Source of the DNA: Robiginitomaculum sp.
Lineage (GTDB): Bacteria; Pseudomonadota; Alphaproteobacteria; Caulobacterales; Maricaulaceae
Assembly: GCA_016765135.1 (NCBI GenBank)
Contig: JAESQN010000044.1
Span: forward strand, 64,001 to 128,000
Direction of reading: 5' to 3'
DNA: 64,000 nt
Of this stretch, positions 1 to 64,000 are shown piece by piece. Position numbers and translations under genes: made by a program. The notes beneath the pieces are model-generated. The model was not told the origin of the DNA, made no database searches, and was given only the letters and a program-made list of their open reading frames with translations. How positions within the stretch are numbered: the first letter of the stretch is position 1; each line of letters starts with the position of its first letter.

Positions 1-282
1 CTTTAGTGCATGCTCTACTGCGCTTCGGGTCGCTTCTATCCAGGCACCCCGTCCGGGCAATTTGCCGAAAATATCTGCAACTACCTGTCCGTCAGGCGAA
101 AAAGCCAAGCGTAACATATCCGCCGGATCACGCAATTCACCGGATGAAATCTCCTTGCGTTCACGGGGCTTGTGGCCATGTGAACGCAAAGGTGCTTTAT
201 CGGGTTCGTCACCAGAATCTCTACCAGGTTTGTTATCTGATTCGCTATCAGGTGCGGGGTTTATGTCGGTGTGTGGGTTCAA
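1..282 (-). CDS. ylxR: YlxR/RnpM family RNA-binding protein (partial, C-terminus outside window)
   Basis: Ninety-four codons are read leftward to the window edge, so the C-terminus is missing. After a hydrophilic tail of about 38 residues the frame shows RERKEISSGELRD and later GKLPGRGAWIEA. These match the YlxR (DUF448) fold, where the basic ERK box and the LPGRGAW loop are the family hallmarks. YlxR proteins are small nucleic-acid-binding proteins encoded between nusA and infB; the Bacillus homologue modulates RNase P. The only plausible start is a TTG overlapping the nusA stop (TTGA), so the gene is translationally coupled to nusA. The usual Cys of the ERKC box is E here. infB would be expected just beyond the left edge. 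Identity is firm; the exact start is inferred. Confidence 0.78.
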   Translation of the reverse strand, partial: MNPHTDINPAPDSESDNKPGRDSGDEPDKAPLRSHGHKPRERKEISSGELRDPADMLRLAFSPDGQVVADIFGKLPGRGAWIEATRSAVEHALK

Positions 283-1922
283 GAGCCAAATACATCCTCT
301 GCTGTTAGCACGGCATTTTCGTCTGCTGTGGTTTCTTCTTCCTCTTCCTCGACCAGTAAATCTTCAGGCTTGATCCAGCCAGCTTTGACGCGGGCTTGCA
401 TGATCATGTTCTGGGCGACGTCACCAGACAGGCCAAAGCTTTCCAAAATACCGTCCTCATGTACACGTTCACCGTCTACCATTTCGTTATAGCCGCGCAG
501 ATCATCCGGGATCAGACCCGCTACATCTTCCACGGTTTTGATCTCGTTCTCCCCAAAGACAACGGCGATTGGCAAGGTGACGCCTTCAATGGTCAGCACA
601 TCATCTTCAACACCTGCCGCTTTGCGGGCTTCGTCTTGTTCAGCGGCCAGCTTCTCTAAAAATTCGCGGGCGCGGGTTTGTAGCTCGGTGGCCGTGTCTG
701 CATCAAAGCCCTCAATGGACGACAATTCTTCCGGGGCCACATAAGCGACTTCTTCGAGATTGGTGAAACTTTCGGCAATCAAGACCTGGGCAATCATTTC
801 GTCAACATCCAAAGCCGCCATGAACAGCTCGGAGCGTTCTTTGTACTCTTTCTGGCGACGTTCGCTTTCTTGCTCTTCGTTCATTATATCAATAGCCCAG
901 CCGGAAAGTTGCGAGGCGAGGCGGACATTTTGCCCGCGTCTACCGATAGCCAAAGACAATTGATCGTCCGGGACCACGACTTCGATACGGTTTTCGTCTT
1001 CGTCCATGACCACTTTGGTAACTTCGGCGGGTTGCAGCGCATTGACGATAAATGTGGCCGCATCATCATTCCACGGAATGATGTCGATGCGCTCGCCTTG
1101 GAGTTCATTAACAACCGCCTGTACGCGAGAGCCGCGCATGCCCACACAAGCCCCGACCGGATCAACGGAATTATCGGATGTGCGCACACCGATTTTTGCC
1201 CGTGAACCGGGGTCGCGGGCTACGGCGACGATTTCGATAATGCCTTCATAGACTTCAGGTACTTCCTGGGCGAACAGGGCTGACATAAATTCGTTGCAAG
1301 AGCGTGACAGGAAGATTTGCGAACCGCGTTGCTCTTCGCGCACTTCTTGAATATAGGCACGGATACGGTCGCCATTTTTGACGTTTTCGCGTGGTAGGGT
1401 TTCTTCGCGGCGGATAATGCCTTCGGCGCGGCCCAAATCCAGTATGATATGGCCATATTCAACCCGTTTAACGATGCCTGATACAATTTCACCAACGCGG
1501 GTTTTATACTCGTCAAATTGACGTGCCCGTTCGGCTTCACGGATATTTTGCATAATGATCTGTTTGGCCATTTGGCTTTGCACCCGGCCAAATTCGACAG
1601 GTGGCAGAGGTGTTTCAAAAGTTGTACCAATTTCTGCGTCAGGATTGTCCAATTGGGCAGAAGCCAGGTCAATTTCAGCGGATTCGTTCTCGACTTCTTC
1701 CACAACAGTGATCACCCGCCTGATCGACATTTCACCCGTTAGCGGATTAAGCGTGGCGCGAATGTCATTTTCTGCGCCATAACGTTGCCCTGCCGCTTTT
1801 TGGATAGCTTCTTCAATAGCCGAGAGCACGATTTCCTTGTCGATAGACTTTTCCTGGGCCACGGCACTGGCAATCTGTAAAAGCTCCAGTTTATTAGCGC
1901 TAATTCCTGCTGTTGACATCAT
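279..1922 (-). CDS. nusA: Transcription termination/antitermination factor NusA
   Basis: A 547-residue protein that binds RNA polymerase and nascent RNA to control pausing, termination and antitermination. The N-terminal RNAP-binding domain begins at KLELLQIASAVAQEKS. It is followed by an S1 domain (about residues 135-200, GEIVSGIVKRVEYGHIILDL), two KH domains (DPVGACVGMRGSRVQAV and SLAIGRRGQNVRLASQL) and C-terminal helix-hairpin acidic repeats (about residues 350-520). It ends in an acidic tail. The length fits alphaproteobacterial NusA. The start overlaps the rimP stop (ATGA), and a second ATG one codon later (1919) sits at better spacing from the GGAG. Operon order is rimP-nusA-ylxR, the classic arrangement. 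Confidence 0.98.
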   Translation of the reverse strand: MMSTAGISANKLELLQIASAVAQEKSIDKEIVLSAIEEAIQKAAGQRYGAENDIRATLNPLTGEMSIRRVITVVEEVENESAEIDLASAQLDNPDAEIGTTFETPLPPVEFGRVQSQMAKQIIMQNIREAERARQFDEYKTRVGEIVSGIVKRVEYGHIILDLGRAEGIIRREETLPRENVKNGDRIRAYIQEVREEQRGSQIFLSRSCNEFMSALFAQEVPEVYEGIIEIVAVARDPGSRAKIGVRTSDNSVDPVGACVGMRGSRVQAVVNELQGERIDIIPWNDDAATFIVNALQPAEVTKVVMDEDENRIEVVVPDDQLSLAIGRRGQNVRLASQLSGWAIDIMNEEQESERRQKEYKERSELFMAALDVDEMIAQVLIAESFTNLEEVAYVAPEELSSIEGFDADTATELQTRAREFLEKLAAEQDEARKAAGVEDDVLTIEGVTLPIAVVFGENEIKTVEDVAGLIPDDLRGYNEMVDGERVHEDGILESFGLSGDVAQNMIMQARVKAGWIKPEDLLVEEEEEETTADENAVLTAEDVFGS

Positions 1923-2485
1923 GTGTCTCCTTTTTTGGGTGATTTCTTACTTGGTTTTGGTTTTTGGCTTGTTTTGGTGCTTTGACCTTTTTGGATCATC
2001 GCGTCTGTAATTAAAAGCTTGGCTTCACTGATCCAAGCGAACGGGATCAAGGCGGTTTCGTTTTCTTTGTCAAGATCAATGGCGACATTATCCCCATTTT
2101 CGTTTTTGGTCACTCCGGCAAGTATGCCGCGAAAACGTTTGCGACCTTCGACGAATCGGTCAAGTTCCAGCCTGGCCAATCCGCCAGCATATAGCTCAAA
2201 ATGTTTGAGGTCAGTAAGCGGGCGGTCAAGTCCCGGTGAGGACACTTCCAATACATAGGCACTGTCAATAGGGTCTTCAACCTCGAAGGTTGAGGACAAT
2301 GCCCGTGATAGCTGGGCGCAATCATTGACGTTCATCAAGCCGTCCGAAAGCCGTTCAGCCATGATTTGCACAACGGATCGCTTGCCGCCTTGGACGCGCA
2401 CGCGGACAATATTATAGCCCATATCTTCGGCCACAAGAGCCGCAATGGCCAATATCCGTTCATCCATAGATGTTTTTGTCTTCAA
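1919..2485 (-). CDS. rimP: Ribosome maturation factor RimP
   Basis: RimP assists late assembly of the 30S subunit. The body (MDERILAIAALVAEDMGYN, then CAQLSRALSSTFE and YVLEVSSPGLDRPL) matches the two-domain RimP family, whose signature is EVSSPGxDRPL. The frame stays open back to 2572, but that would run through the leader hairpin. A strong GGAG (2492-2495) lies 6 nt before a TTG at 2485, giving 188 residues, and this is the preferred start. ATG 2467 (182 residues) fits the family N-terminus but has no Shine-Dalgarno sequence. A lysine-rich C-terminal tail (KTSQKPKPSKKSPKK) is present. It is the first gene of the rimP-nusA-ylxR operon. Confidence 0.93.
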   Translation of the reverse strand: MKTKTSMDERILAIAALVAEDMGYNIVRVRVQGGKRSVVQIMAERLSDGLMNVNDCAQLSRALSSTFEVEDPIDSAYVLEVSSPGLDRPLTDLKHFELYAGGLARLELDRFVEGRKRFRGILAGVTKNENGDNVAIDLDKENETALIPFAWISEAKLLITDAMIQKGQSTKTSQKPKPSKKSPKKGDT

Positions 2486-2519
2486 TTTAATCTCCTTGGA
2501 ACACCCGAATTTTGGCAAC

Positions 2520-2545
2520 AAAAAAACGGCCCCTTGTGAGGGCCG
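2520..2545 (-). terminator. Intrinsic-terminator-like hairpin in the rimP leader
   Basis: Read on the minus strand, CGGCCC-TCACAAG-GGGCCG is followed by seven T. This is a compact GC stem with a U tract, 35 nt before the rimP start. It could end readthrough from prs, or act as a premature terminator in the rimP leader. A smaller hairpin (CGCA/TGCG, 2551-2563) lies just upstream in the same transcript, which allows alternative folding. Confidence 0.6.
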
Positions 2546-2699
2546 CTCTTCGCATCCTGTGCGAGGCGTCATGTAATTAAAAGCCTTATAAAACAGGATT
2601 TCCCATTTGTCACGTGGTTTTTACGGTTAGTTTACGGTTAGATTAAAGCGGCCTCGAAACATCCGGATTTCCGAGTATTTCGAGTGCGCAACAAAATTC

Positions 2700-3641
2700 C
2701 TAATCAAACAATTTGCTGACACTCTCCGCATTGGCGATCCTGCGGATAGCTTCACCGATGAGTTTCGAGACCGTGACTTCGCGGATTTTGTCGCAGTTTT
2801 TGACTTTTCCCGGCTGGGTGATTGTGTCGGTTATCACCACTTCTTTCAGCTCGGATTTCGTGATGTTTTCTACCGCCGGATCGGACAGGACACCGTGAGT
2901 GATATAGGCGCTAACGTCTTTGGCGCCATGTTTGATCAGTGCCGACGCCGCTTTGCACAATGTGCCGCCGCTGTCGATAATGTCGTCTAGAATAATGCAA
3001 CTACGTCCGCTGACATCCCCAATAACATTCATCACCTCGCTCTCGCCAGCTTTGGGGCGGCGTTTGTCGATAATGGCAATATCTGCTTCGAATTTTTTGG
3101 CCAAAGCCCGTGCCCGCACCACACCGCCCGTATCGGGGGAAACGAACAAAATGTCTTTTAAGTCTTTGCGCGAATATTCGGAGCGGATATCGGCTTCGAA
3201 TACTGGCTGGCCAAACAAATTATCTGTCGGGATATCAAAAAATCCTTGAATTTGCCCGGCGTGCAGATCAAGGGTCAAAACCCGGTCAGCCCCGGCGCGG
3301 TGTATCAAATTGGCGATCAGCTTGGCGGAAATCGGGGTGCGGCCCCCAACTTTGCGGTCTTGCCTTGAGTAGCCAAAATACGGAATAACCGCTGTAATCC
3401 GCGCCGCAGAAGCCCGAAGCAAAGCGTCCATAATGATCAGAAGTTCCATCAGGTGGTCATTAGCGGGAGCGGAAGTGCTTTGGATTAAGAATATATCTTC
3501 GCCGCGCACATTTTCATTGATGCGGACAAATATTTCCTGGTCACGAAACCGTTCAATATTCACATCGGTCAAAGGCATGTCCAACACATCGGCAATGGCG
3601 GTGGCCAATCCCTGGCTGGCTGTACCACTTAATAGCTTCAT
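2700..3641 (-). CDS. prs: Ribose-phosphate pyrophosphokinase (PRPP synthetase)
   Basis: Makes PRPP from ribose-5-phosphate and ATP for nucleotide, His, Trp and NAD synthesis. Visible motifs are [10 protein letters not shown], the [10 protein letters not shown] flexible loop, the [12 protein letters not shown] segment and the PRPP-binding loop [13 protein letters not shown]. The frame extends to 3659, but the ATG at 3641 has a GAAAGG at the right distance and leaves the family-typical MKLLSG start, giving 313 residues. It is transcribed leftward with pgeF, midA and lgt upstream, separated from pgeF by about 65 nt, so it may have its own promoter. Confidence 0.97.
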
Positions 3642-3707
3642 GGGAACCTTTCTCGACATACGACTCGGTTGGCCTGTGCTTTAACAAACAAGTTGCGAAG
3701 ATGAAAG

Positions 3708-4484
3708 TCATTCATTGAGCATTATCGCAGAAATATTACGGCCATAGTCGGCAATGCCCTTATGAGTGTTATAGCGGTAACTGAAATACGCGTCCGGGTG
3801 GCCATAAGTGCAGTCTGGAATGGCCGCGATATGGCGCAGCCCGGCGCGTTTTAATCTGTCGCCCAGATAGGCTTTCAAATTAAAATAAGAGCGCGTACCT
3901 TCGGAGCGGAAAAACACCCCGTTGCCAAGATTGTCAGAGACAAATTCACCCACGAATTCCGGCCCGACTTCATAGTTTTCCTGGCTGATACACGGGCCGA
4001 CGGCGGCCCGGATTTGGCTTCGCCTTGCGCCCAGTGTTACCATCGCATCTATCGCCGCATCTGTCACACCAGCCAACGCCCCGCGCCAGCCCGCATGGGC
4101 GGCACCGATCACGCCAGCGTGCGGATCCGCAAACAGGACAGGCGCACAATCCGCCGCCAAAGCACAAATAGCCAAGCCCGGCACATTGGTGACAATACCG
4201 TCCGCCTTTGGTTGATCGCCGGGTAGCCAAGGTGTCGTCGCCATCACGATTTTTGTGCTGTGGATTTGATGATTACAAAGTAATTGCTCGGGCCTTGTCC
4301 CAAGCGCACTGGCTATTCGCTTAAGGTTTTCTTTCACATGTTCAGGATTGTCATTCGAGCCTCGTCCGGCATTAAGGCTGTCATAAATCCCTGTGGATAC
4401 ACCGCCCCCTCGCCCAAAAAACCCGTGGTCAATGTTCGTAACACTATCAAATACGGGCGCAAATTTTATGGGCAAAACCGTCAT
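3708..4484 (-). CDS. pgeF: Polyphenol oxidase / peptidoglycan editing factor PgeF (YfiH family)
   Basis: A 258-residue protein of the multicopper-oxidoreductase-like YfiH/PgeF family. E. coli PgeF removes misincorporated amino acids from muropeptide precursors, and other members have laccase or purine nucleoside phosphorylase activity. Metal-ligand motifs are visible: LLCNHQIHS (His), ALAADCAPVLFAD (Cys) and GVIGAAHAGWRGALAGV (His), plus VGPCI. The start overlaps the midA stop by ATGA, indicating translational coupling. Family assignment is solid; the physiological substrate cannot be decided from sequence. Confidence 0.93.
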   Translation of the reverse strand: MTVLPIKFAPVFDSVTNIDHGFFGRGGGVSTGIYDSLNAGRGSNDNPEHVKENLKRIASALGTRPEQLLCNHQIHSTKIVMATTPWLPGDQPKADGIVTNVPGLAICALAADCAPVLFADPHAGVIGAAHAGWRGALAGVTDAAIDAMVTLGARRSQIRAAVGPCISQENYEVGPEFVGEFVSDNLGNGVFFRSEGTRSYFNLKAYLGDRLKRAGLRHIAAIPDCTYGHPDAYFSYRYNTHKGIADYGRNISAIMLNE

Positions 4485-5620
4485 TGATTAAATCCAAGTG
4501 GCGCAGGCAAATTCGGGGACTGCACGGCAATAGCCTTGAACAAAACTCCCATTTCATCAGCATTGGTGATGCGGTGAAGCTGACGGGCGATCTTAGCTTT
4601 GGCGTCGGGCGCGGACTTTGCCCCCAAGGACTTTGAAAGTGATACGGCGCGAACTTCAATACCAAGGCGCGACAGAAATTGTCCTTGGGGGCACGGGCCG
4701 TAAACTGACAATCCTGCGTCTCCGGCTCGCTCGGACAAGACCGCAAAATCGACCCGCGCCGTTAAATCTGCTTGTCCCGGTTCGTCAAGTGGGTACACTT
4801 TTTTGTGTTTCTTGAGTGCTTGAAAACTGTCGCCAAGCTCCGTGGCCTCCGGGCCGTAATCTATAAACAAAGCCGCGCCGGGATGGTCGGAAAACCGCCA
4901 GGATAATGTCTCGGTCATTTGTGCCAGGCCGGGACTGATTTCCAGCAAATCCCCGTCTTTCAAGTCGGGGACGTTTCCCGGCAATAAAGCCTGATCCGCT
5001 TTGGGTAATGGTGCATCTGATACACTAAACACCAATTTTTCAGGGTTGTCGGGATGTATATCCACCATGCGTTCATGCCAACCGCCCGCACCCTTGAACC
5101 GGTCTTTCATAATCAGTTGGCGTATGGGTAAACAATCCAGATATTCATTGCCGATGACAATCGTCGGGCCTTTGGGTACATCTTCAAGCTTGTTTGCCCA
5201 ACTGACCGCAACCCCGCAATTGGCCAGAGTTTCAGCCTGCTTGCCTTCAAGGGCAGCGGAGGTTTCGATCAAACTGACATTTAGCGCCGCGAAAAAGCCT
5301 TTGTCGAGCCGCGCCGTGCGCAACATATCGGACATCATCACCCCGCGCCCTGGGCCGTATTCGACCAGTTGCACGGTTTTTGGTTCGCCCATTGAGCGCC
5401 AGGCATGGATTAGCCAAAGCCCCAAGACCTCTCCGAACATTTGCGATATTTCCGGGGCGGTGATGAAGTCACTTTTTCCTTCTTTGGTAATACCAAGCGG
5501 GTCGCGAGTCGGGTAATAGCCTTGTTTCGGGTCAAGCAGGCACCAGCTCATATAGTTGGCAATGTTCATAGGCCCGCTAGTTTTGATATGTGCAAGAATG
5601 CGGTCTTTAAGCGTCTGCAT
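4481..5620 (-). CDS. SAM-dependent methyltransferase, MidA/NDUFAF7 family
   Basis: A 379-residue class I methyltransferase of the DUF185 family, which includes mitochondrial NDUFAF7 (MidA), an arginine methyltransferase needed for complex I assembly. Motifs are MNIANYMSWCLLDPKQGYY at the N-terminus, the SAM-binding VQLVEYGPGRGVMMSDMLR, IVIGNEYLDCLPIRQ and LFIDYG. It overlaps lgt by 14 nt upstream and pgeF by 4 nt downstream. The lgt-midA-pgeF order is commonly seen in Alphaproteobacteria. A role on complex I in this organism is inference from the family. Confidence 0.9.
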   Translation of the reverse strand: MQTLKDRILAHIKTSGPMNIANYMSWCLLDPKQGYYPTRDPLGITKEGKSDFITAPEISQMFGEVLGLWLIHAWRSMGEPKTVQLVEYGPGRGVMMSDMLRTARLDKGFFAALNVSLIETSAALEGKQAETLANCGVAVSWANKLEDVPKGPTIVIGNEYLDCLPIRQLIMKDRFKGAGGWHERMVDIHPDNPEKLVFSVSDAPLPKADQALLPGNVPDLKDGDLLEISPGLAQMTETLSWRFSDHPGAALFIDYGPEATELGDSFQALKKHKKVYPLDEPGQADLTARVDFAVLSERAGDAGLSVYGPCPQGQFLSRLGIEVRAVSLSKSLGAKSAPDAKAKIARQLHRITNADEMGVLFKAIAVQSPNLPAPLGFNQ

Positions 5621-6509
5621 CCGCCTTCTTTTCTTCCTGCTTGATATCTTCTTGGGGCCACTCAGGTGCCAAAGCCGAACGTTTCATAGCCCACACAACT
5701 ACCAAAATACCAATGATCAACATGGGCAAAGAATAGGCTTGGCCACGGGTTAAAAGCCCAAATTGCTCACGGCCCACATCCGGTTCACGCACAAATTCCA
5801 CCAAGAAACGAAACAGGCCGTACATGACCAAGAACAATCCCGTAGCAATGCCCGGCTTTGTCAGGATTTTAAACTTGCGTGTGGCCAGCCACAGTACGCA
5901 AAAGATCACCACACCTTCGAGAAAAGCTTCATAAAGCTGGCTCGGGTGGCGGGCTTCCCAATTGCCTTTGAAAATAAATGCCCACGGCACATCGGTGACC
6001 CGGCCATAAAGCTCCTGATTGACGAAATTGGCCAGGCGCACCAGGCCAATGCCAATAGGTGCAGATATAGCCGCCAAATCGGCCATGCGCATCAGCGGAA
6101 TTTTACGTGACCGTGCCATATAAATAGTGGCTACAACCACGCCCAAAAATCCGCCGTGAAACGACATGCCGCCTTGCCAAACCTTGAAGATTCTTATGGG
6201 GTCGCTGATATAGTTGCCCAAATCATAAAGTATGATAAATCCAATGCGCCCACCGACAATAATCCCGATCAGACAGAAAAACATGAAATCTTCCAACATG
6301 CGTTTGTTGGGAATAAGACCATTTTTCTTGGCTCCCGCCGCTTGCCAGATTGTTTTGTTAGCGCTGGTGCGTCTCGCATAGAAATAAGCCCCGAACAGGC
6401 CGACAATATAGGCAATGCCGTACCATTTCACTGAAAGCGGCCCCAGTGTGAACAGGGTGTCGCTTAACCAGCTCGGAAAAGGTATAGCTCTGAAAAAATT
6501 CAACATCAT
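5607..6509 (-). CDS. lgt: Prolipoprotein diacylglyceryl transferase
   Basis: Inner-membrane enzyme that transfers diacylglycerol from phosphatidylglycerol to the lipobox cysteine, the first step of lipoprotein maturation. The 300 residues contain about seven hydrophobic segments and the motifs GGMSFHGGFLG, GLVRLANFVNQELYGR (the Lgt signature region) and HPSQLYEAFLEG. ATG 6509 and 6506 are adjacent candidate starts. It is the first gene of the lgt-midA-pgeF cluster. Several lipoproteins in this window (for example at 21970 and 53462) would be substrates. Confidence 0.96.
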   Translation of the reverse strand: MMLNFFRAIPFPSWLSDTLFTLGPLSVKWYGIAYIVGLFGAYFYARRTSANKTIWQAAGAKKNGLIPNKRMLEDFMFFCLIGIIVGGRIGFIILYDLGNYISDPIRIFKVWQGGMSFHGGFLGVVVATIYMARSRKIPLMRMADLAAISAPIGIGLVRLANFVNQELYGRVTDVPWAFIFKGNWEARHPSQLYEAFLEGVVIFCVLWLATRKFKILTKPGIATGLFLVMYGLFRFLVEFVREPDVGREQFGLLTRGQAYSLPMLIIGILVVVWAMKRSALAPEWPQEDIKQEEKKADADA

Positions 6510-6592
6510 TATGCACTCTATCTATTTCAATTGTTCATGTCCGTGTTATACTGCCTTCAGGTTTAAGCCAATAGATAATCACGGAGACCCTA

Positions 6593-6865
6593 ATGCAAAC
6601 CAAATCACCCGTATTTGAAGATTTATCAAACCTCATGACCAATGCGTTCGGGGCCGCCAAAGGCGTAGGCGATGAAGTCCGCGCCGCCGGCCGAGCACGA
6701 GCGGACAGCTTTATCGCCGATATGGATCTAGTCAGCCGCGACGAATTTGAAGTAGTCAAACAAATGGCTGCCAACGCGCAGTTGGAAATCGCGGAGCTAA
6801 AGGCAGAAATCGCCAAACTGAAAGCGCCAAAGAAACGGGCCGCAAGAGCGAAGTCTCAGAAATAG
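6593..6865 (+). CDS. UbiK-like accessory factor (BMFP domain)
   Basis: A 90-residue protein with an amphipathic N-terminus (FEDLSNLMTNAFGAAKGVGDEV), the core LVSRDEFEVVKQMAANAQ and a coiled-coil ELKAEIAKLK ending in a basic tail. This is the BMFP/DUF526 family that includes UbiK, an accessory factor of the ubiquinone-biosynthesis complex, and BMFP, a membrane-fusogenic protein. CGGAGAC lies just before the ATG. It diverges from lgt and its stop is 2 nt from the stop of the convergent hydrolase gene. The ubiquinone role is inferred from the family. Confidence 0.85.
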   Translation: MQTKSPVFEDLSNLMTNAFGAAKGVGDEVRAAGRARADSFIADMDLVSRDEFEVVKQMAANAQLEIAELKAEIAKLKAPKKRAARAKSQK

Positions 6866-6867
6866 CT

Positions 6868-7776
6868 CTACGGGTTTTCACCCCGCAAACCGCTTGAAAA
6901 CGTTGCAATGGCATCTGCTATTTCCTGTGGATGAGACAGGGGGATCATATGGCCTATACCGTCCAGCGTGATCAATTTTGAATTGGGTATAATTTTACTC
7001 AAATCCATGCCCACAGCATAATCCACCATCGGGTCTTTTGTACCGTGGATGATCAAGGTTGGCGTTGTAATGTCGCCTGGAGACAGCACACTTGGCGAAT
7101 GTCCATTCCTTTCACCACGAAGCGTATCCAATGTTCCGGGCATGAGTAATAGGCTTCTTTGTACACCAACCCAACGGGCGGGCATAGTTTCTGCAAAGCG
7201 AGAAGAAATGCTGGCACGCGCAATAACTGCTCCAATAAAGGGCATGCGCAACACCCATTCTGTGGCGCGCATTTGATCTATTTTGCCTTCAATTTTCATA
7301 GCTGGCCCTACGGCTGCTAGCAGTACTATGAAAGGCGTATCCTCCTGGCGTGCGGCTTTAGAGAACTGAACAACCCCGCCACCAAATGACCAACCAACCA
7401 GCGCCGGAGCATCTAGCCCCATAGCGGCAATTAACGCATCCAATTCATCTGCATTGGCTTGATATGTAAACGGCCTCTCCGGCTGGCGTCTTGACGAGTG
7501 CCCATAGCCAACCCGGTCATACCATGTTACTTGAAAGCCCTTGGCCACTAGTGCATCTGCGGTTTCAGGCCAGTCTTGTGCGCTACCTGGAAGCCCGTGG
7601 ATAAGCACAATAGCCGGGCCTTCACCTTTGGTATAGGTGTTGATCCTCGTACCGTCCGGCAATGTTATAATTCGCCCGGCGGCAGGTGGTTTGGGCAACG
7701 GTAAGACGGCGCCGAGTAAGCTCAAAACTGCAATCACTAAACCAAGACCGATAAATATGCGGTAGATGATTTTCAT
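6868..7776 (-). CDS. Membrane-anchored alpha/beta hydrolase
   Basis: A 302-residue alpha/beta-hydrolase. An N-terminal hydrophobic stretch (residues 1-25) is a signal anchor or signal peptide. The oxyanion motif is LIHGLPGS, the nucleophile elbow is GWSFGG (Ser130), the acid is in GTKDPMVDY and the histidine is in GIGHMIPL. The full catalytic triad is therefore present. The frame is open back to 7815, but GAAGGA sits 6 nt before the ATG at 7776, so that start is chosen. The substrate is unknown. An AATGCTA/TAGCATT inverted repeat lies about 40 nt upstream (7818-7835). Confidence 0.85.
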   Translation of the reverse strand: MKIIYRIFIGLGLVIAVLSLLGAVLPLPKPPAAGRIITLPDGTRINTYTKGEGPAIVLIHGLPGSAQDWPETADALVAKGFQVTWYDRVGYGHSSRRQPERPFTYQANADELDALIAAMGLDAPALVGWSFGGGVVQFSKAARQEDTPFIVLLAAVGPAMKIEGKIDQMRATEWVLRMPFIGAVIARASISSRFAETMPARWVGVQRSLLLMPGTLDTLRGERNGHSPSVLSPGDITTPTLIIHGTKDPMVDYAVGMDLSKIIPNSKLITLDGIGHMIPLSHPQEIADAIATFSSGLRGENP

Positions 7777-7817
7777 AAATATTCCTTCAAAAAACCTCGT
7801 ATAGCAAAAAAACACTG

Positions 7818-7835
7818 AATGCTAGCTGTAGCATT
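7818..7835. promoter_or_regulatory. 7-bp inverted repeat in divergent hydrolase/MscS promoter region
   Basis: AATGCTA-GCTG-TAGCATT is a perfect inverted repeat in the 147-bp divergent region between the hydrolase and the MscS gene. A TATAAT (7860-7865) lies just beyond it, reading toward the MscS gene. It may be an operator, or a small hairpin in the hydrolase leader. Confidence 0.4.
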
Positions 7836-7923
7836 GCCAAGATTTTTGAATGTTTTGAGTATAATCACTATTCTTTTACGAATCCGGGGCTAATGTAGAG
7901 ACATACATAAGGAAAGGGGCTAA

Positions 7924-10900
7924 ATGTTCGTGCGTAAATTTATTTTTATCTTTGTGACTATGCTGTTGACATGCGCCTGGATATATACGTCAGCTTTCGG
8001 GCAAAGCACACCCCAGCAAGCCCCTATACAATTACCCTTTAGCGAAAATAGCATAAATGCCGAGATCGCAAGTATTGAAAGTTCCGCAGATATTAGCGCT
8101 GAAGAAAAAGAGCAAATTGCAAATTTATACAAGGCTGCATTGACGAAATTGGTTGATGGACGGGAGAGCCAGGCCCGTGCCAAAACGCTTAAAGAACAAC
8201 AGGAAAACGCGCCGCAGCTTATCGGTAATCTGGACCACGAGACTACGGATGTACGCAAAGCTTTGCGCCGTTCACGTGATAAGATGATGAGCGAATATGA
8301 AGGTAAAAGCCTGCAAGAATTAGAGCAAAGCTTGGTCGCGGAACAAACCAAGCTTTCGACATTTCGGGGCCTAAGGAGCCAATATGATGTGGATCAACAG
8401 GCTTTGGACAGCCGTCCGGCCCAGGCTTTGGTTGAAACAGCGGCATTGGAGCAGGCGATTGCAGAGCGGGCGGCGACTTTAAAAAATCAAAATGGCGAAA
8501 ACCCAACCCCGCTTGATAATGCGACACTCGCCCTGAGCCGTGCCAGTTTTTACGCGGACAGGCAAAAGAAACGTGCGTTGGAACAAGAAGTTGCCAGCAT
8601 AGGTGCGCGGCGTGCAATTTTGGATAAACAGATTAGCTATACGGCGGCGCTGATAACCCAATCGAGCGATCTCGTATCGGCGCTTAGCGCCCGAACCGGA
8701 TCGGCGCGTACAGATGATGCGTTATTGCGATTGGACGATGCCAAAAATGAAGCCGAGGAGTTTTTAGAAGATCATCCATTGGTGCAGCAATATGCAAATG
8801 AAAATGTTGAACTTGCGGACAGGAATTACAAAATATCCCTGTCGGAGGGCAATTTGCCGGATGTAGAAAGGGGGATTGGTATTCAGTTGCAACAGGTACG
8901 TCTCGACAGAAGTGTCACGGATCAAATTTTGGATAGTAAGGAAGTCAGCAAAGCTTACGGCGAACATTTGCGCTCCTTGCGTAAAAACCAACCGGATATA
9001 GCCATTATCGAGCAAGCCATAAAAGCCCGTGAAATTGATTTACAAGATATTTTGTTTCAGAAAATCACCAATCAAGAATCGCTTGGGATATTTTTGGCAG
9101 GTTCATTGGATGTTGATGCCCTCAAACAGGTGTTTGATATTGAGAACGGGGAAAGCCCGGCCTTAACCGAAACTGATATAGAGCATCTACAACAGGCCTA
9201 TGACAGTCGCCGGGGGCATTTGAGCGAACTGGCAGCCATTACTTCACTGCGGACGCGAAAGCTTGGGGAAGTCAATGCCCTGCATAAACAATTATTGGAC
9301 GAGGTTACAAACCTGGGGCAATTGCTGGGCAGTCGCTTGCTTTGGTTGCCCAGCACCGAGACTATTGGTTTGGCTTGGCCTGCCAAGGTGGTGCAGGGGG
9401 TTGCGCAAACTTTCACAACCACAAATGTTGTGGCTGCCGGGCGGGCCTTGGGGTCAGGTATCAGTAATACGTATTTTTTGGTTTTTATGTCTTTGGGGCT
9501 TCTGGCGGCCCTATATGCGTTACGTGAACGTTTAAGGCCGATTATAGCCAATATGCCCTCGCGTGTTAGCCGGGTACAAAAAGACGCTTTCAGGTTAACG
9601 CCTTTGGCCATGCTTGACGGCATCGCCCGCGCTGCAATTCCAACCGGATTGCTAGTGATTTTGGGTGTGATTTTTGCCAGGTCGGGACTTGAGATCAATT
9701 TTGTCAAAGCTTTGGAGCGGACATTTTTCGTGACCGCAGTGCCAATATTTGTGCTTTTGTGTTTGCGGGCGTGGAGCGCAAAAGGGGCGTTGTTTGACCT
9801 GCATTTTAGGGTTGACAAACAATTGCGATCACGGCTGGAAACATACACAATACCTCTATTGCCAATCATTGGCGTGAGTGTGTTTTTGGTCAGCTTGACA
9901 CGCGATGGGCTTGACTTTGATTCCGGTATCGCAGCGCTCGGTGTTTTTGGTTTTATACTTGGCGCCCTTGGTGTGACATGGTTCTCTTTCAAAATAGCCT
10001 GGGCCCGCTCCAAAGCATTTTTAAACAAGAACCGTGAAGCCGAAGGGTTTTACCTGCGCAATGAACGGTGGTTACTTGCTTTGGCAGTTTTTGTGCCGAT
10101 AGGGTTGGCGTTCGTCGCCGCACTGGGGTATTTTGAAACGGCTCTTTTATTGATGGCAAGGTTCTTTGCCACATTTTGTACTTTGCTTGCCGCCTATCTT
10201 ATCCACGGGCTTTTAAGGCGGTTCGTTGTGATAGCGCAGCGCCGTTTGGCGTTGGAACAGGCCCGTGCGCGCCGCGACCGGGCCGTAAAAGAACGCATGG
10301 ACAAGGCTGCGGCCGAAGAGCGCGGTGAAATCCCCGTGCCCAAGCTGGACACGGCCAGTATTGATCTGGAAACCATCAATCGTCAATCTCAACAATTGGT
10401 CAATGTAGTTGTTTTTGTGGCTACAATAGTAGTTTTATGGGCGCTTTGGGGTAAAATTTTACCTGCACTTTCGGTGTTTGATGAAGTGAAGCTATGGTCG
10501 TATATAGACGCGTCCGGCAGCGCAGAAACACAAAAAGTTTCGATCACATTGTGGAATGTTATGCAAGCTCTTGGCATTGGTCTGATCACATGGTTGGCAG
10601 CCCGTAACCTGCCAGGGTTTTTGGAAATGTTTGTACTTAAACGTTTCAAAATGGCGCAGGGCTCGCTTTTTGCGATTGTCACAGTTCTTGGTTATATGAT
10701 TTTTATCATCGGGGTGCTGGTCGCTTTTGATAAATTGGGGACACAATGGTCGCAATTGCAATGGGTTGTTGCTGCGCTGGGTGTTGGTATCGGGTTTGGC
10801 TTGCAGGCGATTTTCGCCAACTTTATTTCCGGGCTTATTATACTGTTTGAACGTCCAATCCGGATTGGGGATTACATCACCATAGGCGGCATTAGTGGTA

Positions 10901-11412
10901 CAGTTAGCCGTATCCAGATCCGGGCCACTACACTGCTTGATTTGGATAATAAAGAAATCCTAATCCCGAACCAGGAATTGATTAGCCAGCAAGTGGTTAA
11001 CTGGACTTTAGAAAACCCAGTCACACGCCTAATCATCAAGGTCGGGATTGCTTACGGCTCGGACACCGAAAAAGCTCACCGTGTCATGTTAGAGACCATC
11101 AAGAAAAACCCGAATGTGCTAGATCATCCCGAACCAAGGGTCTTGTTCCTGGGCTTTGGCGACAGCACGCTGGATTTTGAATTGCGTAATTTCTTACGAG
11201 ATTTCACCCAGAGATTTATTGTCTCCCATGAACTTCATATGGCACTTGATGTTGCCCTGCGCGAAGCCGATATCGAGATCGCTTTCCCGCAAAGAGATTT
11301 AAACATCAAAAACCCCGAGGGGCTAAAAGCTATATTGGACGAGACAGTTGCGCCGCAAAAAACAAAACCAAAACCAAAACCAAAAGCAAAACCAAAAGCA
11401 AAACCGGCTTAA
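7924..11412 (+). CDS. Large mechanosensitive ion channel, MscS family (MscK/MscM-like)
   Basis: A 1162-residue tension-gated channel. A signal peptide (residues 1-27, ending SAFGQS) is followed by a periplasmic domain of about 450 residues rich in coiled coil. A series of TM helices comes next (about 520-930), then the MscS pore and beta domain (about 945-1130), with LGVGIGFGLQAIFANFISG as the pore helix and FERPIRIGDYITIG after it. The architecture matches the long MscK/YjeP class rather than minimal MscS. The C-terminus is a low-complexity KPKPKAKPKAKPA tail encoded by a hexanucleotide repeat. GGAAAGGGG precedes the ATG. The stop shares TTAA with the stop of convergent rpoH. Confidence 0.93.
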   Translation: MFVRKFIFIFVTMLLTCAWIYTSAFGQSTPQQAPIQLPFSENSINAEIASIESSADISAEEKEQIANLYKAALTKLVDGRESQARAKTLKEQQENAPQLIGNLDHETTDVRKALRRSRDKMMSEYEGKSLQELEQSLVAEQTKLSTFRGLRSQYDVDQQALDSRPAQALVETAALEQAIAERAATLKNQNGENPTPLDNATLALSRASFYADRQKKRALEQEVASIGARRAILDKQISYTAALITQSSDLVSALSARTGSARTDDALLRLDDAKNEAEEFLEDHPLVQQYANENVELADRNYKISLSEGNLPDVERGIGIQLQQVRLDRSVTDQILDSKEVSKAYGEHLRSLRKNQPDIAIIEQAIKAREIDLQDILFQKITNQESLGIFLAGSLDVDALKQVFDIENGESPALTETDIEHLQQAYDSRRGHLSELAAITSLRTRKLGEVNALHKQLLDEVTNLGQLLGSRLLWLPSTETIGLAWPAKVVQGVAQTFTTTNVVAAGRALGSGISNTYFLVFMSLGLLAALYALRERLRPIIANMPSRVSRVQKDAFRLTPLAMLDGIARAAIPTGLLVILGVIFARSGLEINFVKALERTFFVTAVPIFVLLCLRAWSAKGALFDLHFRVDKQLRSRLETYTIPLLPIIGVSVFLVSLTRDGLDFDSGIAALGVFGFILGALGVTWFSFKIAWARSKAFLNKNREAEGFYLRNERWLLALAVFVPIGLAFVAALGYFETALLLMARFFATFCTLLAAYLIHGLLRRFVVIAQRRLALEQARARRDRAVKERMDKAAAEERGEIPVPKLDTASIDLETINRQSQQLVNVVVFVATIVVLWALWGKILPALSVFDEVKLWSYIDASGSAETQKVSITLWNVMQALGIGLITWLAARNLPGFLEMFVLKRFKMAQGSLFAIVTVLGYMIFIIGVLVAFDKLGTQWSQLQWVVAALGVGIGFGLQAIFANFISGLIILFERPIRIGDYITIGGISGTVSRIQIRATTLLDLDNKEILIPNQELISQQVVNWTLENPVTRLIIKVGIAYGSDTEKAHRVMLETIKKNPNVLDHPEPRVLFLGFGDSTLDFELRNFLRDFTQRFIVSHELHMALDVALREADIEIAFPQRDLNIKNPEGLKAILDETVAPQKTKPKPKPKAKPKAKPA
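11356..11406 (+). repeat. Hexanucleotide (CCAAAA-type) repeat in MscS 3' end
   Basis: A run of (A)CCAAAA/GCAAAA units encodes the Lys-Pro/Lys-Ala tail. The unit length is a multiple of three, so unit-number changes would alter tail length without shifting frame. Confidence 0.7.
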
Positions 11413-12380
11413 CTTGCCTCAACCAGGCCGGAGCTTTGGGCGGCACTGAGCATGGCGGCTTGTAATTTTTCAAAGGCGCGGACTTCGATTTGGCGAATGC
11501 GCTCGCGGGAAACTTTGTAAACGCCCGCCAATTCTTCCAAGGTTTTTGGCTTGTCTGACAGGCGGCGTTTGGTGAGAATATCTTGCTCGCGCTCGTTCAA
11601 ATCTTTCATAGCATCTTTGAGAAGCTCCATGCGTGCGTCATGTTCCTGGGAATTACCAACCACTGTCTCCTGGCTGACATAATTATCGTCTTCCAGCCAG
11701 TCTTGCCATTCCCCGCCGCCGTCTTCGCCGCCAATTTTTACGTTGAGGGACGCATCGCCGCCGCCGCCCATACGGCGGTTCATAGAGACGACTTCTGCCT
11801 CTTTAACATTAAGGCGGGTCGCGATTTTCTTGACTTGATCCGGGTGTAAATCCCCGTCGTCAATAGCTTTCATCTCGCCTTTCATGCGGCGTAGATTGAA
11901 GAACAGTTTCTTTTGCGCCGCAGTCGTGCCCATTTTGACCAGCGACCATGAGCGCAATACATATTCCTGAATAGCGGCGCGAATCCACCACATGGCATAG
12001 GTGGAGAGGCGGAAACCTTTATCAGGGTCAAATTTCTTGACCGCCTGCATCAGACCCACATTGCCCTCGGAAATTACTTCACCAATGGGCAGGCCGTAGC
12101 CGCGATAGCCCATAGCGATTTTGGCCACGAGACGTAGATGTGATGTCACCATTCTTTCAGCCGCCGAGCTGTCCTGGTGCTTGACCCAACGATTGGCCAG
12201 CATAAATTCCTCGTCCCGCTCCAACATAGGGAATTTACGAATTTCATTAAGATAGCTGGACAGACCTTGCTCGGGTGATAGCGCGACAGACAGGCTCATA
12301 TTGCCAGTGGTCTTGCCGACCTTCAAAGTGGTCTTCGCGGTCTTTTTCATGGTCTTGTCTTTTGGCGTACTCTTTGGCAA
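11409..12380 (-). CDS. rpoH: RNA polymerase sigma factor RpoH (sigma-32)
   Basis: Heat-shock sigma factor of 323 residues. Region 1.2/2 reads LSSYLNEIRKFPMLERDEE and GLMQAVKKFDPDKGFRLSTYAMWWIRAAIQ (split here for length). The RpoH-specific box QKKLFFNLRR follows, and the region 4.2 HTH is YKVSRERIRQIEVRAFEKL. The start is TTG 12380, because GGAGG lies 6 nt upstream; the internal ATG at 12350 has only a weak match. This adds a Lys/Thr-rich N-terminal tail. The stop overlaps the convergent MscS stop by 4 nt. Confidence 0.96.
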   Translation of the reverse strand: MPKSTPKDKTMKKTAKTTLKVGKTTGNMSLSVALSPEQGLSSYLNEIRKFPMLERDEEFMLANRWVKHQDSSAAERMVTSHLRLVAKIAMGYRGYGLPIGEVISEGNVGLMQAVKKFDPDKGFRLSTYAMWWIRAAIQEYVLRSWSLVKMGTTAAQKKLFFNLRRMKGEMKAIDDGDLHPDQVKKIATRLNVKEAEVVSMNRRMGGGGDASLNVKIGGEDGGGEWQDWLEDDNYVSQETVVGNSQEHDARMELLKDAMKDLNEREQDILTKRRLSDKPKTLEELAGVYKVSRERIRQIEVRAFEKLQAAMLSAAQSSGLVEAS

Positions 12381-12478
12381 AATCTACCTCCACAATTTCC
12401 CTGGAACAGGCATGAGGGTTACATATAGTGATGCTCACATATAATTAAAGGCCTGGTTCGTGAATTTTTGGAAAGATC

Positions 12479-13723
12479 CTATAGCATTAAGCCGACAATT
12501 GCCGCACTTAATAGATTGGCCATTGATGCGGCTAGAACTGCTTTTAGGCCGAACGCGGCTAGCTCGGGGCGGCGTCCCGGTGCCAATGTGCCGACCCCGC
12601 CAATGACAATGGCGATTGAGGAGAAGTTAGCGAAGCCGCACAGGGCAATTGTAGTTATCTTGTTGGCCCGATCGCTCAACAGGTTTTTGCCAGTTTCCAA
12701 CACGGCGGTTTTATCCATTTCGATGAAGGTCGAATAGGCGACAAATTCATTGAGAACCAGTTTTTCGCCGAACAAAGTCCCGGAAATCCCGGCCTCGGCC
12801 CACGGCACACCAACCATAAACATCAAGGGTCTGAAAACCTGGCCGAGAATACTTTGAAAGGTCAGGCCCTCAAACCCGAACCAGCCGCCAATACCGCCAA
12901 GAATGCCGTTAAGCAGAGCGATCAGCGAGATAAAAGCGATGAGCATGGCACCAATGGTGATGGCCAGCTTGACGCCTTCGGATGCACCAACGGCGGCGGC
13001 TTCGATGACGTTGGAATGTTTGGTGGTTTTAATTTCTATGTTTTCCGGGGTCGTGTCCGCGTCCGCAGGATCGCTGGGCATGAGCATCTTAGCCATGAGA
13101 ATACCGCCCGGTGCCCCCATGAAACTGGCAACGATCAAGCTTTGCCCGTCCACGCCCAAAGCCATCAAACCGGCCAGAATAGATCCGGCAATGGTGGCCA
13201 TGCCTGTGACCATAATCAGAAATAGTGTCGATTTGGGCATGGTTTCCAGATAAGGCCGCACCGCGAAGGGGGCACTGTCCTGGCCGACAAAAATATTCAT
13301 GCTGGCCGCTATGGCTTCAATACCGTTAATGCCAATGGTCTTACGCAAGACAAAGCCAAGCCCGCGCATAATCAATTGCATGATACCAAGATGAAACAAC
13401 ACGGTCATCAACGCACCGACAAAGATGATTACCGGCAAAACCACGGTGGCGAAACTGAGCACGACATTACCGCTATTGGCCCAATCGCCAAAGATGAACC
13501 CGATGCCCTTCATGGAATAATTGAGAACATGCTCGATGAAAAATGTAACCTTTTCCAGCACCACTTTGCCCCACGGTGTTTTGAAAACAAACAAAGCAAT
13601 GGCGAATTGCAAGGCTAGAGCGGAAAATATAGTGCGCGGGTTGATATGTTTGCGGTTGCTTGAAAATGCATACCCAATACCGAGCAAAACCACCACACCC
13701 AAAATGCCAATATATTTTTCCAT
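12479..13723 (-). CDS. Concentrative nucleoside transporter (NupC/CNT family)
   Basis: A 414-residue inner-membrane protein with about ten hydrophobic segments. The CNT core is clear: VGQDSAPFAVRPYLETM, VTGMATIAGSILAG, SFMGAPGGILMAKM and LCGFANFSSIAIVIGG. CNT proteins import nucleosides with H+ or Na+. The last gate residues and helix positions look intact. It is a single-gene unit; the nearby thymidine kinase gene (14695) on the other strand would act on imported thymidine, a functional but not operonic link. Confidence 0.92.
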   Translation of the reverse strand: MEKYIGILGVVVLLGIGYAFSSNRKHINPRTIFSALALQFAIALFVFKTPWGKVVLEKVTFFIEHVLNYSMKGIGFIFGDWANSGNVVLSFATVVLPVIIFVGALMTVLFHLGIMQLIMRGLGFVLRKTIGINGIEAIAASMNIFVGQDSAPFAVRPYLETMPKSTLFLIMVTGMATIAGSILAGLMALGVDGQSLIVASFMGAPGGILMAKMLMPSDPADADTTPENIEIKTTKHSNVIEAAAVGASEGVKLAITIGAMLIAFISLIALLNGILGGIGGWFGFEGLTFQSILGQVFRPLMFMVGVPWAEAGISGTLFGEKLVLNEFVAYSTFIEMDKTAVLETGKNLLSDRANKITTIALCGFANFSSIAIVIGGVGTLAPGRRPELAAFGLKAVLAASMANLLSAAIVGLML

Positions 13724-13934
13724 GAATTCCCCTAAAGTTTCCCCATGCTTAATAGAGGTGCGGCGTAAAAGCGAGCGATATTTATTACCCGGAATTAGAT
13801 TGGGGTATATTCAGACGCCGGCATAAGCACATTTAGGTGTGTATGGTTTTTGAGTAAGGCAATATATTGTAACCATGCTTGTTTTGTCGGACGTAATATT
13901 TGCATTATCTTGCGCCGCAAATACGGGAGGTATA

Positions 13935-14603
13935 ATGTCCAAACAAAATACGCAAAACCAAAGCCCTGCATCCGAACGCACCCGCGTGAAAAGAGGACAT
14001 AAGCGCGCCGATTATTCCAAGACTACGGTCAATGAGATTCTGGACGCGATGCCTTTATGTCATGTGGCATATACTTTTGACGGTAAACCAGTGGTCACGC
14101 CAACTTTACAATGGCGCGAAGGGGAGCATGTCTATTGGCACGGATCCGCAGCAAGCCGCTTGATACGCAAGGCCGAGGGGACGGATGTTTGCATGGCGGT
14201 TACGCTTATGGACGGCATGGTTTTGGCGCGTTCTGCATTTCATCACAGTGTCAATTATAGATCGGTGATGTTGTTTGGTAAAGCCAGTCTCATCAAAGGC
14301 GAGGCCGCTAAAACCGCGAGTTTGAAAGCCATGTTTGAGCAATGGTTTCCGGGGCGTTGGGATGAAATGCGGCCCATGCTGGCAAAGGAATTAAAGGCGA
14401 CCAGTATTTTGTCTATCAGGATTGATGAGGCGTCTGCTAAAGTCAGGACAGGCCCACCCGTGGATGATGAAGAAGATTATGCGCTTCCGATCTGGGCCGG
14501 TATATTGCCTGTGACCACAAGTGTCGGAAAACCGATCGACGACCCAAAAAACCTGCAAGGCCTGATGCCGCCGGCAAGTTTAGCAAAGTTTATTATTGGG
14601 TAG
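13935..14603 (+). CDS. Pyridoxamine 5'-phosphate oxidase-related FMN-binding protein
   Basis: A 222-residue protein of the split-barrel flavin-binding superfamily (NimA/PNPOx-like). Recognisable elements are [53 protein letters not shown] and [14 protein letters not shown]. Members bind FMN or F420 and are often of unknown substrate. GGGAGG sits just before ATG 13935; the open frame extends to 13875 without a comparable site. It is followed 91 nt later by tdk on the same strand. Confidence 0.85.
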
Positions 14604-14694
14604 GTGCCTGGGAATAGGTATTTGGGGGATAGGTATTTGCACCAAGCTTTTGTTCGCGGTAAGGTTCTGCTTCAACAGATTCGAAAGCGGACAA

Positions 14695-15285
14695 TTGGCC
14701 AAATTATATTTTAACTATTCCGCGATGAATGCGGGGAAATCTACGGTGCTTTTGCAGGCCAGCCACAACTATTATGAACAAGGCATGCGGACTTTGTTGA
14801 TGACGGCGGCCTTGGATGATCGGGCAGGGGTTGGGAAAATTGCTTCGCGTATTGGCCTCGGTAAAGAGGCGGATTTATTTTCGGGCGACACAGATGTATT
14901 TGCGGCCATTGTTACGCGGCATGAACAAGATAAAATTGACTGCGTGATGATCGACGAGGCGCAATTCTTGAGCGCCGACCAAGTTTGGCAACTCTCCAAA
15001 GTGACAGACGAGCTACGGATTCCGGTTTTGTGTTACGGCCTACGCACGGATTTTGCCGGAGAATTGTTCCCTGGCAGTGCGACTTTGTTGGCACTTGCAG
15101 ATCATCTTCGCGAAATCCGCACGATTTGTTGGTGCGGCAGCAAAGCCTCTATGGTGCTACGTATGGACGAAGGCGGTAAGCCAGTAAAAGCGGGGACGCA
15201 GGTCGTGATTGGCGGTAATGATGTCTATGCGTCCGTGTGCCGCAAACACTGGAAGTCCGGTGAACCGCACCGTAGCGAAGGATAG
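14695..15285 (+). CDS. tdk: Thymidine kinase
   Basis: Phosphorylates thymidine to dTMP in the salvage pathway. The start is placed at TTG 14695, where the family N-terminus begins ([17 protein letters not shown], with the P-loop), giving about 196 residues. Upstream in-frame sequence to 14596 does not resemble the family. Further motifs are [10 protein letters not shown] (Walker B, catalytic Glu), LCYGLRTDF and the zinc site ICWCGSKA with VCRKHW. The stop is one base from the next gene's ATG, so the two are probably co-translated. Confidence 0.9.
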
Positions 15286-15286
15286 C

Positions 15287-16573
15287 ATGACCGCGCTCAG
15301 CCCAAAAATTTATGAACAGGCGAGTGCGGCAGCGAAACTGCTCAAACGAGCCGAGCGCAAAATACGGGTTTTGCGCACGTTAAACTGGGATCCCGAGATC
15401 GAGAGGCAGTTTTTCAAAGACGGGAGCAAAGTCTTGCCCGTACCGACCTATCCGAAATTTGACGGGGAGGAGGTGCGAGCGGCTTTGGCGGATATAAAGT
15501 CCGTGCTGGCGGGCGAACATCCGGTTTTGCAGTGGCTAAACCGAACCGCAAACAAATTGGAACATGCGGCCAATATGCTGGATGCCGTCGGCACACCGGA
15601 TTTTTATAGTCATTCCAAACAGCTCTACGGCACACCGACCGACACAATGCTTGACCGTAAAACCAGAAATATTGATCTGGCCAAACATTTGGACGGGACA
15701 CTGTCGGGGCTAAGTTTGGAACAATTGGTGTTGGGCGGCGAAGACGAACATTTTGGTGCAGAGGAGTTTTCCGAACGTCTATCAGACAAATTGGTTCGGT
15801 TTTTTGATGGCAACGCGCCCACGGTTGAATTGTCCCCGGATTTGTCCGCCAAGGTACTGGCGGGGTCGCGCCGTATCCGTGTGCGTTCGGATGCTCGCTT
15901 CACGCCCCTGGATGTGCGCCAGCTTTTGCACCATGAAGCCCTCGTCCATGCCGCCACGGCCATGAATGGGCGCACGCAGGCTGATTTCCCTATACTCGGA
16001 GCCGCCCATGCGGGCACGACGGAAATCCAGGAAGGTTTGGCCGTGTTTGCCGAACTTATCACCGGATCTATGGATCCAGTGCGGTTTCACCGTTTGGTTG
16101 ACCGGGTGATAGCCATTCAGATGTCGGTGGACGGCGCGGATTTCATTGAAGTATTTCGGTATTTTAAATCTTGTGCCAATACGAATTCCCAAGCTTTCGC
16201 AGATACGCGCCGGGTATTCAGAGGCGGTGTCATTACTGGCGGCGCTCCGTTCACCAAGGACGGGGTTTATCTTAACGGTCTGTTGCGCGTCCATAATTTC
16301 ATGCGCACGGCCACCAAGCTTGGGCGGGCTGATTTGTTGCGGCTGTTATTTGTTGGCAAATTAGACATAGAAGACGTGCCCGCAATCGCAAGTCTCGCGG
16401 CGGCAGGTAAAATAAACCCGGCCAAAATCCTGCCCCCGTGGGTTAGCGATATGCGGTTCCTGGTTAGTTATCTGGCCTATTCAAGCTTCCTGAACCAAGT
16501 AAAACTCCCCGGTTTCCAAGCCTATTACCAAGATATGCTCTCGGATGTGCCAGATATTTGGGGGTTTAATTAG
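15287..16573 (+). CDS. QEGLA-motif (DUF1704) putative metallopeptidase, MATCAP-like
   Basis: A 428-residue protein of the DUF1704/TIGR02421 family, named in databases for a flavohemoglobin expression-modulating QEGLA motif. Two motifs stand out: HHEALVHAATAMNG (HE-x3-H) and IQEGLAVFAE. The same HE-x3-H plus downstream Glu arrangement is the zinc site of the eukaryotic MATCAP tubulin tyrosine carboxypeptidases, so a zinc peptidase fold is likely. GAAGGA precedes ATG 15287, one base after the tdk stop. The bacterial substrate is unknown. Confidence 0.85.
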   Translation: MTALSPKIYEQASAAAKLLKRAERKIRVLRTLNWDPEIERQFFKDGSKVLPVPTYPKFDGEEVRAALADIKSVLAGEHPVLQWLNRTANKLEHAANMLDAVGTPDFYSHSKQLYGTPTDTMLDRKTRNIDLAKHLDGTLSGLSLEQLVLGGEDEHFGAEEFSERLSDKLVRFFDGNAPTVELSPDLSAKVLAGSRRIRVRSDARFTPLDVRQLLHHEALVHAATAMNGRTQADFPILGAAHAGTTEIQEGLAVFAELITGSMDPVRFHRLVDRVIAIQMSVDGADFIEVFRYFKSCANTNSQAFADTRRVFRGGVITGGAPFTKDGVYLNGLLRVHNFMRTATKLGRADLLRLLFVGKLDIEDVPAIASLAAAGKINPAKILPPWVSDMRFLVSYLAYSSFLNQVKLPGFQAYYQDMLSDVPDIWGFN

Positions 16574-16652
16574 GCGCGGCGAATTGTCTCTTGCTTTATT
16601 GTGTGGGGGTTTTATAACACTTATTGATAAACAGTAATAACAGGTGTCTCTC

Positions 16653-18815
16653 ATGAAAAAACTACTCTTGCTTTCTTCCGTTCTTTGTCTCGTAGCAACC
16701 CCCGCACATGCAAAAGAGGGTATGTTCACACCTGACCAATTGCCTGAAATCGCCAAAGATTTGCGTAAAACCGGGCTTAAACTTAATCCAAAATCTTTGA
16801 CCGATTTAACCGCATTTCCTATGGGTGCGGTGATTTCATTGGGTGGTTGCACGGCTTCATTTGTATCGCCTCAGGGTCTGGTGGTAACCAATCATCATTG
16901 TGTGCGCGGTTCGGTGCAGTTTAACTCGACCAAGGAGAACAATTATTTGGAGAACGGGTTTTTAGCCAAAACCATGGCCGATGAACTTCCAGCAGCTCCG
17001 GGGTCGCGGATTTATGTGACCCTGAAAGTTGATGATGTTACTGATACAGTGACTGCCGGTCTTGACGCAGATATGAGCGGCCGGGAACGGTATGACGCGA
17101 TTGATGCGGCCAAAAAATCCCTGATCAAAGCTTGCGAAGCGGACGCGGGGCATCGTTGCCAGGTGCCGGCTTTCCACGGCGGACTGCAATATAAATTGAT
17201 TAAACGCTTAGAGATCAAAGACGTGCGTTTGACCTATGCGCCTGCGGATGCGATCGGTAAATACGGCGGTGATATTGATAACTGGATATGGCCGCGCCAT
17301 ACGGGCGACTTTGCTTTCTACCGGGCTTATGTGGCACCGGACGGTTCTTCGGCCGATTTTGCGAAGGAAAATATTCCGTTTACGCCAGCCCATACTTTGA
17401 AAGTTTCAGCGGCTGGTCTGGATGATGGCGATTTTGTTATGGCGGCGGGTTATCCTGGCTCGACCTCGCGTTATGCGCGCTTGGGCGAGGTCGAAAATAC
17501 CTTTGAGTGGCTATATCCTAGTTTTGTCACCCTGATGGAAGACTGGATTGCCACGATTGAAGCCACGGCACCAGAGGGCAGTGATGCGCGAATTAAATAT
17601 GAGAGCCGGTTGGCTGGCCTGAATAATTTCCTCAAAAATCTATACGGTCAAATCGACGGCGCACGCCGGGTTGATCTGGTTGGGCGCCGCAAAATGCGCG
17701 AGGCTGAACTGGATACGTGGATAAGCGAAGACAAGACCCGCGCCGGGTTTGCAGACGCTATTACAAATCTGGATGTTTTGTCCGAAGAAAGTGCGCTTAA
17801 ACGCCGCCAGGGGTTTTATTTCAACAATGCCACGCGCCCGCAATTGCTCGGTGCAGCGCAAAGGCTCTACCGCTTGGCGCAAGAAAAAACCAAACCGGAT
17901 TCGAAACGCGAAAGTGGCTATCAAGAACGCGATATGACGTTCTTTAAGCAAGGTATGTCGCGCATAAACCGGCGCTTTGACGCAGATGTGGACAAGGCCG
18001 AGTGGTTGATGTTCCTCAAAACCTATATGGCTCGACCCGCTGCCGAGCGTGTGCCAGCATTCGATAAGGCGCTTGGTCTTGGTGCGGATTTTGATGAGGC
18101 CGTAATAAGCGCAAAGCTCGACACATATTACAGCCAAACAAAATTGGCCGACAAGGAGACCCGCCTCGCCTTGATGGACGCAGATATGGCCACGCTTGAA
18201 AGCAGCACCGATCCGTTCATGAAATTGGCGCACGCATTGTTCGAGACAAGGATGAAGTTGGAAGAGCAAAGCAAAGACCGGAACGGTCGCAGCACGGTAC
18301 TGCGTCCGCAATATATGCAAGCTATCATCGATTGGCAAAAATCCAAAGGTTATACCGCCTATCCGGATGCAAATTCGACTTTGCGCATTACTTACGGAAA
18401 TGTGCTGGGCGGCTCGCCAAAAGACGGGCTGATTTATGAGCCTTTTACCAGGCTTGAAGGCATATTAGCCAAGGATACAGGCGAAGACCCGTTCAACGCG
18501 CCCAAAAAGCAATTGGAATTGATCAAGGCCGGTGATTACGGTAAATACAAATTGCGCTCTATCGGTTCGGTGCCAGTAAACTTCCTGACCGACCTGGATT
18601 CCACGGGCGGCAATTCCGGCTCCGCAACCATGAATGCCAAAGGCGAACTGGTCGGGCTGTTGTTTGACGGCACGTTCGAAAGCGTAAATTCAGATTGGGA
18701 TTTCGACCCGCGCACCACCAGAACAATCCACGTAGACACCCGCTATATGCTCTGGGTAATGGAAAAGCTGGACGGTGCAGATAACCTGTTGAACGAAATG
18801 ACGATAGTTCGGTAG
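16653..18815 (+). CDS. S46 family dipeptidyl-peptidase (DPP7/DPP11-like)
   Basis: A secreted serine exopeptidase of 720 residues, removing dipeptides from the N-terminus of peptides in the periplasm. Signal peptide MKKLLLLSSVLCLVATPAHA is followed by the chymotrypsin-like half with GGCTASFVSPQGLVVTNHHC (catalytic His). WIWPRHTGDFAFYRAY carries the Asp region and STGGNSGSATMNAKGELVG the catalytic Ser. After the Ser the sequence reads LLFDGTFES; Gly at this FDx position is the DPP7-type residue, where DPP11 has Arg. ATG 16653 is preferred over a GTG three codons earlier because of the signal peptide and AGG spacing. Confidence 0.92.
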   Translation: MKKLLLLSSVLCLVATPAHAKEGMFTPDQLPEIAKDLRKTGLKLNPKSLTDLTAFPMGAVISLGGCTASFVSPQGLVVTNHHCVRGSVQFNSTKENNYLENGFLAKTMADELPAAPGSRIYVTLKVDDVTDTVTAGLDADMSGRERYDAIDAAKKSLIKACEADAGHRCQVPAFHGGLQYKLIKRLEIKDVRLTYAPADAIGKYGGDIDNWIWPRHTGDFAFYRAYVAPDGSSADFAKENIPFTPAHTLKVSAAGLDDGDFVMAAGYPGSTSRYARLGEVENTFEWLYPSFVTLMEDWIATIEATAPEGSDARIKYESRLAGLNNFLKNLYGQIDGARRVDLVGRRKMREAELDTWISEDKTRAGFADAITNLDVLSEESALKRRQGFYFNNATRPQLLGAAQRLYRLAQEKTKPDSKRESGYQERDMTFFKQGMSRINRRFDADVDKAEWLMFLKTYMARPAAERVPAFDKALGLGADFDEAVISAKLDTYYSQTKLADKETRLALMDADMATLESSTDPFMKLAHALFETRMKLEEQSKDRNGRSTVLRPQYMQAIIDWQKSKGYTAYPDANSTLRITYGNVLGGSPKDGLIYEPFTRLEGILAKDTGEDPFNAPKKQLELIKAGDYGKYKLRSIGSVPVNFLTDLDSTGGNSGSATMNAKGELVGLLFDGTFESVNSDWDFDPRTTRTIHVDTRYMLWVMEKLDGADNLLNEMTIVR

Positions 18816-18845
18816 TGGGTGTTTTTTGATAAAAAACGTATCCTC

Positions 18846-18934
18846 GTAGGGTGGATTAGCGCCTTTTGCGCGTAATCCACCATTGGTACGCACCGCAAGG
18901 TGGATTACGCGCAAAAGGCGCTAATCCACCCTAC
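18846..18934. repeat. Long palindromic element, copy A (perfect 36-bp arms)
   Basis: Arms 18846-18881 and 18899-18934 are perfect reverse complements, starting GTAGGGTGGATTAGC, around a 17-nt centre. Each arm is itself a hairpin (GGTGGATTA...TAATCCACC with inner GCGC/GCGC). T tracts lie on both sides, so it could end both the S46 peptidase and moxR transcripts, which converge here. A diverged second copy is at 50327-50411. Confidence 0.9.
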
Positions 18935-18966
18935 AATTTGCTACAGTTTTTTATCGTAAGAGAGGA

Positions 18967-19806
18967 TTATGACCGCCGCGTCATAAACGCCAGTCTCTCA
19001 AATAAATGCACGTCTTGCTCGTTCTTTAGCAGGGCGCCGTGTAGGGGTGGGATTAGTTTTCTGCCGTCGGTTTCGCGCAAGGTCTCCGGGTCTATGTCTT
19101 CGACCATTAGGAGTTTTAGCCAATCTAATAATTCCGACGTGGACGGTTTTTTCTTGAGGCCGGGGACTTCGCGAACGGCGTAGAACCGTTTGAGCGCCGC
19201 CGCGACTAGACGCGACTTGATATCCGGGAAATGCACGTCGATGATTTTTTGCATGGTTTCCTGGTCGGGGAATTGGATGTAATGGAAGAAACAGCGGCGC
19301 AGGAATGCATCCGGCAGGTCTTTTTCGTTGTTGGATGTGATCAGGATGATTGGGCGTTGCTCGGCTTTGATGGTTTCTCCGGTCTCGTAGACATGAAACT
19401 GCATTTGGTCCAACTCATGTAACAGATCATTGGGAAATTCAATATCGGCTTTGTCAATTTCGTCGATCAGAAGCACTGGGCGCTCAGGACTGGTGAAAGC
19501 CTCCCACAATTTGCCCTTTTTGATATAATTGGAAATATCGTGGACTTTATCATCCCCCAGCTGACTGTCACGAAGTCTGGCCACGGCGTCGTATTCATAC
19601 AGGCCTTGCTGGGCTTTGGTGGTGGATTTGATATTCCATTGCAAAAGCGGTGCGCCGAGAGAATTAGCGATTTCCTCGGCCAAAACCGTTTTACCGGTGC
19701 CAGGCTCGCCCTTGATCAACAGAGGCCTTTCCAGCGCAATGGAGGCATTTACGGCCATGCGCAAATCATGGGTGGCGACATATTTATCGGTACTGGAAAA
19801 TTTCAT
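18967..19806 (-). CDS. MoxR-family AAA+ ATPase
   Basis: A 279-residue AAA+ ATPase. Walker A is GEPGTGKTVL, Walker B is VLLIDEIDKAD, sensor 1 is IILITSNNEKDLPDAF and the arginine-finger region is LRRCFFHYI. MoxR proteins act with a von Willebrand A-domain partner (CoxE-like) as metal-cofactor or complex chaperones. No VWA gene is adjacent: downstream is the palindromic repeat and a convergent peptidase, upstream is divergent dksA. The partner must be elsewhere. Confidence 0.92.
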   Translation of the reverse strand: MKFSSTDKYVATHDLRMAVNASIALERPLLIKGEPGTGKTVLAEEIANSLGAPLLQWNIKSTTKAQQGLYEYDAVARLRDSQLGDDKVHDISNYIKKGKLWEAFTSPERPVLLIDEIDKADIEFPNDLLHELDQMQFHVYETGETIKAEQRPIILITSNNEKDLPDAFLRRCFFHYIQFPDQETMQKIIDVHFPDIKSRLVAAALKRFYAVREVPGLKKKPSTSELLDWLKLLMVEDIDPETLRETDGRKLIPPLHGALLKNEQDVHLFERLAFMTRRS

Positions 19807-19988
19807 CAGGTGATTCTCTCATTTTGGCCTAAAAAGTGCAGGCATTTAACAATCATCTTGTGCCTATTTTTCGTGAAATTTCAAGGCTTTATCAACGAGG
19901 TGAAGAATTTAGTTGTCGTCGCAAACTCTCTCGTATATAGGCCCGACTGAAAAATCCGGTTTGTGAATAGATAACAAGGGATGCAATC

Positions 19989-20417
19989 ATGGTCAAAACT
20001 GCAAAAAAACGTACCAAATTACCGAAAAACTACACACCCAAAGAAGACGAAAAATTCATGGGTGTGCGCCAGCAGGAATATTTTCGCCAAAAGCTAGAGG
20101 CTTGGAAGCACGATATATTCGGCCAAACCAAAAACACGATTGAGTATTTACAAGAGGAAAACGTCTCCCACCCAGATCAAGTGGATACCGCCGCCGCCAA
20201 TGCAGATCGCCAGCTTGAGCTGCGTGCCCGTGACCGCCAACGCAAGCTGATCGCCAAAATCGACAAAGCTATTGGGCGTATTGACAGCGGTACTTACGGC
20301 TATTGTGAAGAAACCGGGGATCCTATCCGTCTCGGAAGGCTTGAGGCCCGCCCCATAGCCACCCTGAGCCTTGAAGCGCAGGAAATGCACGAAAACGCAG
20401 AAAACGCCCGCCGTTAG
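19989..20417 (+). CDS. dksA: RNA polymerase-binding transcription factor DksA
   Basis: A 142-residue secondary-channel factor that potentiates ppGpp control of transcription. The coiled-coil tip keeps the two Asp residues (HPDQVDTAAA, D63 and D66). The C-terminal domain reads YGYCEETGDPIRLGRLEARPIATLSLEAQE, so only one of the four zinc-finger cysteines remains (C106; the others are T, S and A). This Cys-poor form is the usual alphaproteobacterial DksA, not a mutation. An A-rich leader with AAGG precedes the ATG. Confidence 0.96.
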   Translation: MVKTAKKRTKLPKNYTPKEDEKFMGVRQQEYFRQKLEAWKHDIFGQTKNTIEYLQEENVSHPDQVDTAAANADRQLELRARDRQRKLIAKIDKAIGRIDSGTYGYCEETGDPIRLGRLEARPIATLSLEAQEMHENAENARR

Positions 20418-20491
20418 AGGACAGGCTCTGCTGAATTCTTACAGCACTGTAACTTGCCGGGTTGACTTATTCGTGATGTGGTATTTTCTGG

Positions 20492-20497
20492 TATAAT
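20492..20497 (+). promoter_or_regulatory. Extended -10 promoter element before the M48 protease gene
   Basis: TGGTATAAT matches an extended -10, 50 nt before the GTG start at 20548. No well-spaced -35 accompanies it (a TTGACT lies too far upstream). Confidence 0.45.
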
Positions 20498-20547
20498 CCT
20501 GAGTATTGAGTATATTACTCGGTGAATGCGGCAGATAGAAAGTTAAT

Positions 20548-21921
20548 GTGACACGTTTGAACCTCTTATTCACCAGATTGCTTACGGTTATCATGGTCGG
20601 TCTTTTGGCCATATTTACATTACCAGGACAGGCTAGTGCGCAATCCCTTATTCGCGATACGGAAATCGAGGAAACAATGCGGGCCTATACAAACCCGTTC
20701 ATCCGCGCTGCTGGTCTCAATACCGCCAGTGTTGATCTGTATTTGGTCAATGACCGCAGTTTGAACGCATTCGTCACACGCGGGCAAAATATTTTTATCC
20801 ATACGGGTATTATTCTGGAAGCGAAGACGCCCAACCAGCTCAAAGGTGTCATTGCCCATGAGGTTGGTCATATCGCCGGTGGGCATTTGGTGCGCCGCGA
20901 CCAAAGCAATAAAAGTGCTTACGGTGCCATATTGATTGCTGCCGGGATTGGCCTTGCCGCCATATTGGCTGGCGAAGGTCAGGCTGGAGCGGCTATTTTG
21001 GCAGGCTCACAGCAATTCGGTGTTATCGAAGTCTTGGCTTATTCGCGTATAACGGAAGCGTCTACGGATCAGGCGGCGGCTAAATACCTTGAAGCTACAG
21101 GGCAATCTAGCCAAGGTCTAGTTCAGTTTTTTGAGAAATTCCGCTACCAGGAAGTGTTATCTAATGCCCGCCGTTTTCCCTATTTCCGTGGCCACCCCGT
21201 GTCTAGCGACCGTATTGATAAATTACGCGAAATTACCCGTGATAGCGAATATAGGGAGGTGAAGGACACGGACGAAGAAATCCACGCGCTTACAATGGCC
21301 AAAGCCAAATTGATCGGTTTTACTGATGCACCGCAAACGGTGTTCTCGAAATACCCGGCTGGCGACCAGAGTAAGCCTGCCCGCTATGCTCGGGCCGTTG
21401 CCAATTACCGGGCGGCGGACCTCGTCAATGCCTTGCGCGAAATTAACAGCCTGATTGCCGAAGAACCTGAAAACCCTTATTTCTATGAGCTAAAAGGCCA
21501 AATGCTTTATGAAAGTGGCAAGGGCGGGCTAGCCATTGCGCCCCTGCGTAAGGCCGTGGCGCTCAAGCCGTCTGCGCCCTTGCTTGAAATTGCATTGGGC
21601 CAGGCTCTAATTGAAAAAGACACATCCGATAGTATTGAAGAGGCCATAAAGCATTTGAAATCCGCACTGCGTAAAGAAAATACCAATGGTTTTGCCTGGT
21701 ATCAATTATCCCAAGGCTATGACCGCAAGCAAGAGCCCGCTTTGGCCCGCTACGCTACTGCCGAGCAGGCTTTTGCCGTTCATGATTATCAGCGGGCTCG
21801 CTCATTCGCAGTACGCGCCCAAGATGGTCTGGGGCAATTCCCGGCGCAACATCGCAGGGCTAGTGATATTATCGTGATTTCTGATACACAACTTGCCCGA
21901 AGGAAAAACCGGCGGCGTTGA
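20548..21921 (+). CDS. Periplasmic M48 zinc metalloprotease with TPR domain (BepA-like)
   Basis: A 457-residue secreted protease. Signal peptide (residues 1-31, ending GQASAQ); M48 catalytic domain with HEVGH at 104-108 and the third-ligand helix ITEASTDQAAAKYL; then about 200 residues of TPR-like helices (YFYELKGQMLYESGKGGLAI and following). This matches BepA/YfgC, which handles misassembled outer-membrane proteins such as LptD. The start is GTG 20548. It is followed by a DsbA-like protein, which fits an envelope protein quality-control neighbourhood. Confidence 0.93.
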   Translation: MTRLNLLFTRLLTVIMVGLLAIFTLPGQASAQSLIRDTEIEETMRAYTNPFIRAAGLNTASVDLYLVNDRSLNAFVTRGQNIFIHTGIILEAKTPNQLKGVIAHEVGHIAGGHLVRRDQSNKSAYGAILIAAGIGLAAILAGEGQAGAAILAGSQQFGVIEVLAYSRITEASTDQAAAKYLEATGQSSQGLVQFFEKFRYQEVLSNARRFPYFRGHPVSSDRIDKLREITRDSEYREVKDTDEEIHALTMAKAKLIGFTDAPQTVFSKYPAGDQSKPARYARAVANYRAADLVNALREINSLIAEEPENPYFYELKGQMLYESGKGGLAIAPLRKAVALKPSAPLLEIALGQALIEKDTSDSIEEAIKHLKSALRKENTNGFAWYQLSQGYDRKQEPALARYATAEQAFAVHDYQRARSFAVRAQDGLGQFPAQHRRASDIIVISDTQLARRKNRRR

Positions 21922-21969
21922 TTTTAGTGTTATTTGTAGTATTACCCATAGAAATTTTTAGGAGATTCC

Positions 21970-22716
21970 ATGTACACTGCCCTTAGAACGGCGACATTAT
22001 TGTCAGCTACTTTAGTGTTTTCATCCCTGGCAGGCTGTGCGGAAGCCAGCCAGAAAGCCGCGCCTGCCAACAAAGCTGAAATCGAGCAAGTCGTTAAGTC
22101 GTACATTCTGGAAAACCCCGAGATTATTGAAGATGCCTTGCGTTTGCTGGCAGAAAAACGTGACAGTCAGTCCATCACTGCCGTTGGTCAGGAACTATGG
22201 TTTGACGAACGGGATTTTTCCGTTGGAGCGAAAGACGCCAAGGTGACCTTGGTGGAATTTTTCGACTATAATTGCACATTTTGCAAGCGCACAACGGGTT
22301 GGTTGCAAGATGTTATACGCGACCATCCAAATGATGTACGGGTAATTTTCAAGGAACTTCCGATTCTTGAGCGACGTACAAAAACTTCGCGTAATGCCGC
22401 CAGAGCGGCTTTGGCCGCCCAACGGCAGGGCAAATACAGTGAAATGCATTTCGCGCTCATGGACGGGACAAATCTCAACGAGAAATTCATCAACTCGGTG
22501 GCCATAAAATTGGGCCTGGATATGAAAAAATTTCATGCCGATATGAAAAATGATGCCGTTGAAGAACAAATTGAAGACACCATGTTCCTGGCCTCGCGCA
22601 TTCCCGGCCTTACGGGTACACCGTTTTTTGTGATCAATACCAAATTCATGGCCAGCGGCGACACTGTAGCCCTGCAAAAAATGCTGGACGTAGCTTTACG
22701 CGATACGAAAAAGTAA
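21970..22716 (+). CDS. DsbA-family thiol oxidoreductase lipoprotein (ScsC/Com1-like)
   Basis: A 248-residue envelope thioredoxin-fold protein. A lipobox SLAGC (Cys at residue 23) indicates a lipoprotein. The N-terminal helix EQVVKSYILENPEIIEDALRLL is typical of the ScsC/Com1 subgroup. The active site is FFDYNCTFCKRTT (CxxC as CTFC) and the cis-Pro loop is GLTGTPFFVI. It probably introduces or shuffles disulfides in exported proteins. TTTAGGAG precedes the ATG. It lies 48 nt after the M48 protease and is likely in one operon with it. Confidence 0.92.
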   Translation: MYTALRTATLLSATLVFSSLAGCAEASQKAAPANKAEIEQVVKSYILENPEIIEDALRLLAEKRDSQSITAVGQELWFDERDFSVGAKDAKVTLVEFFDYNCTFCKRTTGWLQDVIRDHPNDVRVIFKELPILERRTKTSRNAARAALAAQRQGKYSEMHFALMDGTNLNEKFINSVAIKLGLDMKKFHADMKNDAVEEQIEDTMFLASRIPGLTGTPFFVINTKFMASGDTVALQKMLDVALRDTKK

Positions 22717-22775
22717 AATTTAACCTGCTTGCATCTTCTGCCTCACCGCTTACATAGTGTGGGAAGGAGAATTCA

Positions 22776-23681
22776 GTGGCTAAAGACCCCTATAAATTAC
22801 TTGGCGTCAGTAAAGGCGCGAGCGATAAAGATATAAAGAAAGCCTACCGGGCTTTGGCCAAGAAATGGCACCCGGATAAGAATCCAGGTGACAAAAAAGC
22901 TGCAGAGCGGTTTAAGGAAATTTCTGCGGCGAATACTCTGCTCTCTGATAAAAATTTACGGGCGCAATATGATAGCGGCGGTATAGACGCCTCTGGTCAG
23001 CAGCAGCGTCCATTTGCCGGGCATGGCGGCATGGGCGGCGGGTTTAGAACGGCGTCTGGCGCACAGATGAGCGGCGATATGAGCGATCTGTTCGCATCTC
23101 TCTTTGGTATGCAGATGGGTGGTGGGCGTGGTGGTCCACAATTTCGCCGACCCGCGCACCCGCCGCAAAAGGGGGCCGATGTTCGGTATTCCCTGACTAT
23201 ATCATTGCCGGAAGCCGCTAAGGGTGTGACCAAGCAGGTGCGTATGGGTAATGGTGGGCAATTGAAAATCAAAATCCCTGAGGGTGTTAAAGAAGGCACC
23301 ACATTGCGGCTACGTGCCAAGGGCCAACCTGGTGTGAACGGCGGCCCGCCCGGAGATGCCAAAGTCACAATCACCGTGCAGCCCCATAAATACCTCCGCC
23401 GTGACGGGAATAATTTGCGCATGGATTTGCCCATCACTTTGCAAGAGGCTGTCCTTGGCGGAAAAATCAAAGTGCCAACGCCCAAAGGCAATGTCACCCT
23501 TAGTGTGGGGCCTGGCTCCAGTTCCGGTAAAATCTTACGCCTCAAAGGCAAGGGCGTCAAAGGTGGTGATCTTTTGGTGCGTTTGATGATTATATTGCCA
23601 GAAAAAATGGGCGAAGATTTAAAGAATTGCGTTAATTCCTGGGAAAATCAGCCAGATCCACGGATGAATATGAATATTTAA
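22776..23681 (+). CDS. DnaJ-class co-chaperone (CbpA/DjlA-type, no zinc finger)
   Basis: A 301-residue Hsp40. The N-terminal J domain (residues 3-70) carries KKWHPDKNPG with the HPD motif. A Gly/Met/Phe-rich linker (about 75-125) follows, then the two beta-barrel C-terminal substrate-binding domains (KGADVRYSLTISLPEAAKG; VLGGKIKVPTPKG). There is no Cys-rich zinc finger, so it is CbpA-like rather than DnaJ proper. The start is GTG with a strong GGAAGGAG upstream. Confidence 0.93.
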   Translation: MAKDPYKLLGVSKGASDKDIKKAYRALAKKWHPDKNPGDKKAAERFKEISAANTLLSDKNLRAQYDSGGIDASGQQQRPFAGHGGMGGGFRTASGAQMSGDMSDLFASLFGMQMGGGRGGPQFRRPAHPPQKGADVRYSLTISLPEAAKGVTKQVRMGNGGQLKIKIPEGVKEGTTLRLRAKGQPGVNGGPPGDAKVTITVQPHKYLRRDGNNLRMDLPITLQEAVLGGKIKVPTPKGNVTLSVGPGSSSGKILRLKGKGVKGGDLLVRLMIILPEKMGEDLKNCVNSWENQPDPRMNMNI

Positions 23682-23741
23682 CCAATCAATCTGAATATGG
23701 CATTCAGTTTGCATTCACAGATAAACGTCTATAGGGGCATC

Positions 23742-24101
23742 ATGTTGAAACAGATACGACATATCTTATTGGGCATAATGCTCGCGTTTCTCGCATTTCC
23801 TACAGGCAATGCGCTGGCGGCGCCTGGGCAAGCCGAGCATGAAATTCATTCCAATTGGAATGGGCAAACCTATTATCCGGCAAGTCGTGGCGAAATAAAT
23901 CGTGTGGATACACAATATGCCCAGCGCAAGCGTATATCAGCTAGCCAGGCCAAATCTGCGGCAATGCGTAAAGTGCGCGGTGCCAAGTTCGTTAATGTGC
24001 AATTACTTAACCAAAGTACATACCGGGTGCGGTTACAGCAAAAAAACGGTAGAATCGTTGATGTTTATGTTGACGCCTACTCCGGACGGGTGAAAGGTTA
24101 G
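23742..24101 (+). CDS. Secreted PepSY-domain protein
   Basis: A 119-residue protein with a signal peptide (MLKQIRHILLGIMLAFLAF, cleavage after ALA) and a C-terminal PepSY-like domain. The domain shows RISASQAKSAAMRKVRGAKF and IVDVYVDAYSGRVKG. It ends 30 nt before a response-regulator gene. PepSY proteins next to PhoP/PhoQ-like systems are common and may sense or inhibit at the periplasmic face; that role is inference. The open frame extends to 23697, but the signal peptide and AGGGG spacing favour ATG 23742. Confidence 0.82.
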   Translation: MLKQIRHILLGIMLAFLAFPTGNALAAPGQAEHEIHSNWNGQTYYPASRGEINRVDTQYAQRKRISASQAKSAAMRKVRGAKFVNVQLLNQSTYRVRLQQKNGRIVDVYVDAYSGRVKG

Positions 24102-24131
24102 CTCCAGCCTCTAAGAAAAAGGAGATTTCTA

Positions 24132-24812
24132 ATGCGTGTACTTATAGTCGAAGATGATCCGGACTTGGCCCGCCAGCTTAAAGATGCGCTCGGGGATGCC
24201 GGGTATGCCGTTGACATGGCCCCGGACGGTGAGGAAGGGCACTTCCTGGGAGATACCGAGCCCTATGACGCCGTGGTGCTCGATCTTGGTTTGCCGGTTA
24301 TTGATGGTATCAGCGTGTTGCAGAAATGGCGGGCTGACGGGAAGACATTCCCGGTGCTCATCCTGACGGCCCGCGACCAGTGGAGCGAGAAGGTGGCCGG
24401 ATTTGATGCGGGGGCAGATGATTATCTGACCAAGCCCTTTCATACCGAAGAATTATTGGCAAGGTTGCGAGCTTTGGTGCGCCGGGCCGCCGGACATACC
24501 ACTGATACAATTGATATTGGTGGGTTGAGCGTAGACAACCGCTCGGGACGGGCATTTGTTGATGGGGCTTCCATCAAACTGACCTCCCATGAATTTCGCT
24601 TGCTGTCCTATATGGCGATGCATGTGGGCAAGGTAATATCGCGTACCGAACTGGTTGAACACATTTATGATCAAGACTTTGACCGCGATTCTAATACGAT
24701 TGAGGTTTTTATCGGACGTTTGCGTCGTAAAATCGGCGTCAAGCGTATTGAAACTGTGCGAGGTCTGGGCTATAGATTGGTGGACCCGGAAACAGACGTA
24801 GTAAAAAATTAG
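24132..24812 (+). CDS. OmpR-family response regulator (PhoP-like)
   Basis: A 226-residue two-component regulator. The receiver domain has the acidic pair EDD (7-9), phosphoacceptor D51 in VVLDLGLP, Thr in ILTARD and Lys in TKPF. The C-terminal winged helix reads LTSHEFRLLSYMAMH and IEVFIGRLRRKIG. It resembles PhoP of PhoPQ pairs in sequence and context: a PepSY gene upstream and a PhoQ-like kinase 10-30 nt downstream. AAAAAGGAG precedes the ATG. Confidence 0.94.
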   Translation: MRVLIVEDDPDLARQLKDALGDAGYAVDMAPDGEEGHFLGDTEPYDAVVLDLGLPVIDGISVLQKWRADGKTFPVLILTARDQWSEKVAGFDAGADDYLTKPFHTEELLARLRALVRRAAGHTTDTIDIGGLSVDNRSGRAFVDGASIKLTSHEFRLLSYMAMHVGKVISRTELVEHIYDQDFDRDSNTIEVFIGRLRRKIGVKRIETVRGLGYRLVDPETDVVKN

Positions 24813-24839
24813 GCGTCGGTTTTGAATGTCGGTGCGAAC

Positions 24840-26246
24840 ATGAGAGAGGCCAATCCACCTGAGCAAGGGCGCTCGCTGGTCTGGCGTCTGGTGCGCAGTG
24901 CGGCCATGTGGGTGGTGCCAGCCTTATTATTCACCGCGCTATCGCTGATCCTGTTTTACCGGGCATCTATTTACAAAAATTTCAATGACCCGTTGGAAAG
25001 TACGATCCAGGCTTTGGTGGCCAAGATAGAAACTGGGCCGGGAGGGCAAGGGAGCGAGCAAGGCATAATGTTGGCAGATGAGCCCATTGACCCTCGTTAC
25101 CAATTGGCACTTTCGGGGCGGTATTGGTTGATCGGGGAGTTGCAAGATGACGATACGTTGTCGCCAATTCTAAGCTCGCTCTCCCTGTACGGCGCGACAT
25201 TGAGCCTGTCCCCCCGTGATGCCAAAAAAATCAGGCAGCATAGTGGTGATGTAACACGCACATTTTCCGTAGGCCCTGACCGCGAACCTTTGAGCCTTGT
25301 GGCCCAGGTGGCAATTTACAATGACCAGCATTTGGTGATCGTTGCGGCGGCTGATCGTCGTCCGGCGGCACAGGCCGTGCGCCAATTTTCATTGATTGCA
25401 CTGGGCTTGCTAACAGTATTGGCTGTGGGGTTAACAATCGCTATTTATATGCAGGTAAGACTTGGCCTTAGCCCGTTATTTGCCCTTCGCGACCGCGTGG
25501 TTGATGTGCGGGAAGGCCGGGCCAGCGCGGTGGAAGGGCGTTACCCCAAGGAGATAAAACCGCTGGCGGACGAGCTTAACTCTCTGATCGGTCATAACCG
25601 CGATGTGGTGGAATATGCCCGTAATCATGTAAGTAATCTCGCTCATGCTCTCAAAACCCCGTTGGCGGTTTTGGTAAATGAAACGGACGGTAAAAAAACC
25701 AAACTGGCCGATTTAGTTGCCCGTCAAGCAGGTATCATGTCTAAGCAGGTAGATCATCATCTGCGCCGCGCCCGCGCCGCCGCACGTGGCCAAGTTATTG
25801 GTGCCAAAACTTCTGTGGACGACACTATAAAATCACTCGTGCGAACATTGGGGCGTATATACCGCGACAAGGATCTGGATTTTCAGTTGGATTTACAAGA
25901 CGGCCTGATGTTTCGTGGGGAAAAACGCGACCTTGAGGAAATGGCCGGAAACCTTCTGGACAATGCTTGTAAATGGACGAAGGCTAGAATCAATGTCCGG
26001 GCCGAAATTACGGCAGACAATAAAATCCGTATAACCATAGACGATGACGGCCCCGGAATGGCCCCCGACCAATATGAAAACGTGCTAAAACGCGGTACCC
26101 GCCTTGACGAAACCACACCCGGCACGGGCTTTGGTTTATCAATTGCCAACGACCTAGCAAAAGCATACAAGGGAAGCTTGGTGCTGGATAAATCCCCAAT
26201 GGGCGGGCTTAGAACGGTGTTGGTATTGCCGATGGTTAGAGGATAA
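24840..26246 (+). CDS. Sensor histidine kinase (PhoQ-like)
   Basis: A 468-residue membrane kinase. TM1 is at about residues 22-41, a periplasmic sensor domain spans about 42-182, and TM2 is at about 183-204. A HAMP-like linker and the dimerisation box VSNLAHALKTPLAVL (His269) follow. ALKTPLAVL is the form seen in PhoQ rather than the usual HELRTP. The ATPase domain has GNLLDNACKW, DDDGPGMAPDQ and GTGFGLSIANDLA. A TTG at 24822 is an alternative start. It pairs with the upstream response regulator. Confidence 0.93.
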   Translation: MREANPPEQGRSLVWRLVRSAAMWVVPALLFTALSLILFYRASIYKNFNDPLESTIQALVAKIETGPGGQGSEQGIMLADEPIDPRYQLALSGRYWLIGELQDDDTLSPILSSLSLYGATLSLSPRDAKKIRQHSGDVTRTFSVGPDREPLSLVAQVAIYNDQHLVIVAAADRRPAAQAVRQFSLIALGLLTVLAVGLTIAIYMQVRLGLSPLFALRDRVVDVREGRASAVEGRYPKEIKPLADELNSLIGHNRDVVEYARNHVSNLAHALKTPLAVLVNETDGKKTKLADLVARQAGIMSKQVDHHLRRARAAARGQVIGAKTSVDDTIKSLVRTLGRIYRDKDLDFQLDLQDGLMFRGEKRDLEEMAGNLLDNACKWTKARINVRAEITADNKIRITIDDDGPGMAPDQYENVLKRGTRLDETTPGTGFGLSIANDLAKAYKGSLVLDKSPMGGLRTVLVLPMVRG

Positions 26247-26261
26247 CAATCTTGGCAAAAT

Positions 26262-26870
26262 ATGACCGATCAATATCAAAAGCGTAGTGCGCCCTCGGCG
26301 GAACGTAATCAGGGGCCGATTGGGGTTCAGTTAGGCACTTTGTTGCCTGAGCATGCCCATGTATTGGAAATTGCTTCGGGGACAGGGCAGCATGGGGCTG
26401 GTTTTACGCAACTTCGCCCAGACATTATCTGGCAGTATTCCGACATTGACCCCGAAGCTATGGGGAGCCAGGCGGCTTACGCTACTGAAAACCCCGAGCA
26501 GCTTATGTCGCCAATACCGGTAGATGTTATGGTTGAGGATTGGTGGCAAGATATAGCGGATATTTCGGTGATTTACTGCGCCAATATGATCCATATCGCA
26601 CCGTGGGCCGCTGCAAAGGGGTTGGCACAGGGGGCAGGGGCGTTGCTTTCGACAGGGGGGCAATTTATCCTCTACGGCCCGTTTTTACTTGGCCCGGACA
26701 GCGCACAGTCCAATCTGGATTTTGATCAAAATCTCAAACGTAGAAACCCGGCCTGGGGCGTGCGGGAGATACAGGGCGTGGAAAACTTGTTCAAACAGCA
26801 CGGCCTGGTATTGGATAAGACAATACCCATGCCCAGAGATAATTTTTTACTGGTGTTTAGGACTCTCTAA
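26262..26870 (+). CDS. DUF938 class I SAM-dependent methyltransferase-like protein
   Basis: A 202-residue protein of the DUF938 family. The motifs are KRSAPSAERNQGPI at the N-terminus, the SAM-binding VLEIASGTGQHGAGFTQL, DIDPEAMGS, YCANMIHIAPW and FILYGPFLL. Human METTL26 belongs to this family; the substrate is unknown. It follows the PhoQ-like kinase by about 15 nt on the same strand. There is no strong Shine-Dalgarno before ATG 26262. Confidence 0.85.
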   Translation: MTDQYQKRSAPSAERNQGPIGVQLGTLLPEHAHVLEIASGTGQHGAGFTQLRPDIIWQYSDIDPEAMGSQAAYATENPEQLMSPIPVDVMVEDWWQDIADISVIYCANMIHIAPWAAAKGLAQGAGALLSTGGQFILYGPFLLGPDSAQSNLDFDQNLKRRNPAWGVREIQGVENLFKQHGLVLDKTIPMPRDNFLLVFRTL

Positions 26871-26944
26871 GCGGGTGCGATTATTTCCATTTTGTTAAGC
26901 ATATATTCGCAGATTCTTGTGAATATTTTAGCAACAACATCATT

Positions 26945-26998
26945 ATGACAATTTTGTCATGTTTTGGACATGTTGTGGTTAAGTGCTGTAGGGCACTT
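26945..26998 (+). promoter_or_regulatory. Palindromic operator candidate and hairpin before degP
   Basis: ATGACAA-TT-TTGTCAT (26945-26960) is a perfect 7-2-7 palindrome. A TTGGAC -35-like box (26964-26969) follows immediately, and then AAGTGC-N6-GCACTT (26981-26998). The arrangement suggests a regulator-binding site over the promoter of the degP operon, possibly for the response regulator encoded in it. Confidence 0.5.
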
Positions 26999-27020
26999 AG
27001 GGTATTGAAAGGAAGTGGTC

Positions 27021-28457
27021 GTGTTGTCTTTAGCAAGCAAATCCAAAATTATAGTGTTGTCTTTATCTGGTGCTTTATTGTTGGCCAACGCAATGCCCGT
27101 GCAAGTTCATGCCAAACCGCTTGGTGTCTCGACCGAGCAAGGATTGCCGAACTCTTTGGCGGATTTAATAGACCATGTCAGCCCTGCCGTTGTCAACATT
27201 CGGGTGGTTACGGGCGGTTATGCGGCGGACAGGCCTCGCGAGGATGCGACCGAGGGGCAGGGTTCTGGGTTTATTGTTACATCTGACGGGAAATTGGTAA
27301 CCAATTACCATGTGATCAAAGACGGTGATAAAATCACGGTTGATTTCGCAAATGGCACGGAGTTTCCTGCCAAAGTCATCGGCACTGACCGCGAAACCGA
27401 TCTGGCGGTTTTGCAGATACAGTCCGACAGAGTTTTCGAATATGTGCGGTTTCATCCCGGCCCAGATAGCCGTATCGGCGATTGGGTGCTGGCTATTGGT
27501 AACCCATTTGGTATCGGCCAATCTTCAAGTGTTGGTATCATTTCCGCGATCAGTCGCGAACGGGTCGAGTCCGGGTCTTTTGTCGATTATCTGCAAACGG
27601 ACGCGACCGTAAACCGGGGTAATTCCGGTGGCCCATTGTTTAATTTTCAAGGCCATGTTGTTGGCGTCAATTCCTCCATTTATTCTCCCACGGGTGCCAG
27701 TGTCGGTATTGCCTTCGCTATCCCTTATTATTTAGCACAAAATGTGACCGCAGACTTGATCAAATACGGGAAAGTCAAGCGCGGGTTTTTGGGTGTAAGT
27801 CTGCGCGAGGCCGAATATACGCAAAACGGCGTTGTGTACAAAGCGGGTGCGACTATTGGCACCATTGGTGTTGGCAGTCCGGCTGACCGCGCAGGTTTGC
27901 AAATTGAAGACATAATCTTGAAGGTCAATAATACCAAGGTTCAAAACGCGACAGAAGCAACCCGGGCGATAGCCCTGCTGCGCGCCGGAGAAACGGCTGT
28001 TTTTGAGATAGAACGTGAGAATGAAATCCTGGACGGCGGAGTGCGTATTACATTAGCAGAACGTCCAGAAGACCAAGACAAGTTAAAGGCGGCAACGGGT
28101 AATACTGCTGGCGCCGTAGCTTCGGCGGTGGCTGCCCCGCCTGCGCCCAAGGCTGACACCATGTATAACACCGGCCTGTCCCTGGTGGATCTAAGCGCGA
28201 CATTCCGCGAGAGCATAGGCATGCGTATGGATCAGGTCGGGGTTTATGTCGACCAAGTGGCGCCTGGCAGTAATGCCGCACGAAAAGGTATCACGTCCGG
28301 CATGGTTATTTTGGAAGCCTATGCCAAGCCGGTGGTCAGTGTACGCGCATTTCGCGAAACCCTCCGTAAAGCCAAAGACAGCGGGCGGCGCTCCGTGGTC
28401 ATATCGGTGCGTACCATCAATGGTAGCGAAACCTACACGTCCATATCACTCAATTAG
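27021..28457 (+). CDS. Periplasmic serine protease, DegP/DegQ (HtrA) family
   Basis: An S1C protease/chaperone of about 478 residues with a signal peptide (cleavage near VHAKPL). Counting from the longest start, the triad is His99 (LVTNYHVI), Asp129 (DRETDLAVL) and Ser204 (NRGNSGGPLF). Two PDZ domains follow (GVSLREAEYTQNG onwards, and VGVYVDQVAPGSNAARKG). It digests and refolds damaged envelope proteins. Candidate starts are GTG 27015, GTG 27021 and TTG 27024; 27021 has the best GGA spacing. It is the first gene of a degP-regulator-kinase-glnE run. A precise DegP versus MucD name is not assigned. Confidence 0.93.
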   Translation: MLSLASKSKIIVLSLSGALLLANAMPVQVHAKPLGVSTEQGLPNSLADLIDHVSPAVVNIRVVTGGYAADRPREDATEGQGSGFIVTSDGKLVTNYHVIKDGDKITVDFANGTEFPAKVIGTDRETDLAVLQIQSDRVFEYVRFHPGPDSRIGDWVLAIGNPFGIGQSSSVGIISAISRERVESGSFVDYLQTDATVNRGNSGGPLFNFQGHVVGVNSSIYSPTGASVGIAFAIPYYLAQNVTADLIKYGKVKRGFLGVSLREAEYTQNGVVYKAGATIGTIGVGSPADRAGLQIEDIILKVNNTKVQNATEATRAIALLRAGETAVFEIERENEILDGGVRITLAERPEDQDKLKAATGNTAGAVASAVAAPPAPKADTMYNTGLSLVDLSATFRESIGMRMDQVGVYVDQVAPGSNAARKGITSGMVILEAYAKPVVSVRAFRETLRKAKDSGRRSVVISVRTINGSETYTSISLN

Positions 28458-28478
28458 AAAAACGAAAAAGGAAACATT

Positions 28479-29150
28479 ATGCGTATATTGGTAGTGGAAG
28501 ACGACGCAGTCGCAGCGGAATATGTTCGTAAAGGTTTGATGGAAGAGGGTCATGTGGTAGATTTGGCTGGTGACGGCGAACTTGGTCTGGAAATGGCCAA
28601 AGCAGCGGATTACGATGCCCTCGTGCTTGACCGGATGCTGCCCAAGCGCGATGGTTTGTCGCTCTTGAAAGAACTACGCAAGGACGGGGATACAACCCCT
28701 GTGCTTATTCTCTCCGCACTTGGTGAGGTTGACCAAAAAGTCGAAGGCTTGCGGGCGGGCGGTGATGATTATCTGGCCAAGCCTTATTCGTTTACCGAAC
28801 TTTTGGCGCGGGTCGAAGCCATTGGTCGACGTTCGGATCCAACCGCAGCCGTGACTAAATTAAAAGCGGGTGAATTGGAAATGGATTTACTGGCGCGGAC
28901 TGTTAAACGCGCTGGACAAAATATCTTGCTACAGCCACGAGAATTTCGTTTGCTTGAATGCCTGATGCGTCATGCTGGTAAGGTTGTGACTCGCACCATG
29001 CTTTTGGAAAAAGTTTGGGACTATCATTTCGACCCCCAGACCAATGTCATTGATGTGCATATTTCGCGCTTGCGGGCAAAAATCGACAAAGAATTTGACA
29101 CCCCCTTATTGCACACTGTTCGCGGTGCAGGATATCGCTTGCAGGTTTAG
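28479..29150 (+). CDS. OmpR-family response regulator
   Basis: A 223-residue regulator with the receiver acidic pair EDD (7-9), D51 in LVLDRMLP, Ser in ILSALG and Lys in AKPY. The winged-helix output domain reads LLQPREFRLLECLMRHAG and IDVHISRLRAKID. AAAAAGGAAAC precedes the ATG. It sits 21 nt after degP and 5 nt before its kinase. The position after an HtrA protease suggests control of an envelope-stress response; this is inferred from context. Confidence 0.94.
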   Translation: MRILVVEDDAVAAEYVRKGLMEEGHVVDLAGDGELGLEMAKAADYDALVLDRMLPKRDGLSLLKELRKDGDTTPVLILSALGEVDQKVEGLRAGGDDYLAKPYSFTELLARVEAIGRRSDPTAAVTKLKAGELEMDLLARTVKRAGQNILLQPREFRLLECLMRHAGKVVTRTMLLEKVWDYHFDPQTNVIDVHISRLRAKIDKEFDTPLLHTVRGAGYRLQV

Positions 29151-29155
29151 GAAAC

Positions 29156-30628
29156 TTGCGCGAAAACAGGCTTATGTTTGCACCTGTAAAACGTTTGTTC
29201 AAAAATACAGTCTTTCGTCTGTCTATGGTGGCTGCGGGTTTGTTCGCAGCCTCCTCGCTGGTTGTGCTTGGATATATTTATTATGCCACCGTGACGTCCG
29301 AGCTCGGGCGGATTGACCGGGATATGAAGGCTGAGTTGACGGAGTTGACGGAAGTTTACCGCCGAGCTGGCCCTGATGAGTTGAACAAGGTGGTGTTTGA
29401 CCGTATGTCCCGCGAGGGTACGACAACTTTTTACATTTATGATAATAATGGCCAATTGAGCTTTAATCTAAACGCGCAGCCTTTGTTCGCCAGTGAGGCA
29501 ACTAAGCCGTTTTGGCGGAAAATTCCTGGTCGTAACACTGTCGGTGTTAGAAAATTCGTTTATACGGTTGCTGATCCGCTCAAGCCGGATGCCTCACCAT
29601 TGACGCTCAGAGCGCGGGGAATTTTCAAGCAACTCTCGCCTACAGTTAAATTGTTTATAGCCAGAGATGTTGAGCGCATTATGGCACCTGTTGAACGGGT
29701 AACCAAGGCATTGTTCATTTCGTTTTTTCTCGCTCTTAGCCTGGGATTGATTTCCGGAGTTTATGTATCCAGAAGTTTTACCCGGCGTATTGGCGCGTTC
29801 AATAAACTGGCAACGGATGTAAGGGCTGGCGATTTAAAACGCCGGGCACCGCGCAATGAAAGTGGTGACGAACTTGACGTGTTGGCGGAGCATCTCAACG
29901 CCATGCTTGACCATATTGATACGCTGATGGTGGCTATGCGCTATGCCGGTGACAGCATTGCCCATGATTTACGCTCACCACTCACACGCTTGCAAACCAG
30001 GCTTGATACGGTTGGCGCCGAGGTCAAGGATGCGGCTGCGCGTGATGCGATTTTGCAGGCCTCTGAAGACGCGGGCGAATTGTTGCGTACATTCGAGTCT
30101 GTACTTAGGATTGCCCGATTGGAAACGGGTGAGCGGCGCGAGCTATTGGTGCCCCTTGACCCGCAATTGGTACTCGAAGATATTGCCGAGTTATATGAAC
30201 CGTCTTGCGAAGATGCGGGGCTGGAGTTTGCGCTGGAAGTAGAGGGCAGACACAAAATACGTGGTGACCGGGGGCTGTTGTCACAAGCCGTGTCCAATTT
30301 AGTGGAAAATGCCATAAAATATACCCCGAGGGGCGGTGCGATCTCGGTGCGCCTGCGCAGGGTGCGCAGTGGCCGCTCGGAGATCTCTATTACGGATACG
30401 GGCCCTGGTATTCCGCCGGGTGACCGGGGGCGGGTCAAGGAAAGATTCGTCCGCCTTGAAGCCAGCCGTACCGCGCCGGGTAGCGGCCTTGGTTTGGCTT
30501 TGGTTGATGCGGTTGCGGACTTGCATCAGGCCCAGTTTGAATTATCTGACGGGCCGGGTGGGGAGGGCGCTACTATGCCTGGCCTGCGGGCCGCGTTAAC
30601 ATTCCCGCGTTTCAAGCGCGTAAAATGA
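29156..30628 (+). CDS. Sensor histidine kinase (HAMP type)
   Basis: A 490-residue membrane kinase. TM1 is at about 22-45, the periplasmic sensor at 46-182 and TM2 at 184-204. The HAMP domain (about 205-258) leads to the H-box GDSIAHDLRSPLTRL (His270). The ATPase domain shows AVSNLVENAIKY, DTGPGIPPGD and GSGLGLALVDAV. TTG 29156 has AGGAAAC upstream; ATG 29174 is the alternative start. It overlaps glnE by ATGA. It is the cognate partner of the preceding regulator. Confidence 0.93.
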   Translation: MRENRLMFAPVKRLFKNTVFRLSMVAAGLFAASSLVVLGYIYYATVTSELGRIDRDMKAELTELTEVYRRAGPDELNKVVFDRMSREGTTTFYIYDNNGQLSFNLNAQPLFASEATKPFWRKIPGRNTVGVRKFVYTVADPLKPDASPLTLRARGIFKQLSPTVKLFIARDVERIMAPVERVTKALFISFFLALSLGLISGVYVSRSFTRRIGAFNKLATDVRAGDLKRRAPRNESGDELDVLAEHLNAMLDHIDTLMVAMRYAGDSIAHDLRSPLTRLQTRLDTVGAEVKDAAARDAILQASEDAGELLRTFESVLRIARLETGERRELLVPLDPQLVLEDIAELYEPSCEDAGLEFALEVEGRHKIRGDRGLLSQAVSNLVENAIKYTPRGGAISVRLRRVRSGRSEISITDTGPGIPPGDRGRVKERFVRLEASRTAPGSGLGLALVDAVADLHQAQFELSDGPGGEGATMPGLRAALTFPRFKRVK

Positions 30629-33375
30629 ATGTGAAAAAAACACCCGGGTTTTTTAACTTTGGCTCGGCTGTTGAGTGTGCGCGCAAAAATTCACCCTATT
30701 TACACGGCTTGCTAGAGAAATGGCCTGACGTGGTTTCGGGCCTTTCTCGCCAAACGCCAGAAAACACCCTTGAAGATTTGCTTGCCAAAATTAGCCCATT
30801 GCCAATGGTGAAATTAAGTCTGCTCTTGCGTAACGCCAAACAAAAAATTCATTTGCTAACGGCACTTTGTGATCTGGCAGGCGTTTGGGATTGGCAGAAA
30901 GTCTGTCAGTGCTTGAGCGATTTTGCTGATGTGGCTATGGAGGCGCTCATCGCTTCGCTCGCGGCAGAGATGCAGTTTAAGGGAGATAAAGACAATCCGG
31001 TACCGGGCTTGTTTGTGCTGGCACTTGGTAAATATGGTGCCTGTGAGCTGAACTATTCCAGCGACATTGATCTGATTGTTTTTTATGATCCAGACAGGCT
31101 GAAGCTCCCTGACCCGGCGCGGGCGGAACGGACATTGATCCGCTTTGTGCGCAAGCTTATGCGCGGCTTTGACGAGGTCACGGCTGATGGATATGTGTTT
31201 CGCACGGATTTGCGTTTGCGTCCCGACCCCCGTGCCACAACGGTTGCAGTATCTACCCGTACCGCCGAGCGCTATTATGAAAGCCTGGGGCAGAACTGGG
31301 AACGGGCGGCCATGATTAAGGCACGGACAGTGGGCGGTGACCGGGCGGCGGCAAAAGATTTTTTCAGGGATGTTTTGACGCCGTTTATTTGGCGCAGAAG
31401 TCTGGACTTTCATGCCATTGACGATATTCATTCCATCAAACGGCAAATATCCGGTACAGGGACAGCAGAACAATTTAATGCGCCTGGGCATGATGTAAAG
31501 TTGGGATTTGGCGGCATTCGTGAAATAGAATTTTTTGTGCAAGTCCAACAATTGATTTTAGGTGGACGCAATGAAAAATTACGCGTGTCCAGAACCGTAG
31601 ATGGATTGCAGGTCTTGGCCGACGGGGGGTATGTAAACCCTAAAACCGCCCGCAGTTTGCAAATGGATTACGGGGTTTTACGAGATGCAGAGCACCGCGT
31701 ACAAATGTATAGGGATGAACAGTCCCATATTTGGCCGAAGGCACTGATCGACCGCAAACACCTCACGGCGCTTAGTGGTGATATGAGTGTCGATGATTTT
31801 GAGAATAACTTGAGCCAGACTTTCGAGCGGGTTCATGGTCTTTATCAAGACTTGTTTGCCAGCGAGGAAGATTTATCGACCGCAAAGGGTAGCCTGGTAT
31901 TTACCGGCGTGGAACCGGAAGCCATCACACTTAAAACATTTGAGAATTACGGGTTTGAGCGCGGCCCTGAAATTTGGCAAATCATGGCTGACTGGCTTGG
32001 CGGGCGCATCAATGCCACGCGGAGCCAAAGGGCGCGTGAGCTTCTGACCCGTCTGGCCCCGCGCATCATTGAGGCCTGCGGGAAGGCTGGAGAAGGGGGG
32101 GCGGCGGACACGGCCTTTTTTAGTTTTGCGGAGTTTTTCACCAAATTAAATGCAGGAGTAACACTGCTTTCTTTGCTCTTGAAACAGCCCGCCGTCTTAT
32201 CGGCTCTTATTGAAATGTTGGTGAGCGCACCTAGTTTAGCTGGCCGGTTATCCTCTCGCCCCGTTTTGATTGATGCGCTTACTGACCCCGGTTTTTTCCA
32301 AGCGGAAATGTCAGTTGAGATAAACAGCTATGCTGATTATCTCAACAGGGAAATGGATTTTGAAACCTCCATGAACACCGTGCGCCGGGCCGTTCATGAA
32401 GACCAGTTTATGTTTACGGCCAAAGTTTTGCGCGGGTATAATCCAAAGCAAGCCGGAGACATATTAACCGGTATTGCTGATGCAGCGATCACCGCCTTGT
32501 TGCCTAAAGCCTTGCAAGAAGTTGAGCGGCTTTATGGCTCGTTGAATGGGCAATTTTCCGTGCTTGGCCTGGGCAAGCTTGGCGGGCGGGAGATGTCTTT
32601 GAAATCTGATCTGGACATCATGTTGGTCTATGAAGATGAAAGTCAAGATGTCTATAACAAACTCACCCGCCGCCTGATCACGGCTTTGTCGAGTGTGACT
32701 GCGCAAGGCGGTTTATACGAGGTTGACATGGCGCTACGACCTTCGGGCCGGGCCGGGCCGTTGGCGGTGTCATTATCTGCATTTGAGAAATATTATGAGC
32801 GTGATGCCTGGACTTGGGAGTTTATGGCCTTGACCCGTGCCCGGATTGTTGTTGCTTCCAGCGGTGCATTTGGCAACAAGTTGGCGCAAACAATTGCATC
32901 AAGCTTGGTAAACAAAGATTACGGTGGCAAACTTAAAGCCGATGTGCTGGACATGCATAATCGTTTGAAAATTGAAAAACCTGGTTTTGGCTCGTGGGAT
33001 ATAAAAAACACGCCGGGCGGTCTACGCGACATAGAATTTGTCGCCCAATACCTTATGCTGAAACACATGGTGCCCGGAGGATGTAAGCCGGACAACATCC
33101 CGCAATCGACGGTAGACATGCTACAGATGGCAAAGACTGAAGGCTGGCTAGACGCCAATATTGCGGGTAACTTAATTGAAGCAACCCGGCTTTATCATAC
33201 GCTCCAGCAAATATTGGCAATAACAGTAGACGGTAGTTTTGACTCGCAATCAGCACCTAAAAACGTAAAAACATTACTGGCAGCAACCACTGGATATGGC
33301 GAATTTTTCAGATTGGAAGAAGCATATCTTGCAATGAGAAAACAAGTTTCTGAAGATTTTAATAAAGTGTTTTAG
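30625..33375 (+). CDS. glnE: Bifunctional glutamine synthetase adenylyltransferase/deadenylase
   Basis: A 916-residue enzyme that adenylylates and deadenylylates glutamine synthetase in response to PII. It is a tandem of two nucleotidyltransferase domains. The deadenylylase half has LGKYGACELNYSSDIDLIVFYD and the adenylyltransferase half has LGLGKLGGREMSLKSDLDIMLVY. Both keep the G-S-D-x-D metal motif. The intervening linker and the FGGIREIEFFVQ and GGLRDIEFVAQY segments are also typical. Length is normal for alphaproteobacteria. The start overlaps the kinase stop, so it is co-translated with the two-component pair. Confidence 0.97.
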   Translation: MNVKKTPGFFNFGSAVECARKNSPYLHGLLEKWPDVVSGLSRQTPENTLEDLLAKISPLPMVKLSLLLRNAKQKIHLLTALCDLAGVWDWQKVCQCLSDFADVAMEALIASLAAEMQFKGDKDNPVPGLFVLALGKYGACELNYSSDIDLIVFYDPDRLKLPDPARAERTLIRFVRKLMRGFDEVTADGYVFRTDLRLRPDPRATTVAVSTRTAERYYESLGQNWERAAMIKARTVGGDRAAAKDFFRDVLTPFIWRRSLDFHAIDDIHSIKRQISGTGTAEQFNAPGHDVKLGFGGIREIEFFVQVQQLILGGRNEKLRVSRTVDGLQVLADGGYVNPKTARSLQMDYGVLRDAEHRVQMYRDEQSHIWPKALIDRKHLTALSGDMSVDDFENNLSQTFERVHGLYQDLFASEEDLSTAKGSLVFTGVEPEAITLKTFENYGFERGPEIWQIMADWLGGRINATRSQRARELLTRLAPRIIEACGKAGEGGAADTAFFSFAEFFTKLNAGVTLLSLLLKQPAVLSALIEMLVSAPSLAGRLSSRPVLIDALTDPGFFQAEMSVEINSYADYLNREMDFETSMNTVRRAVHEDQFMFTAKVLRGYNPKQAGDILTGIADAAITALLPKALQEVERLYGSLNGQFSVLGLGKLGGREMSLKSDLDIMLVYEDESQDVYNKLTRRLITALSSVTAQGGLYEVDMALRPSGRAGPLAVSLSAFEKYYERDAWTWEFMALTRARIVVASSGAFGNKLAQTIASSLVNKDYGGKLKADVLDMHNRLKIEKPGFGSWDIKNTPGGLRDIEFVAQYLMLKHMVPGGCKPDNIPQSTVDMLQMAKTEGWLDANIAGNLIEATRLYHTLQQILAITVDGSFDSQSAPKNVKTLLAATTGYGEFFRLEEAYLAMRKQVSEDFNKVF

Positions 33376-33393
33376 GTGGTGCAGTTTCTGAAT

Positions 33394-36177
33394 TTATGCG
33401 GCGGGACGTCCTTGTTTGTTCGGCGTTATGTATGCTTCGTATTCTTCGCCTTGGGGCTGAACTTGATGATTGCCAATGCCGGGATAGGGCGGCGGGGCGG
33501 TTGTTTTGGTGGCATGGCGCGGTAAACTTTCCGTTTGCCCTAAAATGCTGGCGATGTCTTCTTTAAGTTTGAAAATTTCCTGGCTCACGTCCTCTGCCTC
33601 GTTCTCTTTCGCAGGTGTGATCGGTTTGTTGGGCAGGGAGAATATGACCGTTGTGCCTTTGCCAATGACACTTTCGATTTTAAATTTGCCGCCGTGCAGT
33701 TCCACAAATGATTTTGATAATGCCAAACCCAGCCCTGTACCTTCATTTTGTCGGTTGGCTTGGTCGTCAACCTGTTCAAACGGTTTGGCCAGCTTGTCTA
33801 TGTTTTCTTGGGATATGCCAATGCCTGTGTCGTATACTTTGACAATAATGCCGGATTGTTTTTGAATCAACTCGACCCCGACAGTCCCACCCTCGGGAGT
33901 AAATTTGATTGCATTGGTCAAAAGGTTGAGCAAAATTTGTTTGATAGAGCGAGGGTCTGCTTCAATTTCCCTAACTTCGATCACATCAACTTGAAGCTTG
34001 AGGCCGCCATCATCAGCTTTGCCTCTGACCATGCGCACGACTTGCGCCAGCATTTCATGTACAAACATGACCTCGGTGTTCAAGGTCATTTTCCCGGCTT
34101 CAATTTTTGACATATCAAGTATGTCATTGATCAGTGATAATAGGTGCTGACCGGAGAATAGAATATCGTTGACATAATCTTTGTATCTTGGATCGCCCAA
34201 TGGCCCAAACATTTCTTTTTGCATAATGTCAGAAAACCCGTTAATGGCATTGAGCGGCGTGCGAAGCTCATGGCTCATACTGGCTAGAAAATTAGTTTTG
34301 GACTGGCTGGCTTCTTCAGCGCGTATTTTTTCGCTTTCATAACGTTCGGCTAATTCGACAATGCTGTCTTGTGATTTTCGTAAAACATCAACGGTGTTCT
34401 TCAACGCCTGCTCATTGTTCTTTAGGTCAGCTTCGTGCAAACGTATTTTCGTTATATCGGTGCCAATACTGACATGTCCGCCTTCTGCGGTTGGCGTTTC
34501 AGTATAGCGTATCCAGCGACCATCTTTAAGCTGATACTCAATCCACCTTTCATCAACACGCTCATATTCATACTTTTCATGGACAGCCGCTTGGGCAAGG
34601 TAATCAACGCTGATATGTTCCAACCCTTCATAGAGTGCCCCAGGTTTAAATCCAAAAAAGTCCATAAACTTGTTGTTCCAGACTACCAGACGTCCTGCGG
34701 AATCCCAAACAACGAAGGAATCTGTCATAGAGCTTAGTGCGTCATGTAACCTGGATTCAGTTATTTTGAGGCGCATTTGGGCTGCGCGTTGTTCGGTAAT
34801 ATCCAAGGCGACCCCTACAATTACGCGCTTCATTTCGTGTCCGGAACGCACGGAAGACCGGCCCCGACATTGTAGTGTCAATGGCAGGTGGGCGACGCGA
34901 ATATCAAAATCAAACTCTCCTTGCAAATGTGCCCTTCGTGCAAATGCGAGAAATCTTTCACGGTCATCGGGATGAAACAGATTTAAAAACCTGGAAAGTG
35001 GCATGGTCTGTTCTTTGCGCAGCAAGCCCAAGAGACCAGCGAGCGAACCGCTTACAAAGGCTGAACTACCCGCGAGATCAACCTCCCAAACCCCGCCCCT
35101 GTCACCTTCAACCGCCGCTTGGTAGCGCTGTTGAGAAACTTCTGTGGTGTGTTGAACACCTTGCACGACGCGCAATTGTTTGGTTAGGGAGTGGAGCAAT
35201 GTCCAAACCAAAGCGCAGGTGCCAACAAACAAGATAAAGAACAAGGTTAGGTTATTTTGTAATACCGAGGTATTTAATTGTGTTTTAGACCCGAAGAGAA
35301 ACAAATCAGTGTTTGGAATTTGCACAGAAGATAATAGATGTTTGTTTCCCGACATCTTGATTTTGCGAACAGTGTTGGAGCCGGGCTGTGTAAGGGCGGA
35401 AAATTGTGCGTCTGTTAAATTGTAAGCATCGCGTGGCCCCGACCTACCCATGGCTTTGTCGCCACTAATCACACGGCCTGAAGGTGCGACGACAGTCAGT
35501 ACCCCTATTGTGTTGTTCTCGCTGACCAAAACTGTGTCGGATAATGCTGCGACGACGAAATATTGGCCAGTTCGTTTAACAACTAACGGAATAACGCGCC
35601 CGTCGGGCTGAATGACAGAGTTTAGCTTGACCATACCCGCATTGACATTTTGAACGGGGATGTTGTCCAGTATTTGTGATTGGCGCGGATAGGTTGCAAT
35701 GGTCTTGCCTTGTAAATTGACGATTGTAGCTACGGACACGACTGGTGATTTTGCAATTAAACGGGCTGCTGCTGCTGGTGTTTGCCCTTCGGATAGCCCG
35801 TTATTGATCCAAATAACCGTGTTTTCGATTTCTGTAGAAATGCGAGTAGCGACGGCATTTGAATAACTGAGATGTTCGTTTTTCGCCCTTTGTTGGGTGG
35901 AGTTATAATCCACAATCAATTTCGATGCGACAATCAACACGTAAAAGATTAAAAAAGCGACGGCTAGCATAAGCATGCGCCGTGCTGAACGTTTGTCTGT
36001 AGCAAAAGCATTTGCGGTAAATGGTGATTTCAATTTGCGCGGCTGCGACCCTGTTGTATTGGTTACAGGTCTACGCGCAGGATTGTTCACTGGCATCGCA
36101 CTTCGTATAGCATGCCTAGGGGGCGCACCGGGGTGGGGTGGCGGTGTTTCTTGATATGGAACCGGGTCTTTATCCAC
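33394..36177 (-). CDS. PAS-domain sensor histidine kinase, PleC/PdhS-like
   Basis: A 927-residue kinase. A Pro-rich cytoplasmic tail (1-66) is followed by TM1 (68-90), a large extracytoplasmic sensor domain (about 91-308) and TM2 (309-330). Two PAS domains (about 352-465 and 478-580) and a coiled coil lead to HisKA, with MSHELRTPLNAINGF (His636), and a HATPase domain (DTGIGISQENIDK, GTGLGLALSKSF). The stretch after the H-box, FGPLGDPRYKDYVNDI, is characteristic of alphaproteobacterial PleC/DivJ/PdhS kinases of the DivK cell-cycle pathway. A cell-cycle role is plausible but not shown. A PQGEEYEAYI tail ends the protein. Confidence 0.9.
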   Translation of the reverse strand: MDKDPVPYQETPPPHPGAPPRHAIRSAMPVNNPARRPVTNTTGSQPRKLKSPFTANAFATDKRSARRMLMLAVAFLIFYVLIVASKLIVDYNSTQQRAKNEHLSYSNAVATRISTEIENTVIWINNGLSEGQTPAAAARLIAKSPVVSVATIVNLQGKTIATYPRQSQILDNIPVQNVNAGMVKLNSVIQPDGRVIPLVVKRTGQYFVVAALSDTVLVSENNTIGVLTVVAPSGRVISGDKAMGRSGPRDAYNLTDAQFSALTQPGSNTVRKIKMSGNKHLLSSVQIPNTDLFLFGSKTQLNTSVLQNNLTLFFILFVGTCALVWTLLHSLTKQLRVVQGVQHTTEVSQQRYQAAVEGDRGGVWEVDLAGSSAFVSGSLAGLLGLLRKEQTMPLSRFLNLFHPDDRERFLAFARRAHLQGEFDFDIRVAHLPLTLQCRGRSSVRSGHEMKRVIVGVALDITEQRAAQMRLKITESRLHDALSSMTDSFVVWDSAGRLVVWNNKFMDFFGFKPGALYEGLEHISVDYLAQAAVHEKYEYERVDERWIEYQLKDGRWIRYTETPTAEGGHVSIGTDITKIRLHEADLKNNEQALKNTVDVLRKSQDSIVELAERYESEKIRAEEASQSKTNFLASMSHELRTPLNAINGFSDIMQKEMFGPLGDPRYKDYVNDILFSGQHLLSLINDILDMSKIEAGKMTLNTEVMFVHEMLAQVVRMVRGKADDGGLKLQVDVIEVREIEADPRSIKQILLNLLTNAIKFTPEGGTVGVELIQKQSGIIVKVYDTGIGISQENIDKLAKPFEQVDDQANRQNEGTGLGLALSKSFVELHGGKFKIESVIGKGTTVIFSLPNKPITPAKENEAEDVSQEIFKLKEDIASILGQTESLPRHATKTTAPPPYPGIGNHQVQPQGEEYEAYITPNKQGRPAA

Positions 36178-36284
36178 AAAATTTCTCTTCGGGATTTAAT
36201 TTACAACGAATCAGCATCAGAATAGGTCGGACTTGTTAATAGAGTCGACTAAAATACGCTTAAAAGAACGTGAAAACTCATAAA

Positions 36285-37028
36285 CTATGTCAAATTTTCA
36301 GGCTCTGGGGGGGCAATGATGAAACCTTGCAGGGCATCAAAGCCCAATTCCAAGGCAAAGTCGCGTAAGGGTTCGGATTCTATTCCCTCAGCTATGAAAC
36401 GAACATCAAGGGCATCCCGTAACCCAAGCACGGCTTTTAGGACGGCTTTTTCGCGTGCGCATGTAGTTGCACCCGCTACAAACCCCCCATCAATTTTCAA
36501 CCAATCGGTTGGAAAGGCCCGCAAATACCGAAGGGAGGCAGCCCCCGCGCCCACGTCATCAAGGCACAGGCTGTGGCCCCGTTCACGCAAGATGTTGAGC
36601 AAACGCAGAGCGGGTTTGAGGTCTTTTAAGTCCCATGTTTCAGTAAGTTCAAAGATGAGCTTAGCGGGTGCAGTTTCCAGTTCTGCTAACAAAGTTAACA
36701 AGCTGCGTTCAAATATCGGTTCCGCGAAGGATGCACCAGATAGATTAACTGCGATTGCATGTCTGTCTGGCCTGTCGTTGAGCGCCGTAACTGCCTGAGC
36801 CAACATAGACAAATCTAGGTCGGATATAGCCCCGCTAATCTCCGCCGGGCGCAAGATCCGTTCCAGACCTGTGTTGCTATCAAACCGCACCAGCCATTCA
36901 TGGTGCAGGACGGAAAAATCCTTGGCGCAGACAACCGGTTGGCGCATGATGGTATGGCGTTTCTCTGATATATGGGTGCGAAACCCTTTTTCTGTTTGCA
37001 AGTCAGGGGTTGTTTGTAAATCAGGCAT
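36285..37028 (-). CDS. EAL-domain protein (c-di-GMP phosphodiesterase-like)
   Basis: A 247-residue stand-alone EAL domain without TM segments. The signature motif is altered to HEWLVRF (EWL instead of EAL). The remaining catalytic set is largely present: AVNLSGAS (Asn), FELTET (Glu), LCLDDVGAG (DD), LKIDGGF (Lys), AEGIES (Glu) and LQGFI (Gln). Hydrolysis of c-di-GMP is therefore possible. The loop form DDVGAG departs from DDFGTG. A small duplication, PDLQT twice, is at the N-terminus. It lies upstream of the PleC-like kinase on the same strand. Confidence 0.85.
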   Translation of the reverse strand: MPDLQTTPDLQTEKGFRTHISEKRHTIMRQPVVCAKDFSVLHHEWLVRFDSNTGLERILRPAEISGAISDLDLSMLAQAVTALNDRPDRHAIAVNLSGASFAEPIFERSLLTLLAELETAPAKLIFELTETWDLKDLKPALRLLNILRERGHSLCLDDVGAGAASLRYLRAFPTDWLKIDGGFVAGATTCAREKAVLKAVLGLRDALDVRFIAEGIESEPLRDFALELGFDALQGFIIAPPEPENLT

Positions 37029-37133
37029 GGGGCTTTATATCGCCCAGCCCTAAAGATTTCACTAAAATTTTCAAACCCGGAAGATGTCTGTAAAAATTCA
37101 GGACCTGTGGACAATTAGGACGGGACACTACCG

Positions 37134-37180
37134 TTATTTTGACACATTTATCGTTTAATATAATGACTAAACTAATTTAG
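37134..37180 (+). promoter_or_regulatory. Possible promoter and small hairpin upstream of nadE
   Basis: In the 284-bp gap before nadE, TTGACA is followed by AT-rich sequence ending TATAATGA (14- or 16-nt spacing depending on the hexamer chosen). The hairpin ACTAAA-CTAA-TTTAGT comes directly after it. The presumed start site is about 140 nt before the nadE ATG. Nothing else was recognised in this gap. Confidence 0.45.
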
Positions 37181-37312
37181 TTATTATCTTGGCAATCCAT
37201 AAGCCCACTCACAGGCTACAAAACACCTAAACTGGTAAGTGCCAAAACTTTCAAACCAATATTGTACCTGATAAGGATTGCAAGCAGGGCAAAGCGGCGT
37301 TAAATATGCTTT

Positions 37313-38998
37313 ATGACAAAAACACTGAAAATCGCTTCCGCACAGCTAAACCCGACCGTTGGAGATTTGGCTGGAAATATGGCCAAGGCGCGGGACGTGT
37401 ACGCACGGGCCAAGCTTGAAGGCGCAGATATTCTGGTTTTACCGGAGTTGTTTGTTATCGGTTATCCGCCGGAAGATTTGGTGCTCAAACCTGCCGCCGT
37501 CGCAGATTGCAAGGTTGAAGCATTAGAATTCGCCAAATTGACCAAAGACGGCCCGGCGGTGGTGTTCTCTCTGCCGTGGATGTATCGGGGTAAATTATAT
37601 TCGGCAGTGTTGGTGATGCGAGACGGCAAGATTACTGATAAAAGGTTCAAACATTTTTTACCAAATTACGGTGTATTTGACGAGGCACGAGTATTTTCGC
37701 CTGGCCCTTTGCCAAAACCCGTGGAGATTTGCGGTGTTAAGATCGGTCTGCCTATATGTGAAGATATCTGGCACATGGGAGTGGCGAAAAACCTGGCCAA
37801 ACATGGCGCTGAACTGCTTATATCACCCAATGGTTCCCCCTATCGGCGCACGGCCCGCAATGAGCGGCTACATGTGGTAAACGAGCGTATCGAACGGGCT
37901 GGCTTGCCTTTGGTTTATGTCAATCAGGTAGGTGGCCAAGACGAATTGGTATTTGACGGATCGTCCTTCAGTGTCACCGCCGACGAAAAAATTCGGCAAT
38001 TTTTACCCTCCTTTGAAGAAGCTTTTGAAGTTGCGACATGGTCAAGAATTAAGGGTGAGTGGATGTGTGAAAGCGCGACCAATCTACCACAACTAAACCA
38101 AATGGAAGCCGACTGGCGGGCCATGTGTCTGGGGCTTGGCGATTATGTGAACAAGAACGGATTTAAGCAAATTGTGCTGGGTATGTCCGGCGGTGTGGAC
38201 AGTGCTATGGCGGCGGCAATAGCCGTGGATGCCTTGGGGCCAGAGCGTGTCTGGTGCGTGATGATGCCGTCTAAATATACGTCTAATGACAGCCTGGAAG
38301 ACGCGAAAGCTTGCGCCAAACGGCTTGGATGCAAATATGATATTATTCCTATCCCCGACGCCGTAGACGCGTTTACGGGTATGTTATCGGGACATTTTGC
38401 GGATACTGATCCGGACACGACCGAGGAAAACCTGCAATCACGTATCCGCGCCGTTACCTTGATGGCATTGTCCAATAAATTCGGGCCGATGCTGGTGACA
38501 ACGGGTAATAAATCGGAAATGGCGGTCGGTTATGCGACCCTGTACGGCGATATGTGCGGCGGTTATAACCCGCTCAAAGATGTGTATAAAACCGAAGTTT
38601 ATGAGCTGGTGAATTGGCGCAATAGGGTTCATCCCGAGGGTCTGTTGGGGCCAGCCTCACCTATCCCCAAGCGCATCATCACCAAAGCCCCATCGGCGGA
38701 ATTGCGGCCCGATCAAACTGACCAAGACAGCCTCCCGCCTTATGACGTGCTGGACGATATACTTTACGGGCTGATCGAGCAGGAATTAGCGGTTGAAGAA
38801 ATATTGGCCAGAGGGCCATATGAGGGCCATAAACCCGAAATCGTGCGTCGGATACAACACCTGTTGCACATTGCCGAATACAAACGTAGACAAGCCCCGC
38901 CGGGCGTCAAAATTGGCAATCGGAATTTTGGTCGTGATCGCCGTTATCCAATCACAAACAAATACCGGGATAAAGTTCCCGACCAGAAAGATGTTTAG
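37313..38998 (+). CDS. nadE: Glutamine-dependent NAD+ synthetase
   Basis: A 561-residue enzyme that amidates deamido-NAD+ using glutamine. The N-terminal nitrilase-type glutaminase domain shows the triad Glu (LPELFVIGYP), Lys (KRFKHFLPNYGVFDEARVF) and Cys (LPICEDIWHMG). The C-terminal synthetase domain has the PP-loop LGMSGGVDSAMAAA, then TTGNKSEMAVGY and GGYNPLKDVYKTEV. ATG 37313 matches the family N-terminus. gltX follows 10 nt after the stop. Confidence 0.97.
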   Translation: MTKTLKIASAQLNPTVGDLAGNMAKARDVYARAKLEGADILVLPELFVIGYPPEDLVLKPAAVADCKVEALEFAKLTKDGPAVVFSLPWMYRGKLYSAVLVMRDGKITDKRFKHFLPNYGVFDEARVFSPGPLPKPVEICGVKIGLPICEDIWHMGVAKNLAKHGAELLISPNGSPYRRTARNERLHVVNERIERAGLPLVYVNQVGGQDELVFDGSSFSVTADEKIRQFLPSFEEAFEVATWSRIKGEWMCESATNLPQLNQMEADWRAMCLGLGDYVNKNGFKQIVLGMSGGVDSAMAAAIAVDALGPERVWCVMMPSKYTSNDSLEDAKACAKRLGCKYDIIPIPDAVDAFTGMLSGHFADTDPDTTEENLQSRIRAVTLMALSNKFGPMLVTTGNKSEMAVGYATLYGDMCGGYNPLKDVYKTEVYELVNWRNRVHPEGLLGPASPIPKRIITKAPSAELRPDQTDQDSLPPYDVLDDILYGLIEQELAVEEILARGPYEGHKPEIVRRIQHLLHIAEYKRRQAPPGVKIGNRNFGRDRRYPITNKYRDKVPDQKDV

Positions 38999-39008
38999 GA
39001 ATAAGATT

Positions 39009-40364
39009 ATGAAACCTATCGTTAGATTTGCACCAAGTCCGACCGGGAAGTTGCATGTGGGTAATGTTCGCACGGCTTTGATGAACTGGCTCTTTGTTAC
39101 CAAAGAGGGTGGGGAATTTATCCTGCGTATCGACGACACGGATACGGGGCGTTCGACCAAAGCCTATGAAGACGGGATCAAGCGTGATTTGTCTTGGCTT
39201 GGTATGGACTGGGGTTCGACGTTTAATCAGTCTGACCGCTTTGACATCTATGATGCCCACGCTCAAAAACTTATTGACAAAGGCTATCTTTACGCTTGTT
39301 ACGAAACGGCGGAAGAACTTGACCGCCAGCGCAAAATCTTGCGCGCCCAAAGCAAACCGCCCATTTATGATCGCACGGGCTTGCATCTAACGGACGAGCA
39401 GCGGGCAAAATTTGAGGCTGAAGGCCGCAAACCCCATTGGCGGTTCAAGCTTTCTGGCAAAACCGCAAGCTGGGACGACGTGGTGCGCGGGCCGCAAAAT
39501 ATTGACACATCTTCCTTGTCTGACCCGGTTTTAATTCGGGGTGACGGGACTTATCTCTATACATTACCCAGTGTGGTTGACGATATAGACGCCAATATCA
39601 CCCACATAATTCGCGGCGAAGATCATGTGACCAATTCCGGTGCCCAGATCGAGATATTCGAAGCTTTGTTCGAGTTGAACGGGGGCGGAAAAATACCAAA
39701 ATTCGCCCATACGCCGCTCTTGGTGGGGCGCGACGGGAAAGGCCTGTCCAAGCGCCTGGGGTCCCTATCAATGGATCAACTCCGGGACCAAGGTATCGAG
39801 CCTTTGGCTATTTGTTCACTCTTGGCCAAAATCGGTACATCCGACCCTGTGGAAGCCCGGCGCAGTCTGGCGCAATTGGTGGACGAGTTTTCCTTTGGCA
39901 AAATCGGCCGGGCGCCGGCCCGCTTTGATGAGGCCGAACTGGACTTGGTCAATGCCAGATTGTTGCACGAAACGCCTTATTTGGATGTAAAAGACAGACT
40001 CGAAAATATGGGCGTTGTAGGTGGTGAGGGTTTTTGGCTGCTGATTCGCAATAATCTGGATAAGTTTGGTGATGTTGCCGGATGGTCAACGGTGATAAAT
40101 GCGCCCATGCCGGGTCAAATTACCGATGAGGATGCCGGGTTTTGCAAACAGGCCGCCGAGATGTTACCAGATGATATTGATGCGGAAACCTGGGGGCTGT
40201 GGGTTGGGGACTTGAAAGAGCAAACGGGCCGTAAAGGTAAGAGCCTGTTTCTGCCCTTGCGTATGGCACTTACAGGGCGGGCACGCGGCCCGGAAATGGA
40301 TAAATTACTCCCGTTATTGGGAGCGAGACGCGCCAAAGCGCGTCTCGCAGGTGGGATAGGTTAA
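39009..40364 (+). CDS. gltX: Glutamate--tRNA ligase
   Basis: A 451-residue class I aminoacyl-tRNA synthetase. FAPSPTGKLHVGNVRTALMNW carries the HIGH signature as HVGN (quoted motif is at residues 6-26), and GKGLSKRLGS is the KMSKS counterpart. The open frame extends upstream to 38793 through nadE, but ATG 39009 has AGGA and gives the family start. Alphaproteobacteria often have two GltX types, one charging tRNA-Gln with Glu for GatCAB; with gatCAB just downstream such misacylation is likely here. A perfect GC hairpin occupies the last codons (40323-40348). Confidence 0.95.
   Translation: MKPIVRFAPSPTGKLHVGNVRTALMNWLFVTKEGGEFILRIDDTDTGRSTKAYEDGIKRDLSWLGMDWGSTFNQSDRFDIYDAHAQKLIDKGYLYACYETAEELDRQRKILRAQSKPPIYDRTGLHLTDEQRAKFEAEGRKPHWRFKLSGKTASWDDVVRGPQNIDTSSLSDPVLIRGDGTYLYTLPSVVDDIDANITHIIRGEDHVTNSGAQIEIFEALFELNGGGKIPKFAHTPLLVGRDGKGLSKRLGSLSMDQLRDQGIEPLAICSLLAKIGTSDPVEARRSLAQLVDEFSFGKIGRAPARFDEAELDLVNARLLHETPYLDVKDRLENMGVVGGEGFWLLIRNNLDKFGDVAGWSTVINAPMPGQITDEDAGFCKQAAEMLPDDIDAETWGLWVGDLKEQTGRKGKSLFLPLRMALTGRARGPEMDKLLPLLGARRAKARLAGGIG
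40323..40348. repeat. Perfect 10-bp palindrome inside the gltX 3' end
   Basis: GCGAGACGCG-CCAAAG-CGCGTCTCGC is a perfect stem embedded in the last gltX codons (GARRAKARLAG). No T tract follows, so it is not a standard intrinsic terminator. Confidence 0.75.
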
Positions 40365-40372
40365 GCTACAAG

Positions 40373-40819
40373 CTATTCCTTTTTCTTGGTACAACCACCA
40401 AAGCCTTCTTCGTTTTTCCACTCTGTTCCGGCTTCGCAAATCTGTGATTTGGTCAAGTCCGCACAAGCTTTTTCGCCTTCGCAGATACACTCATAAGCGC
40501 CGCTGTCTTGCTTAAAACAAGATTGCGCCTTATCCAGAGCAGACTTGGTGTCATCCATAGTAGGCTCTGGCATAACAGGCTCTGGGACATAATCGCCTGT
40601 GTTATCTGTTTCTGGTAACTTTACCGGCTTGTTTTCATCAGCAGTATCCTTGTTCTCATCAACCGCTTTATCGATTGATTCGATCGGGTCTTCCTGCTTT
40701 TCTTGTGGCCCTGCATATGCGGGGCTTGATAAAATCATCACTGCGGCAAGGACTAGGCCAAGCAGCGCAATATATGATTTAAGTGTCGTCTTGTTGTTCG
40801 GTGTTAAAAATTTTAACAT
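40373..40819 (-). CDS. Secreted small cysteine-rich protein of unknown function
   Basis: 148 residues, not recognised as a known family. A signal peptide (hydrophobic core IALLGLVLAAVMIL, cleavage after SPAYA) is followed by an acidic, Pro-rich linker of about 60 residues. A C-terminal region with six Cys follows (AQSCFK, YECICEGEKACAD, SQICEAG, GGCTKKKE), suggesting a disulfide-bonded extracytoplasmic domain. AGGAGGAG immediately upstream of the ATG is one of the strongest ribosome-binding sites in the window, which supports a real and well-translated gene. Confidence 0.75.
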   Translation of the reverse strand: MLKFLTPNNKTTLKSYIALLGLVLAAVMILSSPAYAGPQEKQEDPIESIDKAVDENKDTADENKPVKLPETDNTGDYVPEPVMPEPTMDDTKSALDKAQSCFKQDSGAYECICEGEKACADLTKSQICEAGTEWKNEEGFGGCTKKKE

Positions 40820-40944
40820 CGTCTCCTCCTAAAAACGCCCTCCAGAACCCCATGCTTGTTGGAGAATGTGGCGGAAACCAGCCGAAATTATGACATTTTA
40901 TGAGATTTTATCCATGTTGCGGAAAGGTTACTGCCCTGAAAGTT

Positions 40945-41004
40945 GGTGGCTGGTCATTAAGCTCATCGGGATGATGTTGAGACCAATGACCAGTCCACCT
41001 TTTT
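40945..41004 (+). terminator. Orphan plus-strand terminator hairpin, possible small-RNA 3' end
   Basis: GGTGGCTGGTCATT (40945-40958) pairs with AATGACCAGTCCACC (40985-40999), with one bulged base. The loop holds a second small hairpin, and TTTTT follows at 41000-41004. Both flanking genes are on the minus strand, so no annotated transcript needs this terminator. A second hairpin CGGTAGC...GCTACCG (41007-41036) follows directly. The rest of the 345-bp gene-free stretch 40820-41164 shows no gene I can support. Confidence 0.6.
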
Positions 41005-41164
41005 ATCGGTAGCTTAGGGCGTGGGGTGCGCTACCGTTTGGCTGTGGGATCATTGGGGAACCTCACTGCCTGCGAATCATATACATCAGTAAACATGAAC
41101 AATCAACTAATAAGTGTAAAATTAGTAATTAGCACCTTAAGGGCATGGGGTCGAATGCCAGAGC

Positions 41165-41371
41165 CTATTTACGCCCTGGTTTACGTATGGATTTAAGCAT
41201 ATTTTCCGCTAAAATCCGCCAAATCGGGTCTAGTATCAGAATTGCTACAATAACCGCCAAGCCGTAAACCCAGTGAGCTCCCCTTATATAGAGCCACATA
41301 AATAGCCCAACCATAGCCGGATAAAACAGATAGGCCCGCGCCATGTGGATAAAAACGGTTAAAAATCTCAT
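41165..41371 (-). CDS. Small membrane protein of unknown function
   Basis: 68 residues with two hydrophobic segments (YPAMVGLFMWLYIRG and VYGLAVIVAILILDPIWRIL) and a basic C-terminus (SIRKPGRK). It diverges from gatC. No Shine-Dalgarno is visible before ATG 41371. The case rests on membrane-protein composition and position. Confidence 0.5.
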   Translation of the reverse strand: MRFLTVFIHMARAYLFYPAMVGLFMWLYIRGAHWVYGLAVIVAILILDPIWRILAENMLKSIRKPGRK

Positions 41372-41466
41372 ATTTGAGAGTATTGCGGCAAAATTTCTTG
41401 CCCCGCAAGGCCTTGGCTGTTAACCCGCCTGTTAATCGTATGATTTGATTTAAGTGGAGCTTGCTC

Positions 41467-41769
41467 GTGAGTGAGAAGAATACAGGCGTAACCGCCAAAA
41501 CGGTAGAGAAAATTGCGCGTTTGTCGCGCCTGCATGTGGAACCGGACAGGTTGGCTTATTTGGCAGATGAAATGAACGGGCTTCTGGCCTGGATTGAACA
41601 GCTTGGCGAGGTGGATGTGAAAGGCGTGGAGCCTATGACTTCAGCGGTCGAGATGCCCGCACCCCTGCGCAAGGACGAGATTACGGACGGTGGTGTCCGC
41701 GACAAAGTCTTGGCCAATGCCCCAAAAACCGAATCCGGGTATTTTGTCGTGCCAAGGTCGGTGGAGTAG
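41467..41769 (+). CDS. gatC: Aspartyl/glutamyl-tRNA(Asn/Gln) amidotransferase subunit C
   Basis: A 100-residue subunit that wraps around and stabilises GatA-Gat[20 protein letters not shown] and [19 protein letters not shown] are family-typical. The start is GTG 41467, with GGAG 7 nt upstream; a TTG two codons earlier is less well placed. The stop is 4 nt before the gatA ATG. Confidence 0.95.
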
Positions 41770-41773
41770 GTTT

Positions 41774-43240
41774 ATGAGCGATTTAACCAAACTCACTCTC
41801 GAAGCTGCACTCTCTGGCCTCAAAGCCAAAGATTTTTCGTCCGTCGAGATCACCAAAGCTCATATTGATGCTTGTATGGACGCGGCGGATTTGAACGCCT
41901 TTATTACCACTGATTTTACCAATGCTATGAAGGCGGCGGAAATTTCGGACGCAAAACTTGCCAAAGGTGAAGGTGGTGCGCTTGAGGGCGCGCCTTTGGG
42001 CATCAAGGATTTGTTCTGTACCGAGGGCGTCAAAACCACGGCGGGTAGTAAAATACTGGGTGATTTTAAACCGCAATATGAATGCACGGTCACGGAAAAT
42101 ATGAAGCGGGACGGCATGGTTATGCTCGGCAAGCTGAATATGGACGAATTTGCTATGGGGTCATCAAATGAAACTTCCGCATTCGGCCCGGTCGTAAACC
42201 CGTGGCGCAAAGGCGAGGATTTAGTGCCGGGCGGCTCAAGCGGTGGTTCGGCTTCTGCGGTGGCCGCCAATATGTGCCTGGGCGCTACGGCCACCGATAC
42301 GGGCGGGTCTATCCGCCAGCCCGCCAGCTTTACCGGCACGGTCGGCATCAAACCGACCTATGGCCGCTGTTCGCGCTGGGGCATTGTCGCCTTTGCCTCA
42401 TCGCTTGATCAGGCCGGACCGATTACCCGCACGGTTAAGGACAGCGCTATTATGTTGCAATCTATGGCGGGTTATGACGCCAAAGACAGCACGTCCATCA
42501 ACAAAGCAATGCCCGATCTGTCCGCCGCTTGTGGCAAGTCCATCAAGGGTATGAAAATCGGTATTCCCAAAGAATATACAATGGACGGCATGCCGCGCGA
42601 AATCGAAGACCTCTGGCAGCAGGGCATTAAATGGCTGGAAAGCTGCGGCGCAGAAATTGTGCATGTGTCTTTGCCTCACACCAAATACGCATTGCCAGCA
42701 TACTATATAGTTGCCCCCGCCGAAGCCTCTTCCAATCTGGCCCGTTATGACGGGATGCGTTACGGCGAGCGGGTCGAGGGCGATAACCTTTACGATACAT
42801 ATGAACGCACCCGCGCCGAAGGCTTTGGCAAAGAAGTCCGCCGCCGCATTATGATGGGGACATATGTATTGTCCGCCGGGTATTACGACGCCTATTATCT
42901 GCAAGCCCAAAAGGTACGCACAAAAATTGCGGATGATTTCAAAAGGGCATGGGAAAAATGCGATGCGCTGCTGACGCCAACATGCCCAAGTGCGGCATTC
43001 GCAGTAGGCCGCAAACTAAACGACCCGGTGACAATGTACCTCAACGACATATTCACAGTGACGGCAAACCTCGCAGGCCTGCCAGCAATGTCCGTCCCGG
43101 CGGCGCTCGATAATAACGGACTGCCACTGGGCCTACAAATTATAGGCCGGGCGCTGGACGAGGAAACGGTGTTCGCGGCTTCCTCGGCGCTGGAGAGCTG
43201 CGCTGGCTTTGAGGCTAAACCGGAAAAATGGTGGGTGTGA
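41774..43240 (+). CDS. gatA: Aspartyl/glutamyl-tRNA(Asn/Gln) amidotransferase subunit A
   Basis: A 488-residue glutaminase subunit that releases ammonia for conversion of Glu-tRNA(Gln) or Asp-tRNA(Asn). The amidase-signature Ser-cisSer-Lys triad is visible in [11 protein letters not shown] (Lys), [15 protein letters not shown] (cis-Ser) and [15 protein letters not shown] (Ser). ATG 41774 has GGAG upstream and gives the usual N-terminus. A structured repeat separates it from gatB. Confidence 0.97.
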
Positions 43241-43261
43241 TGAGCGGACGATCCACCGCAC

Positions 43262-43365
43262 CCCGCTCATTCCCGCGAAAGCGGGAATCCAGTTTAAACA
43301 AAAATGTGTGCGCTTTGCGCACTCTTTATTCGCTGGATACCTAGTCGTGGCTGGGTATGAGCGGG
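43262..43365. repeat. Four-way-junction repeat, copy 1 (gatA-gatB intergenic)
   Basis: Contiguous stems are: outer CCCGCTCAT (43262-43270) with ATGAGCGGG (43357-43365); TCCCGC-GAAA-GCGGGA (43271-43286, GNRA loop); ATCCAG (43287-43292) with CTGGAT (43333-43338), enclosing GTGCGC-TTT-GCGCAC (43308-43322); and ACCTAG-N6-CTGGGT (43339-43356). The junction has no unpaired bases. ATTCCC-N8-GGGAAT also fits the form of neisserial dRS3 repeats. It ends 23 nt before the gatB ATG. Confidence 0.88.
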
Positions 43366-43388
43366 TTTTATTGTAATAGGACGAGATA

Positions 43389-44867
43389 ATGTTCACAGCT
43401 AAACGTGTCGCAGACAAAAAAGATTGGTTATCCGGGCGGGATCATGATTGGGAAATCATTATCGGGCTTGAGGTGCATGCCCAGGTGGCGTCCAAGTCGA
43501 AATTGTTTTCGGGGGCGGCGACTGAATATGGGGCGGAGCCTAATACGCAGGTGTCGCTTGTCGATGCGGCCATGCCGGGCATGTTGCCTGTGGTCAATGA
43601 ATTTTGTATCGAGCAAGCCGTGCGCACCGGGCTTGGCCTGAACGCCCAGATCAATCTGTATTCGCGTTTTGACCGCAAGAATTATTTCTATCCGGACTTG
43701 CCGCAGGGTTATCAGATTTCCCAATTTGAATTTCCCATTGTCGGCGAGGGCGAAATAGAGATTGAACCTGAAGGCGGCGAAGCTGTTATTGTCGGGATTG
43801 AGCGGCTACATTTGGAGCAAGACGCGGGTAAATCCATACATGATTTATCGCCCGATGATACATTTGTTGACCTGAACCGCTCGGGCGTGTGCCTGATGGA
43901 AATCGTGTCCAAGCCTGATATGCGTAGCCCGGAAGAGGCTTCGGCTTATGTGGAGAAAGTGCGCGGCATTGTCCGGGCGCTCGGCACATGTGACGGGGAT
44001 ATGGAAAAGGGTAATTTGCGGGCTGATGTTAATGTGTCGGTGCGTAAACCCGGCGGTGATTTGGGCACACGGTGCGAGATTAAAAACGTCAACTCCATGC
44101 GCTTTATCCGCCAGGCTATCAATTATGAGGCGCGGCGGCAAATTGACATTTTGGAAGCCGGCGGCGAAATTGACCAGGAAACCAGATTATTCGATAACGC
44201 CAAGGGCGAGACCCGTACCATGCGCTCCAAAGAGGACGCCCATGATTACCGCTATTTCCCTGACCCGGATTTGCTGCCCATCAACATTACACAAGAATTT
44301 GTCGACGGGATAAAGGCGAACTTGCCGGAACTCCCCGATGCCCGCAAAGCCAGGTTCGTGGTGGATTACGGTATCCCCGAATATGATGCCCGGATTCTGA
44401 CTGCTGATAAAGCCAAGGGTGATTTTTATGAGCGGCTTGCAAAAGGCCGCGACGCGAAAATCGCCGCCAATTGGATGATGGGCGATTTGTTTGGGGCGCT
44501 CAACAAGGCAAGCATTAATCTGGATGATAGCCCGGTCAATTCAGATGCGCTGGGCGAATTACTTGACCTGATCGGTGACAAAACCATTTCAGGAAAAATC
44601 GCAAAAGATGTGTTTGAGAAAATGTTTGCAGGTGAGGGCGGGGCCAATGAAATTGTTGAGCGCGAGGGCCTGAAACAGGTCACAGACACGGGCGCTATTG
44701 AAAAAATGGTACAAGACGTCATAGATGCCAATGCTGACCAGGCCGCCAAAGTCGCGGACAATCCCAGGCTAGTCGGTTTCTTCGTCGGTCAAGTGATGAA
44801 AGCCTCAGGTGGCAAAGCCAATCCGCAAGCGGTCAATGAGATCTTGCGCAAGAAATTGGGGCTGTGA
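43389..44867 (+). CDS. gatB: Aspartyl/glutamyl-tRNA(Asn/Gln) amidotransferase subunit B
   Basis: A 492-residue tRNA-binding kinase/transamidase subunit that activates the misacylated tRNA and adds the amide. Motifs are [51 protein letters not shown] and [17 protein letters not shown]. The C-terminal YqeY-like domain ends [21 protein letters not shown]. The nearest SD-like sequence is AGGACGAG. Copies of one structured repeat lie immediately before and after the gene. Confidence 0.97.
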
Positions 44868-44888
44868 TTGTGTCTCCCAACACTCCGG

Positions 44889-44980
44889 TCATTCCCGCGA
44901 AAGCGGGAATCCAGTTGAACAAAAATGTGTGGGCATCGCCCACTCTTTATACGCTGGATACCCAATCAAGTTGGGCATGA
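44889..44980. repeat. Four-way-junction repeat, copy 2 (downstream of gatB)
   Basis: Same fold as copy 1: TCAT (44889-44892) with ATGA (44977-44980), a weaker outer stem; TCCCGC-GAAA-GCGGGA (44893-44908); ATCCAG (44909-44914) with CTGGAT (44954-44959), enclosing GTGGGC-ATC-GCCCAC (44929-44943); CCCAA-N5-TTGGG (44961-44975). Paired changes relative to copy 1 keep the stems. The unpaired AACAAAAATGT and CTCTTTAT segments are identical in both. Confidence 0.86.
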
Positions 44981-45005
44981 GAGGGTTATTTGGGATGCGT
45001 GATCT

Positions 45006-45209
45006 ATGAAAACCAAACTCAACACCAAATACACCCAAATCCTGTGGGCCAATATTGTTATCCTTGGGGGTGGTGTTGGCTATCTGGTTTTTAAAAAGTG
45101 GAGCAATATGAGTTATGCATTTGGTGCGGGGGTGGGGATTGGTATAATCGAATATGTGGTGATGCATTTTTCATTGCTACGCAAACAACGAAAAGAAAAT
45201 GAGAGATAA
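45006..45209 (+). CDS. Small membrane protein of unknown function
   Basis: 67 residues with two hydrophobic segments (ILWANIVILGGGVGYLVF and FGAGVGIGIIEYVVMHFSLL) and a basic tail (LRKQRKENER). It ends 1 nt before the nitroreductase ATG, so the pair is probably co-translated. No Shine-Dalgarno is obvious upstream. Family not recognised. Confidence 0.6.
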   Translation: MKTKLNTKYTQILWANIVILGGGVGYLVFKKWSNMSYAFGAGVGIGIIEYVVMHFSLLRKQRKENER

Positions 45210-45210
45210 A

Positions 45211-45900
45211 ATGACTATCAGCACGACAAAAGCGGAAACTGTAACCGCCGCAATTATGAGCCGCATCACCACGCGAGGGTTTTTGGAAAAGTCTGTCCCG
45301 GATGATGTTCTTAAAAGCATTTTCGAGACGGCGCGCCGTACCCCGTCCGGCGGCAATCTCCAACCGTGGAATGTGCATGTGTTGACGGGCGAGCCGCTAG
45401 ATGCGTTTCGAGGCGAAGTTATCGGCAAATTGATGCAAGGCAAAACCGAAGGTGACACTTATCAAGCTTATCCGTCGCCTTTGTGGGAGCCGATGCGCAC
45501 ATGGCGTTATAAATTGGGCGAGGATATGTACGGCCTTCTCGGCATAGCCAAGGACGATAAACCCGCTCGCATGATGCAGGTGGGGCAAAATTTCAATTTC
45601 TTCGGCGCACCTGTCGGGATTTTGGTGACTATAGACAAGCGTATGGACGCGCCGCAATTCATGGATATCGGCATATATCTACAAAGTTTGATGTTACTGG
45701 CCCGGGAACAGGGCTTACACACTGCGCCCCAGGGCGCATGGCGGGCCTTCCCCGATACGGTAAAGAAGCACACAGGCCACCCCGACGAGCAACAAATCTT
45801 GGTTGGCATGTCTATGGGCTATGCTGACCCGGACAAACCGGTCAATGATCTTATCGTCGATCGTGCAGAGCTCTCAGAGCTGGTAAAATTTCATACTTGA
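45211..45900 (+). CDS. Nitroreductase-family FMN oxidoreductase
   Basis: A 229-residue flavoprotein of the NfsB/FRP nitroreductase fold. It shows the FMN-binding start IMSRITTRGFLEKSVPDD, ARRTPSGGNLQPWNVHVL, MDIGIYLQSLMLLAREQGLHT and LVGMSMGYADPDKPVN. Members reduce nitroaromatics, quinones or enones with NAD(P)H. ATG 45211 is one base after the stop of the small membrane protein; GAGAGA upstream serves as a weak ribosome-binding site. The physiological substrate is not predictable. Confidence 0.92.
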   Translation: MTISTTKAETVTAAIMSRITTRGFLEKSVPDDVLKSIFETARRTPSGGNLQPWNVHVLTGEPLDAFRGEVIGKLMQGKTEGDTYQAYPSPLWEPMRTWRYKLGEDMYGLLGIAKDDKPARMMQVGQNFNFFGAPVGILVTIDKRMDAPQFMDIGIYLQSLMLLAREQGLHTAPQGAWRAFPDTVKKHTGHPDEQQILVGMSMGYADPDKPVNDLIVDRAELSELVKFHT

Positions 45901-46265
45901 TTAAGCATGAAGACAGGTTTTTTCGACAAAAACAGATTAAATCGCATTATTTTTAAGTTTTTTCGATTTTTTTCGACAGATTTATAGTTGATTTTGACCA
46001 AAAATATACTTCAGTATCCTTGTATTAGGTAAGTATGTAGTGGAAAGTAATTTGATTTTAATCTTGTTTAAATTCAATATAAATACATATTTACTTACTT
46101 TAACATCAGTAAAGCTTGGTTAACCTTTATTTTAATTAACCTTATGTCAACCTGGCCCCGTCAGATTGTGCCTATATCCGCTGGAGACATTGTAAAAATG
46201 CCAACGCGGGTATCACCCAAGGAATAATCCGAAGGTGTTAGGTGAAAAGTAACATGGGGGGCATT
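45901..46265. other. AT-rich gene-free region
   Basis: About 365 bp with no supportable gene. It contains T-tract/TTTCGACA-like repeats (45918-45985) and a TTAACC repeated twice near 46119-46140. These resemble single CtrA half-sites, but the spacing does not fit the TTAA-N7-TTAA rule. The Sel1-like gene's promoter probably lies here. Confidence 0.5.
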
Positions 46266-46568
46266 ATGGCCTTTACAGATATTGAAGTAAAAGAGGCCCG
46301 TGCGGCCGTTATTGCAAAAGCTGAGGCAGCGGATTTGTTCCGTCTCGGCCTTATATATTCCACAGATCACGAGGATCGTGGGCCGGATATGATTGAAGCC
46401 CATAAATGGTTCAATTTGGCCGCGCTTCTTGGCTCCAGACCAGCTCAGGCTTACCGCAGTGAGCTGACTTTGGAAATGAGCAATGAAGATGTGACCTTGG
46501 CCCAACGTGCCGCACGTGGATGGTTGGCAGAAAACCGTACAAAAATGGCCGCTGTACAAGCCGTTTAA
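46266..46568 (+). CDS. Small Sel1-like repeat protein
   Basis: 100 residues. The segment DLFRLGLIYST...MIEAHKWFNLAALLGSRPAQAYRSEL fits a Sel1/TPR-like helical pair with the EAHKWFNLAA hallmark (quoted in parts). It ends in an ARGWLAENR helix. Such single-repeat proteins are common and uncharacterised in Alphaproteobacteria. GGGGG precedes ATG 46266; the frame extends 24 nt further to a GTG. Confidence 0.75.
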   Translation: MAFTDIEVKEARAAVIAKAEAADLFRLGLIYSTDHEDRGPDMIEAHKWFNLAALLGSRPAQAYRSELTLEMSNEDVTLAQRAARGWLAENRTKMAAVQAV

Positions 46569-46582
46569 AAGGCCCGGATGGT

Positions 46583-47626
46583 TTACTTTTGTGAATACTT
46601 AGAGAATGCCCGGATATGAATGCCGCGTGTCACGACTTTGATCGGTGACCAGGTAAATTTGTTCAGCATTTCAATACTGCGCACTGTCCGTGTTTTTTGT
46701 ACGGCACGGCGATCACGGAAAGTTTGCGGTAGACCCGCAATTCCGTCTTTAACACCGCGCAAGGTCGGCTTGAACCTACCTTTGCGAAACAATGCCCACC
46801 ACAGATAAGCCAAATTAGCCCCAATATGCAACGGGGTGAGCAAGATTAAAAGCGGCCAGGGCATGTTTTTAAAAAATGTCCAAATCCGGTTACGAGTCCC
46901 GTGATAGACTGCAAATTCCGGCACTTTATCAGATATTCCAGAGCTAACATGGTCAACAATCGCCTCGGCGGATTGCACACAGTCCCCGCCCGCAAGCTGC
47001 ATGCGAAAAGCCAAATCAACATCTTCGTGGTAACAAAAAAACCGCTCGTCAAACCCGCCCATGGAAACAAATTTTTCGCGGTTATATAGCCCGGCGGCGG
47101 CGCAAGGGCCGAACACAAGCCCGGTTTTTGGTCCGGTTTTAGGCGGCGATATTTGTTTGCCGTGCCCAGCCCGAAAAGCAATACCCGAGATATGATAGCA
47201 ATCACCGGCCCCGTCCAATGTTGGGGTGTCCGCTAAAGCCAAATATTGCGTCGAACCTACCATTGTGATGTTAGGCGCAAGTTTGGTAGCCTTTAGTAAT
47301 TGCTCCAGCCAGTCTTTGCGGGCAAAGGCGTCCGGGTTTAGCAAAGCAATCCAGGGTGCTTTGGCCAATTTGGCGGCCTTGTTATTGGCGGCGGCAAACC
47401 CGGTGTTCTTCCCAAGCTCCATAATTTTGAAACGATCATCCAATTTTGGCAATGTAGCTATTGATTCGTCGGTGGAGCCATTATCGACGATAAAGCACTC
47501 AAAATCCGGCTCATTTTGTCCCAGCACGGACGCGACCGAGCGGGCCAACCACTCGCCCCCGTTAAAATTAACAATGATGATTGAGGCTTTGGGGATTTTA
47601 TGTTCCTTTTGCGTGAAAATTATCAC
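46583..47626 (-). CDS. Family 2 glycosyltransferase (rhamnosyltransferase-like)
   Basis: About 347 residues. The GT-A domain has ASIIIVNFNGGEWL, FIVDNGSTDESI, GFAAANNKAAKLAKAPWIALLNPDA (in parts) and the acceptor-side FGPCAAAGLYNREKF...FCYHEDVDLAFR. A C-terminal hydrophobic segment (PWPLLILLTPLHIGANLAYLW) suggests membrane association. It resembles WbbL/RfbF-like rhamnosyltransferases of O-antigen or capsule pathways. The open frame continues to 47734 into the divergent ahcY start, so the true start is later: GTG 47626 lacks a ribosome-binding site, while an AAGGA sits 7 nt before an ATC codon at 47596. Confidence 0.87.
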   Translation of the reverse strand: MIIFTQKEHKIPKASIIIVNFNGGEWLARSVASVLGQNEPDFECFIVDNGSTDESIATLPKLDDRFKIMELGKNTGFAAANNKAAKLAKAPWIALLNPDAFARKDWLEQLLKATKLAPNITMVGSTQYLALADTPTLDGAGDCYHISGIAFRAGHGKQISPPKTGPKTGLVFGPCAAAGLYNREKFVSMGGFDERFFCYHEDVDLAFRMQLAGGDCVQSAEAIVDHVSSGISDKVPEFAVYHGTRNRIWTFFKNMPWPLLILLTPLHIGANLAYLWWALFRKGRFKPTLRGVKDGIAGLPQTFRDRRAVQKTRTVRSIEMLNKFTWSPIKVVTRGIHIRAFSKYSQK

Positions 47627-47732
47627 ACATGTTTGACATAACAAAGCATTGCACACAAAGGGAAATTTATTTATAGGCTGGCAGACTTGAATTTTTACTT
47701 TCCATATCAGGCCCATACTAGGATATAGACAC

Positions 47733-49031
47733 ATGCCAAAAACACAAAACGATTATAAAGTAGCCGATCTTACACTGGCCGATTGGGGCCGTAAGGAAAT
47801 CAATATTGCTGAAACCGAAATGCCGGGCCTGATGGCGTTGCGCGCAGAATTTGGTGAGAAAAAACCACTTGCAGGTGCCCGTATTGCCGGCTGTTTGCAC
47901 ATGACCATTCAAACCGCAGTCTTGATTGAAACTTTGACAGCACTGGGCGCAGAAGTGCGCTGGTCGTCTTGTAATATTTTCTCCACACAAGATCAAGCCG
48001 CTGCTGCCATTGCTGTTACGGGTGTGCCTGTATTTGCCTGGAAAGGCTTGACCGAAGACGAGTTTTGGGAGTGTATTCACGCCACAATTAAAGGGCCAAA
48101 TGGTTGGACACCCAACATGATTTTGGACGACGGCGGCGATTTGACCGTTCTCATGCACGATGAATATCCCGAGTTGATGAAAGAGGTCAAAGGTCTTTCC
48201 GAAGAAACGACTACCGGCGTGATGCGTCTGTACCAAATGGAAAAGGCTGGCACTTTGGTTGTCCCTGCTATTAACGTAAATGATAGCGTGACCAAATCGA
48301 AATTTGACAATCTGTACGGTTGTAAGGAAAGCTTGGTTGACAGCATCAAGCGGGCAACAGATGTTATGCTTTCAGGTAAAACTGCCGTAATTTGTGGATT
48401 TGGCGATGTGGGCAAGGGTTCCGCCGAAAGCTTGCGCAGCCAGGGTGCGCGGGTCAAGGTTACTGAAATCGATCCGATTTGCGCGCTACAAGCGGCTATG
48501 GAAGGCTATGAAGTCGTGACCATGGAAGAAGCCGCGCCAGTGTGCGATATTTTCGTCACTGCTACGGGCAATAAAGATGTGATCACAGTTGAGCATATGC
48601 GCCAAATGAAAGACCGGGCAATCGTTTGTAATATCGGTCATTTTGACAGCGAAATTCAAATTGATGCTCTGCGTAATTATGAGTGGGACAATGTTAAGCC
48701 ACAGGTTGACGAGGTTGTGTTCCCGGACGGCAAGCGCTTGATCGTTCTGGCTGAAGGCCGTTTGGTCAATCTTGGTTGCGGTACGGGGCATCCCAGCTTT
48801 GTTATGTCCGCGAGCTTTACCAACCAAGTATTGGCGCAAATTGAGCTTTGGGAAAATCACAAAAATTATGACAATAAAGTCTATGTTCTGCCCAAGCATT
48901 TGGACGAAAAAGTCGCCGAATTGCATCTTGCTAAATTGGGTGCAAAGCTGACCAAACTGTCTGATGCGCAATCCGAATATTTGGGTCTTCCTGTTGAAGG
49001 GCCGTACAAGCCGGAGCATTATCGTTATTAA
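47733..49031 (+). CDS. ahcY: Adenosylhomocysteinase (SAH hydrolase)
   Basis: A 432-residue cytosolic enzyme that splits S-adenosylhomocysteine into adenosine and homocysteine, relieving product inhibition of methyltransferases. Motifs are [45 protein letters not shown], the NAD-binding [18 protein letters not shown] and the C-terminal [10 protein letters not shown]. It is followed 70 nt later by metK, so the two steps of the SAM cycle are paired. No SAH riboswitch was recognised in the short leader. Confidence 0.98.
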
Positions 49032-49101
49032 CCACCAAAAACAATCAAGCCTCTAATAATAATAAAAAGCCTTAAGAGCCTTAAAACCCGAGGAGCGTAC
49101 A

Positions 49102-50295
49102 ATGCGCCAACATTATGAATTCACGTCCGAATCTGTTTCCGAAGGGCATCCGGACAAAGTGTCTGACCGGATTTCCGACGAAATCGTCGATCTGTTTTTC
49201 CGCGAGAGTGTCAAAGACGGCATGTCCCCTTGGGATGTGCGTGTTGCCGCAGAAACCCTGACCACTACGGATAAAGTTGTGATAGCGGGTGAGACCCGTG
49301 GTTCTGGAAAAATCACCAACGATATGATCGAAGACGTGACCCGCCAGGCCATTAAAGATATAGGTTATGAGCAAGATGGTTTTCATTGGAAAACCGTTGA
49401 TATTGATATTCTCTTACACGCCCAAAGCGTTGATATTGCCCAGGGCGTAGATGACGGTAGTGGTTTGCACGCCGAAGAAGGTGCGGGCGATCAGGGTATT
49501 ATGTTCGGTTATGCGTGTAACGAAACGCCTGATTTGATGCCGGCTCCGGTTTACTATAGCCACAAAATTCTAGAGCGCCTGGCCAAGGCCCGCAAGCTTG
49601 AAGATCAAACTTGGCTCGGCCCGGATTCCAAAAGCCAGGTTACCGTGCGCTATGAAAATGGCAAACCTGTAGGCGCTTCTGCCATAGTTCTTTCGACCCA
49701 GCATTTGGACGAGAATATGACCTCTGCGGATGTGGCGAAGCTGGTAAAACCTTATATTTATGAGCAATTACCGGAGGGCTGGATTACTGATGATACCATC
49801 TGGCACATCAACCCTACAGGTAAATTTGTCATTGGCGGGCCGGACGGGGACACCGGGCTTACTGGTCGCAAAATCATCGTCGATACTTACGGCGGCGCTG
49901 CCCCCCACGGCGGCGGCGCATTTTCGGGTAAAGACCCGACCAAGGTTGACCGCTCGGCTGCTTATGCTGCGCGTTATCTTGCCAAAAACATTGTTGCTGC
50001 AGGCATTGCAGATTGGGTCAATATCCAACTTTCTTACGCAATTGGTGTAGCGCGACCGACCTCTATTTATGTTGACATGGCCGGCAAAGGCCAGGTCAGC
50101 GAAGAAGCAGTGGAAAAAGCCATCGGCGAAGTTATGAGCTTGACACCACGCGGCATTCGCGAACATTTGGCACTCAATAAACCCATCTATGCCCGCACAT
50201 CAGCCTATGGACATTTCGGGCGTACCCCGGATGAAGACGGCGGATTTTCATGGGAAAAAACCGATCTGGTAGATGCACTTAAAGCGGCGCTTTAA
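49102..50295 (+). CDS. metK: S-adenosylmethionine synthetase
   Basis: A 397-residue enzyme making SAM from Met and ATP. Signature motifs are [36 protein letters not shown] and [22 protein letters not shown] (in parts). A strong GAGGAG lies 6 nt before the ATG. It forms an ahcY-metK pair for the activated-methyl cycle. A palindromic repeat (50327-50411) lies between this gene and the convergent aldolase gene. Confidence 0.98.
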
Positions 50296-50326
50296 AAGCC
50301 CGATGTTCTAATTGGTTTGTAGTTCT

Positions 50327-50411
50327 GTAGGGTGGATTAGGCTTTTAGCCGTAATCCACCATTGGCATACCCCGCATGGTAGATTACGCTAAAGAAGCTA
50401 ATCCACCTTAC
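50327..50411. repeat. Long palindromic element, copy B (diverged)
   Basis: GTAGGGTGGATTAGGC... (50327 onward) opposes ...GCTAATCCACCTTAC (ending 50411), with several mismatches between arms. The centre ACCATTGG and the flanking AATCC/GATTACG are the same as in copy A at 18846-18934. It lies between convergent metK and the transaldolase gene, the same kind of position as copy A. Confidence 0.85.
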
Positions 50412-50466
50412 AAATTTTGGTTTTAATCGGGACACAAGATGCAAATCTCTAAATCAGGGATAGGCC

Positions 50467-51117
50467 CTAAATACTCTGCCCGGTCTTTTTCCAATCGGCC
50501 ATAAATGCGGCTAAACCTTTGTCGGTTAAGGCGTGGTTGGCCATATCGCGGATGACATCTGGCGGTGCGGTGGCTACATCAGCCCCTATCAGGGCGCAGT
50601 TTTCCATATGCTCCAGGGAGCGGATGGAAGCTGCGAGAATTTCGGTCTCAAAACCATAATTGTCATAGATAACGCGGATTTCCGCGATCAAATCACAACC
50701 GTCCTCACCAATATCGTCAAGACGCCCGATAAACGGTGAGATAAATGTTGCGCCCGCTTTGGCCGCCAACAGCGCCTGATTGGCCGAAAAACATAGGGTA
50801 ACATTGGTGGAAATACCTTGCGATGAAAGCGCGTTGGTCGCTTCAAGTCCGGCCCATGTTAAAGGGAGTTTGACGCAAACATTATCTGCCCAACCCGCGA
50901 CGCGCTTGCCTTCTTCGATCATGCCTTTGGTGTCCAGTGCCGTCACTTCGGCGCTAACAGGGCCGTCAACAAAGGCGCAAATTTCCTGGACGACCTCTTT
51001 GAAGTCACGTCCTGATTTGGCAATCAATGAGGGGTTGGTGGTCACACCGTCAACAAAGCCGCTGGGGATCAAGGCTTTGATGGCATCGGTTTCGGCTGTA
51101 TCAATAAAAAACTTCAT
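50467..51117 (-). CDS. Small transaldolase / fructose-6-phosphate aldolase (TalC/Fsa family)
   Basis: A 216-residue TIM-barrel aldolase. [20 protein letters not shown] at the start, [12 protein letters not shown], the Schiff-base lysine in [32 protein letters not shown] and [10 protein letters not shown] define the TalC/MipB subfamily. Members act as transaldolase in the pentose-phosphate pathway or cleave fructose-6-phosphate; sequence alone does not settle which. Ends close to palindromic copy B. Confidence 0.92.
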
Positions 51118-51207
51118 AGCAATTTTTCTTTCTGGACTTTCTCTTCTAAACTCACCGAATCAGTGTAGGCAAATAAATCGTAACAAATGTGTAAACATGT
51201 GTAAAAA

Positions 51208-53370
51208 ATGGTAAAAATTGCAAAAATTCTGTTTCCGGTCGCCGTACCGGAACCGTTTGACTACGCTATTCCTGCGAGCATGAAGCTTGCGGCGGGGGAT
51301 TTCGTCTATGCCCCATTGGGCAAGCAGGCCAAGCTTGGTGTCGTGTGGGGGTTTGGAGAGCGAGAAGATATAGGCAAATTAAAGGAAATCTCCGAGAGTA
51401 AACCGTGCCGATCTTTGAATGCCGAAATACTGAAATTCATCAATTTTACCGCCAAATATAATTGCGCCTTGCAAGGGCTTGTGCTGCGCATGGTATTGCG
51501 TTCCCACAAGGCGCTGGAACCTAGCCCTGATGTCACGCTTTTCACACCGACAGGAGAGCAGCCAGCCGGGCTAAGTGCCACACGAAAACGGGTGTTAGGT
51601 TTATCGGATATTTGGCCAGCACGGGCAGGTGAAATCGCCAAAGCGGCAAAAGTATCCTCGTCGGTGTTGAACACAATGGCCAAGGCGGGGTTTTTGGAAA
51701 AATTCACCGCACCGCTTGATCCGCCTTTTGATATGCCAGACCCGGCCCATGACGGTCGGGCATTCGATTTGACCCCAAGACAAATATCGGCAGGCGAGGA
51801 ATTACAGGCTTTGGTACGCCAGCAAATGTTTAACGTAGCCTTGTTGGACGGGGTGACGGGGTCGGGGAAAACCGAAGTTTATTTGGAGGCGGCGGCCGAG
51901 GCCTTGCGGGCAGGGGGACAGGTGCTGATATTGGTGCCGGAAATCGCGCTAACACAAGCGGGGTTAAAACGGTTTGAGGAACGCTTTGGTGTTGAACCAG
52001 CTCAGTGGCATTCGGCAATGGGGGATGCGGCCAGGCGGCGCGTGTGGCGCGAAGTCCACGGTGGCCGAGCAAGGCTGGTGGTCGGCGCACGCTCCGCCCT
52101 GTTTTTGCCCTATGCAGATTTGCAGCTGATTGTGGTCGATGAGGAGCATGACGGCTCCTACAAGCAAGACGAAGGTGTCATTTACAATGCTCGCGATATG
52201 GCGGTGGTACGCGGTAAATTGGCGGGTGCGGCGGTGGTACTGGCCTCGGCGACCCCGTCCCTCGAAAGCCTGACCAATGCCCGTTCGGGGCGCTATCACC
52301 ATGTAATCCTGCCAGAGCGCCCCGGTGCGGCTATTATGCCAGAAGTGGCGCTGGTGGATTTGAAAGACCACAAACCCGCGCCGGGCAAGTTCTTGTCCCA
52401 GCCATTGATCGACGGGATTGGGCAAGCTTTGACACAGGGCGACCAAGCCATGCTGTATCTCAACCGGCGCGGCTATGCGCCCTTGATTATATGCCGGGCT
52501 TGCGGGGAGCGGCTGAAATCCCCTGATACAGATAGTTGGCTGGTGCAGCATAAACGCACCGGGCGGGCCATATGTCACCATACCGGATTTTCCATGCCCA
52601 TGCCGAGCGCCTGCCCGGAATGTAAAGCTGAAGACGCGCTGACCCCGGTCGGGCCGGGTGTAGAGCGGGTGGCAGAGGAATCCGCCTTATTGTTCCCTGA
52701 CGCCCGTATCGAAGTCCTATCGTCAGACACGGCGGGCAACCCTGAACGTATCCGCGAACGTATGGGGGCTATGGCAGCAGGCGAGATTGATATTCTGGTC
52801 GGCACACAAATGGTGGTCAAAGGGCATAACTTCCCGCATTTGACGTTTGTGGGCGTGGTGGATGGTGATCTCAGCTTGGGCGGTGGTGATCTGCGGGCAG
52901 GGGAGCGGACATACCAGACTTTGGTGCAGGTGGCTGGCCGGGCCGGACGGGCCGAAAAACCGGGCCGGGCCTTGATCCAGACCCACATGCCCGACCATGA
53001 GGCTCTGGTGGCATTGGCGGCGGGCGACCGTGAGGGGTTTATTGCTGCCGAGCTAGGTATGCGCGAAATTCTAGGACTGCCGCCATACGGTAAACTTGCG
53101 GCCATCATCATATCCGCCCCGGACGCGAAAAAAGCCGACGAATTTGCCAAAAAAACCCTAAATGCGGCCCCGCGTGCTGACGGTATAGAAATCCTGGGGC
53201 CATCCGAAGCTCCTATGGCCATATTACGGGGCCGTCACCGCAGACGTTTGCTGATAAAATCTGAGCCAAATGTAAATCTCTCCGCATATATGGCCATCTG
53301 GAAATCCCGCCTGCGCCCCCCCCACAAGACGAAACTGGCAATAGATATCGACCCGCAAGGCTTTATGTAA
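51208..53370 (+). CDS. priA: Primosomal replication restart helicase PriA
   Basis: A 720-residue superfamily 2 helicase that reloads DnaB at stalled forks. Walker A is LLDGVTGSGKTEVYL, the DEEH box is IVVDEEHDGSY, and later motifs are VVLASATPSLESL, YLNRRGYAPL and VQVAGRAGRAEKPG. The zinc region is unusual. CRAC and CPEC (the four Zn1 ligands) are intact, but the Zn2 pairs read SPDT instead of CPxC and CHHT instead of CHHC. Three of four Zn2 cysteines are therefore lost. ATG 51208 has no Shine-Dalgarno sequence. Confidence 0.95.
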   Translation: MVKIAKILFPVAVPEPFDYAIPASMKLAAGDFVYAPLGKQAKLGVVWGFGEREDIGKLKEISESKPCRSLNAEILKFINFTAKYNCALQGLVLRMVLRSHKALEPSPDVTLFTPTGEQPAGLSATRKRVLGLSDIWPARAGEIAKAAKVSSSVLNTMAKAGFLEKFTAPLDPPFDMPDPAHDGRAFDLTPRQISAGEELQALVRQQMFNVALLDGVTGSGKTEVYLEAAAEALRAGGQVLILVPEIALTQAGLKRFEERFGVEPAQWHSAMGDAARRRVWREVHGGRARLVVGARSALFLPYADLQLIVVDEEHDGSYKQDEGVIYNARDMAVVRGKLAGAAVVLASATPSLESLTNARSGRYHHVILPERPGAAIMPEVALVDLKDHKPAPGKFLSQPLIDGIGQALTQGDQAMLYLNRRGYAPLIICRACGERLKSPDTDSWLVQHKRTGRAICHHTGFSMPMPSACPECKAEDALTPVGPGVERVAEESALLFPDARIEVLSSDTAGNPERIRERMGAMAAGEIDILVGTQMVVKGHNFPHLTFVGVVDGDLSLGGGDLRAGERTYQTLVQVAGRAGRAEKPGRALIQTHMPDHEALVALAAGDREGFIAAELGMREILGLPPYGKLAAIIISAPDAKKADEFAKKTLNAAPRADGIEILGPSEAPMAILRGRHRRRLLIKSEPNVNLSAYMAIWKSRLRPPHKTKLAIDIDPQGFM

Positions 53371-53461
53371 AGAAGGATTTATGTGAGCCTATTGTGTACT
53401 TCTCCTGACATGTTTAGGGTATGGGGTGTGCTATAAACAGAGCGATTTGAAAGGCAGAATA

Positions 53462-53902
53462 ATGATACGAAACCTTATAATTGGCCTTGCTACACTTGTT
53501 GCAGTCGCTTGCACGCCTGTTACAGATAAAACTGTCGGAGACAAAAACATGACCGAAACCACAAAGATCAACTATATTGAACTTCCCGTCACCGACTTGG
53601 TGTCGAGCAAGGCGTTTTATGCTGCCGCATTTGGCTGGAGTTATGTGGATTACGGGCCGACATATGCATCCTTTACCGGTGCAGGTATAGACGGTGGTTT
53701 GGACGCTGATTCGGATAGGAAGCCATCGAAAAACGGCGCACTGGTTGTGCTTTACGCCAAAGACCTGGAAGGCGCACAGGTGTCCGTTGAGAAAGCAGGC
53801 GGCAAGATCACAATCCCCATATTTGCATTCCCCGGCGGTCGTCGCTTCCATTTCACTGACCCAAGTGGTAATGAATTGGCGGTGTGGACAACGACGGAAT
53901 AA
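53462..53902 (+). CDS. VOC-superfamily protein with lipoprotein signal
   Basis: 146 residues from ATG 53462: a lipoprotein-type signal (LIIGLATLVAVAC, lipobox Cys at 17) followed by a single vicinal-oxygen-chelate domain (INYIELPVTDLVSSKAFYAAAFGW to HFTDPSGNELAVW). The C-terminal Glu metal ligand is present; the N-terminal His ligand position appears as Tyr. A second ATG at 53549 (MTETTKINYIELPV) has its own GGAG 8 nt upstream and would give a cytosolic form. Function unknown. Confidence 0.8.
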   Translation: MIRNLIIGLATLVAVACTPVTDKTVGDKNMTETTKINYIELPVTDLVSSKAFYAAAFGWSYVDYGPTYASFTGAGIDGGLDADSDRKPSKNGALVVLYAKDLEGAQVSVEKAGGKITIPIFAFPGGRRFHFTDPSGNELAVWTTTE

Positions 53903-53915
53903 TTTTGGAGGAAAT

Positions 53916-54122
53916 ATGCGCATAACGCTATTGATATTAGGGAGCTTGCTCATTTTACAAGTTATCGGAAGTTCAATATTGGGGATAATAGCGCTTGGCA
54001 ATGAAAACTCATTATCCTTTCAAGCAGTAGGAGCGCTCGTCGATAAAAATTTGTTGAGACTTACTGCCGGATTGTCTGCTTATGTTCTGGCTAAACTTCT
54101 TGTCAAATCTCCAACCAAATAG
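53916..54122 (+). CDS. Small membrane protein of unknown function
   Basis: 68 residues with an N-terminal hydrophobic helix (LLILGSLLILQVIGSSILGIIAL) and a second at the C-terminus (LRLTAGLSAYVLAKLLV). GGAGG sits just before ATG 53916, a strong ribosome-binding site, and the gene follows the VOC lipoprotein by 13 nt, so it is probably co-transcribed. Family not recognised. Confidence 0.65.
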   Translation: MRITLLILGSLLILQVIGSSILGIIALGNENSLSFQAVGALVDKNLLRLTAGLSAYVLAKLLVKSPTK

Positions 54123-54156
54123 AAACCGGTTTCAAAATCAGTTTAGAAAACTATAA

Positions 54157-54558
54157 TCATGCAACCCGCCAAGGCGGGAAACGGCGATTTTCGCCCGCCT
54201 GATATAACCTGATTTTATTGCCCGCCGGGTCGAGGATATCGGCTTCGCGCCAGAGATAGGTTTGGGTTTTGGGTGGTGTGATGGGTTTGACTTTGATATC
54301 AGCCAGATAGGCATCCAGATCATCCATCTCGAAATAAATCAAAGGGCCATCTCCGGGTGCCCAACCCGGCGCAACTTCATGTAAAGACAAGGTCGCCCGT
54401 TCGCCGTGCTGACTTTCAGGAAACTCAAACCGCACATAGCGCGGCGCTGAATTGACAATCAGTGTTAACCCCAACATCTCATAAAACGCAACAGACGCCG
54501 CCATATCAGACGCGCCAAGCGTCACCTGATTGAGGCGGAGGTTATGAAGGCTATTCAT
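54157..54558 (-). CDS. VOC-superfamily (glyoxalase/bleomycin-resistance-like) protein
   Basis: 133 residues from ATG 54558. One VOC domain is visible: LRLNQVTLGASDMAASVAFYEML at the start (in parts), PLIYFEMDDLDAYLADI, and ILDPAGNKIRLYQAGENRRFPPWRV at the end. The C-terminal RRFPPWR tail is found in glyoxalase-like proteins of proteobacteria. The open frame continues to 54708 into the neighbour, but the family starts here. Substrate unknown. Confidence 0.82.
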   Translation of the reverse strand: MNSLHNLRLNQVTLGASDMAASVAFYEMLGLTLIVNSAPRYVRFEFPESQHGERATLSLHEVAPGWAPGDGPLIYFEMDDLDAYLADIKVKPITPPKTQTYLWREADILDPAGNKIRLYQAGENRRFPPWRVA

Positions 54559-54571
54559 TTTCAAAATATGC

Positions 54572-54874
54572 CTATGTTTCTGACTGCCGGGCTTCCCACC
54601 ATTTATAAGCCCAAAATATGACCGCCAAAATCGGAATTTCGAAAACTGCCAATAAAAGTGCTGAAGCAATATTCTCTGCAATTGCGCCAGCCACAAGCTG
54701 TGGATCATAAGATGAAAAATTTACTGCTCCCAAAAATATTGCAATTGCCATAGCGAGAATAAAGTAGACAAGAAAGGCGAGCAGGAAAGCAAATATCTTT
54801 CCCCGTCTTAGCCGTATTATCATGACCAAAACGGCGGCTAGTAATGGTATAAATCCGATCAATAGCTTTGACAT
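54572..54874 (-). CDS. Membrane protein of unknown function (three TM segments)
   Basis: 100 residues with hydrophobic segments at about 3-21, 27-50 and 64-90 and an AYKWWEARQSET tail. It lies 12 nt after the icd start side and 13 nt before the VOC gene on the same strand, between icd and VOC. The family is not recognised; the reading frame and membrane composition support a real gene. Confidence 0.65.
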   Translation of the reverse strand: MSKLLIGFIPLLAAVLVMIIRLRRGKIFAFLLAFLVYFILAMAIAIFLGAVNFSSYDPQLVAGAIAENIASALLLAVFEIPILAVIFWAYKWWEARQSET

Positions 54875-54886
54875 ATTGACCTCAAA

Positions 54887-56098
54887 CTATGCCATCGCCC
54901 GTTCAAAATTCTCTGCAATCGCCTCAAGATAACCCATCGTTGACAGCCAGCCTTGTTTGTCGCCGACGAGAAGTGCCAAATCTTTGGTCATTTGGCCGGC
55001 TTCTATTGTGGCGATTGTGGTGCGTTCCAGGCCTTCGGCGAAATCTACCAGGGCCTGGTTGTCGTCTAGGCGGCCTCTATGAGCCAGCCCGCGTGTCCAT
55101 GCGAAGATGGAGGCGGTGGAATTGGTCGAGGTGGTTTGGCCGTTTTGGTGGTTGCGGTAATGGCGGGTGACGGTGCCGTGGGCGGCTTCGGATTCCATGG
55201 TTTTGCCGTCCGGCGTCATTAGGAAGCTGGTCATCAGGCCGAGGGAGCCGAAACCCTGCGCAACAGTATCAGACTGCACATCGCCGTCATAATTTTTACA
55301 GGCCCAGATATAACCGCCGTTCCATTTCATGGCACAGGCCACCATATCGTCGATCAAACGGTGTTGGTATTCGCCGCCAAATTCTGCGAATTGTTCGGCG
55401 AACTCCGCGTCGTAAATTTCCTGGAACGTGTCTTTGAAACGTCCGTCGTAAACTTTCATAATTGTGTTTTTGGTCGAGAGGTAAACTGGCCATTTACGGG
55501 TTATGCCGTAATTGAACACGGCGCGGGCGAAGTCGGCGATTTTATCGTCGAGATTATACATACCCATAGCAACACCGGAGGACGGGAAATCGAAAATATC
55601 TTTCTCGATCACGTCGCCGTTCTCGCCTTCCCATTTCATGGTCATTTTGCCTTTGCCCGGCACCAGAAAATCTGTGGCTTTGTACTGGTCGCCGTAAGCA
55701 TGGCGCGCAATGACGATTGGCTGTGTCCAGCCGGGCACCAGACGCGGCACATTATTGCAAACAATCGGCTCGCGGAAAATCACACCGCCCAGAATGTTTC
55801 GGATCGTACCATTGGGAGATTTCCACATTTTTTTAAGGCCGAACTCCTCCACACGGTCTTCGTCCGGCGTGATGGTGGCGCATTTAATACCGACATTGTA
55901 TTTCTTGATAGCATTGGCGGCGTCTATGGTAATCTGGTCGTCTGTAGCATCGCGGCTCTCGATACCCAAATCATAATAGCGTAAATCAATATCGAGATAG
56001 GGCAGGATCAAACGTTCTTTGATCATGTCCCAGATGATGCGGGTCATTTCGTCACCGTCAAGCTCGACGACCGGATTTGCTACTTTGATTTTTGCCAT
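54887..56098 (-). CDS. icd: NADP-dependent isocitrate dehydrogenase (homodimeric, type II)
   Basis: A 403-residue TCA-cycle enzyme converting isocitrate to 2-oxoglutarate. It is the eukaryote-like subfamily II form, not the E. coli type: [58 protein letters not shown] and the coenzyme loop [12 protein letters not shown] (Arg/His for NADP). This form is common in Alphaproteobacteria. It is transcribed leftward and diverges from trmJ. Confidence 0.97.
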
Positions 56099-56173
56099 AA
56101 TTGCCTCTGTTAGTTTTGTGAAAAACGGGTTAGATATTTTGGCGCTTCATAAGCTAAATTGAAAAGAATGTAT

Positions 56174-56971
56174 ATGGGAAAAACGACGAAAGACCAGCTT
56201 GGACGACTTGTAGAGCTTGATAAGGGCATGCGCCCGCCAACCGTGATATTGGTGCGTCCGCAACTGGGCGAAAATATCGGTGCAGCGGTGCGAAATATGC
56301 TGAACTTTGGCCTGAGCGAGCTGCGTCTTGTGGCGCCCCGTGATGGTTGGCCCAACCCGGATGCTGACGCCATGGCGGCGGGGGCGCTACCGGTATTGGA
56401 GCAAGCCAAAGTTTACGGCACCACCGAAGAGGCGGTCGCGGATTTGCACTATGTGCTGGCGACAACGGCGCGGCGCAGGGATTTGGAAATCCCGGTGCTG
56501 GGCACGAAAGATGTTGGTGCGAAACTGCGAGATATTGGGGCAGGCGGGCAAAATACGGGCGTGATGTTCGGCCCGGAGAAAGCCGGGCTGACCAATGATG
56601 ATGTGGTGCTGGCCGATGCGATTTTGACCTATCCCATCAACCCGGCGTTTCAAAGCCTGAACCTGGCGCAAGCCGTTGGCATTTTCGCCTATATATGGGC
56701 GGCGGATGAGGGCGTGCCGCCCGTGTTTCAGGGCCCAGAATCTACACCAGCGGCCCGCGTAGACCTAGTATATATGATGGAACACTTGGAACAAGAACTG
56801 GAAAAAGCCGGATTTTTCTACCCCGCAGATAAAAGCCCGTTAATGAAACGCAATATCCGCGCTCCTTACATCCGCGCCAAAATGACAGACCAGGAAGTTC
56901 GAACAATGCGCGGCATAATCAAGGCTCTGGCCCAAGCTAGAGGTAAGGGTAGGGGGAAAGAAACAAGGTAG
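56174..56971 (+). CDS. TrmJ/SpoU-family RNA 2'-O-methyltransferase
   Basis: About 265 residues, SPOUT fold. The motifs are VILVRPQLGENIGAAVRNMLNFG (motif 1 Asn and Arg, quoted in parts), VMFGPEKAGLTND (motif 2) and FQSLNLAQAVGIFAYIW (motif 3). This pattern plus the C-terminal extension fits TrmJ, which makes Cm32/Um32 in tRNA. ATGs at 56168 and 56174 and a TTG at 56159 are possible starts, and none has a strong ribosome-binding site. Confidence 0.9.
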   Translation: MGKTTKDQLGRLVELDKGMRPPTVILVRPQLGENIGAAVRNMLNFGLSELRLVAPRDGWPNPDADAMAAGALPVLEQAKVYGTTEEAVADLHYVLATTARRRDLEIPVLGTKDVGAKLRDIGAGGQNTGVMFGPEKAGLTNDDVVLADAILTYPINPAFQSLNLAQAVGIFAYIWAADEGVPPVFQGPESTPAARVDLVYMMEHLEQELEKAGFFYPADKSPLMKRNIRAPYIRAKMTDQEVRTMRGIIKALAQARGKGRGKETR

Positions 56972-57025
56972 GGGGTATGGGGTAGTGGGAAGAGCAACCC
57001 TGTAAAGTTCTGGTTTCCGGGTGTC

Positions 57026-57069
57026 TTGGTTACTAAATAAACGCTTGTATAATTTTAGAATAGTTCTAA
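57026..57069 (+). promoter_or_regulatory. Promoter and Irr/Fur-type operator of the regulator gene
   Basis: TTGGTT (57026-57031), 16 nt, TATAAT (57048-57053). Immediately downstream TTAGAATAGTTCTAA (57055-57069) is an inverted repeat, TTAGAA-N3-TTCTAA. The same site recurs before katG. It overlaps the expected transcription start, consistent with autorepression. Confidence 0.75.
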
Positions 57070-57079
57070 TATTCATATT

Positions 57080-57487
57080 ATGAATACACAAGATCATAAT
57101 CTGAACATGTCCCGGATTTTAACCGAGTATAACATTCGACCTACCACTATCCGCAAAAATATCGCGGGTCTGTTGTTTGATGGGACAGATAGACATGTCA
57201 GTGTGGATGATGTTATTGAAATGGCACACGCGGCTAATGTCAAAACCTCTGTGGCCAGTGTCTATAATACCTTAAACCGGTTTGCATTGGCGGGGTTATT
57301 GCGCCGGGTGTCTGTTGATTTGGGGCGGATGTTTTTTGATACTAATTTATCGGAACATCATCATTTTTACTATGAGAATGAAGGCCGACTTGAGGATATA
57401 CCCCATGGGCTGATTAAGGTTTCAGGCCTGCCCAAATTACCAAAAGGGCGAGCGGTAAAGTCTATAAATGTCATGGTTTGGCTTTAG
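57080..57487 (+). CDS. Fur-family regulator, Irr-like
   Basis: A 135-residue metalloregulator. The winged helix reads HVSVDDVIEMAHAANVKTSVASVYNTLN (in parts). The dimerisation domain carries FDTNLSEHHHFYYENEGRLEDIP, in which the HHH triplet matches the haem-responsive Irr subgroup rather than Fur or PerR. Irr regulators respond to iron through haem. The gene lies directly before katG with the same operator in both promoters, recalling furA-katG in mycobacteria. Whether it senses peroxide or haem here is open. Confidence 0.82.
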   Translation: MNTQDHNLNMSRILTEYNIRPTTIRKNIAGLLFDGTDRHVSVDDVIEMAHAANVKTSVASVYNTLNRFALAGLLRRVSVDLGRMFFDTNLSEHHHFYYENEGRLEDIPHGLIKVSGLPKLPKGRAVKSINVMVWL

Positions 57488-57511
57488 ATTAGAATCGCTC
57501 TCTTAAGTAAC

Positions 57512-57562
57512 TTAGAATGGTTCTAAAATTAGCTTGACACCTCGAAATATCCTGTTAAATTA
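57512..57562 (+). promoter_or_regulatory. Irr/Fur-type operator and promoter of katG
   Basis: TTAGAATGGTTCTAA (57512-57526) differs from the operator before the regulator gene only at one central base. TTGACA (57534-57539) follows, with AT-rich -10 candidates at 57555-57562 (TTAAAT/TAAATT). A lone TTAGAA half-site is at 57489-57494. The operator sits just upstream of -35. Confidence 0.78.
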
Positions 57563-57594
57563 AATCTATAAAAAGTGTCCTCGGCACAGCATAA

Positions 57595-59814
<2,220 letters not shown>

Positions 59815-59822
59815 TCTAAAAC

Positions 59823-59861
59823 CCAGAGCCATTGTTCAAACCATTTGAATGATGGCTCTGG
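59823..59861 (+). terminator. Hairpin downstream of katG
   Basis: CCAGAGCCAT (59823-59832) pairs with ATGGCTCTGG (59852-59861). An additional TTCAAA/TTTGAA pairing closes the loop. No long T tract follows, so termination could be rho-assisted or the hairpin may protect the 3' end. Confidence 0.6.
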
Positions 59862-59906
59862 TTATGGTTATGGCTTACCGCAGACTCCAACCTCTAATGC
59901 TATATA

Positions 59907-60803
59907 TTATACCTTATGCCTGTGTCTATGCACCGCGTCCCATGTGAAAATTGCTACGGCTACCCATATGAATGCGAAGCAGAGTAGGTAGGCTGGGGTT
60001 AGTTTTTCGCCGTAGAGTACGGCCATGAGGAATTGCAGGCTGGGGCCGATGAATTGTAGAAAGCCTATGGTTGACAGGCGCAAGCGGCGGGCGGCGTAGG
60101 CGAAGGCGACCAGAGGTAATACCGTTAGCGGGCCAGCCAGGATGAGCAATGTGCTTATCTTGGTGCCGTCTTTCAGGAATGTCATTTCGCCCTGGTTCGA
60201 TAGATAGAACAGATAAATGGCTGCCGGGATGAACAGCACGGCGATTTCAATGAACAGACCGGGGACGGCTCCAATTTTCACCTGCTTTCGGATGACGCCG
60301 TATATGGTGAAACTGGCGGCCAGAGACAGCGCAATCCACGGGAACTGACCGCCGTAAAATGTTAGCAGTGCGACGCCAATGGCTGCAATCGCAACGGCGA
60401 TAATTTGCAGGCGGCTTAATTTTTCGCCCAGAAACATCACGCCGACCAGAACAAATATCAACGGATTGATATAATAACCCAAAGACGCCTGGAAAATCTG
60501 GCTGTCCTGCACGGCCCAGATATAAAGCCCCCAGTTAAAAGCAATGAGTATGGCTGCGAGTGTGAGTGCGCCTAGGGTTTTTTTGTTGCGTATGGCCTGG
60601 TAAATTTCCACCCATTGTCCGCGAAAATAAATGATGACGGCCGCAAATGGCAAGCTCCAGACAATCCGGTGCGCCAGAATTTCCAGTGGAGGAACGTCCT
60701 GGGTTATCTTGAAATAAACCGGAAAAAACCCCCACATCACATAGGCGGCAATGCCCGCAAGCAGGCCGTATTGTGCGCTGGTATATGGATTGCCTTTATT
60801 CAT
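59907..60803 (-). CDS. rarD: EamA-family transporter RarD
   Basis: A 298-residue inner-membrane protein with ten predicted TM helices in two EamA repeats. RarD-specific stretches are AYVMWGFFPVYFKI, EILAHRIVWSLPF, LNWGLYIWAV-like NWGLYIWAVQDSQIFQASLGYYI (in parts) and LQFIGPSLQFLMAVLYGE. Its substrate is not established (chloramphenicol-sensitivity annotation only). A single gene convergent with katG. Confidence 0.93.
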   Translation of the reverse strand: MNKGNPYTSAQYGLLAGIAAYVMWGFFPVYFKITQDVPPLEILAHRIVWSLPFAAVIIYFRGQWVEIYQAIRNKKTLGALTLAAILIAFNWGLYIWAVQDSQIFQASLGYYINPLIFVLVGVMFLGEKLSRLQIIAVAIAAIGVALLTFYGGQFPWIALSLAASFTIYGVIRKQVKIGAVPGLFIEIAVLFIPAAIYLFYLSNQGEMTFLKDGTKISTLLILAGPLTVLPLVAFAYAARRLRLSTIGFLQFIGPSLQFLMAVLYGEKLTPAYLLCFAFIWVAVAIFTWDAVHRHRHKV

Positions 60804-60869
60804 AAACCCCGCTTGTCACAGTTAAGCTTTGGGTGCCAGCTTATCTTGTCCGTGCGCAAAAAATAAATG

Positions 60870-60908
60870 TTGCAGATTGTTGCAAGGATTTGCAAGTGTC
60901 TCTATACT
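60870..60908 (+). promoter_or_regulatory. arsR promoter with three phased TTGCA repeats
   Basis: TTGCA starts at 60870, 60880 and 60890, exactly 10 bp apart. The middle copy doubles as the -35 box (TTGCAA, 60880-60885), followed by 17 nt and TATACT (60903-60908). Predicted transcription start coincides with ATG 60915. Confidence 0.7.
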
Positions 60909-60914
60909 GTTTTT

Positions 60915-61244
60915 ATGATCAGCACAAAATCTATGCAAGAAAAACTAGACGCCGCACAGTTTCCGGATATTAACCCGGATTTTTTTAAGGCGCTTGGGGA
61001 TCCTGTGAGATTGGCACTTGTGGCCTATATGGCGCATTTAGGCAAGCCGTCTACTGTAACGGAAGTATCAGGATGTTGCGGCATAGATTTTTCCGGCGTG
61101 TCTCGGCATCTGAAAATCTTGCGCCAAGCAGGGATTGTTACTGCGCAAAAGCAGGGCAGGGAGACCTATTACGCTCTTGATGCGGGCGCCACCAAAGCGA
61201 CTTTGGACAGGCTTTCTAAGATTATAGGAAATATTTCTGAATAA
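60915..61244 (+). CDS. ArsR/SmtB-family transcriptional regulator
   Basis: 109 residues. The winged helix reads FFKALGDPVRLALVAYMAHLG, then VTEVSGCCGIDFSGVSRHLKILRQAGIV (in parts). A CC pair at the start of the recognition region could bind metal or thiol-reactive ligands. ATG 60915 lies where transcription should begin, so the mRNA may be leaderless; ATGs at 60867 and 60933 are alternatives. It is followed by a sterol-desaturase-like gene with a related operator, its probable target. Confidence 0.85.
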   Translation: MISTKSMQEKLDAAQFPDINPDFFKALGDPVRLALVAYMAHLGKPSTVTEVSGCCGIDFSGVSRHLKILRQAGIVTAQKQGRETYYALDAGATKATLDRLSKIIGNISE

Positions 61245-61264
61245 CCGCCCGTCATATTTGGTTG

Positions 61265-61288
61265 TTGCATATTTGCGCATGTATGCAA
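61265..61288. promoter_or_regulatory. Inverted-repeat operator before the hydroxylase gene
   Basis: TTGCATA-N10-TATGCAA is a perfect inverted repeat. The flank TGCAAGTATCTTTAT resembles TGCAAGTGTCTCTAT of the arsR promoter, so one regulator probably binds both sites. Confidence 0.6.
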
Positions 61289-61322
61289 GTATCTTTATGG
61301 AATCAAACATGAGGATACGAAA

Positions 61323-62213
61323 ATGCACGCTGATGAAATTTTATCGACTATAATTGTCGCAGGCTTGTTCGCTACAATTGCATTGCTGGAATTTTTATTC
61401 GGCATATATAAAAGTAAAACCCGATTTGGAAAGGACTGGATCATTGACCTGGTGAGCCTAGCACAACTCGCCCTCATTATGAAGCCAGCGGCCCTGTTTT
61501 TATCCTTGGCGGCAGCGTCCTTTCTGTGGCCAGCCGGGCGGGGTGTATTGGACGGACTACCGTTTTGGGTAGCGTTTTTAATCGTGTTTGTACCTGATGA
61601 TTTTTTGCATTATTGGTATCACCGCATGGCTCACCAATGGAACTGGATGTGGCCAATGCATCGTACCCACCACACCCCACAACAATATCAGGTCACAATT
61701 GCCTTTCGGGAAAACTGGTCATGGCTGTTTTTTATGCCGGGCTTCTGGTGGATGGGATTGATGATCTATCTCGGCTTGGGCGATGTTGTAATTGTATCGA
61801 CAATGGTCATAGGTGTGCATAATGTAATGCTCCATTACGGGTTTACCTGGGACAGGAAGCTTTATCAGGCGCCGATTATGCGTCGGGGCATGTGGGGAGT
61901 AGAGCGTATATTTAATACGCCGTCCCTACACAGAGGCCATCACGGTCTTGGCGAACACGGTGTTCCTTTTGGTAATTACGGGCAAACCTTGTTTGTCTGG
62001 GATCAAATTTTTGGCACGGCCACATTCATGGAGGATAGGATACCTGAGCAGTACGGTACAATTGCCGAAGATGAGAGCAAATGGTATCAACAACTTTGGT
62101 GGCCGTTTTTTCGTTTGCCTTCGGTAAAATACTCGGATAAAAATTTAGACTTTTTAGGCGAGCAGGGAAAAAAACCTAAATCCAAAAAACCGCTAATTGG
62201 CCCATTTTTTTGA
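61323..62213 (+). CDS. Sterol desaturase/fatty acid hydroxylase superfamily membrane protein
   Basis: A 296-residue di-iron membrane oxygenase. Several TM segments and the three His clusters are present: HYWYHRMAH (H-x3-H), MHRTHHTPQQ (H-x2-HH) and LHRGHHGLGEH (H-x2-HH). Bacterial members hydroxylate or desaturate lipids, carotenoids or hopanoid-like substrates; this one's substrate is unknown. AGGA precedes the ATG at good spacing. Likely controlled by the upstream ArsR-type regulator. Confidence 0.9.
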   Translation: MHADEILSTIIVAGLFATIALLEFLFGIYKSKTRFGKDWIIDLVSLAQLALIMKPAALFLSLAAASFLWPAGRGVLDGLPFWVAFLIVFVPDDFLHYWYHRMAHQWNWMWPMHRTHHTPQQYQVTIAFRENWSWLFFMPGFWWMGLMIYLGLGDVVIVSTMVIGVHNVMLHYGFTWDRKLYQAPIMRRGMWGVERIFNTPSLHRGHHGLGEHGVPFGNYGQTLFVWDQIFGTATFMEDRIPEQYGTIAEDESKWYQQLWWPFFRLPSVKYSDKNLDFLGEQGKKPKSKKPLIGPFF

Positions 62214-62236
62214 GTATATAGACTGTAAAACACCGC

Positions 62237-62374
62237 TTGACATTACCACGTTCCCATATAATACACGCGCAACTCCGCTATGGCGGGGTTTACGGGTTGG
62301 TGTGGTGCCGCCGTTTTTTATCGCCCTCTGGATTGGCCGGGGAGCCGGGCCACGTCGCATAAAGGTGCTTACGC
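62237..62374 (+). promoter_or_regulatory. rpsD promoter and structured leader
   Basis: TTGACA (62237-62242) is followed by TATAAT/TAATAC (62257-62264). The leader of about 105 nt holds AACTCCGC-TATG-GCGGGGTT (62271-62290). An overlapping alternative stem, GGCGG (62282-62286) with CCGCC (62308-62312), is followed by GTTTTTT. The two stems cannot form together. A TGGCC/GGCCA hairpin lies nearer the start codon. This could be an attenuator responding to ribosomal protein S4. Confidence 0.6.
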
Positions 62375-62992
62375 ATGTCAAAACGTCATTCCGCTAAATA
62401 TAAAATTGATCGCCGTGTTGGTGAAAATATTTGGGGTCGCCCTAAATCTCCAGTTAACAAACGCCCATTTCCGCCGGGACAACATGGCCAGAATCGCCGT
62501 GGCAAATTGTCAGATTACGGTACACAATTGCGCGCCAAGCAAAAACTCAAAGGTTATTACGGCAACATCACCGAGAAACAGTTCCGTAGTATTTACAAGA
62601 CCGCCGATAAAATGCGCGGGGATACATCTGAAAATCTGATTGGTTTGCTGGAATCTCGTCTTGACGCCGTGGTTTACCGGACGAAATTTGTCCCGACCGT
62701 ATTTGCAGCTCGTCAATTTGTTAATCACGGCCACGTCATGGTCAATGGCAAGCGGGTCAACATCCCGTCTTACCGTTGCAAAGCTGGTGATGTCATTGAA
62801 GTGCGCGAAAAATCCCGCACTATGGCCATCGTTTTAGAAGCTCTTGAGAGCGCAGAACGTGAAATCCCGGAATATTTGGATTTGGATCCGAAGGTTATGA
62901 AAGTGACTTATGTGCGCGTTCCGTCATTCGACGAAGTACCGTATCCGGTGGTTATGGAACCAAATCTAACGGTCGAATTTTACTCCCGCTAG
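62375..62992 (+). CDS. rpsD: 30S ribosomal protein S4
   Basis: A 205-residue primary 16S rRNA-binding protein, also a known translational autoregulator in other bacteria. N-terminal [20 protein letters not shown], the S4 domain [21 protein letters not shown] with [20 protein letters not shown], and the terminal LTVEFYSR are characteristic. The N-terminal zinc-binding Cys of some S4 proteins is absent, as usual in this class. It stands alone with its own promoter rather than in the alpha operon. AAGGTG serves as ribosome-binding site. Confidence 0.98.
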
Positions 62993-63010
62993 GTTTTAAC
63001 GCAGTTTTCG

Positions 63011-63037
63011 AAGTGGGCGCGCCAGTCGCGCCTACTT
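63011..63037. terminator. GC-rich palindrome between rpsD and the convergent gene
   Basis: AAGTGGGCGCG-CCAGT-CGCGCCTACTT forms an 11-bp stem with one G-T pair. It overlaps the stop codon of the convergent membrane-protein gene and may stop transcription from both sides. No T tract is present. Confidence 0.5.
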
Positions 63038-63649
63038 GCCGCCGCGTTGCCAGACAATCCGGTAATCAAAAAATGCTTTTAGGCTTGTGTCTGGAAGCTT
63101 TATGACTTGATCTTCAAAATAATAAAACCCGGATTCAGAGACAGTAAATTCAATAAACCCGGTTGTGCGTTTGTTGATATCTATACTTTGCTCGCCCAGT
63201 ATTTCGCAGTTGAAAATTTCTAATATTGGTTTGGATTTGCACTGCTTTATTTTCAAAGTTAATTTGCTACGGCTGGGCAAAGAGTAAGTCGCCTGAATGG
63301 TTTGCCCTTTGCGCATATATATGCGGTTCGTGGAAAGAGCTTCTAAAAATGGTGAAAATATGGTGCGTTCTTTAGCCTGCACCATGCTTCTAACATTTCT
63401 TTGTGCATTGTCCGCCCGAACGGATTGGCTGATACCGACGATTTTACCGACATCAAGGAAGGCGCCAATATAAAAAAGACTACAATAAGTTGCAAAAAAT
63501 GCGCCAAGGGTCACGAATACACTTAGATACATGCGGCGAAATGTGCGTTTTCGTTTGGTTTTACGGCGATGCAGGCTGTTTTCCGACTCTTCGAGTAGAA
63601 TTGCTGTCCAGCTTCGTTCCCGGCTTTTATTACTAAAATTCAATAACAT
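63032..63649 (-). CDS. Single-span membrane protein of unknown function
   Basis: 205 residues from ATG 63649. A basic cytoplasmic N-terminus (RRKTKRKRTFRR) precedes one TM helix (MYLSVFVTLGAFFATYCSLFYIGAFL, in parts). A beta-rich extracytoplasmic domain of about 130 residues follows (KLTLKIKQCKSKPIL, FIEFTVSESGFYYFED) with two Cys. The frame extends to a GTG at 63664, but a TATAAT at 63668-63673 makes transcription start after that codon. No family recognised. Confidence 0.65.
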   Translation of the reverse strand: MLLNFSNKSRERSWTAILLEESENSLHRRKTKRKRTFRRMYLSVFVTLGAFFATYCSLFYIGAFLDVGKIVGISQSVRADNAQRNVRSMVQAKERTIFSPFLEALSTNRIYMRKGQTIQATYSLPSRSKLTLKIKQCKSKPILEIFNCEILGEQSIDINKRTTGFIEFTVSESGFYYFEDQVIKLPDTSLKAFFDYRIVWQRGGK

Positions 63650-63743
63650 AGTTCCACATATCACTCCATTATACTAATAATGGCGTGATATTAACGTGGT
63701 TAGGTTTAGAATAGGTAAATATCCTCCCTAGGTTGTGAAACTC

Positions 63744-64000
63744 TTACGATATGGCTATTTTTTTATCCGTAAGCAGGGTTTTGAGCTCTCCAGTTTCGAA
63801 CATTTCGCGCACAATATCACAACCGCCAACGAATTCACCTTTGACGAACACTTGCGGAACCGTGGGCCAATTGTTGAAATCTTTGATGCCTTGACGGATT
63901 TCCGGGTCGTCCAATACATTCACAGAAGTATATTCTGCGCCGAGATAGTCGAAAATTTGCACAACGGTTGATGAGAACCCGCATTGTGGGAATGTCGGTG
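63744..64000 (-). CDS. grxD: Monothiol glutaredoxin, Grx4/GrxD type (partial, N-terminus outside window)
   Basis: The frame runs off the right edge, so the N-terminus is missing. Reading leftward it shows [18 protein letters not shown] with the CGFS active site, then [25 protein letters not shown] and [15 protein letters not shown] (in parts). CGFS glutaredoxins bind and transfer [2Fe-2S] clusters, usually with BolA. The internal GTG at 63962 is not the true start because the CGFS lies upstream of it. Confidence 0.92.

Follow-up and report, generated by a model that had tools for sequence, protein, structure and literature searches.

The window, a stretch of 64,000 nucleotides from a contig of Robiginitomaculum sp., encodes a PriA protein in which one zinc site is complete and the other has retained a single cysteine. 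A review excerpt describes both zinc fingers of E. coli PriA as essential, in vitro for the assembly of the primosome and in vivo for replication that depends on recombination (PMC7290993). The question raised by this locus is whether the second site has decayed, has been exchanged for a construction that dispenses with the metal, or still holds zinc in a weaker form, and how far among its relatives the change extends.

The gene is intact, its open reading frame being unbroken over 720 codons' worth of protein. The product passes both PriA equivalog cut-offs of NCBIfam (NF004070, 996.6 bits for a cut-off of 921; TIGR00595, 567 bits for a cut-off of 230), and four domains exceed their Pfam cut-offs: PF17764 (3'BD), PF00270 (DEAD), PF00271 (Helicase_C), and PF18074 (PriA_C). 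The catalytic motifs, Walker A GKT, DEEH, and QxxGRxGR, are all present, and residues G220, K221, T222, D311, E312, H314, Q574, G577, R578, G580, and R581 are invariant in a 49-row alignment. The nearest named records are from Robiginitomaculum and Hellea, while identity to PriAs of Sphingomonas (L064) and Thalassospiraceae (L073) with an intact second site is ~45%. No second PriA was found in the whole assembly, the sole further match being weak, limited to residues 212-315, and located in a 1157-aa frame. The divergent neighbour of priA is presumably a transaldolase-like or fructose-6-phosphate aldolase-like gene. Of 43 named loci, 18 (10 from the window's group and 8 with an intact second site) have an aldolase-like homologue within 3 kb upstream of priA, in the opposite orientation; none was found in the remaining 25, some of them with short flanks. 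Where it occurs, this neighbour argues that priA sits in its usual genomic place. Two irregular copies were seen in other genomes. In the single-contig genome G630 (C1:1314098-1316253), priA is read in two frames (L312 and L315) matching residues 1-589 and 579-720 with an overlap of ~11 residues, which may be a frameshift, a sequencing error, or a recoding site. In genome G014, the 72 C-terminal residues of PriA occur once more (C1:2073367-2073582, minus strand), 64% identical to those of the window; this copy lies ~2 kb away from the complete gene and may stem from a partial duplication.

Residues 429-472 of the window PriA read CRACGERLKSPDTDSWLVQHKRTGRAICHHTGFSMPMPSACPEC. From the first to the last cysteine, this stretch aligns without gaps to the E. 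coli and Klebsiella proteins (phmmer). In the Klebsiella PriA structure, the outer four cysteines form site Zn1 and the inner four site Zn2; the Pfam family PF18319 (Zn_ribbon_PriA, 27 positions) spans the inner ribbon, in agreement with this grouping. C429, C432, C469, and C472 align with the outer cysteines, whereas S438, T441, C456, and T459 align with the Zn2 cysteines C445, C448, C463, and C466 of E. coli. The window protein scores 13.0 bits with PF18319, below the gathering cut-off of 26, as compared to 34.8-39.9 bits for three Zn2-intact PriAs; two other PriAs with the replacement score 15.8 (L097) and 11.7 bits (L044), and a third (L121) gives no match up to an E-value of 1. The window PriA lacks the full set of inner cysteines, a set that is typical of the family though not demanded by its models. 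Compared with the E. coli and Klebsiella PriAs (PDB IDs 8FAK, 4NL4, and 6DGD), it agrees in the order of its domains, in the helicase motifs and Zn1 cysteines, and in the fold as a whole, but has S, T, C, T in place of four Zn2 cysteines. The first-pass annotation had placed an intact Zn1 and a replaced Zn2 at 52489-52632, and both the reading and the coordinates are correct by gapless alignment and codon positions; its view that the substitution affects one complete site, Zn2, and leaves the rest of PriA normal is supported as well. The features are collected in the table.

Features of the priA locus and of the Cys-rich region of its product (positions within the window)
Feature	Position	Strand	Basis or remark
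Presumed transaldolase-like / fructose-6-phosphate aldolase-like gene, divergent neighbour of priA	50467..51117	-	context, outside the change
priA (primosomal protein N' / replication restart helicase)	51208..53370	+	720 aa; profile and domain matches
Zn1 first half (C429, C432), intact	52492..52503	+	both Cys invariant in 49-row alignment
Former Zn2 first half, S438-P-D-T441 replacing C-P-x-C	52519..52530	+	alignment to E. coli/Klebsiella
Residues 442-455 with β-hairpin (strands 446-448 and 453-455), probable strand-separation wedge	52531..52572	+	DSSP on predicted model
Former Zn2 second half, C456-H-H-T459 replacing C-H-H-C	52573..52584	+	alignment to E. coli/Klebsiella
Newly constrained segment G460-F-S-M-P-M-P466 behind the former Zn2 site	52585..52605	+	constraint gain at S462, M463
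Zn1 second half (C469, C472), intact	52612..52623	+	codon positions; 49-row alignment

The replacement is shared by all 126 genomes of the window's order with a readable site (family codes f1-f5), an order that, following GTDB, would also include Caulobacter. At the four former Zn2 positions, these genomes read STCT (44), ATCT (43), ASCT (19), TTCT (7), SACT (5), SSCT (4), SVCT (2), and ASCS (2). The set includes the 30 best matches of an order-wide scan with a Zn2-intact query (380 of 398 genomes matched), 22 genomes from a search directed to additional genera (a match in 23 of 30 genomes, one of them, G762, without the region, and none in 7), and 20 more. The order-wide scan gives preference to intact copies and ranks by similarity, and since the scores of intact copies (median 89.9 bits) and of replaced ones (maximum 97.8 bits) overlap, with the 30th match at 89.9 bits, only about half of the intact copies would reach the best 30; a Zn2-intact member of the order beyond the 126 genomes read is possible. 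One further copy (G010, L046), truncated by the end of its contig, shows the replaced form and, being too short, is not part of the 126. The first-pass annotation had held the change to be a substitution rather than a misassembly, which these genomes bear out, and had said that close relatives all having eight cysteines would point to a sequencing or strain-specific change; no such relative was found among the 126.

Three small orders of the same class also carry the replacement, in 11 of 11 genomes read: 4/4 in f80 (five searched, four with a match, those four counted), 4/4 in f103, and 3/3 in f7. In the other alphaproteobacterial genomes, covering ~130 family codes, all four Zn2 cysteines are found in 157 of 158. 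This total comprises 153 genomes read by the parser (152 with four cysteines) and five more (G065, G111, G224, G240, and G303) that were missed by the motif filter and show four Zn2 cysteines each by tblastn. The exception (L170 in G346, family f36) lost the first Zn2 cysteine alone (RDNC ... CHYC); this partial change lies outside the clade and is independent of the replacement. The Zn1 cysteines are present in 100% of the 137 replaced genomes and of 138 others with standard spacing. Among the 43 named loci, 13 are replaced, 26 intact, and four were unread; of these last, L090 shows a cysteine at all four Zn2 positions by tblastn, and L088, L093, and L094, which are partial genes, give no match there. 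The 11 best matches fetched outside the order in a phylum-wide scan (L355-L365) all have four cysteines, the scan being tuned to copies of this motif, so that Zn2 losses with other motifs would escape it. In the genomes that were read, no replaced PriA was seen beyond the four orders, and an SPDT form in Rhodobacter-type PriA was not borne out.

In E. coli PriA, the Cys-rich region pivots upon fork binding and makes a pore for the lagging strand; it bears the PriB dock and a β-hairpin that is essential for unwinding and has been proposed to act as a wedge (PMC10175261, in part). The predicted window PriA superposes on the E. coli fork complex (8fak_H) with a Z score of 33.7 and an rmsd of 2.6 over 626 residues (VIA-align). 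In the predicted models, both hairpin strands are kept between the former Zn2 halves, as in a Zn2-intact control (DSSP), and the window hairpin 446-455 would correspond to the wedge hairpin of E. coli. The Zn2 pairs flank this hairpin in sequence on both sides; a zinc at Zn2 would thereby staple its base. The AlphaFold2 pLDDT values over residues 431-470 are close to those of the control (83/80/82/89 versus 84/79/81/88), an equality that is weak evidence since AlphaFold2 tends to give the family fold regardless of metal.

Three of the four Zn2 cysteines have become small residues (S/A/T, T/S/A/V, and T/S), with Zn1 and the helicase motifs unchanged. Across the 137 replaced genomes, position 438 is S, A, or T (A in 47%) and position 441 is T, S, A, or V (A in 4%, V in 1%). 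Position 456 is C in 98% (134/137) and D in 2%, position 459 is T in 96% and S in 4% (in the window's order, Ser in 2/126), H457 is found in 100%, and position 461 is aromatic in ~99%. Positions 440 (D in 66%, otherwise G, E, or N) and 442 (D in 71%, otherwise E, S, or Q) are more diverse. In f7 (L099, L121, and L260), C456 is Asp in 3/3 genomes and the site reads S, S, D, T. No new conserved set of substitute ligands stands out at the former Zn2 site. The occurrence of Ala or Val at former ligand positions and of Asp at 456 in f7 speaks against a single preserved ligand set, and the A and V found at 438 and 441 mean that there is no strictly conserved hydrogen-bond tetrad either. It is reasonably likely that the PriA helicase of the window is of the ordinary kind and probably active, and that its inner ribbon was rebuilt without zinc and is predicted to be metal-free. 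Probably, the Cys4 site was swapped, with compensation, for a packed or hydrogen-bonded and predicted metal-free site at the hairpin base.

The main rival, which we hold to be unlikely though a serious contender, is a degenerate site of low affinity in which C456 and H457, perhaps with D440 and D442, hold zinc weakly. The high conservation of C456 and H457 in the replaced genomes would fit such a weak residual metal site, and there is a precedent in the TFE-alpha of Haloferax volcanii, which has nearly the same pattern and binds zinc weakly through a single cysteine (PMC5861453, in part). In this degenerate zinc ribbon, cysteines 1, 2, and 4 are replaced by Ser, Ala, and Thr, and weakly bound zinc stabilises the fold (same excerpt). 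TFE-alpha offers the closest residue pattern, with one cysteine retained, the first changed to Ser and the fourth to Thr as in the window PriA; it differs in being an unrelated protein, in its second cysteine having become Ala, in having kept weak zinc, and in being confined to Haloferax and close relatives. Against a weak zinc site in PriA, H448 and H457 are invariant in replaced and intact PriAs alike (49-row alignment), so that they are not new ligands and the conservation of H457 is not new, even if both histidines could still bind. The Asp of f7 in place of C456, the Ala or Val seen at other former ligand positions, and the variation at 440 and 442 also count against it.

A second explanation invokes partners: the loss of PriB or DnaT, or a new partner such as one acting in DciA/DnaB loading, would have reshaped the Zn2 side. 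In its favour, none of the 24 replaced genomes searched has PriB over the cut-off and a single one has DnaT, and DciA promotes DnaB loading in Caulobacter, a joint action of DciA and PriA having been called possible (PMC9825169, in part). Profile searches covered 40 genomes, these 24 and 16 Zn2-intact ones, the E. coli control being positive in both. PriB (TIGR04418) exceeded the cut-off in 0/40 genomes and in 1/14 controls, with weaker matches in G043, G081, and G361 (18-22 bits for a cut-off of 72); the model describes gammaproteobacterial PriB, so a very distant PriB could escape. DnaT (PF17948) exceeded it in 1/40. That sole match, in the replaced genome G035 (C12:42833-43036), is marginal (26.1 bits for a cut-off of 25). 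The Zn2-intact Alphaproteobacteria give 0/16 for PriB and 0/16 for DnaT, and partner absence, being common to replaced and intact genomes, cannot explain the Zn2 change. The position of the dock points the same way: on E. coli PriA, the residues through which PriB docks are D438, S481, T482, and H483 (PMC10175261, in part), which adjoin the Zn1 cysteines C439 and C479 and not Zn2. Their window counterparts are A431, A474, D476, and A477, with E475 extra; Zn2-intact alphaproteobacterial PriAs are mostly unlike E. coli at its positions 438 and 481 too. The suggestion of the first-pass annotation that PriB- or DnaT-like partners account for the change is thus not supported, the partners being equally absent from Zn2-intact genomes and the dock lying beside Zn1, and a partner-driven origin seems improbable.

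The same annotation had suggested a relaxed need for Zn2. In favour of Zn2 being dispensable and its site decaying neutrally, there is some variation at the former ligand positions (S/A/T, T/S/A/V). In 15 genomes of the family, pN/pS is 0.146 for residues 438-466 as compared to 0.264 for the whole gene, a qualitative difference given that pS is 0.76, near saturation, and that, among 200 random windows of 29 columns, 16% fall below the ratio of the module. Of all PriA columns, M463 and S462 show the largest gain in constraint relative to Zn2-intact PriAs (entropy-percentile shift), the next being 505; their entropies are 0.56 and 0.48 bits in the order versus 3.29 and 3.20 bits in the intact proteins. 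These values compare 100 full-length sequences of the order (99 genomes, G058 being in twice) with 120 Zn2-intact ones, at mean pairwise identities of 0.57 and 0.53, and the apparent constraint is somewhat inflated by the narrower phylogenetic range of the replaced group. T459, G460, and P466 do not vary in the 100 sequences. A new conserved segment, T-G-aromatic-S-Met/Ile-x-x-P, is thereby delineated just behind the site, at positions that vary freely in Zn2-intact PriAs, and the same motif is kept in five families. The former Zn2 site thus bears conserved substitute residues and not the marks of random decay, and purifying selection acts on the module. The low pN/pS, the new conserved residues behind the site, and the predicted retention of the hairpin make the Zn2 change look like a rebuilt part rather than a decayed one. 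Relaxed selection is contradicted by these constraint analyses, which largely refute neutral decay, and we consider it very improbable. Least tenable is a sequencing, assembly, or strain artefact, or an oddity of a single genome, for which there is practically no room: all 126 readable genomes of the order, single-contig assemblies (G014 for example) among them, and named records such as Robiginitomaculum antarcticum DSM 21748 (L059) share the change, which is therefore due neither to chance nor to sequencing error.

Returning to the exchange of the Cys4 site for a predicted metal-free one, the following course can be proposed. Zinc would once have stapled the base of the β-hairpin, the proposed wedge separating the DNA strands. 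This base would now be held by the small and mostly polar residues that took the place of the ligands, together with packed aromatic and Met side chains, and the wedge would keep its form despite the loss of one zinc. The starting point was probably S, S, C, S, in which each Ser is one base away from a Cys codon and which is still seen in members of f80 (1/4) and f103 (3/4). The Thr and Ala residues and the F-S-M packing would have come afterwards, the order of the steps being deduced from present-day sequences.

The number of origins was approached with three quick PriA trees from which the Cys-rich columns were left out. By parsimony, they need 3, 5, and 4 Zn2 changes, and starred branches force at least two in each. 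The window's order forms one wholly replaced group (support of 90 in the 3-change tree and 97 in the 5-change tree), near which the three small replaced orders fall, mixed with Zn2-intact families. In the 5-change tree, f7 stands beside the Zn2-intact f8 (98) and three f80 sequences beside the Zn2-intact f112 (92). A single replaced clade is not rejected (AU test on 38 rows, p 0.169); a single origin of the swap is thus neither shown nor rejected, and either one ancient swap followed by gene exchange or several parallel swaps to the same motif may have taken place. Read literally, the gene tree would have S/A-P-x-S/T ... C-H-x-T-G-F-S-M arise more than once. It is quite conceivable, though we would not put it at even chances, that the window's order and the three small orders, separately or by common descent, turned the hairpin-anchoring zinc ribbon into a module that is free of metal and has acquired a conserved packing motif.

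In its proposed way of working, the closest known system is the LID of adenylate kinase, in which zinc and polar residues are alternatives within one fold. The fourth residue of its polar tetrad would be Thr. The available part of a study of this enzyme describes two subfamilies, one having a Cys4-zinc lid and the other, at the same positions, a tetrad of polar residues joined by hydrogen bonds, given there as His, Ser, Asp, and Tyr (PMC4227292). The two differ in that adenylate kinase is an unrelated protein and the window PriA has S/A, T/S, C, T and a new hydrophobic segment. Within the family, the Zn2-intact alphaproteobacterial PriAs (Sphingomonas L064 and Thalassospiraceae L073) are alike in Zn1 and helicase motifs but have all four Zn2 cysteines, and the positions of the F-S-M motif vary freely.

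The PriA enzyme itself is known; the clade-wide, compensated loss of one of its structural zinc sites would be new. No report of Zn2 loss in PriA was found in the open-licence literature, where absence weighs little. The separate role of each zinc would be hard to probe by mutation if cysteine mutants misfold, and the order provides a natural experiment in that its PriA is normal apart from lacking a Cys4 Zn2. This opens the question of whether Zn2 has any role besides stapling the hairpin, and the new segment is a candidate compensating motif for E. coli PriA. The Zn2-replaced PriA would be useful for dissecting PriA function and does not constitute a new system. If the proposed exchange is true, a helicase joins the proteins in which structural zinc has been exchanged for ordinary packing, and a repeated origin would make it a repeatable recipe for shedding a structural zinc.
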